A DNA stretch of 64,000 bases from Massilia litorea (GTDB taxonomy: Bacteria; Pseudomonadota; Gammaproteobacteria; Burkholderiales; Burkholderiaceae_D), in assembly GCF_015101885.1 (NCBI RefSeq), contig NZ_CP062941.1, forward strand, positions 2,914,001 through 2,978,000, read 5' to 3'. The translations under genes and the position numbers were made by a program. Below, in pieces: positions 1 to 64,000 of the stretch; the stretch's first letter is position 1, and each line of letters starts with the position of its first letter. Below the pieces are notes generated by a model. The model was not told the DNA's origin. It saw only the letters and a program-made list of their open reading frames with translations, and did not search any database.

Positions 1-503
1 TCCCGCCGATGGCGGCAGGCGCGGCGCGGATTCGCGTAACGTATCAAGTCGATGCCGACGGTTTGCTGTCGGTCGCAGCGCGCGAGACGCGCTCGGGCGT
101 CGAAGCCTCGATTACGGTGAAACCGTCCTATGGCCTGGGCGACGACGAAGTCGCGCGCATGCTGCAGGACTCGTACAGTTCGGCGCAGGTCGACATGCAG
201 ATGCGCGCGCTGCGCGAAGAACAGGTCGAGGCCGAGCGCATCCTGCTGGCGACGCAGTCGGCGCTCGATACCGATGCCGATCTGCTGGAAGCGTCCGAGC
301 AGGAAGCGCTGGCGGCCCTGGTGCAGGGCGTGCGCGATGCGGCCGAACGTTCGAACGATGCGGCTGTGGAACCGGGCACGCGCCAGAACGCGCTGCACGA
401 TGCGGTCCAGGCGCTCGCGCACGGCACCGAGGAATTCGCCGCGCGGCGCATGGACAAGAGCGTGCGCCAGGCGCTGGCAGGCAAGTCGCTGGACGAAGTG
501 TGA
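1..503 (+). CDS. hscA: Fe-S assembly chaperone HscA, C-terminal part (5' end outside window)
   Basis: This is the 3' end of an Hsp70-type chaperone gene, read in frame from base 3 to the TGA at 501-503. The visible 167 residues hold the end of the substrate-binding beta domain ([18 protein letters not shown], the HscA/DnaK sheet) followed by the charged, helical lid. HscA uses ATP to release Fe-S clusters from the IscU scaffold together with HscB. The assignment to HscA rather than DnaK rests on the fdx and iscX genes that follow directly, which is the standard isc operon order. The ATPase domain lies upstream of the window. Confidence 0.93.
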
Positions 504-548
504 ACGCACCCGCCCGCGAACGATATAAATAATTAATGAGGTAACAAC

Positions 549-890
549 GTGCCACAAATCGTCATCCTGCCCCACCCGGTCTTCTGCCCCGACGGCGCCG
601 TACTGGAAGCCCCGAGCGGCAAATCCGTCTGCGACGTCATGCTGGAAAACGACATCGAGATCGAACACGCCTGCGACCGCGTCTGCGCCTGCACCACCTG
701 CCACGTGATCGTGCGCGAAGGTTTCGACTCGCTGAACGAGCAGGAAGAAAAAGAAGAAGACATGCTGGACAAGGCCTGGGGCCTGGAACCGAATTCGCGC
801 CTGTCGTGCCAGGCGATCGTGGCCGACGAGGACCTCGTGGTCGAGATCCCGAAGTACACGATCAACCACGCGGCCGAAAAGAACCACTGA
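549..890 (+). CDS. fdx: Isc-type [2Fe-2S] ferredoxin
   Basis: A 113-residue adrenodoxin-like ferredoxin that supplies electrons for Fe-S cluster assembly in the isc system. The four cluster ligands are visible at C42, C48, C51 and C87, the same numbering as the E. coli Isc ferredoxin, and the family's extra cysteine is present at C46. The start is a GTG at 549, chosen because a GAGG ribosome-binding site lies about 6 nt upstream and the protein begins exactly where the family does. It sits 45 nt after hscA and 12 nt before iscX, so it is almost certainly cotranscribed with them. Confidence 0.96.
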   Translation: MPQIVILPHPVFCPDGAVLEAPSGKSVCDVMLENDIEIEHACDRVCACTTCHVIVREGFDSLNEQEEKEEDMLDKAWGLEPNSRLSCQAIVADEDLVVEIPKYTINHAAEKNH

Positions 891-902
891 TCAGGACTAG
901 CC

Positions 903-1097
903 ATGAAGTGGAATGATGTGACGGCAATCGCCGAAACACTGGCGGAGAAGTACCCGGACGTCGACCCGAGCACGGTGCGCTTCGTCGACCTGCACAACTG
1001 GGTCGTCGAGCTCGAAGGCTTCGACGACGACCGCACGCGCGGCGGCGAGCGGGTCCTGGAAGCCATCCAGGCGGCGTGGATCCATGAAGCGCGCTGA
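903..1097 (+). CDS. iscX: Fe-S assembly protein IscX
   Basis: A 64-residue acidic protein of the IscX/YfhJ family, full length for the family. It begins MKWNDVTAIAETLAEKYPDV and ends with the characteristic EAIQAAWIHEA helix. IscX binds the cysteine desulfurase IscS and is thought to modulate cluster assembly and iron supply. It closes the isc operon. Its last 14 nt overlap the start of the next gene, so the methyltransferase downstream is probably translationally coupled to it. Confidence 0.95.
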   Translation: MKWNDVTAIAETLAEKYPDVDPSTVRFVDLHNWVVELEGFDDDRTRGGERVLEAIQAAWIHEAR

Positions 1098-1977
1098 CCA
1101 GAAACCGGCCACGGCGCCGGAACTTCCACCAGAGGTGCGCCCCGGGCAGTCGATCGAACTGCTCAAGGAACTGCACATCCTCACGCGCGACGCCAAACTG
1201 AACCAGGACAGCCGCCGCAAGCTGAAGCAGGTCTACCACCTGATCAACTTCATCGAGCCACTGGTCAAGGACGTGCGCTCGGAGAAAGGCTCAGTCTCGC
1301 TGGTCGACCATGGCGCCGGCAAGTCCTACCTCGGCTTCATCCTCTACGACCTGTTCTTCAAGGGCCTGGAGGACGCCTCGCACATCTACGGCATCGAGAC
1401 GCGCGACGAGCTGGTCGCGAAATCGACCGGGCTGGCGGCGCGCCTGGGCTTTGCCAACATGTCCTTCCTGCCGCTGTCGGTGGCGGAATCGACCACGTCG
1501 AGCAAGCTCCCTGAGACGATCGACATCGTCACCGCGCTGCATGCCTGTAACACGGCGACCGACGACGCCATCGACTTCGCGCTGAAGAAGAAGGCGAAGC
1601 ACATGGTGCTGGTGCCGTGCTGCCAGGCCGAAGTGGCTTCGGTCTTGCGCAAGAATAAGGGCCGGGACTTGAAAAGTCCGCTGACCGAAATCTGGCGCCG
1701 TCCCATCCACACGCGCGAATTCGGCAGCCAGGTGACCAACGTGCTGCGCTGCCTGCAGCTCGAAGCGCACGGCTACGAGGTGACCGTCACCGAGCTGGTG
1801 GGCTGGGAGCACTCGATGAAGAACGAGCTGATCGTGGCGACCTATAAAAACCTGCCGCGCCGCCGTCCGGGCGAGCGCCTGCAGGAAGTGCTGTCCACGC
1901 TGGGGCTGGAAGAGATGGGCCAGCGTTTCTATGCATCGCAAGCGGAAGCCGAAGCCAAAGCCGAAATGAACGACTGA
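1084..1977 (+). CDS. class I SAM-dependent methyltransferase (Methyltransf_32-like)
   Basis: A 297-residue protein with a Rossmann-type methyltransferase core. The SAM-binding motif is VDHGAGKSYLGFILYDLF near residues 74-91, which matches the DxGxGKGYL signature of the Methyltransf_32 group. IYGIETRDELV follows, where the acidic residue normally holds the ribose. A cysteine-bearing stretch (MVLVPCCQAEV) near the middle is also typical of that group. Substrate unknown; RNA or protein is plausible for the family but not shown here. The ATG at 1084 lies inside iscX (14-nt overlap). The C-terminus is a charged tail rich in Glu, Ala and Lys. Confidence 0.8.
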   Translation: MKRADQKPATAPELPPEVRPGQSIELLKELHILTRDAKLNQDSRRKLKQVYHLINFIEPLVKDVRSEKGSVSLVDHGAGKSYLGFILYDLFFKGLEDASHIYGIETRDELVAKSTGLAARLGFANMSFLPLSVAESTTSSKLPETIDIVTALHACNTATDDAIDFALKKKAKHMVLVPCCQAEVASVLRKNKGRDLKSPLTEIWRRPIHTREFGSQVTNVLRCLQLEAHGYEVTVTELVGWEHSMKNELIVATYKNLPRRRPGERLQEVLSTLGLEEMGQRFYASQAEAEAKAEMND

Positions 1978-1983
1978 GAGACC

Positions 1984-3015
1984 ATGAGCGAAAAAATCAC
2001 CTGGATCGACCTGCGCAGCGACACCGTCACCCAACCCTCGCAGGCGATGCGCGCCGCGATGGCCGCCGCTGAAGTCGGCGACGACGTCTACGCCGACGAC
2101 CCGACCGTCAACCGCCTGCAGGACTACGCGGCCGATTTGTTCGGCTACGAAGCCGGCATGTTCGCCCCAAGCGGCACGCAAACGAATCTGATCGCCCTGA
2201 TGACCCACTGCGGCCGCGGCGACGAATACCTGGTCGGCCAGGAAGCGCACACGTATAAATACGAAGGCGGCGGCGCCGCGGTGCTGGGCTCGATCCAGCC
2301 GCAGCCGATCGCCAACCAGGCGGACGGCTCGATTCTGCTTTCCGACATCGAGGCCTACATCAAGCCCGACGACATGCACTTCGCGCGCACCCGCCTGCTG
2401 GCGCTGGAAAACACGATCGGCGGCCGCGTATTGAAACAGGACTACATCGCCGCCGCGACCTCGCTCGCGCATGCGAAAGGTCTCGCCACCCACCTCGACG
2501 GCGCGCGTATCGCCAACGCGGCGGTCAAACAGAACATCAGCCTGCGCGAGGTGGTGAAGGGTTTCGATACCGTCTCGGTCTGCCTCTCGAAGGGTCTCGG
2601 CGCGCCGGTGGGTTCGGTGCTGCTCGGTCCGAAGGCTTTCATCGAACAGGGCAAGCGCTGGCGCAAGATGCTGGGCGGCGGCATGCGCCAGGCCGGCGTG
2701 CTGGCCGCGGCCGCGCACCACGCGCTGGAGCACAATGTGCAGCGCCTGGCGGAGGACCACGAGCATGCGGCCCTGCTGGCGCAAGGCCTGGCGCAGATCG
2801 ACGCTTTGAATGTCGGCAGCCCGCAAACCAACATCTTCTGGCTGGACATCCCGGCGGCCGCCTGCGCGCCGCTGAGCGCGCATCTGGCGGAGCAGGGCAT
2901 CCGCGCCTCGATCGGTCCGCGCACGCGCCTGGTGACCCACCTGGACATCTCGCGCACGGACGTCGACAAGGTCGTCGCTGCGTTCAAAAACTTCTTCCAG
3001 GACTGGCGCGCTTGA
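1984..3015 (+). CDS. ltaE: low-specificity L-threonine aldolase
   Basis: A 343-residue fold-type I PLP enzyme that cleaves L-threonine or L-allo-threonine to glycine and acetaldehyde in the cytoplasm. The N-terminal DLRSDTVTQPSQAMRAAM block is the family signature. The PLP lysine is K203 in VCLSKGLGAPVGS, and THLDGARIANAA around residue 169 carries the cofactor-binding aspartate and an arginine. Length is normal. The gene starts 6 nt after the methyltransferase stop, and its TGA overlaps the ATG of the pseudouridine synthase, so the three form one transcription unit. Confidence 0.92.
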   Translation: MSEKITWIDLRSDTVTQPSQAMRAAMAAAEVGDDVYADDPTVNRLQDYAADLFGYEAGMFAPSGTQTNLIALMTHCGRGDEYLVGQEAHTYKYEGGGAAVLGSIQPQPIANQADGSILLSDIEAYIKPDDMHFARTRLLALENTIGGRVLKQDYIAAATSLAHAKGLATHLDGARIANAAVKQNISLREVVKGFDTVSVCLSKGLGAPVGSVLLGPKAFIEQGKRWRKMLGGGMRQAGVLAAAAHHALEHNVQRLAEDHEHAALLAQGLAQIDALNVGSPQTNIFWLDIPAAACAPLSAHLAEQGIRASIGPRTRLVTHLDISRTDVDKVVAAFKNFFQDWRA

Positions 3016-3761
3016 TGAGCAACACGGGGAATGCGGAAGGAATCCGCCTGGCCAAGCGTGTGGCCGAACTGGTGCAATGCTCGCGGGCGGAAGCGGAACG
3101 GTATATCGCCGGTGCCGGTGTGACGGTCGACGGCGTCGTGGTCGAGGACCCGGCCACGCGCGTGCTGCCTTCGCAAAGCGTGGCTGTGCTGCCCGGCGCC
3201 AGCGCCGAGGAAGCGCCGCCGGTCACGATCCTGCTGCACAAGCCCGAGGGCATGAATGCGGGCGTCGGCATGCGCGGCGCGAATGCACTGGAGTGCCTGA
3301 CGCCGGAGACGCTGGTCGTCGGCGGCCACGGCCAGCCGCGCTTCCTGAGGCGCCACCTGGCGCGCCTGACCCTGTGCACGCCGCTGGAGACCGATGCGAG
3401 CGGGCTGCTGGTCTACTCGCAGGATTTCCGGGTCGTGCGCAAGCTGCTCGACGACGGCGAACGCGTCGAGCACGAGTATGTGGTGGAGGTGTCGGGCGGG
3501 ATCAGGGAGGGCGGTCTCGCGCTGCTGAACCACGGATTGAGCTTCAACGGCAAGCCGATCAACCCGATGAAGGTCAGCTGGCAAAGCGAGGGGCGCCTGC
3601 GCTTCGCCGCCAAGGGCGTGCGGCCCGGCCAGCTCGAGCACATGTGCGCGGCGGTGGGCCTGACCGTGACCGACATCAAGCGCTTGCGGGTGGGGCGGAT
3701 GTCGATGGGTGGGCTGCCGGCGGGGCAGTGGCGCTATCTGACGGACTACGAACGGTTTTAA
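3015..3761 (+). CDS. RluF/RsuA-type rRNA pseudouridine synthase
   Basis: A 248-residue enzyme that isomerises a uridine in rRNA to pseudouridine. An S4 RNA-binding domain occupies about residues 9-60 (RLAKRVAELVQCSRAEAERY). The catalytic domain follows, with the nucleophilic aspartate D127 in PLETDASGLLVYSQD and the later KGVRPGQLEHMC block. The closest named members are RluF and RsuA; the exact target uridine cannot be read from sequence. The start is the ATG at 3015, which overlaps the ltaE stop as TGATG. An in-frame TTG three bases earlier is less likely. The IS481 element begins 35 nt after the stop, so transcription may end inside the insertion. Confidence 0.85.
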   Translation: MSNTGNAEGIRLAKRVAELVQCSRAEAERYIAGAGVTVDGVVVEDPATRVLPSQSVAVLPGASAEEAPPVTILLHKPEGMNAGVGMRGANALECLTPETLVVGGHGQPRFLRRHLARLTLCTPLETDASGLLVYSQDFRVVRKLLDDGERVEHEYVVEVSGGIREGGLALLNHGLSFNGKPINPMKVSWQSEGRLRFAAKGVRPGQLEHMCAAVGLTVTDIKRLRVGRMSMGGLPAGQWRYLTDYERF

Positions 3762-3780
3762 CGGACTGCTGACGTTTCAC

Positions 3781-3796
3781 CGCGTGGGCTCGAGAG
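3781..3796. repeat. left half of an IS-interrupted REP-like palindrome
   Basis: These 16 bases (CGCGTGGGCTCGAGAG) are the left part of a 27-nt palindromic repeat; the rest continues at 5091-5101 on the other side of the insertion sequence. The last five bases, GAGAG, recur at 5086-5090 and are the target duplication. Joining the two flanks restores a copy one base different from the intact repeat at 11361-11387. Confidence 0.85.
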
Positions 3797-5085
3797 TGTT
3801 TAGCACAGGGACATAGGTAACACCTGGCTAGGGACATGGGTAACACATGTGGTGTCATTCTAGCCGGGGTTTCGTAGGTCGATCATTCGTAGTTCCCGCT
3901 CGCAGAAAAACACCTTGTAGACGCCTTCCTCAGCCGTTGGACGCACGGCAACGAGTTCATCGAGCAGCCCCTCGCCGACAAAATAGTCGCGTCCGCGGAA
4001 GTGCAGCTGGCCATGCCGGCGCACTTTGCGCACGTCGTCTCCCTCGTCGTATTCGATAGGTGGCAGGCTCGATGGAAACGGTCTGGCGCTGGGTGTGTAG
4101 CGCGTCACTGGTGGGCGCTGTCCAAGCGCTTCGTGAGGGCGGATGAGGTTGTACTGGTCACGCCAGCCGTTGAAGGCGCTCTGACATGAGTCGATGGTGT
4201 TGAAGCCTGAACGGTCGAGCAATTCGCGTTTAAGCGTGCGGTGAAAGCGCTCGTCCTTGCCCTGCGTCTGAGGATGGTAAGGACGGCTATGGCTGACGCG
4301 GATGCCCAGGCGCGTCAGCCAGATTTCCAGCTTGGAGAGTGTGCCATGCCCCGACGTTCCCCAGGGCGGACCGTTGTCGCATGTGATCCGTTGCGGCAAG
4401 CCGTAAATCAGAAACGCCTGGGTCAAGGCTGTTCGCACCTGCGTGCCATCTTCGCCCGAGCAAGCAGCCAGACAGATTGCAAAGCGGGAGTGGTCGTCCA
4501 GGACGGTCAGCGGATGACAGCGCCCAGCGCGCTTGTCGGTCAACGCAATATGGCCTTTGAAATCCATCTGCCACAGCAAATTGGGTGCTTCGTGTTCGAA
4601 ACGGGTGTGCGTTCGCTCGGTAACGTCGGCGTGGGGCACTAAACGACGGCCATTACGCCGCAAGATTGCGGCGATGGTGTTGTGATGCGGCTTGGCCATC
4701 CCGTCCGGTAGCAAGGCGGCCAGCTTGCGCCCACCCCAGCACGGATACTGGTCATGCAGCGCCAACACCTGAGCCTCGAGCTGAGCATCGCTCCGATTCG
4801 GCGACGTCAGGGGCTGGCGTGACCGGTCACTCAAGCCGGCCGGCCCTTCCTGGCGGTAGCGGTCCATCCACAAGTATGCGCTCTTGGGACTGACGCTGAA
4901 TGCACGGCACAGCGCCCGTATGTTGGCTCCCGGCGCCGATGCCAACATCACGAATTCAAGGCGAGAAGACATTTTGGAACTCTCCTTCCAAGGCATCGCA
5001 CGCTCCCAAAGTCAGCAGTGCAATGATCATAAAAGGTGTTACCTATGTCCCTAGCCAGGTGTTTAGGATGTCCCTGTGCCAAACA
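3797..5085 (-). mobile_element. complete IS481-family insertion sequence, 1289 bp
   Basis: The element is bounded by imperfect inverted repeats that begin TGTTTAGCACAGGGACAT on the left and TGTTTGGCACAGGGACAT on the inverted right end. Homology continues inward through CACCTGGCTAGGGACAT for about 50 bp. Each end holds two spaced copies of an AGGGACATrGGTAACAC-like motif, probable transposase-binding sites. It is flanked by the 5-bp direct repeat GAGAG (3792-3796 and 5086-5090). It encodes one transposase on the minus strand with no visible frameshift, and it interrupts a REP-like palindrome. Ends intact and gene intact, so it may still be mobile. Confidence 0.93.
3860..4996 (-). CDS. IS481-family transposase
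   Basis: A 378-residue DDE transposase. The N-terminus has a helix-turn-helix (LCRAFSVSPKSAYLWMDRY, about residues 29-47) and a second DNA-binding region. The rve integrase core follows, with catalytic D145 (WQMDFKGH), D207 (CDNGPPW) and E249 (QTQGKDERFHRT). The RPHEALGQRPP block typical of IS481/IS3-like enzymes is present. The C-terminal tail (about 310-378) is an extra beta-rich domain seen in this family. The frame is open from start to stop and lies wholly between the element's inverted repeats. Confidence 0.95.
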   Translation of the reverse strand: MPWKESSKMSSRLEFVMLASAPGANIRALCRAFSVSPKSAYLWMDRYRQEGPAGLSDRSRQPLTSPNRSDAQLEAQVLALHDQYPCWGGRKLAALLPDGMAKPHHNTIAAILRRNGRRLVPHADVTERTHTRFEHEAPNLLWQMDFKGHIALTDKRAGRCHPLTVLDDHSRFAICLAACSGEDGTQVRTALTQAFLIYGLPQRITCDNGPPWGTSGHGTLSKLEIWLTRLGIRVSHSRPYHPQTQGKDERFHRTLKRELLDRSGFNTIDSCQSAFNGWRDQYNLIRPHEALGQRPPVTRYTPSARPFPSSLPPIEYDEGDDVRKVRRHGQLHFRGRDYFVGEGLLDELVAVRPTAEEGVYKVFFCERELRMIDLRNPG

Positions 5086-5220
5086 GAGAGCCCACCCTAC
5101 GTTACATGGCGGCCAACGGTGCAGTGACAGCGGTGGTCCACCGTTGTACCGCGTTACACGGCGGCCAACGGTGTAGTGACAGCGGTGGTGCACCGTAGGG
5201 TGGGCTCCCGAGCCCACGCG
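5086..5220. repeat. REP-like inverted pair enclosing a 52-bp tandem repeat
   Basis: The right part of the IS-interrupted REP-like palindrome (5091-5101) and an inverted intact copy (5194-5220, CGTAGGGTGGGC...GCCCACGCG) enclose two tandem units. The units begin GTTACATGGCGGCCAACGGT at 5101 and GTTACACGGCGGCCAACGGT at 5153, so the period is 52 bp, and over about 44 bp they differ at only three positions. Other pairs of this family in the window have only 10-16 bp between the palindromes. No gene lies in this stretch. Confidence 0.85.
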
Positions 5221-5241
5221 TTACGGTGCTTCCGAGGCCGC

Positions 5242-5784
5242 TTACTTCTTCTTTCCCACCTTCGGCAAGGCAATCAAGCGCGTCCCCGCAATCCGGTCAT
5301 GCAGGAACTGCCGGTCCTTGTCCAGGAAGGCGGTCAGTCCCCACGCCACCAGCCCGAGTACCAGCACCAGCGCCCACTCCTTGAACTGGTGCAGGCCGAG
5401 CACGCCGCCGACCACCAGCGCCGGCGCAAACCATCCCCAGGCCAGCAGGTAGCGCAGTGCCGCATTTTTAAAAGGCACCTTCGCACAACCCACCTTCACC
5501 ACCTTGATGCGCCAGGTCTTCATGGCCAGCGTAAAACCGCTGCCGCTCCAGGCGTGGACGAAATACGCCGCCGTCACCAGGAACAGGAACACCATCAGGC
5601 CGGCGCGGTAGGCGGGCGACTGGCGGTTGCCGGTGGCGTAAATATAGATGAAGACGGCCAGTGCTTCGACCGCGATCAGGAGAAAGGCTTCGTAGACCAT
5701 CGCGACGATGCGCCGCCTGACGGTCGGCGTGCCGATCACGGAAGGCGCAGTGACGACCGCATTGACTTCGTTATCCGTTTGCAT
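5242..5784 (-). CDS. RDD-family membrane protein
   Basis: A 180-residue protein of the RDD family, whose name comes from a conserved Arg and two Asp residues in the helices. VRRRIVAMVYEAFLLIAVEAL is the first helix with its arginine, and LDKDRQFLHDRIAGTRLIAL is the C-terminal family block. Three or four hydrophobic segments can be seen. Function in this group is poorly defined; some members are ion transporters. It ends the minus-strand sigma-factor operon, overlapping the previous gene by 14 nt. Confidence 0.85.
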   Translation of the reverse strand: MQTDNEVNAVVTAPSVIGTPTVRRRIVAMVYEAFLLIAVEALAVFIYIYATGNRQSPAYRAGLMVFLFLVTAAYFVHAWSGSGFTLAMKTWRIKVVKVGCAKVPFKNAALRYLLAWGWFAPALVVGGVLGLHQFKEWALVLVLGLVAWGLTAFLDKDRQFLHDRIAGTRLIALPKVGKKK

Positions 5785-6526
5785 TCGACGAGGCAGGTGC
5801 GGCGGCGGGTTGGGCGGCGGGCGCCGCCGGGGCAGTGGCAGCCGGCGGCGTCACGGGACCGGGTGCGGGCTGGGTGATCGCCGGGGCAGTCGGGATCGAG
5901 GCCGGCGCCTCCAGCGACATGCAGGTCGCGCCGCGGCGCGTGGTGCCGGCGGGGCAGGGAGTCGGGGTCACGATCGTGCTGGCCGGCGCCGGCGGGCCGG
6001 CGGCGGCCGCGTTCTTGCGCGCCGCCGCTTGCGCCAGGCGCTGTTTCTCGCCGGGCGTGAGCTGCTTGTAGCTTTCCCAGGTGGCGGCCTTGTCGCCGGG
6101 CGCCAGTTTGCGCGCCTTGGTGTAGTTTTCGCGTGCGAGGCTGCGCTGTTCCGGGGTGAGGCGCATCCACTGGCGCATGCGCTCGTGCACGCGTGCCTGT
6201 TCGGTCGGATTCATCGACGCGAAGCGGCGCGACAGCTCCAGCCATTTCTTCTTGCGTACGCTGTCCATCGCATCCCATTCGGGACGCAGCGGTTCCAGTG
6301 CGACCTGCTGGGCTGGCGACAGCTCGCGCCAGAGCGGCTGGCCGAGGGTCGGCGCGCTCCTGGCGGGCGCGCCAGGCGTGCCGGTGGACGTGGCTGCGCT
6401 GCGGATGGCGCCAGGGCCGTCGTTTCCTGCGTTATGCCAGACGACCCAGGCCGCGAGACCGGCCAGCACCACCGCCACCGCGGCAATCCAGCCGAGGCGG
6501 CGTGGCTTGGAAGGGGGTGTCCTCAT
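5771..6526 (-). CDS. DUF3106 protein with one N-terminal membrane helix
   Basis: A 251-residue protein of unknown function. After a short basic N-terminus there is a single membrane helix (WIAAVAVVLAGLAAWVVW, about 13-30). Residues 60-165 are a helical domain with repeated LSPAQQVALEPLRPEWDAMD-like motifs (L-x-P-x-Q/E-R), which is the DUF3106 pattern and resembles periplasmic Spy/CpxP-type helical repeats. The last 70 residues are low-complexity Pro/Ala. It probably faces the periplasm. It overlaps both neighbours by a few bases, so it is part of the sigma-factor operon. Confidence 0.8.
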   Translation of the reverse strand: MRTPPSKPRRLGWIAAVAVVLAGLAAWVVWHNAGNDGPGAIRSAATSTGTPGAPARSAPTLGQPLWRELSPAQQVALEPLRPEWDAMDSVRKKKWLELSRRFASMNPTEQARVHERMRQWMRLTPEQRSLARENYTKARKLAPGDKAATWESYKQLTPGEKQRLAQAAARKNAAAAGPPAPASTIVTPTPCPAGTTRRGATCMSLEAPASIPTAPAITQPAPGPVTPPAATAPAAPAAQPAAAPASSNANG

Positions 6527-6933
6527 TGGCGGCGCTGTTGCGACTCCAGATAGGCATTGAAGCCATGGTCAAGGTAGGCCGTCAGCGGCAGTTCGTCGGC
6601 CAGCACGGCGGCGTCGAGCTCGGCCAGTTCGGCGATGCGCTGCTGCTGTTCGTACTGGTACAGCCCGCCCAGGCCGACCACCAGCGCCAGCAGCGGGATG
6701 GCCACGCCGAGGCGGCCGAGTCCAGCCCCGGAGAAATGGAAGTCGACATCGAAGAAGCGCCGCGTCTTGCGCTTGTTTGCTTGTACTTCGACCGGCGCAT
6801 CGGCCTTCTTGCGCGACAGCGCGAGCGCGCGCGCGGCGGCCAGGCGCTCGGTCGTCGAAGCCGGCAGCGCGTCGAGGTTTTCGTTCAGGGCATGGCGCAG
6901 CTTGTACGCCAGGTTGATGTCGTCGGTATTCAT
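6523..6933 (-). CDS. DUF3619 membrane protein, possible anti-sigma factor
   Basis: A 136-residue protein beginning MNTDDINLAYKLRHALNENL, matching the DUF3619 family. The N-terminal cytoplasmic part is helical and basic, followed by one membrane helix (LGVAIPLLALVVGLGGLYQY, about 72-91) and a short outer part. The ATG at 6933 overlaps the sigma-factor stop codon (ATGA), which fixes the start; the open frame upstream of it is inside the sigma gene. Position immediately after an ECF-like sigma gene and single-pass topology suggest an anti-sigma role, but this is inference; no anti-sigma zinc motif is visible. Confidence 0.8.
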   Translation of the reverse strand: MNTDDINLAYKLRHALNENLDALPASTTERLAAARALALSRKKADAPVEVQANKRKTRRFFDVDFHFSGAGLGRLGVAIPLLALVVGLGGLYQYEQQQRIAELAELDAAVLADELPLTAYLDHGFNAYLESQQRRQ

Positions 6934-7499
6934 AATTTTATTCCCTTGGCCCGCAGGGCATCGGCAAGGGTATGCGTAGCGCGAGAACAGTGCGTTTTGA
7001 CACTGCCCTCCGAGCATCCCATTGCCGCGGCCGTTTCGGCCACGTCCATATCCTGCCAGTAACGCATAAGGAAGGCTTCGCGTTGACGCGCCGGGAGCTT
7101 TTGTATCTCCGCTTCGATCAGGTGCAAGGTTTGGGCGCGTTCGACCTGATCCATGCTGGACTCGGCCGCAGCCGTTCCTTCCTCCGCTTCGTACGCATCG
7201 AGTATATCAAAGTCCTCATCGTCGTTTCCGCGTCGGCCGAGGCCCGAGAACAGGCTGACCCAGGTGTTACGGACCTTTTCGCGGCGGAAGTAATCGAGGA
7301 TGGTGGTCTGCAGGATGCGCTGGAACAACATCGGCAATTCGGCGGCCGGCTTGTCGCCGTATTTTTCGGCGAGCTTGATCATCGCGTCCTGCACGATGTC
7401 GAGCGCCGCTTCGTCCTTGCGCACCGCGTACACGGCCTGCTTGAACGCCCGCCGTTCGACATTCTCGAGGAAGTCGCCTAGTTCTTTGTCTGTCGCCAT
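6930..7499 (-). CDS. ECF-type RNA polymerase sigma factor
   Basis: A 189-residue sigma-70 family protein. Region 2 lies in the first half (IVQDAMIKLAEKYGDKPA and LQTTILDYFRREKVRNTW, the -10 contact region). An acidic linker (DDEDFDILDAYEAEEG) follows, then region 4 with LPARQREAFLMRYWQDMDVA and the helix-turn-helix AAAMGCSEGSVKTHCSRAT. The start MATDKELGDFLENVERRAF at 7499 is chosen by fit to the family. An open frame continues 29 codons further upstream and neither start has a good Shine-Dalgarno sequence. It heads an operon with DUF3619, DUF3106 and RDD genes. Confidence 0.85.
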   Translation of the reverse strand: MATDKELGDFLENVERRAFKQAVYAVRKDEAALDIVQDAMIKLAEKYGDKPAAELPMLFQRILQTTILDYFRREKVRNTWVSLFSGLGRRGNDDEDFDILDAYEAEEGTAAAESSMDQVERAQTLHLIEAEIQKLPARQREAFLMRYWQDMDVAETAAAMGCSEGSVKTHCSRATHTLADALRAKGIKL

Positions 7500-7721
7500 G
7501 CGCCGAGGAGGGTGATACGCACCGGTACGTAGCTGGTGCTTTATGGAAAACCCACGAATCGTAGCAAAAATTGCTCTTGTATGCACAGTAATTGCTCAGT
7601 GTCGTACCAAGGTGGCGCAGCCGGGATTTCAAAAAACGCATGACGATCCTCGAAATGATTCGTTGTCGGGCTCGCAGCGGCTGGCTAACCTGAACCCAAC
7701 ATTGACTCAGCTCAGATCATC

Positions 7722-8597
7722 ATGCCTCTCGATACCGCTTCCCGACAGGACTTCGACATCCGCCCCCTCAGCGCCCCGCTCGGCGCCGAGGTGCTCGGCC
7801 TCGACCTCACGCGTCCGCTCGATACCGCCGACCTGGCGCGCGTGCACCGCGCCCATCTCGACCACCACGTACTCGTGTTTCGCGATACCCATATCACCCC
7901 GGCCCAGCAGGTGGACTTTTCGCGCCGCTTCGGCGAACTGCAGATCCACGTGCTGCGCCAGTTCCAGCTGCCCACGCAGCCGGAGGTATTAGTTATTTCG
8001 AATATCCGCGAGAACGGCGAACCGATCGGCCTGGGCGATGCCGGCCACTACTGGCATTCCGACCTGTCCTATAAAGCGGTGCCGAGCCTGGGCTCGATGC
8101 TGCACGCGCAGGAGCTGCCCGCCGACGGCGGCGACACCCTGTTCGCGAACCAGCACCTGGCCTGGGATACCTTGCCGGAAGAACTGAAGCGCGAAGTCGA
8201 ACACCTGCAGGCCGAACACAGCTACCTGGCGCGCTACGAAGACCTGCGCAAGCTGAATCCATGGCGTCCCGCGCTCACCCAGGCCCAGATCGACGAAGTG
8301 GTGCCGGTGCGCCAGCCGGTCGTGCGCACCCATCCGGAAACGGGACGGCGGGCGCTGTTCGTCAGCGAGCATTTCACGACCCGCATCCTCGATATTCCGG
8401 AAGCGCGCAGCCGCGAGCTGCTCGACGCGCTGTTCGAGCATTCGACGAAGCAGGAATTCATCTACCGCCATCAGTGGAAGCCGCAGGACATGGTGTTCTG
8501 GGACAACCGTTCCCTGCTGCACCTGGCCGCCGGTTGCCCGCCCGAGCAGCGCCGCAAGCTGTACCGCACCACGATCGCGGGCGATGTCCCGTTCTGA
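7722..8597 (+). CDS. TauD/TfdA-family Fe(II)/2-oxoglutarate dioxygenase
   Basis: A 291-residue non-haem iron dioxygenase. The metal site is visible as H112-x-D114 (HYWHSDLSY) and the distal H267 (SLLHLAAG), and R282 in YRTTIAGD is placed to bind 2-oxoglutarate. Family members hydroxylate taurine, alkylsulfonates, chlorophenoxyacetates and related small acids. The gene is followed 15 nt later by a NitT/TauT-type ABC importer, so it probably oxidises the imported compound and releases sulfite or another leaving group. The substrate cannot be assigned. It is divergent from the sigma-factor operon, with about 220 bp between them. Confidence 0.88.
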   Translation: MPLDTASRQDFDIRPLSAPLGAEVLGLDLTRPLDTADLARVHRAHLDHHVLVFRDTHITPAQQVDFSRRFGELQIHVLRQFQLPTQPEVLVISNIRENGEPIGLGDAGHYWHSDLSYKAVPSLGSMLHAQELPADGGDTLFANQHLAWDTLPEELKREVEHLQAEHSYLARYEDLRKLNPWRPALTQAQIDEVVPVRQPVVRTHPETGRRALFVSEHFTTRILDIPEARSRELLDALFEHSTKQEFIYRHQWKPQDMVFWDNRSLLHLAAGCPPEQRRKLYRTTIAGDVPF

Positions 8598-8612
8598 ACC
8601 AGGAGAAAACAA

Positions 8613-9617
8613 TTGAACATTAAAAAAATCGCTGCCGCGCTGGTCGCTGCCTCCCTGGTCGCCGCCCTGCCTGCCGCCCACGCCGAGGGCAAGATCCGCA
8701 TCGCCGAGCAGTTCGGCGTGGTGTACCTGCTGCTGAATGTGGCGCAGGACCAGAAGCTGATCGAAAAGCACGGCAAGAAGCAGGGCGTCGAGATCGACGT
8801 CGACTGGGTCAAGCTGTCGGGCGGCGCGGCCGTGAACGATGCGCTGCTGTCGAACTCGGTGGACGTGGTCGGCGCCGGCCTCGGCCCCTTGCTGACGATC
8901 TGGGACCGTACGAACGGCAAGCAGAACGTGCGCGCCGTCGCCTCGCTCGGCAATTTCCCCTATTACCTGATCAGCACGAACCCGGCCGTGAAAACGATCG
9001 CCGACTTCGGGCCGAAGGACCGCATCGCGCTGCCCGCCGTCACCGTCTCGGTACAGGCGCGCCTGCTGCAGCTGGCGGCAAGCAAGCAATGGGGCCCCGC
9101 CCAGTACAAGAAACTCGATCCGCTGACGCAAGCCGTGCCGCATCCGGACGCGGCCGCCGCCGTGATCGCCGGCGGCACCGAAATCAACGCCCACTTCGCC
9201 AATCCGCCGTTCCAGGAGCAGGAGCTGGCCGGCAATCCGAAGGCGAAGATCGTGCTCGATTCCTACCAGGTGCTGGGTGGGCCGGCCTCGTCGACCGTGC
9301 TCTATGCCACTGAAAAATATGTGAAGGAAAACCCGAAAACCTACCGCGCCTTTCTCGATGCCCTGGTGGAGGCGGCGCAACTGGCCTCGACCAATCCGGA
9401 AGCGGCGGCCGACGCCTACCTGCGCGTGAACAAGGGCAGCATCGACCGCGCCTTGCTGGTGAAAGTGATCAAGGATCCGAAGGTGCAGTTCAAGGTGGCG
9501 CCGCAGAATACGCTGGGCCTGGCCCAGTTCCTGCACCAGGTGGGCGCGATCAAGAAGAAGCCGGAGAGCTGGCGCGATTACTTCTTCGAGCATCCGGCGC
9601 TCGCCTCGGGGAGCTGA
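8613..9617 (+). CDS. NitT/TauT-type ABC transporter substrate-binding protein
   Basis: A 334-residue periplasmic binding protein of the SsuA/TauA-like group. Residues 1-24 are a Sec signal peptide ending in PAAHA. The mature part has the two-lobe pattern, with KLSGGAAVNDALLSNSVDVV and GLGPLLTIWDR marking the ligand cleft region. The start is a TTG at 8613; an AGGAG ribosome-binding site lies 7 nt before it and no ATG gives a signal peptide. It is the first gene of the importer and is preceded by the dioxygenase. The ligand is probably a small organic acid such as a sulfonate, but this is not shown. Confidence 0.88.
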   Translation: MNIKKIAAALVAASLVAALPAAHAEGKIRIAEQFGVVYLLLNVAQDQKLIEKHGKKQGVEIDVDWVKLSGGAAVNDALLSNSVDVVGAGLGPLLTIWDRTNGKQNVRAVASLGNFPYYLISTNPAVKTIADFGPKDRIALPAVTVSVQARLLQLAASKQWGPAQYKKLDPLTQAVPHPDAAAAVIAGGTEINAHFANPPFQEQELAGNPKAKIVLDSYQVLGGPASSTVLYATEKYVKENPKTYRAFLDALVEAAQLASTNPEAAADAYLRVNKGSIDRALLVKVIKDPKVQFKVAPQNTLGLAQFLHQVGAIKKKPESWRDYFFEHPALASGS

Positions 9618-9618
9618 G

Positions 9619-10467
9619 ATGAAAACACCTCCTTTGCAGGTCGTGCCGCCGACAGGTCCCTTGCTGCGCGCGGAGCATGTGACGCTCGAATACACGGGTA
9701 GCCGGGGCGTCGTGCGTGCCACCGACGATGTCAGCTTCGACGTCCACCGCGGCGACCGCTTCGTCCTGCTCGGGCCTTCCGGTTGCGGCAAGTCGACGTT
9801 GCTGAAAGCGGTGGGCGGCTTCATCACGCCGCGCGCGGGCAGCCTGCGCCTCGGCGGCAAGCCGATCACGGGACCGGGACCGGACCGCATCGTCGTGTTC
9901 CAGGAATTCGACCAGCTGCCGCCCTGGAAGACAGTCGAGAACAATGTCATGTTCCCGCTGCTGGCCGGCGGCATGAAGAAGGCGGAAGCACGCGAGCGCG
10001 CCCGCCACTGGCTGGGCAAGGTCGGCCTGGCGCGCTTCGCCGAGGCGTATCCGCATACCCTGTCGGGCGGGATGAAGGCGCGGGTCGCGATCGCGCGCGC
10101 ATTGGCCATGCAGCCGGACATCCTGCTGATGGACGAGCCTTTCGCCGCGCTCGACGCGCTCACCCGGCGCACCATGCAGGAACAGCTGCAAACCCTGTGG
10201 GAAGAAATCGGTTTCACGATGTTGTTCGTGACCCACTCGATCGAGGAAGCGCTGGTTGTGGGCAACCGCATCCTGCTGCTGAGCCCTCATCCGGGCCGCG
10301 TACGCGCTGAACTCAACAGCCACCAGTTCGACCTCGGCAGCGCGGGCAGCGCGGAGTTCCAGGCGGCGAACGAACGCATTCACCGGTTGTTGTTCGGCGA
10401 CGGGCGCGTAGGCGAAACCCCGGCGCGTGTGGCGCCGGCTCACCAGGCCCTGGCGGTGCACTCATGA
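9619..10467 (+). CDS. NitT/TauT-type ABC transporter ATP-binding protein
   Basis: A 282-residue ABC ATPase that powers the importer. Walker A is GPSGCGKST near residue 54, the Q-loop follows as VVFQEFDQLPPWKTVENN, the signature is LSGGMKAR and Walker B is ILLMDEPFAALDALTRR. The switch histidine is in LFVTHSIEEAL. The PPWKTVENN Q-loop is characteristic of the SsuB/TauB/NrtD subgroup. The gene starts one base after the binding-protein stop and overlaps the permease start by 4 nt (ATGA). Confidence 0.93.
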   Translation: MKTPPLQVVPPTGPLLRAEHVTLEYTGSRGVVRATDDVSFDVHRGDRFVLLGPSGCGKSTLLKAVGGFITPRAGSLRLGGKPITGPGPDRIVVFQEFDQLPPWKTVENNVMFPLLAGGMKKAEARERARHWLGKVGLARFAEAYPHTLSGGMKARVAIARALAMQPDILLMDEPFAALDALTRRTMQEQLQTLWEEIGFTMLFVTHSIEEALVVGNRILLLSPHPGRVRAELNSHQFDLGSAGSAEFQAANERIHRLLFGDGRVGETPARVAPAHQALAVHS

Positions 10468-11342
10468 ACGCGCTCAAGCATCCTCCGATTCGCCCGGAAT
10501 ACGAACTGGCGCTGGCCGTGCCTGCCGGTCCTGTCCCTCACCAGCAGCAGTCTGCGGCAGCGTTCGCGCCGCTGGCCAATCTTGCCTGGCTGCGCAAGGC
10601 CGGCATCCTGCTGGTGCTGGCCGCGATCTGGGAAGCGGTGGCGCGCTGGTACGGCAACGACCTGCTGCTGCCGACCGCCCTGCAGACGGGGCGGGCGCTG
10701 GTCGACGGCCTGGCATCGGGCGAACTGGTCGGCTATATCGGCGTCTCGTTCGCCACGCTCACCCAGGGCTATTTGATGGGCATCGCGGGCGCTTTCCTGC
10801 TGACCTGGCTGGCGGTGTCGAACCGGCTCGGGCGCGAACTGATCGAGACGCTGACCTCGATGTTCAATCCGCTGCCGGCGATCGCCTTGCTGCCGCTGGC
10901 GCTGCTGTGGTTCGGCCTGGGCAAAGGCAGCCTGATCATGGTGCTGATGCATTCGGTGCTGTGGCCGCTGACCCTGAACGCCTGCGCGGGCTTTCGCGCG
11001 GTGCCGGAGACGCTGCGCATGGCGGGGCGTAATTACGGGCTTGGTGGCTTGCGGCTGGTGCTGCAGATCCTGATTCCAGCGGCGCTGCCGGCGATTCTGT
11101 CGGGACTGAAGATTGGCTGGGCGTTTGCATGGCGCACGCTGATTGCGGCGGAGCTGGTGTTTGGCACCACGTCGGGGCAGGGTGGATTGGGGTGGTTCAT
11201 TTTCCAGAGCCGGAACGAGCTGTTCACCGATAAGGTGTTTGCCGGGTTGGCGGCGGTGATCATCATCGGCTTGGCGGTGGAGCATGTTGTGTTCCAGACG
11301 CTCGAGCGGGTGACCGTGCGGCGGTGGGGGATGGAGCGCTAA
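10464..11342 (+). CDS. NitT/TauT-type ABC transporter permease
   Basis: A 292-residue inner-membrane permease of the SsuC/TauC type. About six membrane helices are visible after a 45-residue N-terminal tail. The EAA loop that contacts the ATPase is in the second half (AGRNYGLGGLRLVLQILIPA, followed by ALPAILSGLKIGWAFAW). It completes the importer with the two preceding genes, and the dioxygenase at 7722 belongs to the same unit. The end of the gene is followed 18 nt later by a REP-like pair. Confidence 0.9.
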   Translation: MNALKHPPIRPEYELALAVPAGPVPHQQQSAAAFAPLANLAWLRKAGILLVLAAIWEAVARWYGNDLLLPTALQTGRALVDGLASGELVGYIGVSFATLTQGYLMGIAGAFLLTWLAVSNRLGRELIETLTSMFNPLPAIALLPLALLWFGLGKGSLIMVLMHSVLWPLTLNACAGFRAVPETLRMAGRNYGLGGLRLVLQILIPAALPAILSGLKIGWAFAWRTLIAAELVFGTTSGQGGLGWFIFQSRNELFTDKVFAGLAAVIIIGLAVEHVVFQTLERVTVRRWGMER

Positions 11343-11360
11343 CGAGTGCATAAGTACGGC

Positions 11361-11427
11361 CGCGTGGGCTCAAGAGCCCACCCTACGGTGCACCGCCTTT
11401 CGTAGGGTGGGCACTCGTGCCCACGCG
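11361..11427. repeat. REP-like inverted pair
   Basis: Two 27-nt palindromic units in opposite orientation, 11361-11387 (CGCGTGGGCTC...CCCACCCTACG) and 11401-11427 (CGTAGGGTGGGC...GCCCACGCG), separated by 13 bp. Each unit can fold by itself and the pair can fold into one long stem, as in BIME elements. It follows the ABC permease gene and could act as a transcript end or mRNA stabiliser. Confidence 0.88.
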
Positions 11428-11887
11428 GTTCATTATCCGCACATCCGCACAATGAAACTCATCGTTGCACCGCAAAATACGTACTAACCCCTACGCCCCG
11501 ATGCGCACCAAAACCATGCATCTGACCTTTTCTATTTTTTATCTTGACCAAAATGGTGCAACGCAGTAAGGTGTTCCTCACGCTTTGCATCCCCAAAGCT
11601 TCACCGTCAGTCTGACCGGCACACAAGGCCTGGAACAGCATGACACGCTTTCATTTGTAGGCAGTTTGCTCCAACCCGTGCCACAAGCGCGAGAGATGCG
11701 TCGAGCCGCTACAGACACTCAGCCAAACGAGTTGCGCCCAGCGCCGTTCCAAAGGGTATCGATTGATATCCGGGAGTTCGACGTGACCGCAGAAAGAAGG
11801 GAAGCTGAAGGCGCTGTGGGGCAAATCGCACCTCGTTAGGAAAGAGCATCCGATCAATCTCCCTCTGGGTTTTGAAAGGAATGGTTC
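11428..11887 (+). promoter_or_regulatory. long leader upstream of ilvI, with two NtrC-like sites
   Basis: No credible gene lies in these 460 bases; the open frame from 11585 to 11839 has no family resemblance or good start context. Two 17-bp matches to the NtrC consensus TGCACCA-N3-TGGTGCA can be seen. One is at 11544-11560 (TTGACCAAAATGGTGCA, 12 of 14 positions), the other a weaker one at 11504-11520 (CGCACCAAAACCATGCA, 10 of 14). Their centres are 40 bp apart. I found no -24/-12 sigma-54 promoter downstream, so nitrogen control of ilvI is only a suggestion. A GAAAGGAA ribosome-binding site precedes the ilvI start. Confidence 0.35.
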
Positions 11888-13617
<1,730 letters not shown>

Positions 13618-13618
<1 letters not shown>

Positions 13619-14109
13619 TGAGACACATCATCTCGGTTCTCCTGGAGAACGAAGCCGGCGCCCTGTCGCGCGTGGTGGGCCTGTTTTCGGCCCGCGGCTA
13701 CAACATCGAAACCCTGACCGTGGCGCCGACCGAAGACGCGACCCTGTCGCGCATGACGATCGTGACTTCCGGCTCGGACGACATCATCGAGCAGATCACC
13801 AAGCACCTGAACCGCCTGATCGAGGTCGTGAAAGTGGTCGACCTGACCGAAGGCCAGCACATCGAGCGCGAGCTCATGCTGATCAAGGTGAGGGCGGTCG
13901 GCAAGGAGCGCGAGGAAATCAAGCGCACCGCCGACATCTTCCGCGGCCGCGTCATTGACGTCACCGAGAAGAGCTACACGATCGAACTGACCGGCGCCAA
14001 GAGCAAGCTCGACGCCTTCATCGATTCGATCGACCGCACCTCCATCCTCGAGACCGTCCGTACCGGCGGCTCCGGCATCGGCCGCGGCGAGAGAATCTTA
14101 AAAGTCTGA
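13618..14109 (+). CDS. ilvH: acetolactate synthase small (regulatory) subunit
   Basis: A 163-residue regulatory subunit with an N-terminal ACT domain (ISVLLENEAGALSRVVGLF, then the RGYNIETLTVAPTED block) and the C-terminal ALS_ss domain. It activates the large subunit and gives feedback inhibition by valine. The length matches IlvH of the E. coli isozyme III. The first base of its ATG is the last base of the ilvI stop codon. The ilvC gene follows after about 170 bp. Confidence 0.95.
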
Positions 14110-14177
14110 ATGATGCTGCTGGCCAACGCGTACCGTATGGGGTCATTGAGACCAATGATCTCAATGACGGGTTCTCC

Positions 14178-14197
14178 GGGCTCCCCGAGCCCACGCG
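14178..14197. repeat. degenerate REP-like half
   Basis: GGGCTCCCCGAGCCCACGCG resembles the right half of the REP-like unit found at 5194-5220, but the CGTAGGGT arm is lost. It lies in the ilvH-ilvC gap. It may be a decayed copy of the family. Confidence 0.45.
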
Positions 14198-14258
14198 TGA
14201 CCGTCGAGCAGCCAATAGCCAAACAAATGAACAGCCACCCGTGGCAAACAATTAGTAA

Positions 14259-15299
<1,041 letters not shown>

Positions 15300-15390
15300 T
15301 GCGGTAAGGGACAGGTTTCGTCACCGGGCGATCTGAAGTGCAACTTTCCATTACAAAATCACGATGGATGGAAGCACGGCGGTATCGTAT

Positions 15391-15406
15391 AAGTAGGCCC
15401 CTACTT
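15391..15406. promoter_or_regulatory. perfect 16-bp palindrome before the SIMPL gene
   Basis: AAGTAGGCCCCTACTT has 7-bp perfect arms around CC. It lies 14 bp before the ATG at 15421, directly after a TATAAG that could be a -10 element and just before the ribosome-binding site (GGAGAA). It could be an operator or a small hairpin covering translation initiation. No regulator is known for it. Confidence 0.4.
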
Positions 15407-15420
15407 AAACCGGAGAAACC

Positions 15421-16188
15421 ATGTCCCTGCCAAAACTGATCCTCGTCGCCGGCCTCGTGCTGGCAGCCAACGCCGGCGCGCAAACGCTGCCGGCGCCCGC
15501 ATCGTCACCATCCACCGCGGGCACGATGGTCATCGTGCCGGCCAACGGCGAAGTGCGCCACGCGAACGACCAGGCAACGGTCGTTTTCGCCGTCGAGGAA
15601 TTCGACAAGGACAAGGCTGCGGCCGCGTCGCGCGTGAACCGCAAGATGAAGGAAGGCACCGAGATCGTGCGCCGTGCCGATCCGAAGGCGGAACTCAAAA
15701 CGCAAGGCTATTACACCTATCCGGTCTACCCCGAGCCGCCGGTGCCGATGCCGGCGAGCCGTACGCCCGTGAAGCCGGTGCCGAGCGGCTGGCGCGTCGG
15801 GCAGTACCTGGAGGTGAAGACGACGAATCTGGCCGAGCTGCCGAAGACGGCGGCTGCGGCGCAGAAGGTGTTACAGATTAACGGCATCAACTTCGGCCTG
15901 GCCCCGGCAACCGAGAAGATGCTGGACGACCAGCGGATCGCCGCGACTTACCGCAACCTGAACGAGCGCATCGTCTCGATCGCGCGCGCGATGGGGCGCC
16001 AGCCGGCCGATGCGGTGCTCGATACGGTCGACTTTGAAGGAACCGGAAATTATGGCGGGGACCGCAGCGAGAAGATGATGATGCGCGCCGCGGCGCCCGC
16101 TTCGGCGGATGCGGCGGCCGAACCAAGTTTTGAACCAGGAGAAACGACGCTGCAGATGCGTCTGGTAGGCAAGGTGAAGTTCAAATAA
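15421..16188 (+). CDS. periplasmic SIMPL-domain (DUF541) protein
   Basis: A 255-residue exported protein. Residues 1-20 form a signal peptide ending in NAGA. The rest is a SIMPL domain: MVIVPANGEVRHANDQATVVFAVEE is its typical opening strand, with KTQGYYTYPVYPEP and GQYLEVKTTNLAELPKT as later blocks. The E. coli relative YggE lowers oxidative stress by an unknown route. It stands alone between ilvC and pssA. A palindrome overlaps its presumed promoter region. Confidence 0.82.
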   Translation: MSLPKLILVAGLVLAANAGAQTLPAPASSPSTAGTMVIVPANGEVRHANDQATVVFAVEEFDKDKAAAASRVNRKMKEGTEIVRRADPKAELKTQGYYTYPVYPEPPVPMPASRTPVKPVPSGWRVGQYLEVKTTNLAELPKTAAAAQKVLQINGINFGLAPATEKMLDDQRIAATYRNLNERIVSIARAMGRQPADAVLDTVDFEGTGNYGGDRSEKMMMRAAAPASADAAAEPSFEPGETTLQMRLVGKVKFK

Positions 16189-16332
16189 AAGGAATCCGAA
16201 ATAAGCCTCCCGGTAAACCGAGGCGTTTGCCGTTATGGATTCCAATAGTATCCGTTCGCTAACATGCCGTTCCCGCCCCTATAATGGTGGAAACGGCGCC
16301 AGCGAGCGCGATCACCTTGAATACGGAACTTT

Positions 16333-17202
16333 ATGCCAGCCTTTCCACGACGTAAGAAAAATGGAACAGCGCCCCGCGCGCCACGATTTTCCCGCCTGAA
16401 GCGCTTCGGCCGGCGGGCGGAAGACAAGGGCGCCCCCCGCGGGCGCGGCATTTATTTATTGCCGAACGCCTTTACGACCGGCGCGCTGTTCTGCGGTTTC
16501 TACGCGATCGTGATGGCGATGAACCAGCGCTTCGAGCACGCCTGCTGGGCCGTGTTCATCGCGATGGTGCTGGACGGGCTGGACGGGCGCATTGCGCGCC
16601 TGACGAATACGCAGTCGGAATTCGGGGCGCAGTACGACAGTCTGTCGGACATGGTGTCCTTCGGCGCGGCGCCGGCGCTCGTGATCTACGAGTACGCGCT
16701 GCGCGGTTTGGGCAAGCTGGGCTGGATCGCCGCCTTCGTGTACTGCGCCGGCGCGGCGCTGCGCCTGGCGCGCTTCAACACGAATATCGAGGTGGTGGAC
16801 AAGCGCTTCTTCCAGGGCTTGCCCAGCCCGGCGGCGGCGGCGCTGGTGGTCGGCTTCATCATGATGATGAGCGACCCGGACATCAACATCAGCGCGCGCC
16901 AGGTCGACTGGGTGAGCTGGTGCATCGCGGTCTTCGCCGGCCTGACGATGGTGTCGAACGTGCCGTTTTACAGTTTCAAGGACGTGAACTTCCGCAAGTC
17001 GGTTCCGTTCATCGTGGTGTTCCTGATTGCCCTGGGCCTGGCCCTGGTGGCGATCGCCCCGGCCGTCGTGCTGTGGCCGATTTTTGTAGTGTACGGTTTG
17101 TCGGGCTATGTGGTGTTCGCGATCCAGCGCGCCAAGGGCAAGCGGGTCAGCATCATCCCGACCGACGAACCGATCGAGAACGATAAAGTCGAGCGCCGCT
17201 AG
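16333..17202 (+). CDS. pssA: CDP-diacylglycerol-serine O-phosphatidyltransferase
   Basis: A 289-residue integral membrane enzyme that makes phosphatidylserine from CDP-diacylglycerol and serine, the first step to phosphatidylethanolamine. The CDP-alcohol phosphatidyltransferase motif is complete: DGLDGRIARLTNTQSEFG followed by AQYDSLSD (DGxxAR, then G, D and D). A basic 40-residue N-terminus precedes about seven membrane helices. The length fits the Bacillus-type (type II) membrane enzyme. It is next to leuA, an order common in betaproteobacteria. Confidence 0.93.
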   Translation: MPAFPRRKKNGTAPRAPRFSRLKRFGRRAEDKGAPRGRGIYLLPNAFTTGALFCGFYAIVMAMNQRFEHACWAVFIAMVLDGLDGRIARLTNTQSEFGAQYDSLSDMVSFGAAPALVIYEYALRGLGKLGWIAAFVYCAGAALRLARFNTNIEVVDKRFFQGLPSPAAAALVVGFIMMMSDPDINISARQVDWVSWCIAVFAGLTMVSNVPFYSFKDVNFRKSVPFIVVFLIALGLALVAIAPAVVLWPIFVVYGLSGYVVFAIQRAKGKRVSIIPTDEPIENDKVERR

Positions 17203-17260
17203 GGTCCCGCCGAGGGGTCCGGCCGGCGCTCGTTGATCAACAAGCGCATTGGAGCTCCTC

Positions 17261-18805
17261 ATGTTTGACCCGAACCGCCTCATCATTTTCGACACGACCC
17301 TGCGCGACGGCGAGCAATCGCCGGGCGCCTCGATGACCAAGGACGAAAAAGTCCGCATCGCGCGCCAGCTCGAACGCCTGCGGGTGGACGTCATCGAAGC
17401 CGGCTTCGCGGCCGCCTCGCCGGGCGACTTCGAGGCCATCCGCGCGATTGCCAGCGTGGTGCGCGAGTCGACCATCTGCTCGCTCTCGCGCGCCAACGAC
17501 CGCGACATCGCGCGTGCCGCCGAAGCGCTGATGCCCGCCGAGCGCAAGCGCATCCACACCTTCCTCGCCACCTCGCCGCTGCACATGAAGGTGAAGCTGC
17601 GCATGGAGCCGGAACAGGTGCTGGAGCAGGCGAAACTCGCCGTACGCTTCGCCCGCAACCACACCGACGACATCGAATTTTCCCCGGAAGACGGCAGCCG
17701 TTCGGACGAGGACTTCCTGTGCCGCGTGCTGGAAGCCGTGATCGCCGAAGGCGCGACCACCATCAACTTTCCGGATACCGTCGGCTATGCCACGCCCGAA
17801 GTCTACGGCGAAACCATCCGCCGCCTGCGCGAACGGGTGCCCAATTCCGACAAGGCCATCTGGTCGGTGCACTGCCATAACGACCTGGGGCTGGCGGTGG
17901 CCAACTCGCTGGCCGGTGTCGCCATCGGCGGCGCGCGCCAGATCGAATGCACGATCAACGGCCTCGGCGAACGCGCCGGCAACACGGCCTTGGAGGAAGT
18001 CGTCATGGCGCTGCGCACCCGTGCCGACTACTACAAGCTTACCCTCGGCATCGACACCACGCAGATCGTGCCGGCCTCGAAAATGGTCTCGCAGATCACC
18101 GGCTTCGCAGTGCAGCCGAACAAGGCCGTGGTCGGCGCCAACGCCTTTGCCCATGCCTCCGGCATCCACCAGGACGGCATCCTGAAGGCGCGCGAAACCT
18201 ACGAGATCATGCGCGCCGAAGACGTCGGCTGGCATGCGAATAAAATCGTGCTCGGCAAACTCTCGGGCCGCAACGCCTTCAAGGCGCGCCTGCAGGAACT
18301 GGGCATCGAGCTCGAATCGGAAGCCGAAGTCAACGCCGCCTTCGCCCGCTTCAAGGAGCTCGCCGACCGCAAGAGCGAGATCTTCGACGAGGACATCATG
18401 GCCCTGGTCTCGGCCGAGGATCACGCGCAGGAAGGCGAGTACTTCCGCTTCGTCTCGCTGTCGCAGCGCTCCGAGACCGGAGAACTGCCGCATGCGCGCG
18501 TCGTGTTCCAGATCGACGGCAAGGAATTTGCCTGCGAAGGTTCGGGCGACGGGCCGGTCGACGCCACCGTGAACGCCATCGAGAGCGAGGCCAAGACCGG
18601 CGCGGATTTGATCCTGTTCTCGATCAACGCGATCAGCGGCGGCACCCAGTCCCAGGGCGAGGTGACGATGCGGCTGTCGCGCCAGGGGCGGATCGTGAAC
18701 GGCGTGGGCGCGGACCCGGACATCGTCGTGGCCTCGGCCAAGGCGTATCTGTCGGGCTTGAACAAGCTGCACTCGAAGGTGGAAAAGGCGCACCCGCAGC
18801 TTTGA
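17261..18805 (+). CDS. leuA: 2-isopropylmalate synthase
   Basis: A 514-residue enzyme that condenses acetyl-CoA with 2-oxoisovalerate in the first step of leucine synthesis. The N-terminal TIM barrel starts with [18 protein letters not shown], and the metal-binding [14 protein letters not shown] is near residue 203. The C-terminal regulatory domain, which binds leucine, is complete ([17 protein letters not shown] region). The ATG at 17261 has a GGAG site 7 nt upstream; a TTG four codons earlier is less likely. Together with ilvIHC it makes this region a branched-chain amino acid cluster. Confidence 0.95.
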
Positions 18806-18854
18806 TGCGGCGGTCGCGGGGCTGTTGGCTGCGCCGCTATCGGTTTGCATGATC

Positions 18855-18923
18855 CGCGTGGGCATGAATGCCCACCCTACGGTCGATCAAGCAAATCGTA
18901 GGGTGGGCATTCATGCCCACGCG
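18855..18923. repeat. REP-like inverted pair
   Basis: Two 27-nt palindromic units in opposite orientation at 18855-18881 and 18897-18923, separated by 15 bp. The centre differs from other copies (GGGCATGAATGCCC instead of GGGCTC-x-GAGCCC) but keeps self-complementarity, which shows compensatory change. It lies between the converging ends of leuA and the next gene. Confidence 0.9.
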
Positions 18924-18962
18924 GATTCAAAGCCGCTGACGGCACAGGCAACAGCCCCAGCC

Positions 18963-19673
18963 TCACTTCCACTTCTGCTTCGTCGCCGGCTGCTCGTCCT
19001 CGTCGCAATTGGTGAACTTCGGCTTGATCCCATCCCGCATGGTATCGAGTCCGTCGGGCGCGTGATTCGATTCGTAGGTCACGCAATAGGTGCCGGCCGC
19101 GCCGACGACACGGTAACGCCTGCGCCCATACCCGCCCGGGTCGAGGATCTCTTCGACCTTGGGCGCCTGGTACCACTTGTTGGGCGCCAGCTCGGCCGCC
19201 CGGGCAATCCCTTTTTCCAGTTTCATCTGCCGCGTCTCCACCGGTGCCTGAATGCCGCGCGCCGGATTCTCCGCACGCAGCGCGCGATCGATGGCGCCAA
19301 CGGCGGCCCTGGCGTCGCGCAGCAGGTCGGTAGACGATGGCGCCGGCGCAGCGTCGGCCATTGGCGGCGCGGGCAGGGCGATCGTCCCGGGTGTGGGCAC
19401 GGCTTGCGCCGGCTCGACCCGCTGCGGCCGCGTTTCCACTGCGCGCTGCCTTGTGGCCGGGGCAGGCGAGGGCGGCACGCGGTCCGGGCGGTCGGGCATG
19501 GCCTCCGGTGCCGGCAACAGCCGCAGGAACTGCACACGCTGCGGTTCGTCGTCGTCCTGCCACTTCACCGGCCGCGACAGCTGCCACGCGCCGACCAGCA
19601 GCACATGCACGGCCAGCGACACGCCGATGGCTGTCAGCGAGCGCGGTTGCGGGAACGGTTGTGCAGTTGCCAT
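18963..19673 (-). CDS. hypothetical protein with TonB-like N-terminus
   Basis: A 236-residue protein not recognised as a named family. A short cytoplasmic end is followed by one membrane helix (SLTAIGVSLAVHVLLVGAW, about 12-30), the SLAVHVLL pattern of TonB/TolA-type proteins. A Pro-rich periplasmic linker follows (about 60-120) and then a small folded domain with two cysteines (TYCVTYESN and FTNCDED). It may be an envelope protein spanning the periplasm. It is convergent with leuA, with a REP-like pair between. Confidence 0.65.
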   Translation of the reverse strand: MATAQPFPQPRSLTAIGVSLAVHVLLVGAWQLSRPVKWQDDDEPQRVQFLRLLPAPEAMPDRPDRVPPSPAPATRQRAVETRPQRVEPAQAVPTPGTIALPAPPMADAAPAPSSTDLLRDARAAVGAIDRALRAENPARGIQAPVETRQMKLEKGIARAAELAPNKWYQAPKVEEILDPGGYGRRRYRVVGAAGTYCVTYESNHAPDGLDTMRDGIKPKFTNCDEDEQPATKQKWK

Positions 19674-19772
19674 GGTGGCTGAAGTATAGGTGTACTTCTT
19701 GCCTCTGTGGAAACAAACGCATATGCATGCTCATGTGCGACACGCCGCGCCGCGGGTCCCTATACTCGGCGC

Positions 19773-20633
19773 ATGAACAAACTCATCTATGGTGCGGCCG
19801 TGCTGCTCACCGGTGCGCTAGCCGCCTGCTCGCCGCTCTCGGTCGTGAACGCCGTGTCGCCCGGCGGCGCCGTCCAGGCCATGCCGGCGCTGCGCTACGG
19901 CGCCGATCCGCGCAACATGCTCGACGTCTACCGTCCGGCGGCGGGGAACCAGGACGCACCGGTGATCGTCTTTTTCTACGGCGGCAACTGGGTCAGCGGC
20001 AAGCGCCAGGACTATGCCTTTGTCGGCCGCGCCCTGGCCGCGCGCGGCTTCGTGGTCGTGATCCCGGACTACCGGTTGTATCCGCAGGTGCGCTACCCCG
20101 ACTTCCTGGACGACGGCGCCGCCGCCGTGGCCTGGACCGTGCGCCAGATCGCGGCCCATGGCGGCAATCCGAAGAACATTTTTTTGATGGGCCATAGCGC
20201 GGGCGCCTACAACGCCGCCATGCTGGCGCTCGATCCACGCTGGCTCGAACACCAGGGAATGACGCGCAGCATGCTGCGCGGCTGGATCGGCCTGGCCGGC
20301 CCCTACGACTTCCTGCCGGTACAAAACCGCACGACGCAACCCGTCTTCAATGCACCCGAGACGCCACCCGACTCGCAGCCGCTGCGCCACGTCAGCGCGC
20401 TGGCGCCGCCGGCACTGCTGATCGCGGCCAGCAAGGACAAGCTGGTCGACCCGGCCCGCAATACCGGCGGCCTGGCGGCAAGCCTGCGCGCCGCCCACGT
20501 GCCGGTGCGCGAGGTGTATTACGACGGCGTCAGCCACACGACCCTGGTTGCTTCACTGTCCAGTTCGCTGAAACGGCTGGCGCCGACGCTCGACGCGGTC
20601 GAGGCGTTTATCCGCAGTGACGGCGGACGCTAG
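19773..20633 (+). CDS. lipoprotein alpha/beta hydrolase (carboxylesterase-like)
   Basis: A 286-residue predicted lipoprotein. The signal ends in the lipobox LAAC with the acylated cysteine at C19. The hydrolase fold has the oxyanion region FFYGGNWVSG, the nucleophile S142 in GHSAGAYNA and a histidine at H255 (GVSHTTL); the acid is probably D222 or D226. This resembles the BD-FAE/HSL esterase group. The start at 19773 is chosen because it gives a proper lipoprotein signal; the frame is open further upstream. The substrate is unknown. Confidence 0.82.
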   Translation: MNKLIYGAAVLLTGALAACSPLSVVNAVSPGGAVQAMPALRYGADPRNMLDVYRPAAGNQDAPVIVFFYGGNWVSGKRQDYAFVGRALAARGFVVVIPDYRLYPQVRYPDFLDDGAAAVAWTVRQIAAHGGNPKNIFLMGHSAGAYNAAMLALDPRWLEHQGMTRSMLRGWIGLAGPYDFLPVQNRTTQPVFNAPETPPDSQPLRHVSALAPPALLIAASKDKLVDPARNTGGLAASLRAAHVPVREVYYDGVSHTTLVASLSSSLKRLAPTLDAVEAFIRSDGGR

Positions 20634-20636
20634 GAT

Positions 20637-21134
20637 TTACCAGCGCCGGTCGCGCACCTCGAACATCGGATCCGGCCCGTTCATCATCTGGCGCACGATG
20701 CCCTGCTCGTCGAAATGCACGTGCATCAGCGAATTCCAGACGCCCGCTTCCTTGTAGCGATAGGACCAGACCTCGTAATTGTGCAGCCGCACGCGCGATT
20801 GCTCGGCCGGGCGGCCGATGATGCGCAGGACGTCGGCCTTGGTGGCCTGGTCGACCTTGATGGTCGCGAATTTTTCCCCCGTCAGCACCTGTTCGTACGA
20901 CGCCAGCCGGCCGTCCGCGCCGATCCGCGCCATCCAGGTGAACTGGCCGAACGGGGCAGTTGCGTATTCGAGCTCCTGGCCGCCGTCGGGAAGCGGGTAG
21001 ATCCCGGTCGGCTGTCCCAGCTTGGCGGTGACGCTTGCGACCGGCTCGCCCAGTGCGGGCGGCTCCCGAAACACGGCGCAGCCGGAGAGAACCAGTACCG
21101 CGCACAGCGTTGCCATTCTTGCCATGGTGTGCAT
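20637..21134 (-). CDS. BamE-like (SmpA/OmlA) lipoprotein
   Basis: A 165-residue lipoprotein with lipobox LSGC. It has two BamE-like repeats: GEPVASVTAKLGQPTGIYPL and TKADVLRIIGRPAEQSRVRL, each ending in a strand that contains Y or W (VWSYRYKEAG). True BamE supports outer-membrane protein insertion. This longer double-repeat form is a relative of unknown role. The ATG at 21134 was chosen for the GAGGAA site 5-6 nt upstream. Its stop codon is 3 nt from the stop of the convergent hydrolase gene. Confidence 0.75.
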   Translation of the reverse strand: MHTMARMATLCAVLVLSGCAVFREPPALGEPVASVTAKLGQPTGIYPLPDGGQELEYATAPFGQFTWMARIGADGRLASYEQVLTGEKFATIKVDQATKADVLRIIGRPAEQSRVRLHNYEVWSYRYKEAGVWNSLMHVHFDEQGIVRQMMNGPDPMFEVRDRRW

Positions 21135-21194
21135 GAAATTCCTCGACATCTGCTTGATAACGCCATGATGCCCGAAACCGGCGGCAGCAAACGC

Positions 21195-21223
21195 TGGTGA
21201 CGCCAGGCGTTTTCGCATATACT
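21195..21223 (+). promoter_or_regulatory. candidate rpsO promoter
   Basis: A good -10 box, TATACT at 21218-21223, lies 89 nt before the rpsO start. The -35 region 17 bp upstream (TGGTGA at 21195-21200) is weak. Transcription would begin about 21230, directly at the hairpin described next. Confidence 0.45.
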
Positions 21224-21230
21224 GGCGGGT

Positions 21231-21254
21231 CTGTCCGCAAGGGCAGGTTTTTTT
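21231..21254 (+). terminator. hairpin plus T-run at the 5' end of the rpsO leader
   Basis: CTGTCC and GGGCAG pair around the GCAA tetraloop and are followed by GTTTTTTTAA. This looks like an intrinsic terminator, but there is no upstream plus-strand gene nearby; it sits at the expected start of the rpsO transcript. It may be a 5' stabilising hairpin or an attenuator. Confidence 0.5.
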
Positions 21255-21311
21255 AATCAAATCACGGTGCGCTGGGTTGCGACTCTTGCACCGCATGTGA
21301 AAGGTAACATC

Positions 21312-21581
21312 ATGTCCGTAGAAAACATCAACAAGTCGGCAATCATCGCCGACAACGCACGTGGCCAGAACGATACCGGTTCGCCGGAAGTCCAGGTCGC
21401 ACTGCTGACCGCACGCATCAACGAACTGAACGGCCACTTCAAAGCCCACCAGAAAGACCACCACTCGCGCCGCGGCCTGATCATGATGGTCAACCGTCGT
21501 AAGAGCCTGCTGTCTTACCTGAAGAGCAAGGACCTGAACCGTTACCGCGACCTGATCGCCAAGCTCGGCCTGCGTAAGTAA
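21312..21581 (+). CDS. rpsO: 30S ribosomal protein S15
   Basis: An 89-residue ribosomal protein that binds 16S rRNA in the small-subunit platform. The sequence is canonical, with [20 protein letters not shown] and [19 protein letters not shown] as the rRNA-binding helices. The ATG at 21312 has an AAGGTAA site 5 nt upstream; an open frame extends further upstream but S15 always starts here. It is followed by a terminator and then pnp, the order conserved across proteobacteria. In E. coli S15 represses its own translation; whether the leader here does so is unknown. Confidence 0.97.
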
Positions 21582-21608
21582 TTTTTGCGCCAGACGGCTT
21601 AAGTCACG

Positions 21609-21650
21609 AAATGCCTGCGTCAGTTCGACTGTCGCGGGCATTTTTTGTTT
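21609..21650 (+). terminator. rpsO terminator
   Basis: AATGCCTGCGTCAG pairs with CTGTCGCGGGCATT around TTCGA, with one mismatch and one G-U pair, followed by a run of T. It separates rpsO from pnp; partial read-through into pnp is usual in this gene pair. Confidence 0.8.
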
Positions 21651-21765
21651 GAGCGTTTGTTGTTTTTGTTGTAAAGACGCGTAGTAAAGGCGGTCCTTGA
21701 GACCGTCTGCGGTGAGGTGAACGACAGCTCCTGAAAATCTGTCGGCAAATAGAAAGGGATTACCA

Positions 21766-23868
21766 ATGTTTAATAAAGTTACGAAGACCTTCCAGTACGG
21801 CCAACACACCGTCACCCTGGAAACCGGTGAAATCGCCCGTCAGGCTTCCGGCGCCGTCCTGGTGTCGGTCGAAGACACCGTGGTGCTGGCTACCGTCGTC
21901 GCACGCAAGGACGCCAAGCCAGGCCAGGATTTCTTCCCGCTGACCGTCGATTACATCGAAAAAACGTATGCTGCCGGTAAAATCCCGGGCGGTTTCTTCA
22001 AGCGCGAAGGCCGTCCTTCCGAAAAAGAAACGCTCACCTCGCGCCTGATCGACCGTCCGATCCGTCCGCTGTTCCCGGAAGGCTACCTGAACGAAGTCCA
22101 GGTCATCATCCACGTGCTGTCGGTCAATCCTGAAATCGATCCGGACATCCCTGCGATGATCGGCGCCTCGGCCGCCCTGTGCGTCGCCGGCATCCCGTTC
22201 AACGGCCCGATCGGCGCCGCCCGCGTCGGCTACGCCAACGGCCAGTACATCCTGAACCCGAGCACCACCCAGCTGAAAACCTCGCAGATGGACCTCGTCG
22301 TCGCCGGTACCGAAACGGCCGTGCTGATGGTCGAATCCGAAGCGCAGCAGCTGTCCGAAGAAATCATGCTGGGCGCGGTCGTCTTCGGCCACGACCAGAT
22401 GCGCGCCGTGATCGACGCGATCCACGCCCTCGTCGAAGAAGGCGGCAAGCCTGAAGTCGAGTGGAATGCACCGGCCAAGAACGAAGCCCTGATCGCCCAG
22501 GTGACCGAGCTGGCTGCCGCCAAAGTGCGCGACGCCTACCAGACCCGCGAAAAGTCGGCACGCCAGCAAAAGCTGAAGTCGCTGTCGTCGGAAGTCATGG
22601 CAGCCCTGTCGGAGCAAGGCGTCGCCGCCGATGCAGCCGAAGTCGGCAACATCCTGTTCGACATGGAAGCCAAGGTCGTGCGTTCGCAGATTCTGGACGG
22701 CGAGCCACGCATCGACGGCCGCGATACCCGCACCGTGCGTCCGATCTCGATCCGTACCGGCGTGCTGCCGCGTACCCACGGTTCGGCCCTGTTCACCCGC
22801 GGCGAAACCCAGGCGCTGGTCATCGCGACCCTCGGCACCGCCCGTGACAGCCAGAAGATCGACGCGCTGATGGGCGAGTACACCGACGACTTCATGATGC
22901 ACTACAACATGCCTCCGTTCGCCACCGGCGAAACCGGCCGTGTGGGCACCCCGAAGCGCCGCGAAATCGGCCACGGCCGCCTGGCCAAGCGCGCACTGGT
23001 CGCAGCCCTGCCTAACCCTGAAGATTTCAGCTACTCGGTGCGTCTGGTGTCGGAAATCACCGAATCGAACGGTTCCTCGTCGATGGCATCGGTCTGCGGC
23101 GGCTGCCTGGCACTGATGGACGCCGGCGTGCCGATGAAGGCGCACGTCGCCGGCATCGCCATGGGCCTGATCAAGGAAGGCGGCAAGTTCGCCGTCCTGA
23201 CCGACATCCTGGGTGACGAAGACCACCTGGGCGACATGGACTTCAAGGTCGCCGGTACCACCGCAGGCATCACCGCGCTGCAGATGGATATCAAGATCAT
23301 GGGCATCACCAAGGAGATCATGCAGGTGGCACTGGCGCAAGCCAAGGAAGCCCGCCAGCACATCCTGGTCGAGATGCAGAAAGCCGTGCCGAGCGTCAAA
23401 ACCGAACTGTCGGACTTCGCTCCACGCCTGATCACGATCAAGATCAACCCTGAGAAGATCCGTGACGTCATCGGCAAGGGCGGCGCCGTCATCCGCGCGC
23501 TGACCGAAGAGACCGGCACCCAGATCGACATCACCGACGAAGGTATCGTGACCATCGCCTCGGTCGACGCCGCCGCCGGCCAGGAAGCCAAGCGCCGCAT
23601 CGAAGAGCTGACCGCTTCGGTCGAAGTGGGCAAGACCTACGACGGCACCGTCCTGAAACTGCTGGACTTCGGCGCCATCGTGCAGGTCATGCCAGGTAAA
23701 GACGGCCTGCTGCACATCTCGCAGATCGCCAACGAGCGCGTCAACGCCGTGGCCGACTACCTGAAGGAAGGCCAGCAAGTGCGCGTGAAGGTCCTCGAGA
23801 CCGACGAGCGTGGTCGCCTGAAGCTGTCGATGAAGGCTGCGGATCCGGCGGAAGCTGCGGCGCAATAA
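21766..23868 (+). CDS. pnp: polyribonucleotide nucleotidyltransferase (PNPase)
   Basis: A 700-residue 3'-5' phosphorolytic exoribonuclease, part of the RNA degradosome. Two RNase PH domains ([18 protein letters not shown] in the first; [16 protein letters not shown] in the second) flank a helical linker. A KH domain ([16 protein letters not shown]) and an S1 domain ([20 protein letters not shown]) follow. The gene is complete with the usual short tail after S1. Its last 86 nt are repeated at 25850-25935 downstream of the peptide/rhomboid segment, with two base differences. Confidence 0.97.
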
Positions 23869-23900
23869 GCAAGGCTGAAGCGGTTCGCCGCTTCGATACG

Positions 23901-23936
23901 AAAACCGCCAGTGCGTGAGCCTGGCGGTTTTTTCGT
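23901..23936 (+). terminator. pnp terminator (copy 1 of 3)
   Basis: AACCGCCA and TGGCGGTT pair around GTGCGTGAGCC, followed by a T-run. Almost the same hairpin, including the loop, recurs at 25965-25997 and 27304-27336. Confidence 0.88.
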
Positions 23937-23989
23937 TTGGGGTGTTCTTGAGATAATCGAAGCCTTCAGGCTCTTGGGTAAAAAATTTG

Positions 23990-25195
23990 CTAAGTGATTA
24001 ATATTGCATAACCTAAAAAATATGTCCAAAAAAAATATATGAGTCCGGCAAAGTAAGCAAAGCCGATCACGATAGCAGTGCCCGATTTGTCCCGTCCTGA
24101 TCGCGTTCTGCCGCGCGTTGAGCCCTCGCGACAGACAGAAAGAGCGTAAACGTAGCCAGATAAAAACCCTCCGATATGACTGGATACATCTGTGCCGTCA
24201 GATATTACGTCGACTAAAAACTGTAATGCTAATCCGAGCCCTAGCGCCCAAATTGGAATGGATAAACTCCCCGGGAGTCGTTTATGATGTCTTATGCACA
24301 CAAAATAATATGCCCCGTAGAGGCCAAGTATTCCGCCGGACGCGCCTATTACAATTTGGTGCGGGGAGAATGCAAGACTTAATAGCGATCCAATTATTGC
24401 CGAGTAGAGAAGTATAACTACGAGTCGCACGTGCCCAAAAATTAAGCCAATGTAGCGACCCATTATGCCTAAGGATAAAATGTTAAATCCAAGATGGAAC
24501 GGAGTGGAATGCAAAAAAAACGATGACGCTAAGCGGTAGAACTGATTGGTCGACAAAGTTGTTTTCGTCAAGCCGCCATATGCAAGCGCGCCTTGCCCGA
24601 TGTTTTCAAAATCTGGCGACGCCAGCATCAGGTACGATGCCACTAACGTTAACGAAAGAAACGAGATTACGGAAGAACTTTTAGCGGTCTCTTCTTTCGA
24701 CGCCACGAGGAATTCCGAAGCCTTTATCTCAGGTTGTCTCGCGAACGCAGCCTGGTTTAGGAAGCACACAAAATCTTCAAAATCGTCGCACGAGTTGAAG
24801 CGTCGCCGCTCTATTAAAATCGAGTATTTATCATGGCGCCCCACTAATACGGCAATTGGTCCATTAGCGTTAAAAAATTTCTCGACTGATTTTATTTCGG
24901 AGAATCTCACCAGATAAGGCTTAAAGAAAAGCCTGGGTATGGACAAAATATTGTTTTGAGCTGTGATATTGTTTTTGGTATTGGCTGTTTGCAAATATTT
25001 GTAAATCCCTAGCGCACAGCATGCGAAATAAAGAGCGGCAATAGCGGCTATGAAATGAATTCTACCACCCGCATTACTGCGAAAAACCGACCAGGTCGTT
25101 AAGGCAAATGCAGAACTAAGGGCGATGAGAGCGGTTCGAAGCGTGGTGAAGTCAGCGCTTTGGTTTAGTCGCCAGGCTACTTTGATAGTAGGCAT
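23990..25195 (-). CDS. rhomboid-family intramembrane serine protease
   Basis: A 401-residue membrane protein. Residues 20-67 hold two hydrophobic helices, 90-155 a soluble region (IPRLFFKPYLVRFSEIKSVE onward) that resembles no domain I can name, and about 175-401 a rhomboid core. The catalytic dyad is intact: S286 in GASG and H340 in SSHIGGF. H234 and N238 (FHLGFN) form the usual oxyanion-side pair, and FYRLASSFFLHS is the L1-loop region. Codon use and base composition are AT-richer than the neighbours, which suggests transfer. It lies 66 nt downstream of a leader-peptide gene on the same strand, with a terminator between. Role unknown; processing of, or immunity to, that peptide is a hypothesis. 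Confidence 0.85.
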   Translation of the reverse strand: MPTIKVAWRLNQSADFTTLRTALIALSSAFALTTWSVFRSNAGGRIHFIAAIAALYFACCALGIYKYLQTANTKNNITAQNNILSIPRLFFKPYLVRFSEIKSVEKFFNANGPIAVLVGRHDKYSILIERRRFNSCDDFEDFVCFLNQAAFARQPEIKASEFLVASKEETAKSSSVISFLSLTLVASYLMLASPDFENIGQGALAYGGLTKTTLSTNQFYRLASSFFLHSTPFHLGFNILSLGIMGRYIGLIFGHVRLVVILLYSAIIGSLLSLAFSPHQIVIGASGGILGLYGAYYFVCIRHHKRLPGSLSIPIWALGLGLALQFLVDVISDGTDVSSHIGGFLSGYVYALSVCREGSTRGRTRSGRDKSGTAIVIGFAYFAGLIYFFWTYFLGYAILIT

Positions 25196-25205
25196 TGTTA
25201 GCTTT

Positions 25206-25243
25206 CAAAAAAAGAGCTGCGTTACCGACGTGGAAAACGCAGC
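25206..25243 (-). terminator. intrinsic terminator between peptide and rhomboid genes
   Basis: On the minus strand GCTGCGTT pairs perfectly with AACGCAGC across a 12-nt loop, then TCTTTTTTT follows. It lies after the peptide gene and before the rhomboid gene, so most transcripts would end after the peptide and a minority would read into the rhomboid gene. Confidence 0.8.
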
Positions 25244-25261
25244 CTTTTAATAGTTTTAGTA

Positions 25262-25552
25262 TTACGTTAAGAAACTAAGGAAATCTCCGTTTTTGTTGAT
25301 GAGCAAAGTGTATCCGGCATAACCCGCTAGGCCAGCCAAGGCAATGACAGTTATAGGAGCGGCAGCGAACGCTACGCCGACCGTTGTTGCACCCCACGCA
25401 GCGCCGCCGAACGATGTTGCCCCAATGGCGCCTGCCAAGCCCAGAGCAGCGGCGGTCTGTTTAGGCCCTGCTCCACTAACATTCATTACTTCATCCATTG
25501 TCAAATCTTGGACGCCACTGTTGCTTTCTTGCGAGGTCATGATGTCGTTCAT
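25262..25552 (-). CDS. bacteriocin-like peptide with a Gly-Ala leader
   Basis: A 96-residue peptide. Residues 1-28 look like a double-glycine-type leader: DLTMDEVMNVSGA has the hydrophobic/acidic spacing of L-x-x-x-E-(M/L)-x-x-VSGG, with GA at 27-28 in place of GG. The predicted mature part (29-96) is very rich in Gly and Ala and has two hydrophobic stretches (about 34-66 and 67-85) with small-xxx-small motifs, then a polar end (NKNGDFLSFLT). This matches unmodified class II bacteriocins or microcins that insert in membranes. The ATG at 25552 has a GGAGAA site. No peptidase-containing exporter is in the window. A toxin role is inferred from the leader, not shown. Confidence 0.7.
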   Translation of the reverse strand: MNDIMTSQESNSGVQDLTMDEVMNVSGAGPKQTAAALGLAGAIGATSFGGAAWGATTVGVAFAAAPITVIALAGLAGYAGYTLLINKNGDFLSFLT

Positions 25553-25668
25553 ATGTTCTCCAAAAAAGTATGTTGAGGGTTGAAGCCAGAGAATAGTTGC
25601 CCACCCTTTAAGTTACGTATCGGTTGCCCGCATAGAGTATGAGTAAGAACCGATAACTCACAGTACTC

Positions 25669-25827
25669 TTATTTCCCACTGGAAACTAAATCTTGATCAA
25701 ATGTAGCCTTGGCGAGGATCACCGTACCGTACTGCCGCGCTTTGATATGTTCGATCGCTTGCAGGCGAAACAATGGATGGCTGGATAGGTCTTGACTGCC
25801 GTCTAATGATGTTGGTGCTTGGTTCAT
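25669..25827 (-). other. short open frame, possible gene remnant
   Basis: A 52-residue frame beginning MNQAPTSLDGSQDLSSHPLF and ending after ATFDQDLVSSGK. SSHPLFRLQAIEHI faintly recalls the C-terminal block of M48-type peptidases (STHP...R...). It is on the same strand as, and upstream of, the peptide gene. The frame runs into the pnp duplication at 25850, so it may be the tail of a gene cut at that junction. There is no good ribosome-binding site. Treat as uncertain. Confidence 0.25.
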
Positions 25828-25849
25828 GCTGGAGAGCTCATCGGCGTAG

Positions 25850-25935
25850 GCGTGAAGGTCCTCGAGACCGACGAGCGTGGCCGCCTGAAGCTGTCGATGA
25901 AGGCTGCGGATCCGGCGGAAGCTGCGGCGCATTAA
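25850..25935 (+). pseudogene. pnp: duplicated 3' end of pnp (fragment)
   Basis: These 86 nt match the last 86 nt of pnp (23783-23868) at 84 positions, including the stop codon. The differences are one synonymous change (GGT to GGC) and CAA to CAT in the last codon. The match continues past the stop, with small indels, through the pnp terminator to 25997. There is no start or S1 domain, so it is not functional. It forms the right border of the AT-rich segment that starts after the real pnp terminator. Confidence 0.9.
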
Positions 25936-25964
25936 TCCACGGAGCGGTTCGCCGCTTCGATACC

Positions 25965-25997
25965 AAACCGCCAGTGCGTGAGCCTGGCGGTTTTTTT
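25965..25997 (+). terminator. duplicated pnp terminator (copy 2 of 3)
   Basis: The same hairpin and loop as 23901-23936 (AACCGCCA, loop GTGCGTGAGCC, TGGCGGTT, T-run), part of the duplicated pnp end. Confidence 0.85.
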
Positions 25998-26077
25998 ATG
26001 CGCGGACGAGCGCCACGGATGGCCGCGGGCAGGGCACTGCGCTACAGTTCGGTGTTGCCGATAAGAAAGGGATTGTG

Positions 26078-27277
26078 ATGTGGGAATGGCTCGGGTTCAA
26101 GAAACCGTCGCCGCAAAGCTTTGCCCACGCGCTGATGAAGTACGCGGCCGATCATGGCTTCGATGGACCCATGTGTTTCGATGCCACGCGTTTCCGTATT
26201 CTCACGGGCGAGACCGGAAACGGCATCGTCAACCTCGCCAACCTGTACCCAGGCTACCGCAATGCCAGGCGTAGCGAGCGCGGTGCACACCTCGCGCGCT
26301 GCTTCGCCATGTTCGGCGGGGAAGAAATGCCGACGGGCTTTGCGCAGGCGCGCGCCAACCTGCTGCCGGCGATCCGGGCGCGTTCGTACGTCGAATCGGC
26401 CTCGCTATCCGCAGGCGCGCACGGCGTGACCGTGTTCGGCGACGGCGCGTTCGCGGTCCTCGGTAGCGACGCTGTCGTGGTGCTCGCATATGATCACGCG
26501 GATTCGATGAATATCCTTACCGGCACGCAGGTGGAGGCGCTGGGTGTCCCGTTCGCCACCGCACTCGATGCGGCGCTCGCGAACCTGCGCGACCGTTCGG
26601 TCGAGACCTTGGTGCGCCGGCCCGACGGCGTGTGTATCGCGGCCTGGAACGACGCTTACGATTCCTCGCGCATCCTGCTGCCCGACGTCGTGCACCGGGC
26701 CGGCATCGCCAATCCGGTTGCGATGGTTCCGACGCGCGACCAGTTGCTGGTGGCGCCCGCCTCGGACCGCGCGGCCTTGCTGGCGATGCTCGACCTGGCG
26801 CAGGCTTGCCACGAGCACGAGGGCCGGCCGGTGTCGGCGTCGCTGTTCCATTTCGAACATGGTAGCGCGCAAGAGTTCGTGCCGGACGATGCAGAAGTGG
26901 TGCTGCGCCTCGCCAATCTGAAGCAGCTTTACCTGGCCGACGATCACGCGTGCCAGAAACAGGACCTCGACGCGGACAACGAGCAACGCAGCATCGACCT
27001 GTTCGTCGCTACCTTCGCTGTGTGGCAGCGCGAAGGCGATCCGCGCCTGGTCAGCGCGTGCACCTGGTCGGAGGGCGTCGAAGCCTTGCTGCCGCGTACC
27101 GACATGGTGTCGTTCGTCAGCCTGGACGAGGCAGGACAGCTGCGCCACGCGGGGACGGTCGAGTGGGCGCAGGTGCACGCGGTTGCGGGGCACCTGATGG
27201 CGCCCGAACCGGGCATGTATCCGGTGCGTTATCGCGTCAGTCACTTCCCGGACCTGCGCGACCTGGGCTTGCAATAA
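26078..27277 (+). CDS. DUF1444-like protein of unknown function
   Basis: A 399-residue cytoplasmic protein without signal or membrane helix. It opens MWEWLGFKKPSPQSFAHALM and has a block RSYVESASLSAGAHGVTVFG near residue 107. NPVAMVPTRDQLLVAPASDR (about 209-228) resembles the C-terminal block of DUF1444 proteins, where a pvamvPsRD-LL pattern is conserved. The assignment is by memory of that pattern and is moderate. The ATG at 26078 is preferred to the GTG one codon earlier; AGAAAGGG is the ribosome-binding site. It lies between two copies of the pnp-type terminator. Confidence 0.6.
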   Translation: MWEWLGFKKPSPQSFAHALMKYAADHGFDGPMCFDATRFRILTGETGNGIVNLANLYPGYRNARRSERGAHLARCFAMFGGEEMPTGFAQARANLLPAIRARSYVESASLSAGAHGVTVFGDGAFAVLGSDAVVVLAYDHADSMNILTGTQVEALGVPFATALDAALANLRDRSVETLVRRPDGVCIAAWNDAYDSSRILLPDVVHRAGIANPVAMVPTRDQLLVAPASDRAALLAMLDLAQACHEHEGRPVSASLFHFEHGSAQEFVPDDAEVVLRLANLKQLYLADDHACQKQDLDADNEQRSIDLFVATFAVWQREGDPRLVSACTWSEGVEALLPRTDMVSFVSLDEAGQLRHAGTVEWAQVHAVAGHLMAPEPGMYPVRYRVSHFPDLRDLGLQ

Positions 27278-27303
27278 GCGTTCCGTCCGGTTCCCGAACG
27301 TGC

Positions 27304-27336
27304 AACCGCCAGTGCGTGAGCCAGGCGGTTTTTTTG
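27304..27336 (+). terminator. pnp-like terminator (copy 3 of 3)
   Basis: AACCGCC and GGCGGTT pair around AGTGCGTGAGCCA and are followed by seven T. The stem and loop are nearly those of the pnp terminator, but the upstream pnp sequence is absent. It ends the DUF1444-like gene. Confidence 0.85.
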
Positions 27337-27501
27337 CGCCCGCCCCACGCACCGCCGGCTGCAAAGGACCCCGCGCACGGCTCAACTCTCATCTGGAAAT
27401 ATAGCAATAAGTGTTATAGTTAATAATTCCCCAATGGTGGAGCAGTTCGTCTCGAAATCGAACGCATCCACGATACCGACGACCAAACCTAGGACCCATC
27501 G

Positions 27502-28368
27502 ATGACGACGAAAGACAACGCCACCCGCATCAGCCAGCTCATCCAGGAACACGAGGCCGAAATCGGCTCGCAGTGGATTTCCCAGCTCGACACCCTGATG
27601 GTGCGCGGCACCAGCAGCTCGCGCGAACTGCTGCGCACGCATTGCCAGCAATTCCTGGCGGCATTCGCGGCCGGCACCCGTGGCGGCGAACTGGAAAACA
27701 TCGAACACCGGTCCTGGGACGAAGTGCGCGACCTGCTGACCGAGATTTCGTCCAGCCGCGCCAAGAGCGGTTCGAGCCCGAGCGAGACGGCGACCTTCGT
27801 GTTTTCGCTGAAGCAGCCGATCTTCGTCCAGCTGACCGCAGGTCTCGCGACCGAGCCGGAAGTGCTGGCCGGCGCATCCTGGGCGGTGAGCTCGCTGCTG
27901 GATAAATTCGGCCTGTACACGATCGAAGTGTTCCAGAAGGCGAAGGACCAGATCATCGTGCGCCAGCAGCAGGAACTGCTCGAACTGTCGACCCCGGTGG
28001 TGAAACTGTGGAACGGCATCCTGGCGCTGCCGCTGATCGGCACGCTGGATTCGGCACGCACGCAAGTCGTGATGGAAAACATCCTGCAAAAGATCGTCGA
28101 CACCGGCGCCGAGATCGCCATCATCGACATCACCGGCGTGCCGATGGTCGACACCCTGGTCGCCCAGCACCTGATGAAGACGATCGCCGCCGCGCGCCTG
28201 ATGGGCGCCGACTGCATCATCAGCGGCATCCGTCCGCAGATCGCCCAGACCATCGTCCACCTCGGCGTGAACCTGGAAGACGTCGTCACCAAGGCCACCC
28301 TGGCCGACGCCTTCCTGGTCGCCCTCGAACGTACCGGTGCCTCGGTCACCATCGCCAACAAGAACTAA
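27502..28368 (+). CDS. RsbR-type stressosome protein (RsbRD-like N-domain + STAS)
   Basis: A 288-residue STAS protein. Residues 1-160 are a helical sensor domain of the RsbRD N-terminal type (QLIQEHEAEIGSQWISQL opening). Residues 165-285 are a STAS domain (LWNGILALPLIGTLDSART, IIDITGVPMVDTLVAQHLMK, GADCIISGIRPQIAQTIVHLG). In Bacillus, RsbR paralogues form the stressosome shell with RsbS and are phosphorylated by RsbT on STAS threonines; T193 in the VDT motif of IDITGVPMVDT would be in the right region. It is the first gene of a six-gene operon. The signal sensed is unknown. Confidence 0.85.
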   Translation: MTTKDNATRISQLIQEHEAEIGSQWISQLDTLMVRGTSSSRELLRTHCQQFLAAFAAGTRGGELENIEHRSWDEVRDLLTEISSSRAKSGSSPSETATFVFSLKQPIFVQLTAGLATEPEVLAGASWAVSSLLDKFGLYTIEVFQKAKDQIIVRQQQELLELSTPVVKLWNGILALPLIGTLDSARTQVVMENILQKIVDTGAEIAIIDITGVPMVDTLVAQHLMKTIAAARLMGADCIISGIRPQIAQTIVHLGVNLEDVVTKATLADAFLVALERTGASVTIANKN

Positions 28369-28385
28369 TACGAATCGGAACGACG

Positions 28386-28745
28386 ATGGAACGCATTCCT
28401 ATCCTGCGGATGGGTGACCTGCTGCTGGTCACCATCCAGGTCGACATGCACGACCGCCTTGCCATGACCTTGCAGGACGATTTGACCGAGCGTATCGTGC
28501 GCGATAGCGCCAAAGGCGTGCTGATCGACATCTCGGCGCTCGACCTGGTCGATTCCTTCATCGGGCGTATGATCAGCAACACGGCAGCGATGGCGCGCGT
28601 GCTCGACGCCCAGACGGTGGTGGTCGGCATGCAGCCGGCGGTCGCGATTACCCTGGTCGAGCTCGGCCTGACCCTGCATGGCGTGAAAACCGCGCTGAAC
28701 GTCGAGAAGGGCATGACCCTGCTCGGAAAGAACCTGAATAGATGA
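28386..28745 (+). CDS. rsbS: RsbS-type STAS anti-sigma antagonist
   Basis: A 119-residue single STAS-domain protein opening MERIPILRMGDLLLVTIQVD, the RsbS pattern. GVLIDISALDLVDSFIGRMI carries the serine where RsbT phosphorylates RsbS. It would scaffold the stressosome and hold RsbT. The ATG at 28386 starts 17 nt after rsbR, and the stop overlaps the rsbT start (ATGA). Confidence 0.88.
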   Translation: MERIPILRMGDLLLVTIQVDMHDRLAMTLQDDLTERIVRDSAKGVLIDISALDLVDSFIGRMISNTAAMARVLDAQTVVVGMQPAVAITLVELGLTLHGVKTALNVEKGMTLLGKNLNR

Positions 28746-29209
28746 GCACTGCGACTGATTCCGCAGTTGGATTCGAGACCGATTTGCTGGAGCGTTACGC
28801 CAGGCAGCGCGTCGAGCGCGTCAGCCTGCCGCTGCGCGGAGACGAGGACGTGGTCGGCCTGCGCAAGCAGGTGCGCGAGCGCGCCGTCGCGATCGGGCTG
28901 TCGCTGGTCGACCAGACCAAGCTGATCACCGCGGCCAGCGAACTGGCGAGGAATACGATCAAGTACGGCGGCGGCGGCGCCGCGCACCTGGACAAGCTGG
29001 CCGACGGCCTGCGCCAGGGCGTCGGCCTTGTGTTCGTCGATGCCGGTCCCGGCATTCCCGACCTCGACATGGCACTGCGCGACGGCTATACCACCGGCGG
29101 CGGCCTGGGCCTCGGCCTGGGCGGCTCGAAGCGCCTGGTCGACGAATTCGAGATCGACACCCGTTCGGGAGAGGGGACCGCAATCGCGGTCGTAAAATGG
29201 AAACGCTGA
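28742..29209 (+). CDS. rsbT: RsbT-type switch kinase
   Basis: A 155-residue GHKL ATPase/serine-threonine kinase. The ATP-binding N box is ITAASELARNTIKYGGGG, G1 is FVDAGPGIPD and G2 is GGGLGLGLGGSKRLVDEF. RsbT phosphorylates RsbR and RsbS, then leaves to activate a downstream partner; in Bacillus that partner is RsbU. The protein is about 20 residues longer at the N-terminus than Bacillus RsbT. It overlaps rsbS by 4 nt and the next gene by 13 nt. Confidence 0.88.
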   Translation: MSTATDSAVGFETDLLERYARQRVERVSLPLRGDEDVVGLRKQVRERAVAIGLSLVDQTKLITAASELARNTIKYGGGGAAHLDKLADGLRQGVGLVFVDAGPGIPDLDMALRDGYTTGGGLGLGLGGSKRLVDEFEIDTRSGEGTAIAVVKWKR

Positions 29210-30240
29210 TCAGTTCCCTGAACACCCAGCATGCCTACCCGATCGTGCACGCCAGCGACATCGCCGCTGCCCGGCGCGCCGGGCAGAAACTGGCGATCGA
29301 ACTCGGTTTCGACGAAGCGCGCGCCGGCACGCTGGCGCTGATCGTCACCGAGGCCGGCACCAACCTGCTCAAGCATGCCGGTGAAGGCATGCTCTACCTG
29401 AACGTGGCCCAGTCCGAAGGCGTGCCCGGGGTGGACGTGCTGGCCGTGGACAGCGGCCCCGGCATCGCCGACCTCGACGCCTGCCTGCGCGACGGCATGT
29501 CCACGGCCGGCACCTCGGGTACCGGGCTGGGGGCGCTGCGCCGCCTGTCCGACGAATTCGACGTCTACTCGACGCCCGGCAACGGGGCCCTGTTTTTCAT
29601 GCGCCTGTGGCGCGACGAAGCCGCGCCCGGCCTGTGCCGGGTCGATGTCGGCGCGCTGACGGTGCCGCTGTCCGGCGAGGACGAGTGCGGCGACGGCTGG
29701 GGCGTGGCCTGCAACGCCACCGGCGCGACCCTGATCGCGGCCGATGGCCTCGGCCACGGTCCGCAGGCCGCGGCCGCGGCGCAGGCGGCACTCCGGCAGC
29801 TCGCGCGCCTGCCCGCTTCGGAACCGGGGCAGCTGGTGGACGCGGCGCATGAGGCCTTGCGCAGCACGCGCGGCGCGGCGCTGGCAGCGGCGCGCATCGA
29901 TTTCGAGAACGACACGATCCGCTTTGCCGGCATCGGCAACATCGGCGCCTATGTGATTGACGGCGACGCGCGGCGCGCGCTGGTGTCGCACAACGGTATC
30001 GTCGGCCACAACATGCGCAAGGTGCAGGAATTCAGCGCGCCTTGTCCGCCCGGCGCCCTGGTCGTCATGCACTCGGACGGGCTCCAGACCCAGTGGGACC
30101 TGGATAAATATCCGGGCCTGCTGGCGCGCAGTCCGGCGCTGGTGGCCGCGATGCTGATGCGCGACTTCATCCGGCGCCGCGACGATGCGATGGTGCTGGT
30201 GGTGCGCCGCCGCGAGGGGCGCGCGGGAGGCCAGCAATGA
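29197..30240 (+). CDS. GHKL ATPase + SpoIIE/PP2C phosphatase (RsbX-like)
   Basis: A 347-residue two-domain protein. The first 135 residues are an RsbT/RsbW-like ATPase domain (LALIVTEAGTNLLKHAGEG N box; VDSGPGIADLDACL; TSGTGLGALRRLSDEF). Residues 150-347 are a SpoIIE-type PP2C phosphatase with aspartates in TLIADGLGHGPQA-like and VMHSDGLQTQWD motifs. It probably removes phosphates from RsbR/RsbS and resets the stressosome, as RsbX does. It overlaps rsbT by 13 nt and the kinase gene by 4 nt. Confidence 0.85.
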   Translation: METLISSLNTQHAYPIVHASDIAAARRAGQKLAIELGFDEARAGTLALIVTEAGTNLLKHAGEGMLYLNVAQSEGVPGVDVLAVDSGPGIADLDACLRDGMSTAGTSGTGLGALRRLSDEFDVYSTPGNGALFFMRLWRDEAAPGLCRVDVGALTVPLSGEDECGDGWGVACNATGATLIAADGLGHGPQAAAAAQAALRQLARLPASEPGQLVDAAHEALRSTRGAALAAARIDFENDTIRFAGIGNIGAYVIDGDARRALVSHNGIVGHNMRKVQEFSAPCPPGALVVMHSDGLQTQWDLDKYPGLLARSPALVAAMLMRDFIRRRDDAMVLVVRRREGRAGGQQ

Positions 30241-31571
30241 GCCAGCGCATCCTGGCCGTCGCCCTCGAGAGCGACAAGGATGTGGTGCTGGTGCGCCAGC
30301 GCGCGCGCCAGATTTCCAGCATGCTTGGCTTTGCCAAGCAGGACCAGGTGCGCATCGCGACCGCCGTGTCGGAAGTGGCGCGTGCCGCCTGCCATGCCGG
30401 CGTCAAGGCGCGCGCCACCTTCGTGCTGCACGACCAGCAAACGCGCCAGCAGCTCGAGGTGACGGTCAGCGCCGCACAGGCACCCGCGGCGCATACCGAA
30501 GCGGCGGCGCTTGCCGACGCCGCGCTGGTCACGGCGCACCGCCTGATGGACACCTGCGTCGCCGACGGCGGCGGCGCCGGTCCGGCCATCCGCATGCAGA
30601 AGGCGCTGCCGCCCCAGCTGCCGGTCAGCCCGACGCGCCTGGCGCAGATCGCCAGCGAACTGGCCGCCGCCCCGGCCGGCAACTCGTGGGAGGAAGTGCA
30701 GCAGCAGAACCGCGAGCTGGTCGAGACCCTGGCCGAGCTGCGCGAGCGCCAGGAAGACCTGCTGTCGCTGACGCGCGAACTGGAAGACACCAACCGCGGC
30801 ATCGTCGCCCTGTATGCGGAGATCGAGGACAAGGCCGAGCACCTGCGCCGCGCGGACGAGATGAAGTCGCGCTTTCTCTCAAATACGAGTCACGAGCTGC
30901 GCACGCCGCTGTCCTCGATCCGCGCCTTGTCGAAACTCCTGCTCGACCGCATGGACGGCGACCTGACCGAAGAGCAGGAGCGCCAGGTCTACCTGATCGA
31001 GCGCACCGCCACCGATATGTCGGAACTGGTCAACGACCTGCTGGACCTCGCCAAGATCGAAGCGGGACGCGTGGAGGCGCATCCGGAGCCGGTCGTGGTC
31101 GAGAACCTGTTCCGCGCACTGAAGGGCATGATGCGCCCCCTGGTCGATGCCGATCGGGTCGAACTGGTGTTCGACAACGGCGGCATCGAGGACGCCTTCG
31201 AATCGGACGAGGGCATGCTGTCCCAGATCCTGCGCAACTTCATTTCGAACGCGCTCAAGTTCACCGAGCAGGGCTCGGTGCGCGTCAGCGCGGCGCACGA
31301 TCCCGGGTCCGACATGCTGACCTTCGCCGTCACCGATACCGGCATCGGCATCGACGCCGAGCACCTGCAGCTCATCTTCGAGGAGTTCACCCAGGTGGAA
31401 AACCCGCTGCAGCGAAAGAGCAAGGGCACGGGCCTGGGCCTGCCGCTGTGCCGGCGCCTCGCCGAACTGCTGGGCGGGCGCGTCGACGTCACCAGCCGTC
31501 CCGGTGTCGGCTCGACTTTCATGTTGACGCTGCCGCGTCAATTCCCCCATCCGTCGCCGCCAGACGCTTGA
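30237..31571 (+). CDS. sensor histidine kinase with RsbT-like N-terminal domain
   Basis: A 444-residue soluble kinase with no membrane segment. Residues 1-135 resemble the GHKL fold of RsbT (VRIATAVSEVARAACHAG) but lack clear G boxes. A coiled coil follows (about 150-210, QQQNRELVETLAELRERQED). The HisKA motif is SNTSHELRTPLSSI with phosphorylatable H219, and the HATPase has NFISNALKFT, DTGIGI and KGTGLGLPL. In place of RsbU, this may be the output of the stressosome. It is 12 nt upstream of a hybrid kinase gene. Confidence 0.85.
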   Translation: MSQRILAVALESDKDVVLVRQRARQISSMLGFAKQDQVRIATAVSEVARAACHAGVKARATFVLHDQQTRQQLEVTVSAAQAPAAHTEAAALADAALVTAHRLMDTCVADGGGAGPAIRMQKALPPQLPVSPTRLAQIASELAAAPAGNSWEEVQQQNRELVETLAELRERQEDLLSLTRELEDTNRGIVALYAEIEDKAEHLRRADEMKSRFLSNTSHELRTPLSSIRALSKLLLDRMDGDLTEEQERQVYLIERTATDMSELVNDLLDLAKIEAGRVEAHPEPVVVENLFRALKGMMRPLVDADRVELVFDNGGIEDAFESDEGMLSQILRNFISNALKFTEQGSVRVSAAHDPGSDMLTFAVTDTGIGIDAEHLQLIFEEFTQVENPLQRKSKGTGLGLPLCRRLAELLGGRVDVTSRPGVGSTFMLTLPRQFPHPSPPDA

Positions 31572-31583
31572 CGAAACCGAAAC

Positions 31584-33473
31584 ATGACTGCACATCCACC
31601 CCTGATCCTCAACGTCGACGACAACGATGGCGCGCGCTACGCCAAGACCCGCATCCTGCATAGCGCCGGCTTCAAGGTGATCGAAGCGGCGAACGGCACC
31701 GACGCGCTGGCGATGGTCCGCGAGGACAATCCGGCACTGGTGCTGCTGGACGTAAAGCTCCCCGACATCAACGGCATCGAGGTCTGCCGGCGCATCAAGG
31801 CCGACCCCGACACCAACTGCGTGCTGGTGCTGCAGACCTCGGCCGCGCTGACCGGGCGCGCCGACAAGATCCGCGGCCTGGAAGGCGGCGCCGACAACTA
31901 CCTGGCCGCGCCGATCGAGTCCGACGAGCTCATTGCCAACGTCAACGCGCTGCTGCGCATGCGCCAGACCCAGGACGCGCTGCGCGAGGGAGAAGAGCGC
32001 TTTCGCCAGCTGACCGACAACATCGAAGACGTGTTCTGGATGTTCTCGGCGCCGGACGGCGTGCTGGCCTATGTCAGCCCGGCCTACGCGACGATCTGGG
32101 GCCGCAGCGTGGATACGCTCAAGCGCCACCATGCAAGCTGGCTCGAGGTCGTGCATCCGGACGATCGCGCGCGCCTGGCGGGGCGCTGGGCGATCCTGGC
32201 GACCCAGCCGCACTATGACGAGGAATTCCGCCTGATGCTGCCCGACGGCGCGATGCGCTGGGTGCGTGACCGCGTCTTCGCGGTACGTAACGCGCGCGGC
32301 GAGGTGTACCGCGTGGCCCGGATCACGAGCGACATCTCGGCGCGCAAGGAAATGGAAGCGCTCCTGCGCGCGGCCGACGCCAACAAGAACCAGTTCCTGG
32401 CCACGCTGGCGCACGAACTGCGCAACCCATTGAGCCCGATCCGCAACGCGGCCACGCTGCTCGGCGTCGGCGGCGAGAACGCGGGCGGGCGTCACGCGCA
32501 TGCGCGCGAAGTCATCCTGCGCCAGGTCGACCATCTGGCGCACCTGGTCGACGACCTGCTCGACGTCGCCCGTATTTCGGAAGGCAAGATCGTGCTGCGC
32601 CGCGAAGAGGTCAATCTCGGCGCCGTCATCGAACAGGCGCTCGAAACCGCCGGGCCGCTGATCGGGGCGCGCGCGCACAAGCTCGAGGTGCGCCAGCCGG
32701 ACTGCCAGGTCTGGGTCGCGGGCGATCCGGTGCGCCTGGCGCAGTCGATGGGCAACCTGCTGCACAACGCCGCCAAGTTCACTCCGAAGGGCGGAGAAAT
32801 CACGCTCGCCGTCACGCTGCACGGGGAGAACGTCCACATCTCGGTCCACGACAACGGCATCGGCATAGCGGAGGACAACCTGCCTCGCATCTTCGGCATG
32901 TTCGCCCAGGCGGCGGTGCCGCCCGACCGCGCGCCGGAGGGCCTCGGCATCGGCCTGTCGCTGGTCTCGCGCCTGCTCGAGATGCACGGCGGCCAGTTGC
33001 GCGCCGAGAGCCCCGGCATCGGCATGGGCAGCACTTTTACGGTGGAGCTGCCGGTGCTGCGCACGACGGGCAACGAGTGCGCCGTGGGTTCCGCACAGGA
33101 GCAGGGCGGCGCGGCCGCCGGCCTGCGCGTGCTGCTGGTCGACGACAACGTCGACGCCATGGAGATGATGGGCTTCCTGTTGGCCGAGATGGGGCACGAG
33201 ACCTGGACCACGTCGGACGCCAGCCAGATCGAGACGCTGGCGCTGGCCCACCGGCCGCAGGTGATCGTGCTCGACATCGGCTTGCCGGGCGCGGACGGCT
33301 ACCAGCTGGCGCGCATGATCAAGAGTAACCCGCAGCTGGCCCACATCCGCCTGGTCGCGCACACCGGCTACGGCTCGCCTGAAGACCGGCGCCGCGCGCA
33401 GGAAGCGGGCTTCGATGCGCACCTGGTCAAACCGGCCGAGCTGGAAGATCTGGAAAAGGCGCTGCGCGGCTGA
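31584..33473 (+). CDS. hybrid kinase: receiver-PAS-HisKA-HATPase-receiver
   Basis: A 629-residue soluble multi-domain protein. The first receiver (about 7-125) has D56 in VLLDVKLPD, but the conserved KP lysine is alanine (A109 in YLAAP). A PAS domain follows (about 137-260, RFRQLTDNIEDVFWMFS). Then come HisKA (FLATLAHELRNPLSPI), HATPase (NLLHNAAKFTPKGGE, DNGIGI, LGIGLSLVSRLLEMHGG) and a second, normal receiver (VLLVDDNVDA, VLDIGLPGADGY, LVKP). It ends the stressosome operon and probably works with the preceding kinase. The final target is not in the window. Confidence 0.9.
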   Translation: MTAHPPLILNVDDNDGARYAKTRILHSAGFKVIEAANGTDALAMVREDNPALVLLDVKLPDINGIEVCRRIKADPDTNCVLVLQTSAALTGRADKIRGLEGGADNYLAAPIESDELIANVNALLRMRQTQDALREGEERFRQLTDNIEDVFWMFSAPDGVLAYVSPAYATIWGRSVDTLKRHHASWLEVVHPDDRARLAGRWAILATQPHYDEEFRLMLPDGAMRWVRDRVFAVRNARGEVYRVARITSDISARKEMEALLRAADANKNQFLATLAHELRNPLSPIRNAATLLGVGGENAGGRHAHAREVILRQVDHLAHLVDDLLDVARISEGKIVLRREEVNLGAVIEQALETAGPLIGARAHKLEVRQPDCQVWVAGDPVRLAQSMGNLLHNAAKFTPKGGEITLAVTLHGENVHISVHDNGIGIAEDNLPRIFGMFAQAAVPPDRAPEGLGIGLSLVSRLLEMHGGQLRAESPGIGMGSTFTVELPVLRTTGNECAVGSAQEQGGAAAGLRVLLVDDNVDAMEMMGFLLAEMGHETWTTSDASQIETLALAHRPQVIVLDIGLPGADGYQLARMIKSNPQLAHIRLVAHTGYGSPEDRRRAQEAGFDAHLVKPAELEDLEKALRG

Positions 33474-33498
33474 TGTCCCGATAAGGCAGGCGCCGCAC

Positions 33499-33564
33499 CG
33501 CGTCGGCACGAATGCCCACCCTGCAACGGCCGAGCACCGTAGGGTGGGCTCTTGAGCCCACGCG
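33499..33564. repeat. REP-like inverted pair
   Basis: A degenerate left unit (33499-33525) and an intact right unit (33538-33564, CGTAGGGTGGGC...GAGCCCACGCG) in opposite orientation, 12 bp apart. It lies after the stressosome operon. Unlike the other pairs, the left unit has lost several pairing bases. Confidence 0.85.
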
Positions 33565-33682
33565 TCTCGCGTGTGCAAATTTACCCGCACGCCACCAAAA
33601 ACCCCATCCCAGCCGCGAACTTCCACCTTCCCCCAGGTTCTTACGAAGACCACACGCGCGCCAGCGCAGGGGAGGGAATACC

Positions 33683-34648
33683 ATGCCCGACACAACCAGG
33701 CACAACGCGCCGCTCGTCCTCGCGTCCGTCCAACTGAAGCGCAACACGCCGGCCGAGGTGGTCCAGGCCAGGGCGCCCTGGCGCGAAGCGATGCTCGAGG
33801 GCTACCGGCGCCGCAACGCCGTCCTCGACGGCATCTTCTACGACATCGGCGTCGTCACGCCCACCGAGGCCGGTACGGTCGCGCCCTGGCTTGCGCGCGA
33901 GGGCACGCTCCTGATCGTGCCGCCCTCGGGCGCCGGCGCGCTGCGCCTGTGCGCGACCGTCCCCGACTTCCTCGCAGCCGGCGGGGCCGGCACGCGCATC
34001 CTGACCGTGGCCGGCGTCGGCAGCTCGGCCCTCGGCACGGCCGCCTTTGCCCGCAATGTGGCCGACGCCTTCGGCGAACCGGTAGCGGCGCTGGTCTCCG
34101 GCTACGGCCTCGCCGACCTCGTCACCGAGGCCGCCGGCGGCTGGTTCTGGTTCGGCACACTGAACCGCATGCGCCACGCCTTCGAGCAGGTCGACGACCT
34201 GTTTCGCGGCCGGGCATGGGATCCGATGGCAAGCATGCCCGCCTCGATGAACCTCGCCCGCACCAGCCTCGACACGCGCACGCTGTGCACGCTGCTGGCC
34301 GATCCCGGCACGCATTTCTCGCTCCTGGTCGGGCACTCGAAGGGCAACCTGGTGATTTCGGAAGCGCTGTACGCGCTGCGCGACGACGGCGCCGACGAGG
34401 GGCTGGACGACCTCGCCATCATCACGATGTCGGCGGCGATTGCCATGCCGCCGCGCTACCGCAGGATCATCGACGTGATGGGAGAGCTGGACTGGTTCGG
34501 GGCGATGAATTCGAACTGCGCGATCCCCGTCGAGTACCACGCGAAGAACGCCTGGCACCACACGAACACGGACCTGCAATGGCACCTGCCGGTGCGCCAG
34601 GTGTTGTGCGACCTGCGCCGTACGCAGGGCGGCGCACTCGTGCACTAA
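33683..34648 (+). CDS. alpha/beta-hydrolase-like protein, function unknown
   Basis: A 321-residue protein without a signal. LLVGHSKGNLVISEALYALR near residue 215 is a nucleophile elbow (GHSKG), and an upstream hydrophobic strand (TRILTVAGVGSSALGTAAFA) may also belong to the fold. Close relatives appear as uncharacterised proteins only. The ATG at 33683 has a strong GGAGGGA site; the frame is open upstream across the REP-like pair, which is not coding. It stands alone between the stressosome operon and a convergent small gene. Confidence 0.65.
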   Translation: MPDTTRHNAPLVLASVQLKRNTPAEVVQARAPWREAMLEGYRRRNAVLDGIFYDIGVVTPTEAGTVAPWLAREGTLLIVPPSGAGALRLCATVPDFLAAGGAGTRILTVAGVGSSALGTAAFARNVADAFGEPVAALVSGYGLADLVTEAAGGWFWFGTLNRMRHAFEQVDDLFRGRAWDPMASMPASMNLARTSLDTRTLCTLLADPGTHFSLLVGHSKGNLVISEALYALRDDGADEGLDDLAIITMSAAIAMPPRYRRIIDVMGELDWFGAMNSNCAIPVEYHAKNAWHHTNTDLQWHLPVRQVLCDLRRTQGGALVH

Positions 34649-34657
34649 GCAGGCATA

Positions 34658-34906
34658 TTACTGCCCGAGACAGATGATTTTCGTCGCGTACTCGCGCGCG
34701 TTTTCCTTCTTGCGGCCGGCCCAGTCGATGACTTCCTGGGCTTCGGCGATCGTCATGATGGTCGCCTTTTCCTTGTTCTTGATGAAGGAGACGCCTTCGA
34801 ACTTGCCCTCCTTGCTGCGCATGACTTTGGCGAACACGGGGGGCTTCTTGCCGTCGTCGGCGAGTTTGTTTTGCTGGACGAGGTAACGCTGGTCGATCGG
34901 TTCCAT
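34658..34906 (-). CDS. conserved small hypothetical protein
   Basis: An 82-residue basic protein beginning MEPIDQRYLVQQNKLADDGK and ending ATKIICLGQ. I do not recognise a family. It is rich in Lys and Glu with no signal or membrane segment. The start at 34906 is a guess; an ATG at 34936 would add 10 residues, and neither has a clear ribosome-binding site. It is 9 nt from the end of the convergent hydrolase gene and just downstream of the acyltransferase on the same strand. Confidence 0.55.
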   Translation of the reverse strand: MEPIDQRYLVQQNKLADDGKKPPVFAKVMRSKEGKFEGVSFIKNKEKATIMTIAEAQEVIDWAGRKKENAREYATKIICLGQ

Positions 34907-34937
34907 GGGGGAGGGCGTGAAAAGGGAAACCACCATT

Positions 34938-36065
34938 TTACCGTCTCGGGAGCGCGCGGCCTATCCGTTCCAGCATCAGCGCCAGGGCGAGGCAGCAGAG
35001 CAGCACCGGCAGGTAGACGACGAAGGTCCAGGTCTGCAGCTCGCCGAGCAGCGCGCGGTACAGGCCGACGGCCCCCAGTACGATGAACATATGCGACAGG
35101 TAGAGTTCATAGCTCAGGCTACCCATGCGCGCCAGCCAGCCCAGGCCGCGCCGCGGCGCAGGCGGATGCGCGCGCAAGGCCAGCAGCAGGAAGCAGCTGC
35201 CCACGCACAGGACGTACAGGCCGGACTTGAACAGATGGCGGTGCACCAAGTCGGACCAGCCGAGGACCAGCACGATGCAGAAGGCGCCGAAGAGCGCGAG
35301 TGCGCGCGCATCGCGCGGCGCCGGACGCCAGCGGCAGGCGAGCATGGCGGCCAGCACGCCCCAGGCGATGGCGGCCATGCCGGGCAGGTAGGCCTTTTCG
35401 CGCCAGACCTCGTCGGCGGCGGGGACAAGCGAGCGCAAAGGTCCAAGGCACAGCGCCCAGGCCAGCAGCACGCCGGCCAGGACGCGCCGCGGCAATGCCA
35501 GGCAAAGCAGGGAGAAGCCCAGGTAGAAGGCCTCTTCGATGGACAGCGACCAGAGGACGTCCCAGCCTGCGGGCGCCCAGCCGGTACGGCCTTCGTACCA
35601 ATTGAAGGTGAAGCTCAGGGCAGACCCCAGCAGTCCCCCGATACTCTGCCGTCCTTCCTCGGGCGCGAAGCCGGACACGCCCAGCCAGGCCAGGAGCGTC
35701 AGCAGCGCCAGGGCCAGGATGAGCAAGGGCAGGATGCGGCGCGCCCGCGCCAGGTAGAACCGGCGCAGGCCGACGCGCCCCAGGCCGCCATCGCGCTCGA
35801 TGATGCGGGTCGTGATCAGGAAGCCCGAGATCACGAAAAAGACGAACACGGCCTCGTAGCCGTTGAAGCTGAGGGCATCGATCAGGCGTTTGGGCAGCCA
35901 TGCGCCGGCAAGGCTGGGCGCCAGCGGCAGGCGAAAGGGCAGGGCAAGGTGATGGACGATCACCAGCAGGATGGCCAGGCCGCGCAGGCAGTCGATGCCG
36001 AAGTTGCGCGGCGCCTGGAGCGTTGCATGCGTGCCGGGACGCAGGACGGGAGGGCTTGCGGTCAT
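34938..36065 (-). CDS. acyltransferase 3 family membrane protein (OafA-like)
   Basis: A 375-residue integral membrane protein with about ten hydrophobic helices. The N-terminal motif NFGIDCLRGLAILLVIVHHL, with the R and HH pair, is the acyltransferase-3 signature, and later RFYLARARRILPLLILA also fits. Family members O-acetylate lipopolysaccharide, exopolysaccharide or peptidoglycan sugars. The frame is open to 36149, but the bases before about 36122 are a terminator of the upstream peptidase gene, so a start at 36065 (or 36122) is more likely. Target unknown. Confidence 0.82.
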   Translation of the reverse strand: MTASPPVLRPGTHATLQAPRNFGIDCLRGLAILLVIVHHLALPFRLPLAPSLAGAWLPKRLIDALSFNGYEAVFVFFVISGFLITTRIIERDGGLGRVGLRRFYLARARRILPLLILALALLTLLAWLGVSGFAPEEGRQSIGGLLGSALSFTFNWYEGRTGWAPAGWDVLWSLSIEEAFYLGFSLLCLALPRRVLAGVLLAWALCLGPLRSLVPAADEVWREKAYLPGMAAIAWGVLAAMLACRWRPAPRDARALALFGAFCIVLVLGWSDLVHRHLFKSGLYVLCVGSCFLLLALRAHPPAPRRGLGWLARMGSLSYELYLSHMFIVLGAVGLYRALLGELQTWTFVVYLPVLLCCLALALMLERIGRALPRR

Positions 36066-36122
36066 GGAGTCGATGAGGTGTGGGAATGCGTCGTGCCGCA
36101 CAAGGGCAGGCAATGCGTTCAT

Positions 36123-36149
36123 AAAAAAATGCCCGCACGCGGCGGGCAT
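36123..36149 (-). terminator. terminator of the M16 peptidase pair
   Basis: On the minus strand ATGCCCGC pairs with GCGGGCAT around a 5-nt loop and is followed by seven T. It lies 19 nt after the stop of the second M16 gene. Confidence 0.88.
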
Positions 36150-36167
36150 CGTTCCGGACGAAGCGTC

Positions 36168-37586
36168 TTACTTCTCGCTGACCTTGAACTCGCCGAAGGG
36201 CTTGAGCTGCTCGCTGACCGCGGCCGGGTCGCCGACCACGACGATCGACTGCGCTTCGGGTGCGAAATACTTCTTCGAGACTTCGCGCACCTGCTGCGGC
36301 GTGACCTTCTGGATCAGCGGCACGTACTGGCCGAGGAATTCCGGCGGCAGGCCGATCAGCCAGTTCTGGGCCAGGGTGTTGGCCACTGCCCCCTGCAGCT
36401 GGTTGCTGATCAGGTAGCCGCCAGCGACGTAGCGCTTGTTCATCGTCATCTCGTCCGCCGGGACCAGCTCGCTGCCGATGCGCTTGTACTCGTTGAAGTA
36501 TTCGGTCAATGCGGCACCGGTGACTTCGTTGCGCACGTCGGCGCCGCCGACGATGGCGCCGCCGACACGGTTCATGCGCGCGCCGGCCGAGGCGCCATAG
36601 GTATAGCCCTTTTGCTCGCGCAGGTTGATGTTGACGCGGCTCGAGAAGCCGCCACCGAGGATGGTGCTGGCCAGGCGCAGCGGCACCTGTTCGTCGGCGC
36701 TGGCCTGGATGCCGGGGCCGCCGACGCGGATGGTCGACTGCACGCTGTTGGCGCGCTGCAGCAGGATGCGCGCCGGGTTGGCCGCGCGCGGCGCCGGTGC
36801 GGTCTCGGCCAGTGCCGGGCCTTCCGCCTTCCAGTCGCCGAAGGCGGCCTGCGCCAGCTTCATGGCCTCGGCTTCGCCGATGCGGCCGGTGATCACGAGC
36901 AGGGCGCGATCCGGACGGAAGCGCTTCGCGTGCTCGGTGCGCAGCAGCTCCTGCGTGACCGAATTGATCGCGCTTTCCGTCGGCTGGGTGTGGCCGTAGG
37001 GGTGTTCGCCGTAGACGGCCGCGTTGATCGCGCGCTCGGCGCGGAAGCGCGGGGTGGCCTCGGCGGCGCGCAGGGCCTGCAGCGCGTTGGCCTTGGCCAG
37101 CTCGACTTCCTTGGCCGGGAAGCTCGGCGTGCGCGCCACTTCGGCCAGCAGCGACATCATCGCCCCCGCCTGCGACGCGACGGCATTGGCCTGGACCGAG
37201 ATGCCGTCCGAGTACGAGCCGGCCGCCACCGAGCCGCCCATGCCCTGGGCCGCTTCGGCGATGGCGCGCGAGTCGCGCCTGGCGCTGCCTTCGTTGATCA
37301 TCCCGGCCAGCAGGCTGGCGAAGCCCGGATGGGCGCTGTCGTCGGCGGCATAGCCGGCCCCGCGCACGGCCAGCACGTAGTCCACGCGCGGCAGGCCTTG
37401 ACGGGGCACGACCCAGACGGTCATGCCGTTGGCGAGGGTTTTCTTGACGATTTTCGGTGTCGGGATCGGCTTGTCCTTGCCGTAGGCCGGCATCGCGCCT
37501 GCCTTGGCAGTCGCCGGCGCATCCGCCGCGTAGGCGGCAGGGGCAAACATCATCGAGATCGCCAGTGTCAGCATCAGTTTTTTCAT
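36168..37586 (-). CDS. M16-family peptidase-like protein lacking the zinc motif
   Basis: A 472-residue exported protein with a signal peptide (MKKLMLTLAISMMFAPAAYA). It has the two-domain M16 fold pattern, but where the HxxEH zinc motif belongs there is HPGFASLLAGMINEGS, with no metal ligands. The C-terminal R/Y region (GFSSRVNINLREQKGYTYGA) typical of M16 substrate binding is kept. Such inactive members pair with an active one to close the peptide chamber, like PqqL or mitochondrial processing peptidase subunits. It lies 11 nt after the active partner, so the two form an operon ending in a terminator. Confidence 0.85.
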   Translation of the reverse strand: MKKLMLTLAISMMFAPAAYAADAPATAKAGAMPAYGKDKPIPTPKIVKKTLANGMTVWVVPRQGLPRVDYVLAVRGAGYAADDSAHPGFASLLAGMINEGSARRDSRAIAEAAQGMGGSVAAGSYSDGISVQANAVASQAGAMMSLLAEVARTPSFPAKEVELAKANALQALRAAEATPRFRAERAINAAVYGEHPYGHTQPTESAINSVTQELLRTEHAKRFRPDRALLVITGRIGEAEAMKLAQAAFGDWKAEGPALAETAPAPRAANPARILLQRANSVQSTIRVGGPGIQASADEQVPLRLASTILGGGFSSRVNINLREQKGYTYGASAGARMNRVGGAIVGGADVRNEVTGAALTEYFNEYKRIGSELVPADEMTMNKRYVAGGYLISNQLQGAVANTLAQNWLIGLPPEFLGQYVPLIQKVTPQQVREVSKKYFAPEAQSIVVVGDPAAVSEQLKPFGEFKVSEK

Positions 37587-37597
37587 CGATGCGCTCC

Positions 37598-39037
37598 TTA
37601 TTTCCGTGCGCCGTCAAGCGGCTTGGTCTGTGCGCCGGCAGGCGCGGTCTGGGTGCCGATCACGTCCACCTTGTCCACCATGGCGATCGGCTTGCGGTCG
37701 ATGACGGTGCGGTTGTTCTTCACCAGGTAGGTGGAGGCCGCGCGCTGGATGTCGCTTGATGTCACGCCTTCGATCCAGCCCGGGATCTTGTTGACGACGT
37801 TGGCGTCGCCCCACAGGGTCTGCAGGCGCGCCAGGGTGTCGGCGCGGCTGATGAAGCTCTCCAGGCCGTTGTTCCAGTCGGCCAGCATGCGCGTCTTCAC
37901 GCGCTTGAGGGTGGCCGCGTCGACGCCGTCCTTGACGATCTTCGCGATCTCCTCGTCCATCGCGTTCAGGATGGTGTCGGCATTCGTCGTCGGCTTGTAC
38001 ATCGTGTAGACGGTGAACAGGGTCGGGCCGTCGAATTCCCACGGGCTGGTGAGGCCGAACAGGACGTCGGTATTCAGCGCCAGTTCGCGGCCTTTCACCA
38101 GGCCCTGGTAAAGGACCGAGGCGTCGCCGCCGGCCAGCAGTTCGCCGAGGACGGCCATCGCCGCCTGGTCGCGGCTGCCGCGTTCAGGCATCTTCCATGC
38201 GGCGGCCAGCGCCGGCACCTGGGCCAGCGCGTCGCCCTGCTGGACGCGCTTTTCGACCTTGTTCAGGCCCTCGCTGAAGTCGCCGCCTTTCGGCACCGGG
38301 CGCGCGGGGATGGCGCCGAAGTATTTCCGGGCGAGGGCAAAGCCCTGGGCCGGGGTCACGTCGCCGGCGATCGCCAGCACCGCGTTGTTCGGGCCGTAGT
38401 AGTCGCGGTGGAAGGCGCGTACGTCGTCGAGACTGGCGCCCTCGAGGTCTTCGAAGCTGCCGTAGCCGTCGTGGTTGTTCTCCCATTTCTGGAAGGCGTG
38501 CTGGCCGATGTCGATCCACATGAAGCCGCCGTAGGGCTGGTTCTTCACGTTCACGCGGATCTCTTCCTTGACCACGTCCTGCTGGTTCTTCAGCGTGTCC
38601 TTGTTGAAGTCGAGCGTCTTCATGCGGTCCGCTTCCAGCCACAGGATCGGCTCGAGCGAGGAGGCCGGCGCGGTCTCGATGTAGTTCGTGAAGTCGGCGC
38701 GGGTCGAGCCGTTGTTGCGGCCGCCGCCGCCGGTGATGGTCTTGTCGAACACGCCCTTCGGCGCGTTCGGCGTCCCCTGGAACATCAGGTGTTCGAACAG
38801 GTGGGCGAAGCCGGTGCGGTTCTTCGGCTCCAGGCGCATGCCGACGTGGTAGACGACCGAGACGCCGACGGTGGGCGAACTGTGGTCTTCGGTGACGATG
38901 ACGGTCAGGCCGTTGTCGAGTTTCTTGGTGGCGACCGGCAGGTCCCACTTGTCGCCCGTTGCCGAAGCTGGAGCAGCTAAGGCGGCGGCGGACAAGCTGA
39001 GCCCGGCCAGCAGGACGGGAAGTTGGCGCATGCGCAT
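37598..39037 (-). CDS. M16-family zinc peptidase, active subunit
   Basis: A 479-residue exported protein with a signal peptide cleaved near ALAAPASA. The inverted zinc motif HxxEH is intact as H79-L-F-E82-H83 (TGFAHLFEHLMFQGT), and the third ligand glutamate lies in NQQDVVKEEIR. It probably degrades small peptides in the periplasm together with the inactive partner downstream. The ATG at 39037 has a GAGG site 6-7 nt upstream; the frame is open further upstream, but that stretch has no coding look. Confidence 0.9.
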   Translation of the reverse strand: MRMRQLPVLLAGLSLSAAALAAPASATGDKWDLPVATKKLDNGLTVIVTEDHSSPTVGVSVVYHVGMRLEPKNRTGFAHLFEHLMFQGTPNAPKGVFDKTITGGGGRNNGSTRADFTNYIETAPASSLEPILWLEADRMKTLDFNKDTLKNQQDVVKEEIRVNVKNQPYGGFMWIDIGQHAFQKWENNHDGYGSFEDLEGASLDDVRAFHRDYYGPNNAVLAIAGDVTPAQGFALARKYFGAIPARPVPKGGDFSEGLNKVEKRVQQGDALAQVPALAAAWKMPERGSRDQAAMAVLGELLAGGDASVLYQGLVKGRELALNTDVLFGLTSPWEFDGPTLFTVYTMYKPTTNADTILNAMDEEIAKIVKDGVDAATLKRVKTRMLADWNNGLESFISRADTLARLQTLWGDANVVNKIPGWIEGVTSSDIQRAASTYLVKNNRTVIDRKPIAMVDKVDVIGTQTAPAGAQTKPLDGARK

Positions 39038-39399
39038 TGATGACCTCAAATGAATGGCTGAGTCGAATGAAATTCCCCGCGCGAGCACGCGAAAGGAGCA
39101 TTTCATCTTAGCGCAAAGGAATGCCAAAACGTAATCTTTTTTGCGTATGTATGTTGACTTAGTGCAAGCCGGCGAGCCCTGCAATTTGTCGTCCAGGCCC
39201 GCAAATCTGCAGTCTGTCGCAATCCGGGCGGGGCGCGGCCGGTCGGTCGTTATAGTGAACTCATTGCCAAACTGTATAAAAATTGTCGGGAATTCACATT
39301 TTTGTGGAACCCGGCAGGGCTTGCTGGTAAGTTGGCCGCGATCGTCAGTACGGATGCGCGGTCCGAACAGGAACATCGGATCGGAACACGGAGAAGCAC
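39038..39399. other. divergent intergenic region, no gene
   Basis: These 362 bases separate the M16 operon (minus) from the GIN-domain gene (plus). They are AT-richer than the neighbouring genes. TATAAAAAT near 39275 could be a -10 element for the plus-strand gene, but no good -35 is placed before it. I see no RNA gene or repeat. Promoters for both directions must lie here. Confidence 0.4.
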
Positions 39400-40167
39400 A
39401 TGAACAAATTGTTGAAGTTCGGCCTCGCGGCCCTCGGAATGCTGGCGCTGATGCGCCTGGCAACGGCCGCGCCCGATACCACCACCGAAACGCGCCCGCT
39501 CGATGCGCGCGTGGTGCGTATCAAGATCGATGGCGTGGTCGACCTGCGGGTACGCCAGGGCAGCCCGGCTTCGCTCGTGCTCTCCGGCGACCCGCGCTGG
39601 ATCGCGCAGATGACGACGCTGCAAAGCGGCGATACCGTCGTCATCGGCACCGAGATGCACGAGATGCGCATGGGCCGCAGGAACGGGGTGCGCGCCGACA
39701 TGGTGCTGCCGAACCTGCGCGAAGTCAGTTCCGAGAGCGTGGGCAGCACCGAGATCACGGGCTTCAAGGGCGAGGAGCTGGAACTGTCGCTCGACGGCGC
39801 CGGATCGATGAACGTGAACGCCGACTTTCGCATCATCAGCGCCAGCCTGGGCGGCGTCGGCAGCATGAAGCTGTCCGGCATGAACAGCGAACGCATCACG
39901 CTCGACCTGCAGGGCGCCGGCTACGTGACCCTGGCCGGGCGCAGCAAGTCGCTGAAGGCCGAGCTGGGCGGACTGGGCGGGCTGGACGGGCAGGCCTTTT
40001 CGGCCGACAGCGTCACGCTCGAACTGTCGGGCCTGGGCAATGCCACGGTGACCGCGCACCAGAGCGCCAACCTGAACCTGTCGGGCATGGGTTCGGTCAC
40101 AGTCTACGGCAAGCCGCTCAATCGCCGGGTGAGCGTCGACGGACTGGGCAAGGTCAGCTGGAAATAA
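39400..40167 (+). CDS. exported GIN-domain (DUF2807) protein
   Basis: A 255-residue exported protein with a signal peptide ending in ATAA (about residue 24). From about residue 40 on it has repeated short beta strands with G-x-G-S/Y motifs (LDGAGSMNVNADF, LGGVGSMKLSGM, LQGAGYVTLAG, LSGLGNATVTAH, LSGMGSVTVYGK), a right-handed beta-helix of the head-GIN type. The repeat period is about 20 residues. Function of this family is unknown; an adhesive or envelope role is likely. It is followed after 53 nt by a Sel1 protein gene. Confidence 0.82.
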   Translation: MNKLLKFGLAALGMLALMRLATAAPDTTTETRPLDARVVRIKIDGVVDLRVRQGSPASLVLSGDPRWIAQMTTLQSGDTVVIGTEMHEMRMGRRNGVRADMVLPNLREVSSESVGSTEITGFKGEELELSLDGAGSMNVNADFRIISASLGGVGSMKLSGMNSERITLDLQGAGYVTLAGRSKSLKAELGGLGGLDGQAFSADSVTLELSGLGNATVTAHQSANLNLSGMGSVTVYGKPLNRRVSVDGLGKVSWK

Positions 40168-40220
40168 GCGAATTTCGGAGCAAACAAGGTAGGCGACAAG
40201 ACCGATCCACGCACGAGACA

Positions 40221-40841
40221 ATGAAAAAATTTACTGTAGCGATCCTGCTGGCGCTTGGCCTGAGTCTCGGCCCCCCTGGTACGGCACTGGCAGGTTTCCC
40301 CGAAGGGGCGAGCGCGTACAACGCGCGCAATTACGCGCAGGCGCTGAAAGAGATCGCGCCCCTGGCGCGCGCCGGCAATGCCGAGGCCCAGCACCTGCTG
40401 GGCCTGATGTATTACATGGGCCGCGGCGTCACGCGCGACTACAAGCAGGCCTTCCAGTGGCACCTGAAGGCCGCGCAGCAGGGCAAGGCCGACGCGCAAT
40501 ATGTCGTCGGCGCCATGTACTACACCGGCAACGCCGTGCCGCAGGACCAGAAGCTGGCCGTCAACTGGTTCCGCCGCGCGGCCGAGCAGGGCCATGGCGA
40601 GGCGCAGCATGCGCTGGGGCTGATGTACCGCTACCACGTCGCCGGCGTGCCCGGGGACCCGGTGATTGCCTACATGTTGTGGAATCTTGCCGCGGCTGGG
40701 GGCAACCACAATGCGGTGGGGCAGCGGGCGGCGATCGCCAAGACGATGACGCAGGAGCAGATCGAGGAGGCGCAGGCGCTGTCGCGCACGTGGAAGGTGG
40801 GGACGCCGCTGCCGACGCAGTCGAAGACGGGTGGGGGCTAA
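40221..40841 (+). CDS. exported Sel1-repeat (TPR-like) protein
   Basis: A 206-residue protein with a signal peptide (MKKFTVAILLALGLSLG...ALA). At least three Sel1-like repeats follow, each of about 36 residues: AEAQHLLGLMYYMGRGVTRD, ADAQYVVGAMYYTGNAVPQD and GEAQHALGLMYRYHVAGVPG. Sel1 repeats bind partner proteins. The start is the ATG at 40221, which gives the signal peptide; an upstream open frame overlaps the GIN gene and is not coding. It overlaps the next gene by one base (TAATG). Confidence 0.85.
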   Translation: MKKFTVAILLALGLSLGPPGTALAGFPEGASAYNARNYAQALKEIAPLARAGNAEAQHLLGLMYYMGRGVTRDYKQAFQWHLKAAQQGKADAQYVVGAMYYTGNAVPQDQKLAVNWFRRAAEQGHGEAQHALGLMYRYHVAGVPGDPVIAYMLWNLAAAGGNHNAVGQRAAIAKTMTQEQIEEAQALSRTWKVGTPLPTQSKTGGG

Positions 40842-41308
40842 TGCGCGACAACATAAGTCCCTTCGTTTCCACGCGGCCGGCCCGCGACGACGACAAGCCG
40901 GTCATCTGGCAACTGTACGAAGAAGCGTTGCGGCAGCATATCGAGACCATCTGGGGATGGGACGCCGACTGGCAGCAGGCCTGTTTCGAACAGGCCTTCC
41001 TTGCCATGTCGACGCGGGTGGTCGAGCTGGACGGCCGCGTTGCCGGCTACCTGCAGATCGACAGGGAAGCGGACGAGGACTACCTGAGCATGCTGATACT
41101 GGATCCCGCAGCGCGCTCATGCGGTGTGGGCGCGCGCCTGCTGGCGGCGATCCTGGCGGAAAGCGCGGCGCGCGGGCGTGGCCTCTACCTGCGCGTGTTC
41201 CGCACCAATACGGCGGCGCGACGCTTCTATGAGCGGGAAGGGTGGGTGCTGGTCGCGGACGAAGGCAATTTCCTGGTCATGCGACCGGGCGCCAGGGCGC
41301 CCAGCTGA
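40841..41308 (+). CDS. GNAT-family N-acetyltransferase
   Basis: A 155-residue acetyl-CoA-dependent acetyltransferase. Motif A is LILDPAARSCGVGARLLAAI (R/Q-x-x-G-x-G/A type), followed by LYLRVFRTNTAARRFYEREG, the usual motif B with the N-x-x-A-x-x-F-Y signature. The gene start ATG shares its A with the TAA stop of the Sel1 gene, so they are translationally coupled, though a functional link is not obvious. The substrate is unknown. Confidence 0.85.
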   Translation: MRDNISPFVSTRPARDDDKPVIWQLYEEALRQHIETIWGWDADWQQACFEQAFLAMSTRVVELDGRVAGYLQIDREADEDYLSMLILDPAARSCGVGARLLAAILAESAARGRGLYLRVFRTNTAARRFYEREGWVLVADEGNFLVMRPGARAPS

Positions 41309-41358
41309 ACTGTCGTTGCGGCCATCAGGTATTGCACAAGTACCCCGCGGATAAATCC

Positions 41359-42120
41359 TTACATCGGCGGCTGTCCGTTGGACGCCGTCACGCCCGCATC
41401 CACCGGCAAGTTAACGCCGGTGATCAGGCGCGCATCCTCGCTCGCGAGGAAGGCCATCACCGCTGCAACGCCTTCCGGATCTTCGGGCGCGCCGAGCGGC
41501 ATGCGTTCCTTGAACTTGGCGACCAGTTCGGCGTCCTTCAGCATATCCTCGGTCATGCCGGTTTTCGTGAAGCTCGGATTGACCGCGTTCACCCGCACCC
41601 CATCCTTGCCCGCGTCCAGCGCCATCGCGCGCACCATGTTGCTGACCGCGCCCTTCGACGTGTTATAGGCGAAGGTATTCCAGTCGCCGCCGAGTCCCGA
41701 CACGGAAGAGGTCATGACGATCGCACCTTTGACTTTGACGAGTTCCGGCATCGCAGCCTTGGCCATGTGGAAGTAGCCGCTCACGTTGACCGCCATGACG
41801 CGCTCGAAGTCCTCTTCGCTGGTCTTCATGATGTCGCCCTCGGTTGCCATGCCGGCGTTGTTGATCAGGACATGCAGCCCGCCAAAACGGTCGACGGCCG
41901 CCTTGACTGCGGTGGTTGCCGTTTCCTTGTCGGCGGTATCGCCGACCTGTACCAGAACGCGGTCCTGCGGCAGCCCGGCAGCGGCTTTCTTGAGGCTGGC
42001 TTCGTCGATGTCGAGCATGACGACACGGGCGCCTTCATCCAGAAAGCGGCGAGCAGTGGCCAGGCCGATGCCGGACGCGGCGCCGGTGACGAGTACGGTT
42101 TTTTCTTTAAAACGGTTCAT
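41359..42120 (-). CDS. short-chain dehydrogenase/reductase (SDR)
   Basis: A 253-residue classical SDR. The nucleotide-binding motif is TGAASGIG (12-19), NNAG is at 87-90, and the catalytic residues are S139, Y152 and K156 (FAYNTSKGAV). The acidic residue after strand 2 (VVMLDIDE) favours NAD+. The C-terminal block NAVNPSFTKTGMTEDML and the ending ITGVNLPVDAG are typical. The substrate cannot be assigned. It is convergent with the acetyltransferase gene. Confidence 0.88.
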   Translation of the reverse strand: MNRFKEKTVLVTGAASGIGLATARRFLDEGARVVMLDIDEASLKKAAAGLPQDRVLVQVGDTADKETATTAVKAAVDRFGGLHVLINNAGMATEGDIMKTSEEDFERVMAVNVSGYFHMAKAAMPELVKVKGAIVMTSSVSGLGGDWNTFAYNTSKGAVSNMVRAMALDAGKDGVRVNAVNPSFTKTGMTEDMLKDAELVAKFKERMPLGAPEDPEGVAAVMAFLASEDARLITGVNLPVDAGVTASNGQPPM

Positions 42121-42337
42121 GCTGTTCCTTTTATGTCGGTCAAGATGGATTCACTGGCGCACAAAAAGCGAAAGCGACAATAATGCGCTTGCGAAAGCGG
42201 AGCGTGATCACTGGCACGCCAGAACGCGAATTTGACGATATCACGGTCGCGAAAACACAGATTTTCAGTGCTTGTAGGCAACCGTATAACAACCTCTGGC
42301 TTACAATCATGAAGTCAGGTCAATCATGGAGAGAGGT

Positions 42338-42826
42338 ATGCGCAGAATTTTGAGTACCGTACTACCTGTCTGGGCAGCGCTCGCATCAAGCGCTGCGACA
42401 TCCGTGTCCGCGCAGCCCACTGCGCCTACTCCCGCAGAAATGTTCACGCAGACCAAGGTCGCTCTTCCGACCCTGGTCGAGCAGGGACTGGAGTACGACT
42501 CCGTCATGTTCGCTGGCAAAAGATGCAAGCTTTTTACAGTGGCTGAGCAGAATTACTGGAATCAGCTATGGAAGCTCTCGTCCGACACGGTGTTGAGCCC
42601 TCACGACCAGCAGCTTTTCGACGAAGAGAAACGCTCGAAACAGAGCGCCGATAAAGTAGAAGCAAGGGTGAGCTATTTCAGGAAGGCGGGTTGCGCAAGC
42701 CCGGAACTAGTCGCCAAAGTACGAGATATGAAGAAGCGCATGCGGCTGCAAGGCTTCGCTTTAAAGCAGGCGAGCGAGGCAAATGATGCCGCAATCATGG
42801 ACCTGTATAAGGAGCCTGCGGAATAG
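42338..42826 (+). CDS. hypothetical exported protein
   Basis: A 162-residue protein with a signal peptide (MRRILSTVLPVWAALASSAATSVSA). The mature part is polar and mostly helical (DEEKRSKQSADKVEARVSYF, VAKVRDMKKRMRLQGFALKQ), with two cysteines (KRCKLF and KAGCASP). No family is recognised. The ATG at 42338 is chosen over the ATG at 42326 because GAGAGGT lies just before it. Base composition is lower in GC than its neighbours. Confidence 0.6.
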   Translation: MRRILSTVLPVWAALASSAATSVSAQPTAPTPAEMFTQTKVALPTLVEQGLEYDSVMFAGKRCKLFTVAEQNYWNQLWKLSSDTVLSPHDQQLFDEEKRSKQSADKVEARVSYFRKAGCASPELVAKVRDMKKRMRLQGFALKQASEANDAAIMDLYKEPAE

Positions 42827-42899
42827 GTCCGCACTCGGCCCAGAAGCGGACGTCGGACACGCTCCGAGAAGATGACAGTCCAAACGTACTGGAGTGACA

Positions 42900-43157
42900 T
42901 TGATAAACCAGAAAAGCGCGCCGGTCGAGTGGGCCGGGCTGATGTATGAACTTGACGATGCGTATGAGCATCTAGCCGCTCTGATTTCTGATATGAACGG
43001 GACAGAAGACTTCGACGAGGCTGATCTGCGGATACAGCTCGGGCACGTGTTCTCTCATTTAAACCGCGCATGGCACCGCCGGGATAAAGCCAACGGCCTT
43101 AACCCTGAAGAGTGGCTGGAAGCTAGTCGGTTCCCTTCAGATTTGGATCCCGTCTAG
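42900..43157 (+). CDS. small conserved hypothetical protein
   Basis: A protein of about 85 residues, acidic, without a signal. It contains MYELDDAYEHLAALISDM and LGHVFSHLNRAWHRRDKANG, a helical pattern. The TTG at 42900 is preferred because GGAG lies 5 nt before it; a GTG at 42894 is the other option. No family is recognised. It lies about 70 nt after the exported protein gene. Confidence 0.5.
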   Translation: MINQKSAPVEWAGLMYELDDAYEHLAALISDMNGTEDFDEADLRIQLGHVFSHLNRAWHRRDKANGLNPEEWLEASRFPSDLDPV

Positions 43158-43284
43158 CTGACTGCCCGCCTTGGGTCGGAAGCAGACGCACCAGTTGTGT
43201 AGCATTTTTCCTTCGCAAGCGAAGGCATGTATATTTCAAGGGACTACGGCCAGTGAATCTGCCGAACATACTCGGAATACTTCC

Positions 43285-43851
43285 ATGAGATCAGCACGCA
43301 CACGGACCATCCTCACGCTGGCCGCGCTGCTGGCGGGGTGTTCGAACGCCGGCTCGCGCGAGCCCAAGGCGCCGGAGCCGTTCACGGACTTCGATACGCT
43401 CACGTTCGAGCAATCGGCCTGCCTGTTCGACTGCTCCGTCTTCGAGCTCGAGATTGCATCCGACGGACGGGTGCGTCATTCCGGCCCGGACTTCGAGCGT
43501 ACGGGCGGCCCGCATGAATCCCGCATCGACAGGCGCGGCCTGGCGCAGATCGCACAGGCGCTGCGCGACGCGCGCGTCGATGAGATGCGCGATAGCTACC
43601 AGGACGGGGACGAGGGATGCAAAGGCGCGATCACCGATATGTCGACCCTCAGTTTCCACGTGACCCGGGACCATGGGCAGCGCAATAAAAGCGTCGTGCT
43701 TTACGCCGGCTGTGTCGGCCCCACCATCCCGAGCGCGCGCATGAGTGCACTGATCAAGGCCATCGACCAGGTCACGGGCACAGGGGCGCTGCTCGAGCAG
43801 CGCAAGAAGCTGCGTCGGCCGGATGGCGAGGCGGTCGCGCCGTCGACCTAG
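43285..43851 (+). CDS. lipoprotein with DUF6438-like domain
   Basis: A 188-residue lipoprotein; the signal ends in the lipobox LAGC. The domain starts DTLTFEQSACLFDCSVFELE, where the spaced cysteines and the strand pattern (followed by SDGRVRHSG) match DUF6438. Two more cysteines, in EGCKG and AGCVG, may form disulphides. Function unknown. The ATG at 43285 is chosen for the lipoprotein signal. The open frame extends upstream but has no coding character. Confidence 0.7.
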   Translation: MRSARTRTILTLAALLAGCSNAGSREPKAPEPFTDFDTLTFEQSACLFDCSVFELEIASDGRVRHSGPDFERTGGPHESRIDRRGLAQIAQALRDARVDEMRDSYQDGDEGCKGAITDMSTLSFHVTRDHGQRNKSVVLYAGCVGPTIPSARMSALIKAIDQVTGTGALLEQRKKLRRPDGEAVAPST

Positions 43852-43975
43852 CCTCGGGCCGCGGCACGCAGTCGACGTTGTAGCAATCAGGAAATTGCAA
43901 TAGTATCCAGAACCTTGGGCCCACCGATGGGGCGCCAACCGTTCCTGGTGCTGATCGCCAAATAAGCCGGGCGGA

Positions 43976-43996
43976 GCCGCCAGCCCGACTGGCGGT
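43976..43996. terminator. hairpin between convergent genes
   Basis: GCCGCCAG and CTGGCGGT pair around a 5-nt loop, 10 nt before the end of the convergent SGNH gene. There is no T-run on either side, so its role as terminator is uncertain. Confidence 0.35.
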
Positions 43997-44005
43997 TCGC
44001 ACACC

Positions 44006-45379
44006 TCACTCGACGGTGGCAGCAGACTTCTTCTGCGCCGCCTTCACCCCCGCAGTCCCCAGCGACCGGAACAGCGTCAGCGGCACCGCATTGCCCATCG
44101 CCTGGTAGCCCAGGTCGTTCGGGTGCAGGTGATCCCCGCTGTCATAGGCCGGCAGGAAGCGGGTCGGGCGCGACGGATCGCGCGTGGCGAGGTCGAAGTC
44201 GATCACGCCGTCGAACTCGTCGCTCGAACGGATCCAGTTGTTCAGCGCCGCGCGCACGACTTCCTTCTCGGGCGAGTAGTAGCCCGCACCTTCGAAGGGC
44301 GTCAGGGTGGCGCCGAACACGGCGATACCCCTGGCGTGGGCGCGTGCGATGACCTGGCGGTAGCCGGCGATCAGGTCGGCCGCGGGAATCGGATTGGTGG
44401 CCGGGCTGTTGCCGATGTCGTTAATGCCGATCATCAGTGTCATGTAGCGCACGCCGGCGGTGGCCAGCACGTCGCGATCAAAACGCTCGAGGATGCCGCG
44501 GCCCGACAGCAGGTTGGCCGGGTTGATGCTCAGCAGGCGGTTGCCGCTGATGCCGCGGTTGACCACGCCCAGGCGGCCGTTGACCCCAAGCACCGGATCG
44601 CGCACGGTCTGCAGGCGGCGGGCCAGCCAGTCGGGCCAGCGGTTATTGGTGTCGATCGTGCTGCGGGTGCCGTCCGTGATCGAGTCGCCCAGGGCCACGA
44701 TCGAGGGGCCGGCGCTGTCGACGTCGACCTCGGTCAGGAATGGCCAGAAGGTGATCGTGCGCTGCACGGGCAGGGTGGCGGCTGCGGTGAAATTGCCCGG
44801 CAGCGAGACGTAGTTCGTTTGGGAGGCAATGTTGTGGATCGTGTTCGCCTCGGCCGTGCCCGGCAGGTAGAGGCTGATCGCGAGGTCGGCCAGCGCCGGC
44901 ACGTTGAGTTCGACCGGATCGGACAGGACCGGGGCGCCGGCCGGAATCGTGATCGAGGCATTGCCGCTGAAGGTGAGGGCGCGGTCGGTGCCGGGCGCGA
45001 CGTCGGAACCGGTGGCGCGCAGGCCGATCCGGGCGGCGCCGACTGTCAAGGGCGTGGTGCCGAACTCGTTGGACACGCGAATGCGCACGCGGTTGCCGCC
45101 GATGCTGGTGTGGACGATCAGGCGCACCGTCTGGTCGGTGAAGGTCTGCAGGCTGGTGGAAGGCGGTGGGCCGGCCGGGGCCGCGCCCCAGGTGCCGGTC
45201 CAGTGCTCGGTCGTCCAGTCCTGGGCCCGGACCTGGTGGCAGGGCAGGGCGAGGGCGATGGCCAGCGCAACGCCGCCCAGCAGCATGCCTCGGCGCGGCC
45301 GGTTGGCGGGCGTGGGACGAGAAAAGGCGGCAGCGGAGCGGCGGGCAAAATCGGACAGGGCAGCAGACATCGAATGCAT
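44006..45379 (-). CDS. exported SGNH/GDSL-family esterase
   Basis: A 457-residue protein with a long N-terminal signal (hydrophobic part GGVALAIALALPCHQV, about 35-50). Residues 55-225 form a beta-rich accessory domain. The SGNH catalytic domain follows: block I ALGDSITDGT with the serine, block II GISGNRLL, block III IGINDIG and block V DHLHPNDLG with Asp and His. Family members deacetylate carbohydrates or hydrolyse esters. The accessory domain and length match the group often called SGNH/GDSL hydrolase with an N-terminal extension. Substrate unknown. Confidence 0.87.
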   Translation of the reverse strand: MHSMSAALSDFARRSAAAFSRPTPANRPRRGMLLGGVALAIALALPCHQVRAQDWTTEHWTGTWGAAPAGPPPSTSLQTFTDQTVRLIVHTSIGGNRVRIRVSNEFGTTPLTVGAARIGLRATGSDVAPGTDRALTFSGNASITIPAGAPVLSDPVELNVPALADLAISLYLPGTAEANTIHNIASQTNYVSLPGNFTAAATLPVQRTITFWPFLTEVDVDSAGPSIVALGDSITDGTRSTIDTNNRWPDWLARRLQTVRDPVLGVNGRLGVVNRGISGNRLLSINPANLLSGRGILERFDRDVLATAGVRYMTLMIGINDIGNSPATNPIPAADLIAGYRQVIARAHARGIAVFGATLTPFEGAGYYSPEKEVVRAALNNWIRSSDEFDGVIDFDLATRDPSRPTRFLPAYDSGDHLHPNDLGYQAMGNAVPLTLFRSLGTAGVKAAQKKSAATVE

Positions 45380-45659
45380 GGTCGTGCTCCTTCGGTGGTT
45401 GGCAGGAACAACTCATTGCTGAGTACGCGTCCTCCAATCTATGCGGCCGGGGTAGGGCAGGCAAGGTGGTCACGGACGAGTTCGTTGTGCTAGCTCTACA
45501 GTTCCCCAAAAAGCTGATGCGTCAAAGAATTTGTTTGCGTTTGAGCACAGGAATTCTCAATAAAGTCTCCGCAAAGCAACAAATCAGGAACTGAGTGCGT
45601 CACAAACGGGCTCGGTGGCGCTGACGTACAATTGTTGTTTTCTCAAGGGAGAGCGGACC

Positions 45660-46640
45660 ATGCGTGCAATCGAAATCACCCAGCCGGGCAAGCCGGAAGT
45701 CCTGCAGCTGTGCGAGCGCCCGACGCCGCAATTGAAGGCGGGCGAAGTCCTGATCAAGGTGCATGCCGCCGGCATCAACCGGCCCGACGTGTTCCAGCGG
45801 CTCGGCCAGTATCCGGTGCCGCCTGGAGCGTCCGACCTGCCGGGACTGGAAGTGGCGGGCGAGATCGTCGACGGCGACCTCGGCGACAGCGGTTTCGCGA
45901 AGGGCGACATGGTCTGCGCGCTGGTGCAGGGCGGCGGCTATGCCGAGTATTGCGCAGCGCCTTTGGCGCAATGCCTGCCGGTGCCTGCCGGTTTGAGCAT
46001 GGTCGAAGCCGCTTCCTTGCCGGAGACCTTCTTCACCGTCTGGTCCAATGTGTTCGACCGCGCGGGCCTGAGCGAAGGCGAGACGCTGCTGGTGCAGGGC
46101 GGAACCTCCGGCATCGGCGTCACCGCGATCCAGCTCGCCACGGCAATGGGGCACTGCGTGTTCGCCACCGCCGGCAGCGCCGACAAATGCCGCGCCTGCG
46201 AAGAACTCGGCGCCGAGCGCGGGATCAATTATCGGGACGAGGATTTCGTTGCGGTCGTCAAGGAGCTGACCGGCGGCAAAGGCGTCGACGTGGTGCTCGA
46301 CATGGTCGCCGGCGATTATGTCGGACGCGAGATCGATTGCCTGGCGGACGATGGGCGCATTGCGATCATTGCGCTGCTGGGTGGAGCGAAGGCGAATGTG
46401 GATCTGTCGCAGGTGCTGCGGCGCCGCCTGACGATCAGCGGGTCGACCTTGCGGCCGCGGCCGGTGGCATTCAAGGGGGCGATTGCGCAGAAGTTGCGCG
46501 AGCGGGTGTGGCCGCTGCTGGAGCAGGGGAAGATCAAGCCGGTGATCTATAAGGTATTCCCGTTGGCGCAGGCGGCAGCGGCGCATACCTTGATGGAGTC
46601 GAGCACGCACGTCGGGAAGATCGTGTTGCAGGTAGTGTAG
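45660..46640 (+). CDS. NAD(P)H quinone oxidoreductase (PIG3-type, zinc-free MDR)
   Basis: A 326-residue medium-chain reductase without zinc ligands. The N-terminal GroES-like domain (MRAIEITQPGKPEVLQL; INRPDVFQRLGQYPVPPGAS) is of the PIG3/TP53I3 type. The Rossmann motif is VQGGTSGIGVTAIQLATAMG, near residue 145. It probably reduces quinones with NADPH. The start at 45660 follows the family; GAGAG lies 9 nt upstream. It lies before tpiA, as in many Burkholderiales. Confidence 0.9.
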   Translation: MRAIEITQPGKPEVLQLCERPTPQLKAGEVLIKVHAAGINRPDVFQRLGQYPVPPGASDLPGLEVAGEIVDGDLGDSGFAKGDMVCALVQGGGYAEYCAAPLAQCLPVPAGLSMVEAASLPETFFTVWSNVFDRAGLSEGETLLVQGGTSGIGVTAIQLATAMGHCVFATAGSADKCRACEELGAERGINYRDEDFVAVVKELTGGKGVDVVLDMVAGDYVGREIDCLADDGRIAIIALLGGAKANVDLSQVLRRRLTISGSTLRPRPVAFKGAIAQKLRERVWPLLEQGKIKPVIYKVFPLAQAAAAHTLMESSTHVGKIVLQVV

Positions 46641-46691
46641 GGCGGGGACGATTCCATTGACGTCTTTTCAATACGCGAGCCCAGCCATTGT

Positions 46692-46720
46692 TTGACCGAC
46701 CCCTGAACGGCAGCTAGAAT
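46692..46720 (+). promoter_or_regulatory. sigma-70-type promoter of tpiA-secG
   Basis: TTGACC (46692-46697), a 17-bp spacer and TAGAAT (46715-46720) make a near-consensus promoter. Transcription would start about 46727, some 20 nt before the tpiA ATG. Confidence 0.8.
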
Positions 46721-46746
46721 AGCGGGTTATTTGACTGTGGGGTAAT

Positions 46747-47493
46747 ATGCGTCCCAAACTCGTCGTAGGTAACTGGAAGATGAACGGCAGCCGCGCGAAT
46801 AACGCGACGCTGCTCGCTGGAATTGTCGAGGGACTCGGCAACGGCAAGGCAAACGCCGCCGTCTGCGTGCCCGCACCGTATCTGCAGCAATGCGCCGATA
46901 CGCTCGCCGGCAGCAAGCTGGCCTGGGGTGCGCAGGATGTGTCGATCCACGCCAGCGGTGCCTACACGGGTGAAGTCGCCGCCTCGATGCTGGTCGATTT
47001 CGCCTGCCGCTATGTGATCGTCGGCCACTCGGAACGCCGCGCCTACCACGGCGAAACGGACCAGCAGGTGGCGCAGAAGGCGCTGGCGGCACTGAACGCC
47101 GGCCTGACCCCGATCGTGTGCGTGGGCGAGACGCTCGCGCAGCGCGAAGCGGAACAGACGAATGCAGTGGTCGGCAAGCAGTTGTCGGCCGTGCTGGAAC
47201 TGCTGGACGGCGATGCCGTGGAGCGGATCGTGGTTGCCTACGAACCGGTCTGGGCGATCGGCACGGGCAAGACGGCAACGCCGGCGATGGCGCAGGAAGT
47301 GCATGCGCAACTGCGCGGCCAGCTGCGCGAGCGCAGCGCGGGTGCGGCGGAGAAGGTCGCGATCCTGTACGGCGGCAGCATGAAGCCGGACAATGCGCAG
47401 GAATTGATGTCGCAGGCCGATATCGATGGCGGCCTGATCGGTGGTGCGGCGCTGAAGGCGGCGGACTTCCTCGCCATCATTCACGCGGCATAA
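46747..47493 (+). CDS. tpiA: triosephosphate isomerase
   Basis: A 248-residue TIM-barrel enzyme that interconverts dihydroxyacetone phosphate and glyceraldehyde 3-phosphate. Catalytic residues are N9 and K11 (GNWKMNG), H94 (VGHSERR) and E166 ([11 protein letters not shown], just before the flexible loop). The C-terminal phosphate-binding YGGSMKPDN block is complete. Near-consensus promoter upstream; secG follows after 52 nt, the usual pairing. Confidence 0.97.
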
Positions 47494-47545
47494 GCGGCGC
47501 AGAATTCAGAATTTGCAACGTAGTTAAACTTGGAATGGAACTGTA

Positions 47546-48013
47546 ATGAACGTGTTGTTCAATCTTGTGGTTGTCGTGCAGGTCATCTCGGCGCTGGCCA
47601 TCATCGGCCTGGTGCTGCTGCAGCACGGTAAGGGCGCCGACATGGGCGCCGCCTTCGGTTCCGGCGCATCGGGCAGCCTGTTCGGCGCCAGCGGTTCGTC
47701 GAACTTCCTGTCGAAATCGACCGCGGTCGCCGCAGCCATCTTCTTCGCCGCGACCCTGTCGCTGGCCTACATGGGCAACAACCGTACGCCTGGCGCAGCG
47801 CCAAGCGGCGGCGTGATGGAGCGCATGGCGGCACCGGCCAAGGGTGTTCCGGCAACCACGACGCCACCGGCCGATGCGCCTGCGCCGACCGCGGGTGTTC
47901 CTGCCGCGCCGACGGCCGACGTGCCGCCGGGCCCTGCCGAGACCGTGCCTGCCACCGTATCGCCGGCACCGGCCCCGCAGCCGACCCCGGCTGCTCCGGC
48001 AACGCAGAAGTAA
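47546..48013 (+). CDS. secG: preprotein translocase subunit SecG
   Basis: A 155-residue inner-membrane protein, a small partner of SecY and SecE. Two membrane helices (LVVVVQVISALAIIGLVLL and AVAAAIFFAATLSLAYMG) flank the conserved HGKGADMGAAFGSGASGSLFG loop. After residue 85 a Pro/Ala/Thr-rich low-complexity tail of about 70 residues extends the protein well beyond the 110 residues usual in E. coli. Such tails are common in betaproteobacterial SecG. It forms an operon with tpiA. Confidence 0.95.
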   Translation: MNVLFNLVVVVQVISALAIIGLVLLQHGKGADMGAAFGSGASGSLFGASGSSNFLSKSTAVAAAIFFAATLSLAYMGNNRTPGAAPSGGVMERMAAPAKGVPATTTPPADAPAPTAGVPAAPTADVPPGPAETVPATVSPAPAPQPTPAAPATQK

Positions 48014-48221
48014 TCGTCGTTAAGTTTGTTTGCGCGAGCGGGCTCTTCGAGCCGCTTGCGCGGGCGGTCGCAAGATCGCCGTTCCCTTGAACTGCCCCAG
48101 CCGCGCCGCGACCTCGGCGCTGGTCTGGATCTTGAACTGCTTTCGCCCCGCCTTTCGACAGGCTAGTGAAAGAAAGTTTGAGAAATTCCCTGTTTTTTCT
48201 TGCGATGCATCAATTTGAGCA

Positions 48222-48251
48222 TTGAAAAAAGGTGCTAAAGCAGGGTAGAAT
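48222..48251 (+). promoter_or_regulatory. promoter of tRNA-Leu
   Basis: TTGAAA (48222-48227), an 18-bp spacer and TAGAAT (48246-48251) place the start about 48258, five bases before the mature tRNA. Confidence 0.75.
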
Positions 48252-48262
48252 ACTGGTCTCCA

Positions 48263-48347
48263 GCCGACGTGGTGAAATTGGTAGACACGCTATCTTGAGG
48301 GGGTAGTGGCGCAAGCTGTGCGAGTTCGAGTCTCGCCGTCGGCACCA
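48263..48347 (+). tRNA. tRNA-Leu (anticodon GAG)
   Basis: An 85-nt class II tRNA with encoded CCA. The acceptor arms are GCCGACG and CGTCGGC, the D arm is GGTGAAATTGGTAGAC, and the anticodon stem CTATC/GGTAG holds the loop TTGAGGG with GAG at 48297-48299. The long variable arm and T loop (GTTCGAGTC) are typical of leucine tRNAs. It reads CUC and CUU codons. Confidence 0.96.
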
Positions 48348-48355
48348 AGATACAG

Positions 48356-48410
48356 AAAAAGCCAGCAAGGGCAAACGAGCAATTGCTCTCATGCCTGAGC
48401 TGGCTTTTTT
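48356..48410 (+). terminator. tRNA-Leu terminator
   Basis: AAAAAGCCAGC pairs with GCTGGCTTTTTT; the loop of about 32 nt includes a small inner hairpin (GAGCAATTGCTC). It separates the tRNA from the nuo operon. Confidence 0.75.
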
Positions 48411-48589
48411 ACGAGGATCAGTCGTACGGTCCTGGTGGCAGGCTAAGTCCTTGGCCGGAAATGCATGTGAGTTTTGCCAGCCAAAAACACATTTATTTAC
48501 GGGCAAGTGCTTTACAGCCAGGATTGCGCGATACGGCGCTGCAGGCATGCAGTGGTTTCATTAACGCGATCGTTCAAATAGGCTCCATC

Positions 48590-48949
48590 GTGAACCTCGA
48601 AAATTACTTCCCCGTTCTTCTCTTCATCCTGATCGGCGTCGGTGTCGGCGTTGCTCCCCAGGTGCTCGGCTATCTGCTCGGGCCACAGCGCCCTGACGCT
48701 GCCAAGCTCTCCCCATATGAATGCGGCTTCGAAGCCTTTGAAGACGCGCGCATGAAATTCGACGTCCGGTACTATCTGGTCGCGATTCTCTTTATTTTGT
48801 TTGATCTGGAAACGGCATTCTTCTTCCCATGGGGCGTCTCCATGCGTGAACTGGGCTGGGCCGGCTTCGTCACGATGATGGTGTTTATCGCCGAATTCAT
48901 CGTCGGCTTCTGGTACATCTGGAAGAAAGGTGCCCTTGATTGGGAATAA
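48590..48949 (+). CDS. nuoA: NADH-quinone oxidoreductase subunit A
   Basis: A 119-residue membrane subunit of complex I with three helices. The conserved loop [20 protein letters not shown] contains the cysteine near the quinone site, and [21 protein letters not shown] follows. It starts with GTG at 48590, since the family always opens [14 protein letters not shown]; the open frame upstream overlaps the tRNA terminator region and is not coding. It is the first gene of a 14-gene operon. No convincing promoter was found between 48411 and 48589. Confidence 0.93.
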
Positions 48950-48952
48950 GCC

Positions 48953-49432
48953 ATGGCTATTCATGAAGGCGTTCTAAACGAAGGTTTCATTACCACCACA
49001 GCCGATAAGCTGATCAACTGGGCACGCACCGGGTCGATGTTCCCGATGACGTTCGGCCTGGCCTGCTGCGCGGTCGAGATGATGCATGTGGGCGCAGCCC
49101 GCTATGACCTCGACCGCTTCGGCATTGTGTTCCGTCCATCGCCGCGCCAGTCAGACGTGATGATCGTCGCCGGCACGCTGTGCAACAAGATGGCGCCGGC
49201 GCTGCGCAAGGTCTACGACCAGATGGCCGAGCCGCGCTGGGTCATTTCGATGGGTTCCTGCGCCAACGGCGGCGGCTACTACCACTACTCGTACTCGGTG
49301 GTGCGCGGTTGCGACCGCATTGTGCCGGTCGACGTCTACGTGCCGGGCTGCCCGCCGACGGCTGAAGCTCTGCTGTACGGAATCATGCAGCTGCAGAACA
49401 AGATCAAGCGCACCAACACCATCGCGCGTTAA
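48953..49432 (+). CDS. nuoB: NADH-quinone oxidoreductase subunit B
   Basis: A 159-residue subunit carrying cluster N2, the last iron-sulphur centre before quinone. Its ligands are visible as C38-C39 ([10 protein letters not shown]), C103 (GSCANGG) and C133 (VPGCPP). It lies in the peripheral arm next to the membrane. The gene starts 3 nt after the nuoA stop. Confidence 0.97.
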
Positions 49433-49448
49433 CACTGCCGGATTCACC

Positions 49449-50042
49449 ATGACGACAAAACTCGAAGTCCTCCAGCTCGCCCTGGAAAAAGCACTGGGCG
49501 AGGGCGCCGCCATTTCGGCCGCGCTCGGCGAAGTGACCGTGGTGGTCAAGGCCGCCGACTACATCAAGGCGATGCAGACCCTGCGCGACGATCCGACCCT
49601 CGCATTCGAAGAAATGATCGACCTCTGCGGCGTCGATTATTCCCAGTATGGCGAAGGCACGTATGACGGCCCGCGCTATGCAGTCACCACCCACCTGCTG
49701 TCGCTGGCGAACAACTGGCGCGTGCGCGTGCGCGTGTTCTGCCCTGACGACGAAATGCCGATCGTGGAATCGATTACCCCGATCTGGCGCGCCGCCAACT
49801 GGTACGAGCGCGAAGCCTTCGACCTGTTCGGCATCCTGTTCGACGGTCACGGCGACCTGCGCCGCATCCTGACCGACTACGGCTTCATCGGCCACCCGTT
49901 CCGCAAGGACTTCCCGATTTCGGGCTATGTCGAAATGCGCTACGACCCCGAGCAGAAGCGCGTGATCTACCAACCCGTGACGATCGAGCCGCGTGAAAAC
50001 ATTCCGCGCGTGATCCGCGAAGAAACCTACGGGATGAAATAA
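49449..50042 (+). CDS. nuoC: NADH-quinone oxidoreductase subunit C
   Basis: A 197-residue peripheral-arm subunit (30-kDa family), not fused to NuoD as it is in E. coli. The signature [24 protein letters not shown] is split over residues 121-144, followed by the [20 protein letters not shown] block. The ATG at 49449 is chosen by family fit. Its stop overlaps the nuoD start (TAATG). Confidence 0.96.
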
Positions 50043-51295
50043 TGGCTGAGCTTAAGAATTACACCCTGAACTTTGGTCCGCAGCACCCGGCAGCGCACGG
50101 CGTGCTGCGCCTGGTGCTGGAACTCGACGGCGAAGTGATCCAGCGCGCCGACCCGCACATCGGCCTGCTGCACCGCGGCACCGAGAAGCTGGCCGAGACC
50201 CGCACCTACCTGCAGTCGGTTCCGTACATGGACCGCCTCGACTACGTGTCGATGATGTGCAACGAGCACGGCTACGTCCTCGCCGTCGAGAAGCTGCTCG
50301 GCGTCGAAGCGCCGATCCGTGCGCAATACATCCGCGTCATGTTCGACGAGATCACGCGCCTGCTGAACCACCTGATGTGGCTGGGCGCGCATGCGCTCGA
50401 CATCGGTGCGATGGGTCCTTTCCTGTACGCCTTCCGCGACCGTGAAGACCTGTTCGACGTCTACGAGGCGGTGTCGGGCGCGCGCATGCACGCGGCCTAC
50501 TACCGCCCGGGCGGCGTGTACCGCGACCTGCCGGACTTCATGCCGAAGCACAAGGAATCGATCATCCGCTCGAAGAAAGCGATCGACGCGCTGAACGAAG
50601 ACCGCCAGGGTTCGGTGCTCGATTTCATCGAGTCGTTTACCAAGCGTTTCGACGGCTATGTCGACGAATACGAAACCCTGCTGACCGACAACCGTATCTG
50701 GAAACAGCGTACGGTCGGCATCGGCGTCGTCTCGCCGGAAGATGCGAAAGCGATGGGCTTCACCGGCGCCATGCTGCGCGGTTCGGGCGTGGCCTGGGAC
50801 CTGCGCAAGACCCAGCCTTATGCCGTCTACGACAAGCTCGACTTCGACATCCCGGTCGGCACCAACGGCGACTCCTACGACCGCTACCTGGTCCGCATGG
50901 AAGAGATGCGCCAGTCGAACCGCATCATCAAGCAGTGCATTACCTGGCTGCGCGCGAACCAGGGTCCGGTGATGATCGACAACCACAAGATCGTCCCGCC
51001 TGCGCGCGAAGAGATGAAGTCGAACATGGAATCGCTGATCCACCACTTCAAGCTGTTCACCGAAGGCTTCCACGTCCCGCCGGGCGAGGCCTATGCCGCG
51101 GTCGAGCACCCGAAGGGCGAGTTCGGCATTTATATCGTTTCCGACGGCGCCAACAAGCCGTACCGCCTGAAGATCCGCACGCCCGACTATGCACACCTGC
51201 AGAGCCTGGACGAGATGGCACGCGGACACATGATCGCCGACGCCGTCACGATCATCGGTACCCAAGACATCGTTTTCGGCTCCATTGACCGATAA
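50042..51295 (+). CDS. nuoD: NADH-quinone oxidoreductase subunit D
   Basis: A 417-residue subunit (49-kDa family) that forms the quinone pocket with NuoB. It opens [20 protein letters not shown], with the His and neighbouring residues at the quinone site, and has the [14 protein letters not shown] block. The C-terminus VFGSIDR is canonical. It is a relative of the large subunit of NiFe hydrogenases without the metal ligands. Confidence 0.97.
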
Positions 51296-51315
51296 GTCCA
51301 CAAGGCAGAAAGATT

Positions 51316-51804
51316 ATGTTGTTATCCGAGCAGTGCTATAAAAAAATCGATCGCGAGTTGGCCAAGTACCCGGCCGACCAGCGCCAGTCGGCCGTGATGG
51401 CCGCGCTGGCCCACGCCCAGGTCGAACTGGGCTGGCTGTCGCCCGACACCATGCAGGAAGTCGCCGATTACATCGGCATGCCGGCCATCGCCGTGCAGGA
51501 AGTGGCGACCTTCTACAACATGTACAACACCCGCCCGGTCGGCAAGCACAAGATCACCGTGTGCACCAACCTGCCGTGCGCGCTGTCCGGTGGCGAGCGC
51601 GCTGCGCACCACCTGATGCAAAAACTCGGCGTCGAGTTCCGCGGCACCACCGAAGACGGCCAGTTCACCGTGCTGGAAGGCGAGTGCATGGGCGCCTGCG
51701 GCGACGCGCCGGTCATGCTGGTGAATAACCACCGCATGTGCTCGTTCATGAGCAACGAGAAAATCGACGCCCTGGTGGATGAACTGAAGGAAGCGAAGCA
51801 ATGA
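51316..51804 (+). CDS. nuoE: NADH-quinone oxidoreductase subunit E
   Basis: A 162-residue [2Fe-2S] thioredoxin-like subunit (24-kDa family). The cluster N1a ligands are C83 and C88 ([11 protein letters not shown]) and C124 and C128 ([12 protein letters not shown]). It sits with NuoF at the NADH-oxidising tip. It overlaps nuoF by 4 nt. Confidence 0.96.
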
Positions 51805-53096
51805 CCAGCCTGCACGACCGTCACATCAATCCGCTGATCCTGAAGGATCTGAACGGCGAAAACTGGCACCTCGAAGACTACGTCAAGCGCGGCGGCTATT
51901 CCGCACTGCGCCGTATCCTCGAGGGCGGCATCACGCAAGAGCAGGTCATCGCCGACCTGAAGGCCTCGGGCCTGCGCGGCCGCGGCGGCGCCGGTTTCCC
52001 GACCGGCCTGAAGTGGAGCTTCATGCCGCGCCAGTTCCCTGGCCAGAAATACCTCGTCTGCAACACCGACGAAGGCGAGCCGGGCACGTTCAAGGACCGC
52101 GACATCATCCGCTACAACCCGCATGCGCTGATCGAAGGCATGGCCATCGGCGCCTACGCGATGGGCATCACCGTGGGCTACAACTACATCCACGGCGAGA
52201 TCTTCCAGGAATACCTGCGCTTCGAGGAAGCGCTGGAAGAGGCGCGTGCCGCCGGCTTCCTGGGCGACAAGATCATGGGCAGCGAATTCAATTTCCAGCT
52301 GCACGCGGCCCACGGCTACGGCGCCTACATCTGCGGCGAAGAAACCGCATTGCTCGAGTCGCTCGAAGGTAAAAAGGGTCAGCCGCGCTTCAAGCCGCCT
52401 TTCCCGGCCTCGTTCGGCCTGTACGGCAAGCCGACCACGATCAACAACACCGAGACCTTCGCGGCCGTGCCGTTCATCATGAACGTCGGCCCCGAGAACT
52501 ACATGGGCATGGGCAAGCCGAACAACGGCGGCACCAAGATCTTCTCGATCTCGGGCGACGTCGAGCGTCCGGGCAACTACGAGATCCCGCTGGGCACCCC
52601 GTTCGCCAAGCTCCTCGAGCTGGCCGGCGGTATGCGCGGCGGCAAGAAGATCAAGGCCGTGATTCCAGGCGGTTCGTCGGCACCGGTGATCCGCGGCGAA
52701 GTCATGATGGAAACGGACATGGACTACGACTCGATCGCGAAAGCGGGATCGATGCTGGGTTCGGGCGCCGTCATCGTCATGGACGAAACGCGCTGCATGG
52801 TCAAGTCGCTGCTGCGCCTGTCCTACTTCTACTACGAAGAATCCTGCGGCCAGTGCACGCCTTGCCGTGAAGGCACGGGCTGGCTGTACCGCATGGTCCA
52901 CCGCATCGAAAACGGCCAGGGCCGCCCGGAAGACATCGAGCTGCTCAACAATGTCGCGTTCAACATCAAGGGCCGCACCATCTGCGCACTCGGCGAAGCC
53001 GCCGCGATGCCGGTGGAAGCCATGATCAAGAACTTCCGTGAGGAATTCATTCATCACATCGAGCACAAGCAATGCTTGGTGCCCGCATACCTTTAA
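51801..53096 (+). CDS. nuoF: NADH-quinone oxidoreductase subunit F
   Basis: A 431-residue subunit (51-kDa family) that binds NADH, FMN and cluster N3. The NADH/FMN region is [19 protein letters not shown] and [15 protein letters not shown]. The 4Fe-4S ligands are in [12 protein letters not shown], with a further cysteine in [10 protein letters not shown]. Complete. Confidence 0.97.
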
Positions 53097-53117
53097 GCCA
53101 GGTCAGGTAACGATCAA

Positions 53118-55454
53118 ATGGTTGAAATTGAATTAGACGGCAAAAAAGTCGAAGTCGCACCAGGTTCCATGGTGATGGACGCCGCAAACAAACTCGGGAC
53201 CTATATCCCGCACTTCTGCTATCACAAGAAATTGTCGATCGCAGCGAACTGCCGCATGTGCCTCGTGGAAGTCGAGAAGGCACCGAAGCCGATGCCTGCC
53301 TGCGCCACGCCTGTGTCGCCGGGCATGATCGTGCGCACCCACAGCGACAAGGCTGTGGCGGCGCAGAAGTCGGTGATGGAGTTCCTCCTGATTAACCACC
53401 CGCTCGATTGCCCGATCTGCGACCAGGGCGGCGAGTGCCAGCTGCAGGACCTGGCTGTCGGTTACGGCAAGGGCGAATCGCGCTACAACGAAGAAAAGCG
53501 CGTCGTGACCCCGAAAGAGGCCGGTCCGCTGATCTCGATGGAAGAGATGAGCCGCTGCATCCAGTGCACCCGTTGCGTGCGTTTCGGCCAGGAAGTGGCC
53601 GGCGTCATGGAATTCGGCATGCTGGGCCGCGGCGAGCACTCGGAAATCACGACCTTCGTCGGCAAGACCGTCGACTCTGAAGTGTCGGGCAACATGATTG
53701 ACCTGTGCCCGGTCGGCGCACTGACCTCGAAGCCTTTCCGTTATTCCGCACGTCCGTGGGAACTGCAGCGCCGCAAGTCGGTCTCGCCGCACGACTCGCT
53801 CGGTACCAACCTGATCGTTCAGGTCAAGGGCGGCAAAGTCATGCGCGTGCTGCCGCTGGAAAACGAGAACATCAACGAATGCTGGCTGTCGGACAAGGAC
53901 CGCTTCTCGTATGAAGCCCTGGACAATGCGGACCGCCTGATCAATCCGATGATCAAGCAGGGCGGTGTGTGGCAGGAAACCGATTGGCAGACGGCGCTGG
54001 AATACGTGGCCCACGGCCTGCGCAACATTCGCCACGAGCACGGTGCGGACAGCATCGCGGCCGTTGCGACCGCGCACTCGACCGTCGAAGAACTGTTCCT
54101 GCTGAACAAAGCCATGCGCGGCTTCGGCGTCAACGCCGTCGACTTCCGCCTGCGCCAGAGCGATTTCGCCCTGGACGGTTCCGTCACCCCATGGCTGGGC
54201 ATGCCGATCGCCGAGCTGTCGACCCTGAAGCGCGCCTTCGTCATCGGTTCCTTCCTGCGCAAGGACCACCCGCTGGTCGCGACCCGCCTGCGTACCGCCG
54301 TCAAGGCCGGCGCCAAGCTGTCGATCCTGCACGGTTCGGACGAGGACAACCTGATCCCGACCGCGAACAAACTGATCGCCGCGCCGACCGACTGGCTGGC
54401 CGTGCTGTCGGAAGTCGTGGCCGCCGTGGCCGCCGCCAAGAACGTCGCGGCGCCAAGCGGCTTCGAGAACGTACAGGCAGGCGACGTGGCGAAAGCCATC
54501 GCCGCTTCGCTGGTTGCCATCGACGGCGACCTGCCGGGCGCCGTGCTGCTGGGTAACGCCGCATCGCACCACCCGCAGGCATCGCAGATCCACGCCGCTG
54601 CGCAATGGATCGCCAATGCCGTCGGCGCCAAATTCGGCTCCTTCGTCGAAGCGGCGAACACGGTCGGCGGCTACCTGGTGGGCGCCACCAGCAATGTCGA
54701 CCTGTTCAGCGTACCGAAGAAAGCTTATGTATTGCTTAACGCCGAGCCGGAACTGGACGCTGCGAATCCGCAGCAGGCAGTCGCCGCATTGGCCGGTGCC
54801 GAGATGGTCGTCGCCATGTCGCCGTTCAAGCATGGCATGGACTACGCCGACGTGCTGCTGCCGATCTCGCCGTTCAGCGAGACCGCCGGTACCTTCGTGA
54901 ACTGCGAAGGCCGTGCACAGAGCTTCAACGGTACCGTGAAACCGCTGGGCGAGACCCGTCCGGCCTGGAAAGTGCTGCGCGTGCTGGGCAACCTGCTCGG
55001 CCTGCAAGGTTTTGACTACGACACCGCCGAATCGATTCGCGACGAAGCGCTGGGCAAGGGTGTGACCGATCTGTCGGGCAAGCTGAACAACGTGGCCAAG
55101 CTGGCCCCGTCGGCGGCTTCGCGCTCGGAAGAGTCGGGTTCGCTCCAGCGCCTGGCCGACGTGCCGATCTATTTCGCCGACGCCATCGCGCGCCGTTCGG
55201 AACCGCTGCTGCGTACGGCCGACGGCCAGCAGCCGCTGGCTCGCCTGCCGAAGGCACTGGCTGAAAAGCTGGGCGTGGTCGCCGGCGACGTCGTCAAGGT
55301 CACGCAAGGCAATGGCAGCGCGCTGCTGGTCGCCGACATCGACGCCCGCCTGCCGGCGAACGTCGTGCGTGTCGCCGCCGCGCATCCGGCCACCGCTAGT
55401 CTAGGCGCGATGTTCGGCGCCATCACCGTTGAAAAAGCAGGGGAGGGCAAGTAA
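53118..55454 (+). CDS. nuoG: NADH-quinone oxidoreductase subunit G
   Basis: A 778-residue iron-sulphur subunit (75-kDa family). The N-terminal [2Fe-2S] domain has [20 protein letters not shown] and ACATPVSPG. Then come the His-Cys cluster ([19 protein letters not shown]) and the 4Fe-4S motif [16 protein letters not shown]. The rest is a molybdopterin-oxidoreductase-like domain without a metal role. Length is normal for betaproteobacteria. It overlaps nuoH by one base. Confidence 0.97.
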
Positions 55455-56539
55455 TGGCAACGCCCGGTTTTATCGATAATTTCTACACGCTCGGCGCGAC
55501 CAGCCCGATCGCACCGGTCTGGCCTGTCATCTGGACCGTGATCAAGATCCTGTGCGTGCTGCTGCCGCTGATGGGCCTGGTCGCTTACGCCACCCTGTGG
55601 GAACGTAAGCTGATCGGCTGGATCCAGATCCGCGTCGGTCCGAACCGCGTGGGTCCGCTGGGCCTGCTGCAGCCGATCGCCGACGCCTTGAAGCTGCTGC
55701 TCAAGGAGATCGTGATCCCGGCGAAAGCCACCACCAAGCTGTTCGTGCTGGGCCCGATCATGACGATCATGCCGGCGCTGGCCGCCTGGTCGGTCGTGCC
55801 TTTCGGCCCGGACGCCGCGCTGGCCAACGTCAACGCAGGCCTGCTGCTGCTGCTGGCGATCACCTCGATCGAAGTCTACGGCATCATCATCGCCGGCTGG
55901 TCTTCGAACTCGAAGTACTCGTTCATGGGCGCCATGCGCGCCTCGGCCCAGATGATTTCGTATGAAATCCCGATGGGTTTCGTGATGGTCGTGGTGCTGA
56001 TGGTCTCGGGCAGCCTGAATTTCTCGGACATCGTCGCCGGCCAGGCCGTCGGCATGGCTGCGAGTCACGGTCTGAACCTGTTCTCGTGGAACTGGCTGCC
56101 GCTGCTGCCGCTGTTCGTCATCTATTTCGTCTCGGGCCTGGCCGAATGCAACCGCCATCCGTTCGACGTGGTGGAAGGCGAGTCGGAGATCGTCGCCGGC
56201 CACATGGTCGAGTACTCGGGCATGTCCTACGCGATGTTCATGCTGGCCGAATACGCCAACATGATCCTGATCGCGACCCTGGCATCGATCATGTTCCTGG
56301 GCGGCTGGCACGCACCGTTCGCGATCCTGGAATTCGGCGGCACCTTCGGCGGCTTCTTCTGGCTGTTCGTGAAGATGTTCCTGCTGGTCTCGATGATGGT
56401 CTGGGTCCGCGGCACCTTCCCGCGTTACCGCTATGACCAGATCATGCGCCTGGGCTGGAAAGTCTTCATTCCAATCACGCTGGTCTGGCTGGTGCTCGTC
56501 GCCGGCGTCATGCAGACGTCCTGGAATATCTGGAAGTAA
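55454..56539 (+). CDS. nuoH: NADH-quinone oxidoreductase subunit H
   Basis: A 361-residue membrane subunit with eight or nine helices, at the quinone entry next to the peripheral arm. [20 protein letters not shown] and the acidic loop [20 protein letters not shown] are diagnostic. [18 protein letters not shown] closes the conserved region. Confidence 0.97.
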
Positions 56540-56553
56540 GGAAGCGCATTCAA

Positions 56554-57042
56554 ATGAACCGAATTAAAGAAATCCTCGGCAGCCTGATGCTGTCCGAACT
56601 GTTCAAGGGTCTGGCCCTGACGGGCAAGTACGCCCTGTCGCGCAAGATCACGGTGCAGTATCCGGAAGAAAAGACGCCGATGTCGAACCGCTTCCGCGGC
56701 CTGCACGCGCTGCGCCGCTACCCGAACGGGGAAGAGCGCTGCATCGCCTGCAAACTGTGCGAAGCGGTGTGCCCGGCCATGGCCATCACGATCGAGTCGG
56801 CGCAGCGCGAAGACGGCACCCGCCGTACCACGCGCTACGACATCGACCTGACCAAGTGCATCTTCTGCGGCTTCTGCGAAGAGTCCTGCCCGGTCGACTC
56901 GATCGTCGAGACCCACGTGCTGGAATACCACGGCGAAAAGCGCGGCGATCTCTATTACACCAAAGAGATGCTGCTGGCCGTGGGCGACCGTTACGAAGCC
57001 GACATCGCTGCCGCCCGCGCGGCCGACGCCAAGTACCGTTAA
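56554..57042 (+). CDS. nuoI: NADH-quinone oxidoreductase subunit I
   Basis: A 162-residue ferredoxin-like subunit with clusters N6a and N6b. The two 4Fe-4S motifs are [12 protein letters not shown] and [12 protein letters not shown]. The N-terminal amphipathic helix attaches it to the membrane arm. It lies 14 nt after nuoH. Confidence 0.97.
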
Positions 57043-57063
57043 CAAGAAAAGGTACCCTCAGTC

Positions 57064-57729
57064 ATGCAATTCACAACTGTGTTGTTCTACGTCTTTGCGG
57101 CCGTAATGGTGCTGTCCGCGCTCCGCGTCATCACTGCGAAGAACCCGGTGCACGCCGCGCTGTTCCTCGTGCTCGCCTTCTTCAACGCCGCCGGCATCTG
57201 GCTGCTGCTGAAGGCCGAGTTCCTCTCCATCGTGCTGGTGCTGGTCTATGTCGGCGCCGTCATGGTGCTGTTCCTGTTCGTCGTCATGATGCTCGACATT
57301 AATATCGACCGCATGCGCGAAGGCTTCCTCGGCTACCTGCCGCTGGCCCTGCTGATCGGCGCCGTGGTCGTCATCGAAATGGCGCTGGTGCTGTGGAACG
57401 GCTACAGCGGCTTTGTCCAGACGCCGGAAGCGGCCGCGCTGAACATCGGCGGCACGAAAGAGCTGGGTCGCCTGATCTACACCAAATACATCTACGGCTT
57501 CGAGATCGCCGCCGTGATCCTGCTGGTGGGTATCATCGCCGCCGTCTCGCTGACCCTGCGCAAGCGCAAGGACAGCAAGGCCATCGACCCGGGCGCCGCC
57601 GTGCGCGTCCAGCGTAACGACCGCCTGCGCATCGTCAAGATGGAGTCGGTGAACCAGCGCGCCATCGACGAGGCATCCGTTGCAGCCGCGGCTGCAGCCT
57701 CGGCGCAGAACAAGGAGCAGAACTCGTGA
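57064..57729 (+). CDS. nuoJ: NADH-quinone oxidoreductase subunit J
   Basis: A 221-residue membrane subunit with five helices. [20 protein letters not shown] and [20 protein letters not shown], which carries the pi-bulge helix, are typical. The polar C-terminal tail of about 45 residues is longer than in E. coli. It overlaps nuoK by 4 nt. Confidence 0.95.
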
Positions 57730-58034
57730 CTTTATCGCTCGCACACTACCTGGTCCTGGGCGCGATCCTGTTCGCGATCTCGATCGTCGGTATCTTCCTG
57801 AACCGGAAGAACATCATCATCCTGCTGATGGCCATCGAACTGATGCTGCTGGCGGTGAACCTGAACTTCATCGCCTTCTCGCATTACCTCGGTGATGCGG
57901 CGGGCCAGATCTTCGTGTTCTTCATTTTGACCGTCGCGGCCGCCGAATCGGCGATCGGCCTGGCGATCCTGGTGGTCCTGTTCCGTAACCTGGACACGAT
58001 CAATGTGGAAGACCTCGACAGCCTCAAGGGCTGA
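57726..58034 (+). CDS. nuoK: NADH-quinone oxidoreductase subunit K
   Basis: A 102-residue membrane subunit of three helices (MrpC-like) with the two conserved glutamates, in [16 protein letters not shown] and [15 protein letters not shown]. It starts with GTG at 57726, overlapping the nuoJ stop as GTGA. Confidence 0.95.
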
Positions 58035-58070
58035 TCGGTCTCGGCTAAACAATAACGATTAAGGTTCAAC

Positions 58071-60182
58071 ATGGCGGGGCAACTCTCTTCCTCACTCTTA
58101 CTTGCGGTGCCGCTGGCGCCGCTGGCGGGATCGGCAATCGCCGGCCTGCTGGGTACCAAGTTCCTGGGTAACGTGGTCGGACGCAAGGTGTCGCATACGG
58201 CGACCATCCTGGGCGTGGCGATCGCACTGGTCATCTCCGTGATGACGCTGATGGCAGTACTGGACGGCGCCACCTTCAACCAGGATATCTACACCTGGAT
58301 GCAGGTCGGCACCATCAAGCTGGCGGTCGGCTTCCAGATCGACGCGCTGTCGGCAATGATGATGTGCGTGGTGACCTCGGTCTCCCTGATGGTGCACATC
58401 TACACGATCGGCTACATGGCGGAAGACGACGGCTACAACCGCTTCTTCTCGTACATCTCGCTGTTCACCTTCGCGATGCTGATGCTGGTCATGTCGAACA
58501 ACTTCCTGCAGCTGTTCTTCGGCTGGGAAGCGGTGGGCCTGGTGTCGTATCTGCTGATCGGCTTCTGGTACACCCGTCCGACCGCGATCTTCGCCAACAT
58601 GAAGGCCTTCCTGGTCAACCGCGTCGGCGACTTCGGCTTCATCCTCGGTATCGGCCTGCTGCTGGCCGCCTCGGGCACGATGCACTACGGCGAAACCTTC
58701 GCCCAGGCCGAGAAGCTGGTCGGCATGACGGTGCCCGGCATCGGCTGGCCGCTGCTGACCGCCGCCTGCATCTGCCTGTTCATCGGCGCGATGGGCAAGT
58801 CGGCGCAGTTCCCGCTGCACGTCTGGCTGCCTGACTCGATGGAAGGCCCGACCCCGATCTCGGCACTGATCCACGCCGCGACGATGGTTACCGCCGGCAT
58901 CTTCATGGTGGCGCGCATGTCGCCGCTGTTCGAGCTGTCGGACGGCGCACTCTCGTTCGTCATCGTCATTGGCGCCATCACCGCGCTGTTCATGGGCTTC
59001 CTGGGCATCATCCAGAACGACATCAAGCGCGTCGTGGCTTACTCGACGCTGTCGCAGCTGGGCTACATGACCGTCGCCCTGGGCGCCTCGGCCTACTCGG
59101 TCGCCGTGTTCCACCTGATGACCCACGCATTCTTCAAGGCACTGCTGTTCCTGGGCGCCGGTTCGGTCATCATCGGCATGCACCACGACCAGGACATGCG
59201 CAACATGGGCGGCCTGCGCAAGTACATGCCGATCACCTGGATCACTTCGCTGCTTGGCTCGCTGGCCCTGATCGGTACCCCGTTCTTCGCCGGTTTCTAT
59301 TCGAAGGACTCGATCATCGAAGCGGTGCACGCGTCGAACATCCCGGGTGCGCACTTCGCCTACTTCGCCGTGCTGGCTGGCGTCTTCGTCACCGCCTTCT
59401 ACTCCTTCCGCATGTACTTCCTGGTGTTCCACGGGGAAGAGCGTTTCGGCAAGGCGCATGCTCACGACCATCATGACCACCATGCACACGATGCGCACGC
59501 CCATGACAAGCATGGCCATGGCATCGAAGATCCGCTGGCTGGCCACGATTCGGAGCCGCAGCACGAGGAAGACCACGGCCACCACGGCCTGGCCCCGGGC
59601 CAGAAGCCGCACGAGTCGCCATGGGTCGTGACCCTGCCGCTGGTGCTGCTGGCGATCCCGTCGGTGATCATCGGTTTCCTGGCCATCGGTCCGATGCTGC
59701 ATGGCGACTTCTTCAAGGGCGTCATCACGGTCGGCGAAAACCACCCTGCGATGGAAGTCCTGCGTGAAGAATTCCACGGCGCGGTCGGCATGGCCACCCA
59801 CGGCCTGACCTCGGCTCCGTTCTGGCTGGCCCTGGCCGGCGTGGTCCTGGCCTACTACTGCTACATGGTCAACCCGCGCGTTCCTGCCTGGTTCTACAAC
59901 AAGTTCAAGTTCCTGCACACGCTGCTGGACAACAAGTACTACATGGACAAGTTCAACCAGGCCGTGTTTGCCGGCGGCGCCCGCGCCGTCGGTACCGGAC
60001 TGTGGCAGGCGGGCGACCGCGCGCTGATCGATGGCCTGCTGGTCAACGGTTCGGCCAAGCTGGTCGGCTGGTTCTCGCTGATGACCCGCACCTTCCAGAC
60101 TGGTTACATCTATCACTACGCGTTTGTGATGATCGTCGGCATCATGGCGACCCTGGTGTATTTCTTCCCGTTCTGGCGCTAA
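58071..60182 (+). CDS. nuoL: NADH-quinone oxidoreductase subunit L, with His-rich loop
   Basis: A 703-residue proton-pumping subunit (MrpA-like) with about 16 helices and the long lateral helix at its C-terminus. GWEAVGLVSYLLIGFWYTRP and VHTWLPD-like HVWLPDSMEGPTPISALIHA are conserved, with the key Lys and Glu of the pump. Between about residues 461 and 510 a loop carries some 16 histidines (HAHDHHDHHAHDAHAHDKHG and on), which is longer than usual. It is otherwise complete. Confidence 0.95.
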   Translation: MAGQLSSSLLLAVPLAPLAGSAIAGLLGTKFLGNVVGRKVSHTATILGVAIALVISVMTLMAVLDGATFNQDIYTWMQVGTIKLAVGFQIDALSAMMMCVVTSVSLMVHIYTIGYMAEDDGYNRFFSYISLFTFAMLMLVMSNNFLQLFFGWEAVGLVSYLLIGFWYTRPTAIFANMKAFLVNRVGDFGFILGIGLLLAASGTMHYGETFAQAEKLVGMTVPGIGWPLLTAACICLFIGAMGKSAQFPLHVWLPDSMEGPTPISALIHAATMVTAGIFMVARMSPLFELSDGALSFVIVIGAITALFMGFLGIIQNDIKRVVAYSTLSQLGYMTVALGASAYSVAVFHLMTHAFFKALLFLGAGSVIIGMHHDQDMRNMGGLRKYMPITWITSLLGSLALIGTPFFAGFYSKDSIIEAVHASNIPGAHFAYFAVLAGVFVTAFYSFRMYFLVFHGEERFGKAHAHDHHDHHAHDAHAHDKHGHGIEDPLAGHDSEPQHEEDHGHHGLAPGQKPHESPWVVTLPLVLLAIPSVIIGFLAIGPMLHGDFFKGVITVGENHPAMEVLREEFHGAVGMATHGLTSAPFWLALAGVVLAYYCYMVNPRVPAWFYNKFKFLHTLLDNKYYMDKFNQAVFAGGARAVGTGLWQAGDRALIDGLLVNGSAKLVGWFSLMTRTFQTGYIYHYAFVMIVGIMATLVYFFPFWR

Positions 60183-60204
60183 TCACAGGCAAAGAAAAAG
60201 ACAA

Positions 60205-61707
60205 ATGATGCAGTCCACGATCTCTACATTTCCTCCTTACCTGAGCCTGGCAATCTGGCTCCCGGTCCTGTTCGGCGTGCTCGTGCTCGCCGTGGGGCGC
60301 GACAAGAACCCGGGCTTTGCCCGCATGCTGTCGCTGGTCGGCGCGGTCGTCAGCTTCCTGCCGACGATTCCGCTGATCACGCACTTCGACAATGCCGCCC
60401 ACGGCATGCAGTTCTATGAAGTCACGCCCTGGATCGGCGCCTTCAACATCTTCTACCGTCTCGGTGTCGACGGCCTGTCGCTGTGGTTCATTCCGCTGAC
60501 GGCCTTCATCAACATCATCGTCATCGTGGCGGCATGGGAAGTGATCCAGGAACGCGTTTCCCAGTACATGGGTTCCTTCCTGCTGCTGTCGGGCCTGATG
60601 ATCGGCGTGTTCGCTTCGCTCGACGGCCTGCTGTTCTACTTCTTCTTCGAAGCGACCCTGATCCCGATGTTCATCATCATCGGCGTCTTCGGTGGCCCGA
60701 ACCGCGTGTACGCGGCGTTTAAATTCTTCCTGTACACGTTCTTCGGCTCGCTGCTGACCCTGGTCGCGATCATCTACCTGTACAACGTCTCGGGCACCTT
60801 CGACATCCAGAAATGGCACATGCAGCCGCTGGGCATGAAGGAACAGATCCTGATCTTCATCGCCTTCTTCATGGCCTTCGCCGTGAAGGTGCCGATGTGG
60901 CCGGTGCACACCTGGCTGCCGGATGCCCACGTGGAAGCGCCGACCGGCGGTTCCGTCGTGCTGGCCGCGATCATGCTGAAGCTGGGTGCCTACGGTTTCC
61001 TGCGTTTTTCGCTGCCGATCACCCCGGACGCCTCGCACTACCTGGCGCCGGTCGTCATCGCGCTGTCGCTGATCGCCGTGATCTACATCGGCCTCGTCGC
61101 GCTGGTCCAGAAGGACATGAAGAAGCTGGTCGCCTATTCGTCGATCGCCCACATGGGCTTCGTCACCCTCGGCTTCTTCATCTTCAACGAGATGGGCGTG
61201 CAGGGCGGCCTGATGCAGTCGATCTCGCACGGCTTCGTGTCGGGCGCGATGTTCCTGTGCATTGGCGTGCTCTACGACCGCATGCACTCGCGTGAAATCG
61301 CCGACTACGGCGGGGTCGTCAACACGATGCCGAAGTTCGCCGCCTTTGCCGTGCTGTTCTCGATGGCGAATGCCGGCCTGCCGGCCACCTCGGGCTTCAT
61401 CGGCGAATTCATGGTCATCCTGGCTTCGGTGCAGTTCAACTTCTGGACCGGCCTGGCATCGGGCACCGCGCTGATCCTGGGCGCCGCCTACTCGCTGTGG
61501 ATGGTCAAGCGCGTCGTGTTCGGTCCGATCGGCAACAAGCACGTCGCCGAACTGGTCGACCTGAACAAGCGCGAATTCGCGATCCTGGCGGTGCTGGCAA
61601 TCGCCACGCTGTACATGGGCCTGTATCCGGCGCCGATTGCCGAGACCCTGCAAACTTCGGTGGCCGATCTGCTGCAGCATGTGTCCGTCAGCAAGCTGCC
61701 ACACTAA
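60205..61707 (+). CDS. nuoM: NADH-quinone oxidoreductase subunit M
   Basis: A 500-residue proton-pumping subunit (MrpD-like) with 14 helices. YFFFEATLIPMFIIIGVFGG carries the conserved glutamate, and VKVPMWPVHTWLPDAHVEAP the lysine-loop signature. Two ATG codons in a row begin the frame at 60205; either may be used. It lies 22 nt after nuoL. Confidence 0.96.
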   Translation: MMQSTISTFPPYLSLAIWLPVLFGVLVLAVGRDKNPGFARMLSLVGAVVSFLPTIPLITHFDNAAHGMQFYEVTPWIGAFNIFYRLGVDGLSLWFIPLTAFINIIVIVAAWEVIQERVSQYMGSFLLLSGLMIGVFASLDGLLFYFFFEATLIPMFIIIGVFGGPNRVYAAFKFFLYTFFGSLLTLVAIIYLYNVSGTFDIQKWHMQPLGMKEQILIFIAFFMAFAVKVPMWPVHTWLPDAHVEAPTGGSVVLAAIMLKLGAYGFLRFSLPITPDASHYLAPVVIALSLIAVIYIGLVALVQKDMKKLVAYSSIAHMGFVTLGFFIFNEMGVQGGLMQSISHGFVSGAMFLCIGVLYDRMHSREIADYGGVVNTMPKFAAFAVLFSMANAGLPATSGFIGEFMVILASVQFNFWTGLASGTALILGAAYSLWMVKRVVFGPIGNKHVAELVDLNKREFAILAVLAIATLYMGLYPAPIAETLQTSVADLLQHVSVSKLPH

Positions 61708-61722
61708 ATCGAACTCAACGCC

Positions 61723-63225
61723 ATGAATAACACTTTATTGCCGGCTATCGACACCAACCTGGTGCCGGTCTACGCCGAAGTATTTCTCCTGATCGCGGCT
61801 TCCGCGATCCTGCTGATCGACATGTATCTGAAGGGCACGCGCCGCAACGTGACCTATTACCTGTCGCTGCTGACCGTGGCGGGCTGCGCGGTCATCACCG
61901 GTTCGGATTTCGTCAACGGCGCCACCGTCTACACCTTCAACGGCATGTACGTGGCCGATCCGATGTCGGACCTGCTGAAGCTGTTCACCTACCTCGCGGT
62001 CGGTATCACGCTCGTGTATTCGCGCCAGTACGCCACGGATCGCGGCATGCTCTCGGGTAACCTGGGCGGCGAGTTCTATGTGCTCGCGCTGTTCTCGATG
62101 CTGGGCCAGATGATCATGATCTCCGGTAACAGCATGCTGTCGATCTACCTGGGCCTGGAACTGATGTCGCTGTCGCTGTACGCGCTGGTGGCCCTGCGCC
62201 GTGACCACGCGACCTCGACCGAAGCGTCGATGAAATACTTCATCCTCGGTTCGCTGGCCTCGGGCTTCATGCTCTACGGTATCTCGATGATCTACGGCGC
62301 CACCGGTGCTCTGAACCTGCCGCAAATCGCCGCCGCCGCCTCGACCGGCGCGAACAGCACGATCCTCGTGTTCGGCCTGGTGTTCCTGGTGGCCGGCATG
62401 GCCTTCAAGCTGGGCGCGGTGCCCTTCCACATGTGGGTGCCGGACGTCTACCAGGGTTCCCCGACGGCAGTGACCCTGCTGCTGGGCGGTGCGCCGAAGC
62501 TCGCTTCGTTCGCCATGGTGATCCGCATCCTGGTCGAAGGCCTGGGCAGTTTCGCCTACGACTGGCAGCAGATGCTGCTGGTGCTGGCCGTGCTGTCGCT
62601 GGCCATCGGTAACCTGACCGCAATCGCCCAGACCAACATCAAGCGCATGCTGGCGTACTCGACCATTGCACAGATGGGCTTCGTGCTGCTGGGCATGCTG
62701 GCCGGCGTGGTCGGCGACGACCGTTCGAACATGGGCGCCGCCTACAGCTCGGCGATGTACTACTCGATCACCTATGTGCTGACGACCCTGGGCAGTTTCG
62801 GCCTGATCATGATGCTGGCGCGTTCGGGCTTCGAAGCCGAGCAGATCGCCGACTTCAAGGGCCTGGGCCGCCGCGCGCCATGGTTCGCGGTCGTCATGAC
62901 GATCCTGATGTTCTCGCTGGCCGGCGTGCCGCCGATGATGGGCTTCATGGCCAAGTGGGCAGTGCTGCAGGCCATCGCGAATACCGGCGCCGTCTGGCTG
63001 GCGGTGGTCGCGGTGATGTTCTCGCTGATCGGCGCGTTCTACTACCTGCGCATCGTCAAGACGATCTGGTTCGACGAAGCCGCCGATACCAGTGCGATCG
63101 CCACCCCGTTCGACATGCGTGTCGTGCTGTCGGTGAACGGTATCGCCGTTGTCCTGCTGGGCCTGATGCCGGGTACGCTGCTGGCGGTCTGCCTGCACGC
63201 GATGCAGCTGACCCTCAAGTCCTGA
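61723..63225 (+). CDS. nuoN: NADH-quinone oxidoreductase subunit N
   Basis: A 500-residue proton-pumping subunit, the last of complex [21 protein letters not shown] and [20 protein letters not shown] are its diagnostic blocks, and [20 protein letters not shown] follows. It completes the operon, whose order nuoA to nuoN is unbroken. Confidence 0.96.
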
Positions 63226-63232
63226 TCGACTG

Positions 63233-63553
63233 ATGGACGTCTCGTTCGCAAGCTGGATCGTGGTTGCCGTCGCGTTCATCGCGGCCAACCTTCCGTTTGC
63301 GAACGAGCGCGTGTTCGGCTTCGTTTCCCTGAAGCCAGCGCAAACCGGTCAAGCGCGCACCAAGCCCTTCCTTGCGCGCCTGCTCGAGCTCCTTGTTCTA
63401 TACTTCCTCGTCGGCCTCGTCGGCTACCTGCTGGAATCCCGCATCGGCAATGTGTTTGCCCAGGGCTGGGAATTCTATGCGGTTACCGGCTGCCTGTTCC
63501 TCGTGCTGGCGTTTCCGGGATTCGTTGTAAGGTACCTGCGTAAGCGCCGCTGA
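63233..63553 (+). CDS. DUF2818 membrane protein
   Basis: A 106-residue protein with three hydrophobic segments (about 4-20, 45-66 and 83-100). The block PFANERVFGFV and LLVLYFLVGLVGYLLESRIG match DUF2818. It follows nuoN by 7 nt, as in most Burkholderiales, and so may have a role linked to complex I, which is unproven. Confidence 0.85.
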   Translation: MDVSFASWIVVAVAFIAANLPFANERVFGFVSLKPAQTGQARTKPFLARLLELLVLYFLVGLVGYLLESRIGNVFAQGWEFYAVTGCLFLVLAFPGFVVRYLRKRR

Positions 63554-63584
63554 TTGTCCGATCAACGCTCTACACAGGAGTCCC

Positions 63585-64000
63585 ATGGATTCGCATCTGA
63601 AGGAAATCCGCCTCGACGGCGAAGTTGCCTACGACGGCAAGTTCCTCAAAGTCTCGCGCGACCGCATTCAACTGCCTGACGGCAGCATCTCGCACCGCGA
63701 ATACATCCGCCATCCAGGCGCGGTCGTGATCCTGCCGCTGCTGGACGACGGCCGCGTGCTGCTCGAACGCCAGTTCCGCTATCCGAACGACCGCGTCTTC
63801 GTCGAATTCCCGGCCGGTAAAATCGATCCGGGCGAAGACCATCTCGCCTGCGCCAAGCGCGAACTGGAAGAGGAAACGGGCTATACGGCGACCGACTGGC
63901 GCTTCGTCTGCACCATCCACAATGCGATCGCGTATTCGGACGAACACCTGGAACTGTACCTGGCACGCGGCCTCACGGCCGGCGAAGCGAAGCTGGACGA
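63585..64000 (+). CDS. Nudix hydrolase, ADP-ribose pyrophosphatase type (3' end outside window)
   Basis: The first 138 residues of a Nudix enzyme. The Nudix box is complete at 78-100: G78, E84, R92-E93-L94, E96-E97 and G99 (GKIDPGEDHLACAKRELEEE and on). HREYIRHPGAVVILPLL and VLLERQFRYPNDRVFVEFPA are typical of ADP-ribose pyrophosphatases (NudF-like). The window edge cuts the gene. AGGAG is 8 nt before the ATG. Confidence 0.9.
   Translation, partial: MDSHLKEIRLDGEVAYDGKFLKVSRDRIQLPDGSISHREYIRHPGAVVILPLLDDGRVLLERQFRYPNDRVFVEFPAGKIDPGEDHLACAKRELEEETGYTATDWRFVCTIHNAIAYSDEHLELYLARGLTAGEAKLD

Follow-up and report, generated by a model that had tools for sequence, protein, structure and literature searches.

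A rhomboid protease in the putative immunity position of a class II microcin-like gene pair in Massilia litorea

What is a rhomboid intramembrane protease doing directly after the gene for a small Ala/Gly-rich peptide with a double-glycine-type leader? The two genes share an islet in the 64,000-nt stretch of Massilia litorea DNA analysed here (the window). A preliminary description of the sequence had proposed that the protease cuts the peptide within the membrane, either as self-immunity or as a maturation and release step. We favor a reading as a class II microcin-like cassette in which an active rhomboid protease takes the immunity slot and cuts the peptide, and put its probability at about 0.5. 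To our knowledge natural substrates are known for few bacterial rhomboids; in this case the neighboring gene supplies a candidate.

The peptide–rhomboid pair and its conservation

Both ORFs were found as the preliminary description had given them: on the minus strand, a 96-residue, Ala/Gly-rich peptide with a VSGA leader comes first, and an intact rhomboid with S286 and H340 follows on the same strand after a spacing of 66 nt (Table 1). The leader is of the double-glycine type, ending in LTMDEVMNVSGA, and by analogy cleavage is predicted after VSGA. The 68-residue mature part is hydrophobic, with Ala and Gly making up 43%. One search and one iteration (scoring in the iteration was limited to the 7995 candidates with the most words in common) yielded 32 homologues, and the peptide ORF is therefore more than a chance ORF. 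Leader and reading frame are conserved among the homologues, as a real gene of this kind had been expected to show: of 39 aligned rows, 38 have E at residue 21, 37 have V at residue 25 and 38 have G at residue 27; position 28 is occupied by A, G, C or S in 38, and the remaining row lacks the leader. The core consensus is VGAAFAAAPxAVVAMxGLAxYAGY. Sequences P0004–P0012 form a sister peptide group, mostly with VSGC, VSGS or VSGG leader ends and an insert ahead of the core. The genome has two further double-glycine peptide ORFs, both at ∼C1:1,377.5-1,377.9 kb (L112:1453-1869), far from the islet.

Table 1. Features of the islet and its surroundings in the window, and membrane-type proteins encoded after related or other double-glycine peptides elsewhere
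Feature	Position	Strand	Remarks
pnp (polynucleotide phosphorylase), host gene of the insertion site	21766-23868	+	name by sequence reading; 3' end matched in 20 of 21 genomes
Native pnp 3' end and terminator, islet left flank	23783-23933	+	
Rhomboid intramembrane serine protease	23990-25195	-	401 aa, intact; catalytic S286/H340
Hairpin and U run between peptide and rhomboid, attenuator/terminator-like	25207-25244	-	coordinates counted from the folded sequence
Microcin-like precursor peptide	25262-25552	-	96 aa; leader ∼residues 1-28, Ala/Gly-rich mature part
Likely ribosome-binding site GGAG of the peptide gene	25558-25561	-	read from the sequence, ahead of the ATG
HlyD-type membrane fusion protein scrap	25669-25836	-	∼first 40 residues; matched stretch 25711-25824
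Second copy of pnp 3' end and terminator, islet right flank	25850-25996	+	
Small membrane-type proteins of genus g12, candidate alternative immunity proteins	L024:6096-6383, L024:15441-15713, L025:9523-9840, L026:8959-9288		
∼160-aa membrane-type proteins right after other double-glycine peptides	L076:1777-2247, L096:1890-2375, L097:1785-2276		

The leader agrees with the GG or GA ending used as a criterion for class II microcin precursors. In Pfam the peptide did not reach MccV (PF17508; 12.6 bits against a cut-off of 27, E = 0.21). A putrescine antiporter identity in NCBIfam (15.6 bits against 409) was rejected as a hydrophobic chance match, and a structure model of the peptide was dropped as too weak (pLDDT 64, pTM 0.30).

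The rhomboid matched Pfam Rhomboid (S54, PF01694) over residues 217–356 (E = 4.5e-25; 88.9 bits against a cut-off of 22.6), the only Pfam domain at E ≤ 1 over the whole protein, a CPBP domain being absent. Two helices and a PH-like domain (∼1–159) precede a GlpG-like core (∼171–358) and an extra C-terminal helix; a structure model likewise gave a GlpG-type core fold with a PH-like N-terminal region. Residues G284, S286, H340, H234 and N238 (the Ser/His catalytic dyad with its GxSG motif, and the HxxxN oxyanion residues, the latter two of which we take to be equivalent to GlpG H150/N154) are invariant in 21 of 21 aligned rhomboids, and invariance of the four active-site residues reaches down to ∼30% identity to the window's rhomboid. 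Judged from these residues, the protein would be an active protease in the proposed cassette. The score for the GlpG equivalog (TIGR04239) in NCBIfam was 34.4, against a cut-off of 250. Taken alone, the N-terminal region gave matches below cut-off only (STM3941 family, 19 bits against 40; Frag1, 17.3 against 30.3). Neither the rhomboid nor the peptide matched a defence system in PADLOC.

Do the two genes belong together? Of 62 genus genomes, three contained the full-length rhomboid subfamily (this genome, G000; Massilia arenosa, G113, locus L023; and G684, locus L066), and the same three contained the strong peptide family, always adjacent and with the peptide directly upstream of the rhomboid. 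The rhomboid profile matched 31 of the 62 at E ≤ 1e-20, three of them at E < 1e-130 and the next at 3e-27; the peptide profile matched 11 at E ≤ 0.001, three of them at E < 1e-30 and the next at 3e-7. A fourth pair was found in another genus (G045, locus L022). In 294 genomes of the family the peptide was matched in 7 (E ≤ 0.001) and the rhomboid in 12 (E ≤ 1e-15); nine of the latter matched the protease core only, and the three whole-protein matches (G000, G045 and G113) were all among the seven peptide genomes, with the peptide immediately upstream. A 392-genome family sample contained 27 genomes with a peptide match, 20 of them weak and seven at E < 1e-15: G000, G045, G113 and four members of genus g12 (G181, G192, G203 and G238). 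In a 399-genome order sample the rhomboid subfamily appeared at E ≤ 1e-30 in the M. litorea genome only, and the M. arenosa locus was the sole match when genome contigs were scanned once with the peptide alignment.

Sequence databases supplied 18 rhomboids of the subfamily (P0035–P0052; three short). A peptide neighbor could be deduced for six, and the remaining 12 were not checkable. For five of the six, the rhomboid was assigned by deduction to the same source as a peptide match; in the sixth, P0037, an N-terminal extension hides the C-terminal part of the peptide in another frame, with a score of 67.3 compared with at most 48.4 in 30 shuffles. Distances among peptides and among rhomboids were moderately correlated (Mantel r 0.50, p 0.02) over 8 pairs, of which five are deduced database pairs and from which the G684 pair was left out. 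Adjacency held in loci with differing flanking genes. Peptide and rhomboid are thus a conserved pair; the partnership put forward in the preliminary description was borne out by the surroundings of homologues, the peptide adjoining the rhomboid in 4 of the 4 genomes in which, among those searched, the full-length subfamily was found (G000, G113, G684 and G045).

Exporter genes, islet and insertion site

The preliminary description had pictured a strain without a dedicated exporter. That picture proved wrong: the genome carries intact HlyD and C39-ABC genes at G000:C1:1,074,836-1,078,321, after gyrB (named by sequence reading), which are 57% and 73% identical to their M. arenosa counterparts, and the islet itself retains an HlyD scrap upstream of the peptide (60% identity to the genome's own HlyD over 38 columns, E = 2e-7). 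HlyD and C39-ABC genes lie beside the pair in the three relatives (L022, L023 and L066). The order in M. arenosa is peptide, rhomboid, HlyD, C39-ABC; in G684 the exporter genes are divergent and just upstream of the pair; in G045 they come after the rhomboid, with HlyD frame-broken. Pfam domains of the exporter genes were determined for L023, L033 and L066, and the Cys, His and Asp motifs were present in all four C39 domains examined (L022, L023, L033 and L066). The exporter expected of a class II microcin, C39-ABC with HlyD, is therefore adjacent in relatives and in trans, outside the islet, in M. litorea.

Four C39 matches were found in the M. litorea genome (neighborhoods were viewed for L033–L035, with L032 left out), and 28 of the 62 genus genomes contained a C39-ABC match at E ≤ 1e-150 to the protein of this genome. 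Given the matches in those 28 genomes and the two additional double-glycine peptide ORFs, the exporter may serve several peptides. Because the local exporter is reduced to a scrap, export in this strain would probably rely on the intact exporter beside gyrB.

GC content of the islet is 0.43–0.50, against 0.60–0.68 in flanking windows save two at 0.53 near 21250–22000. On either side of the islet lies a copy of the pnp 3' end plus terminator, the two being nearly identical. Among the 21 genomes compared, a second copy of the 3' end occurred in M. litorea only, and a second copy of the terminator alone in a few. Eleven relatives were compared. In G223 pnp is followed after ∼400 nt, with no islet between, by a gene 40% identical to its homologue at 26075-27277, and the empty site has therefore been seen once; the other 10 had no homologue of that gene within the stretch compared. 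A single crossover of circular DNA carrying a pnp end would give this picture. No direct repeats of at least 24 nt were found around L022, L023 and L033 (L066 was left out); duplication of the pnp end accordingly does not seem to be general. The pnp terminator sequence appears three times in the window (23902-23933, 25965-25996 and 27304-27334), bracketing the islet and then the next gene, and at L088 (G685) two terminator copies bracket ∼1.2 kb after pnp. The pnp 3' region may be a recurrent insertion site. Searches of plasmids and phages gave no site covering 80% of the rhomboid (matches reached at most 71% coverage, at 25–38% identity), and sequence searches did not find the peptide in plasmids or viral contigs; viral contigs held one partial rhomboid relative (L110, residues 189–297, 34%).

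In all four loci the gap between peptide and rhomboid folds as a hairpin (z −3.57 in the window, where 0 of 200 shuffles fold as well, and −2.31, −2.36 and −4.09 in the others). By sequence reading, a U run follows the hairpin in the window, L023 and L066, and is missing from L022. With such a hairpin, mRNA for the peptide would be abundant and that for the rhomboid scarcer.

The position after the peptide and the role of the rhomboid

The four g12 genomes carry the same peptide family and lack this rhomboid. In three of them the gene right after the peptide encodes a protein of 90–109 aa with one membrane helix by reading; in the fourth (L027) the contig ends after the peptide. Three of the six pairs among the four small g12 proteins (Table 1) matched (E 7e-31 to 1e-8), and from their sequences they look like one loose family, with no Pfam match above cut-off and no recognised protease domain. 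The ORF at L024:15441-15713 seems to be continued in another frame (15619-15765), and L026 has an additional match at 9988-10245. In G238, whose completeness is listed as 48%, there is a second peptide copy (L024:5744-6056), seemingly frame-broken: its leader ORF stops at VSGA and the core is in another frame.

Weaker double-glycine peptides were followed in six loci that we viewed. A membrane-like protein was directly downstream in four (L070, L076, L096 and L097), and no obvious membrane protein in L073 and L074. The ∼160-aa proteins of L076, L096 and L097 had no Pfam or NCBIfam match above cut-off. An origin of the rhomboid by fusion of a protease with a stand-alone 2-TM/PH immunity module, of the kind represented by these three proteins, was considered and rejected (profile comparison probability <1%).

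Varied membrane proteins in the slot after the peptide are the behavior of cognate immunity genes. We infer that the rhomboid occupies the class II microcin immunity slot and is a putative immunity protein. The self-immunity half of the membrane cut proposed in the preliminary description fits this gene slot; the other half, maturation or release without a dedicated exporter, is weakened by HlyD and C39-ABC genes beside the pair in relatives and in trans here.

How might protection work? The C39-ABC exporter and its HlyD partner would strip the double-glycine leader and export the Ala/Gly-rich peptide. The mature peptide would be toxic; once in the inner membrane of a producer or kin cell it would be bound and cut there by the rhomboid, S286/H340 acting from the periplasmic side, and no lesion would form. 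Three things lead us to favor this proteolytic immunity: the rhomboid's place in the immunity slot, its preserved active site, and its location in the very membrane against which the mature peptide would act. The arrangement, which recurs in several related soil-type bacteria, suggests that the rhomboid protects its maker from the maker's own peptide. That a rhomboid serine protease has turned into a dedicated microcin immunity enzyme, destroying mature toxin in the producer's membrane, is tentative, at slightly less than even odds.

Several points speak against proteolytic immunity. Verified class II microcin immunity proteins, as given in the available text of PMC9746304, have 51–216 aa compared with 401 aa here. 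The CPBP protease SilX is needed for production, and its loss gives no sensitivity, according to the portion of PMC9298176 at hand; Lacticaseibacillus operons with a rhomboid have another immunity gene, by the available part of PMC12634818. The AFAxxP-type peptide core is shared by the lineage without the rhomboid, so no rhomboid-specific cut site can be read from it, and the correlation between the distances of the two partners is no more than moderate (Mantel r 0.50).

A role in production is a serious rival, since the task of a CAAX protease in loci of this kind can be the processing of a signal or toxin and not immunity; we consider it unlikely all the same. The rhomboid would make a second cut in the producer's membrane to release or activate the peptide, or would process a signal that switches on production, as intramembrane CAAX proteases are reported to do elsewhere (SilX on the signal peptide SilCR, SagE with SagA, in the available text of PMC9298176), and the invariant catalytic residues agree with this. 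However, the C39-ABC exporter of the relatives and of this genome could remove the leader, and the g12 peptides are paired with a small protein that has no recognised protease domain, which shows that some members of the family do without a rhomboid cut.

Somewhat less likely again is protection without cutting, or a quality-control adaptor, in which the rhomboid binds the peptide and passes it to another protease or shields its target. Immunity proteins of the inner membrane reportedly either bind the microcin or prevent it from reaching its target (available part of PMC10333792), a rhomboid YqgP–FtsH adaptor is a precedent visible in the title of a cited reference, and the modelled N-terminal region of two helices and a PH-like domain could be a binding module. 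A pure binder, however, would not require the four active-site residues that are invariant in 21 of 21 sequences, down to ∼30% identity.

Double-glycine leaders are also used by signalling peptides. The peptide could accordingly be a secreted signal or another small exported protein, not a toxin, with the rhomboid tuning its level or processing, and the MccV match below the Pfam cut-off (E = 0.21) would suit this; but in its hydrophobicity and its high Ala and Gly content the mature part resembles class II peptides that act on membranes, and the membrane-type protein directly after the peptide in 4 of 6 weaker loci is the usual toxin–immunity layout, which leaves the idea improbable. Least credible are chance neighbors, a housekeeping rhomboid beside a small peptide gene: rhomboids are common (some match at E ≤ 1e-20 in 31 of 62 genus genomes, and a second one in this genome), but the common type matches the core only (best E 3e-27), the subfamily matches full length at E < 1e-130 in peptide genomes only, adjacency is kept despite different flanking genes, and we rejected a housekeeping rhomboid with a random ORF on the strength of the full-length subfamily and its co-occurrence with the peptide.

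If the proteolytic reading is true, a bacterial rhomboid gains a co-encoded natural substrate, and microcin immunity a proteolytic form. Self-immunity to class II microcins is called largely uncharacterised in the available text of PMC10333792. The published microcin pipeline keeps immunity candidates of 30–250 aa only (PMC9746304, in the part available), so its design would pass over a 401-aa partner. The slot beside one peptide family, filled by a small membrane protein in one genus and by a protease in another, would show how evolution replaces immunity.

Comparison with known systems

Rhombosortase, the GlyGly-CTERM enzyme, is a rhomboid dedicated to a class of exported proteins. The window's rhomboid resembles it in its proposed dedication to an exported product and differs in score, reaching 25.9 against a cut-off of 84 with the NCBIfam model (TIGR03902).

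The closest layout is that of mcbABCI in Moraxella catarrhalis, where the gene after the peptide was shown to confer immunity (PMC2761928, here and below as far as its text was available). That producer too is Gram-negative, and in its locus a pair of genes for secretion, the double-glycine peptide and then the immunity gene follow in the same order as scrap, peptide and rhomboid here. Unlike the 401-aa rhomboid, with its local exporter lost, mcbI encodes 74 aa with no similarity to known proteins (PMC2761928). Enterobacterales class II microcins, as described in the available part of PMC9746304, share the GG/GA leader, the C39-ABC exporter, the membrane fusion protein and a candidate membrane partner beside the peptide; the present locus differs in its sub-cut-off MccV match and in a partner that is a protease, above the 250-aa limit of the published pipeline.

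Intramembrane proteases beside bacteriocins have been described among the CPBP/CAAX (Abi) family, some of them reported to give immunity (accessible text of PMC9298176, citing Kjos et al. 2010); those are metalloproteases with EExxxR and FxxxH motifs, whereas this is a serine rhomboid. The preliminary description knew of no system joining a rhomboid to a leader peptide of this kind. In part that stands, as in the open-access literature, longer result lists being covered in part, we found no rhomboid described as conferring immunity to a bacteriocin or microcin. It needs amending in that a rhomboid protease gene is listed in the class IIa operons Cas1/Cas2 of Lacticaseibacillus (PMC12634818, in the part available), which are Gram-positive, encode a class IIa peptide and have a separate immunity gene, the rhomboid being named a single time in the main text, in a figure legend that gives it no role. 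The cassette layout is already known, and what is new is the enzyme in the immunity place.
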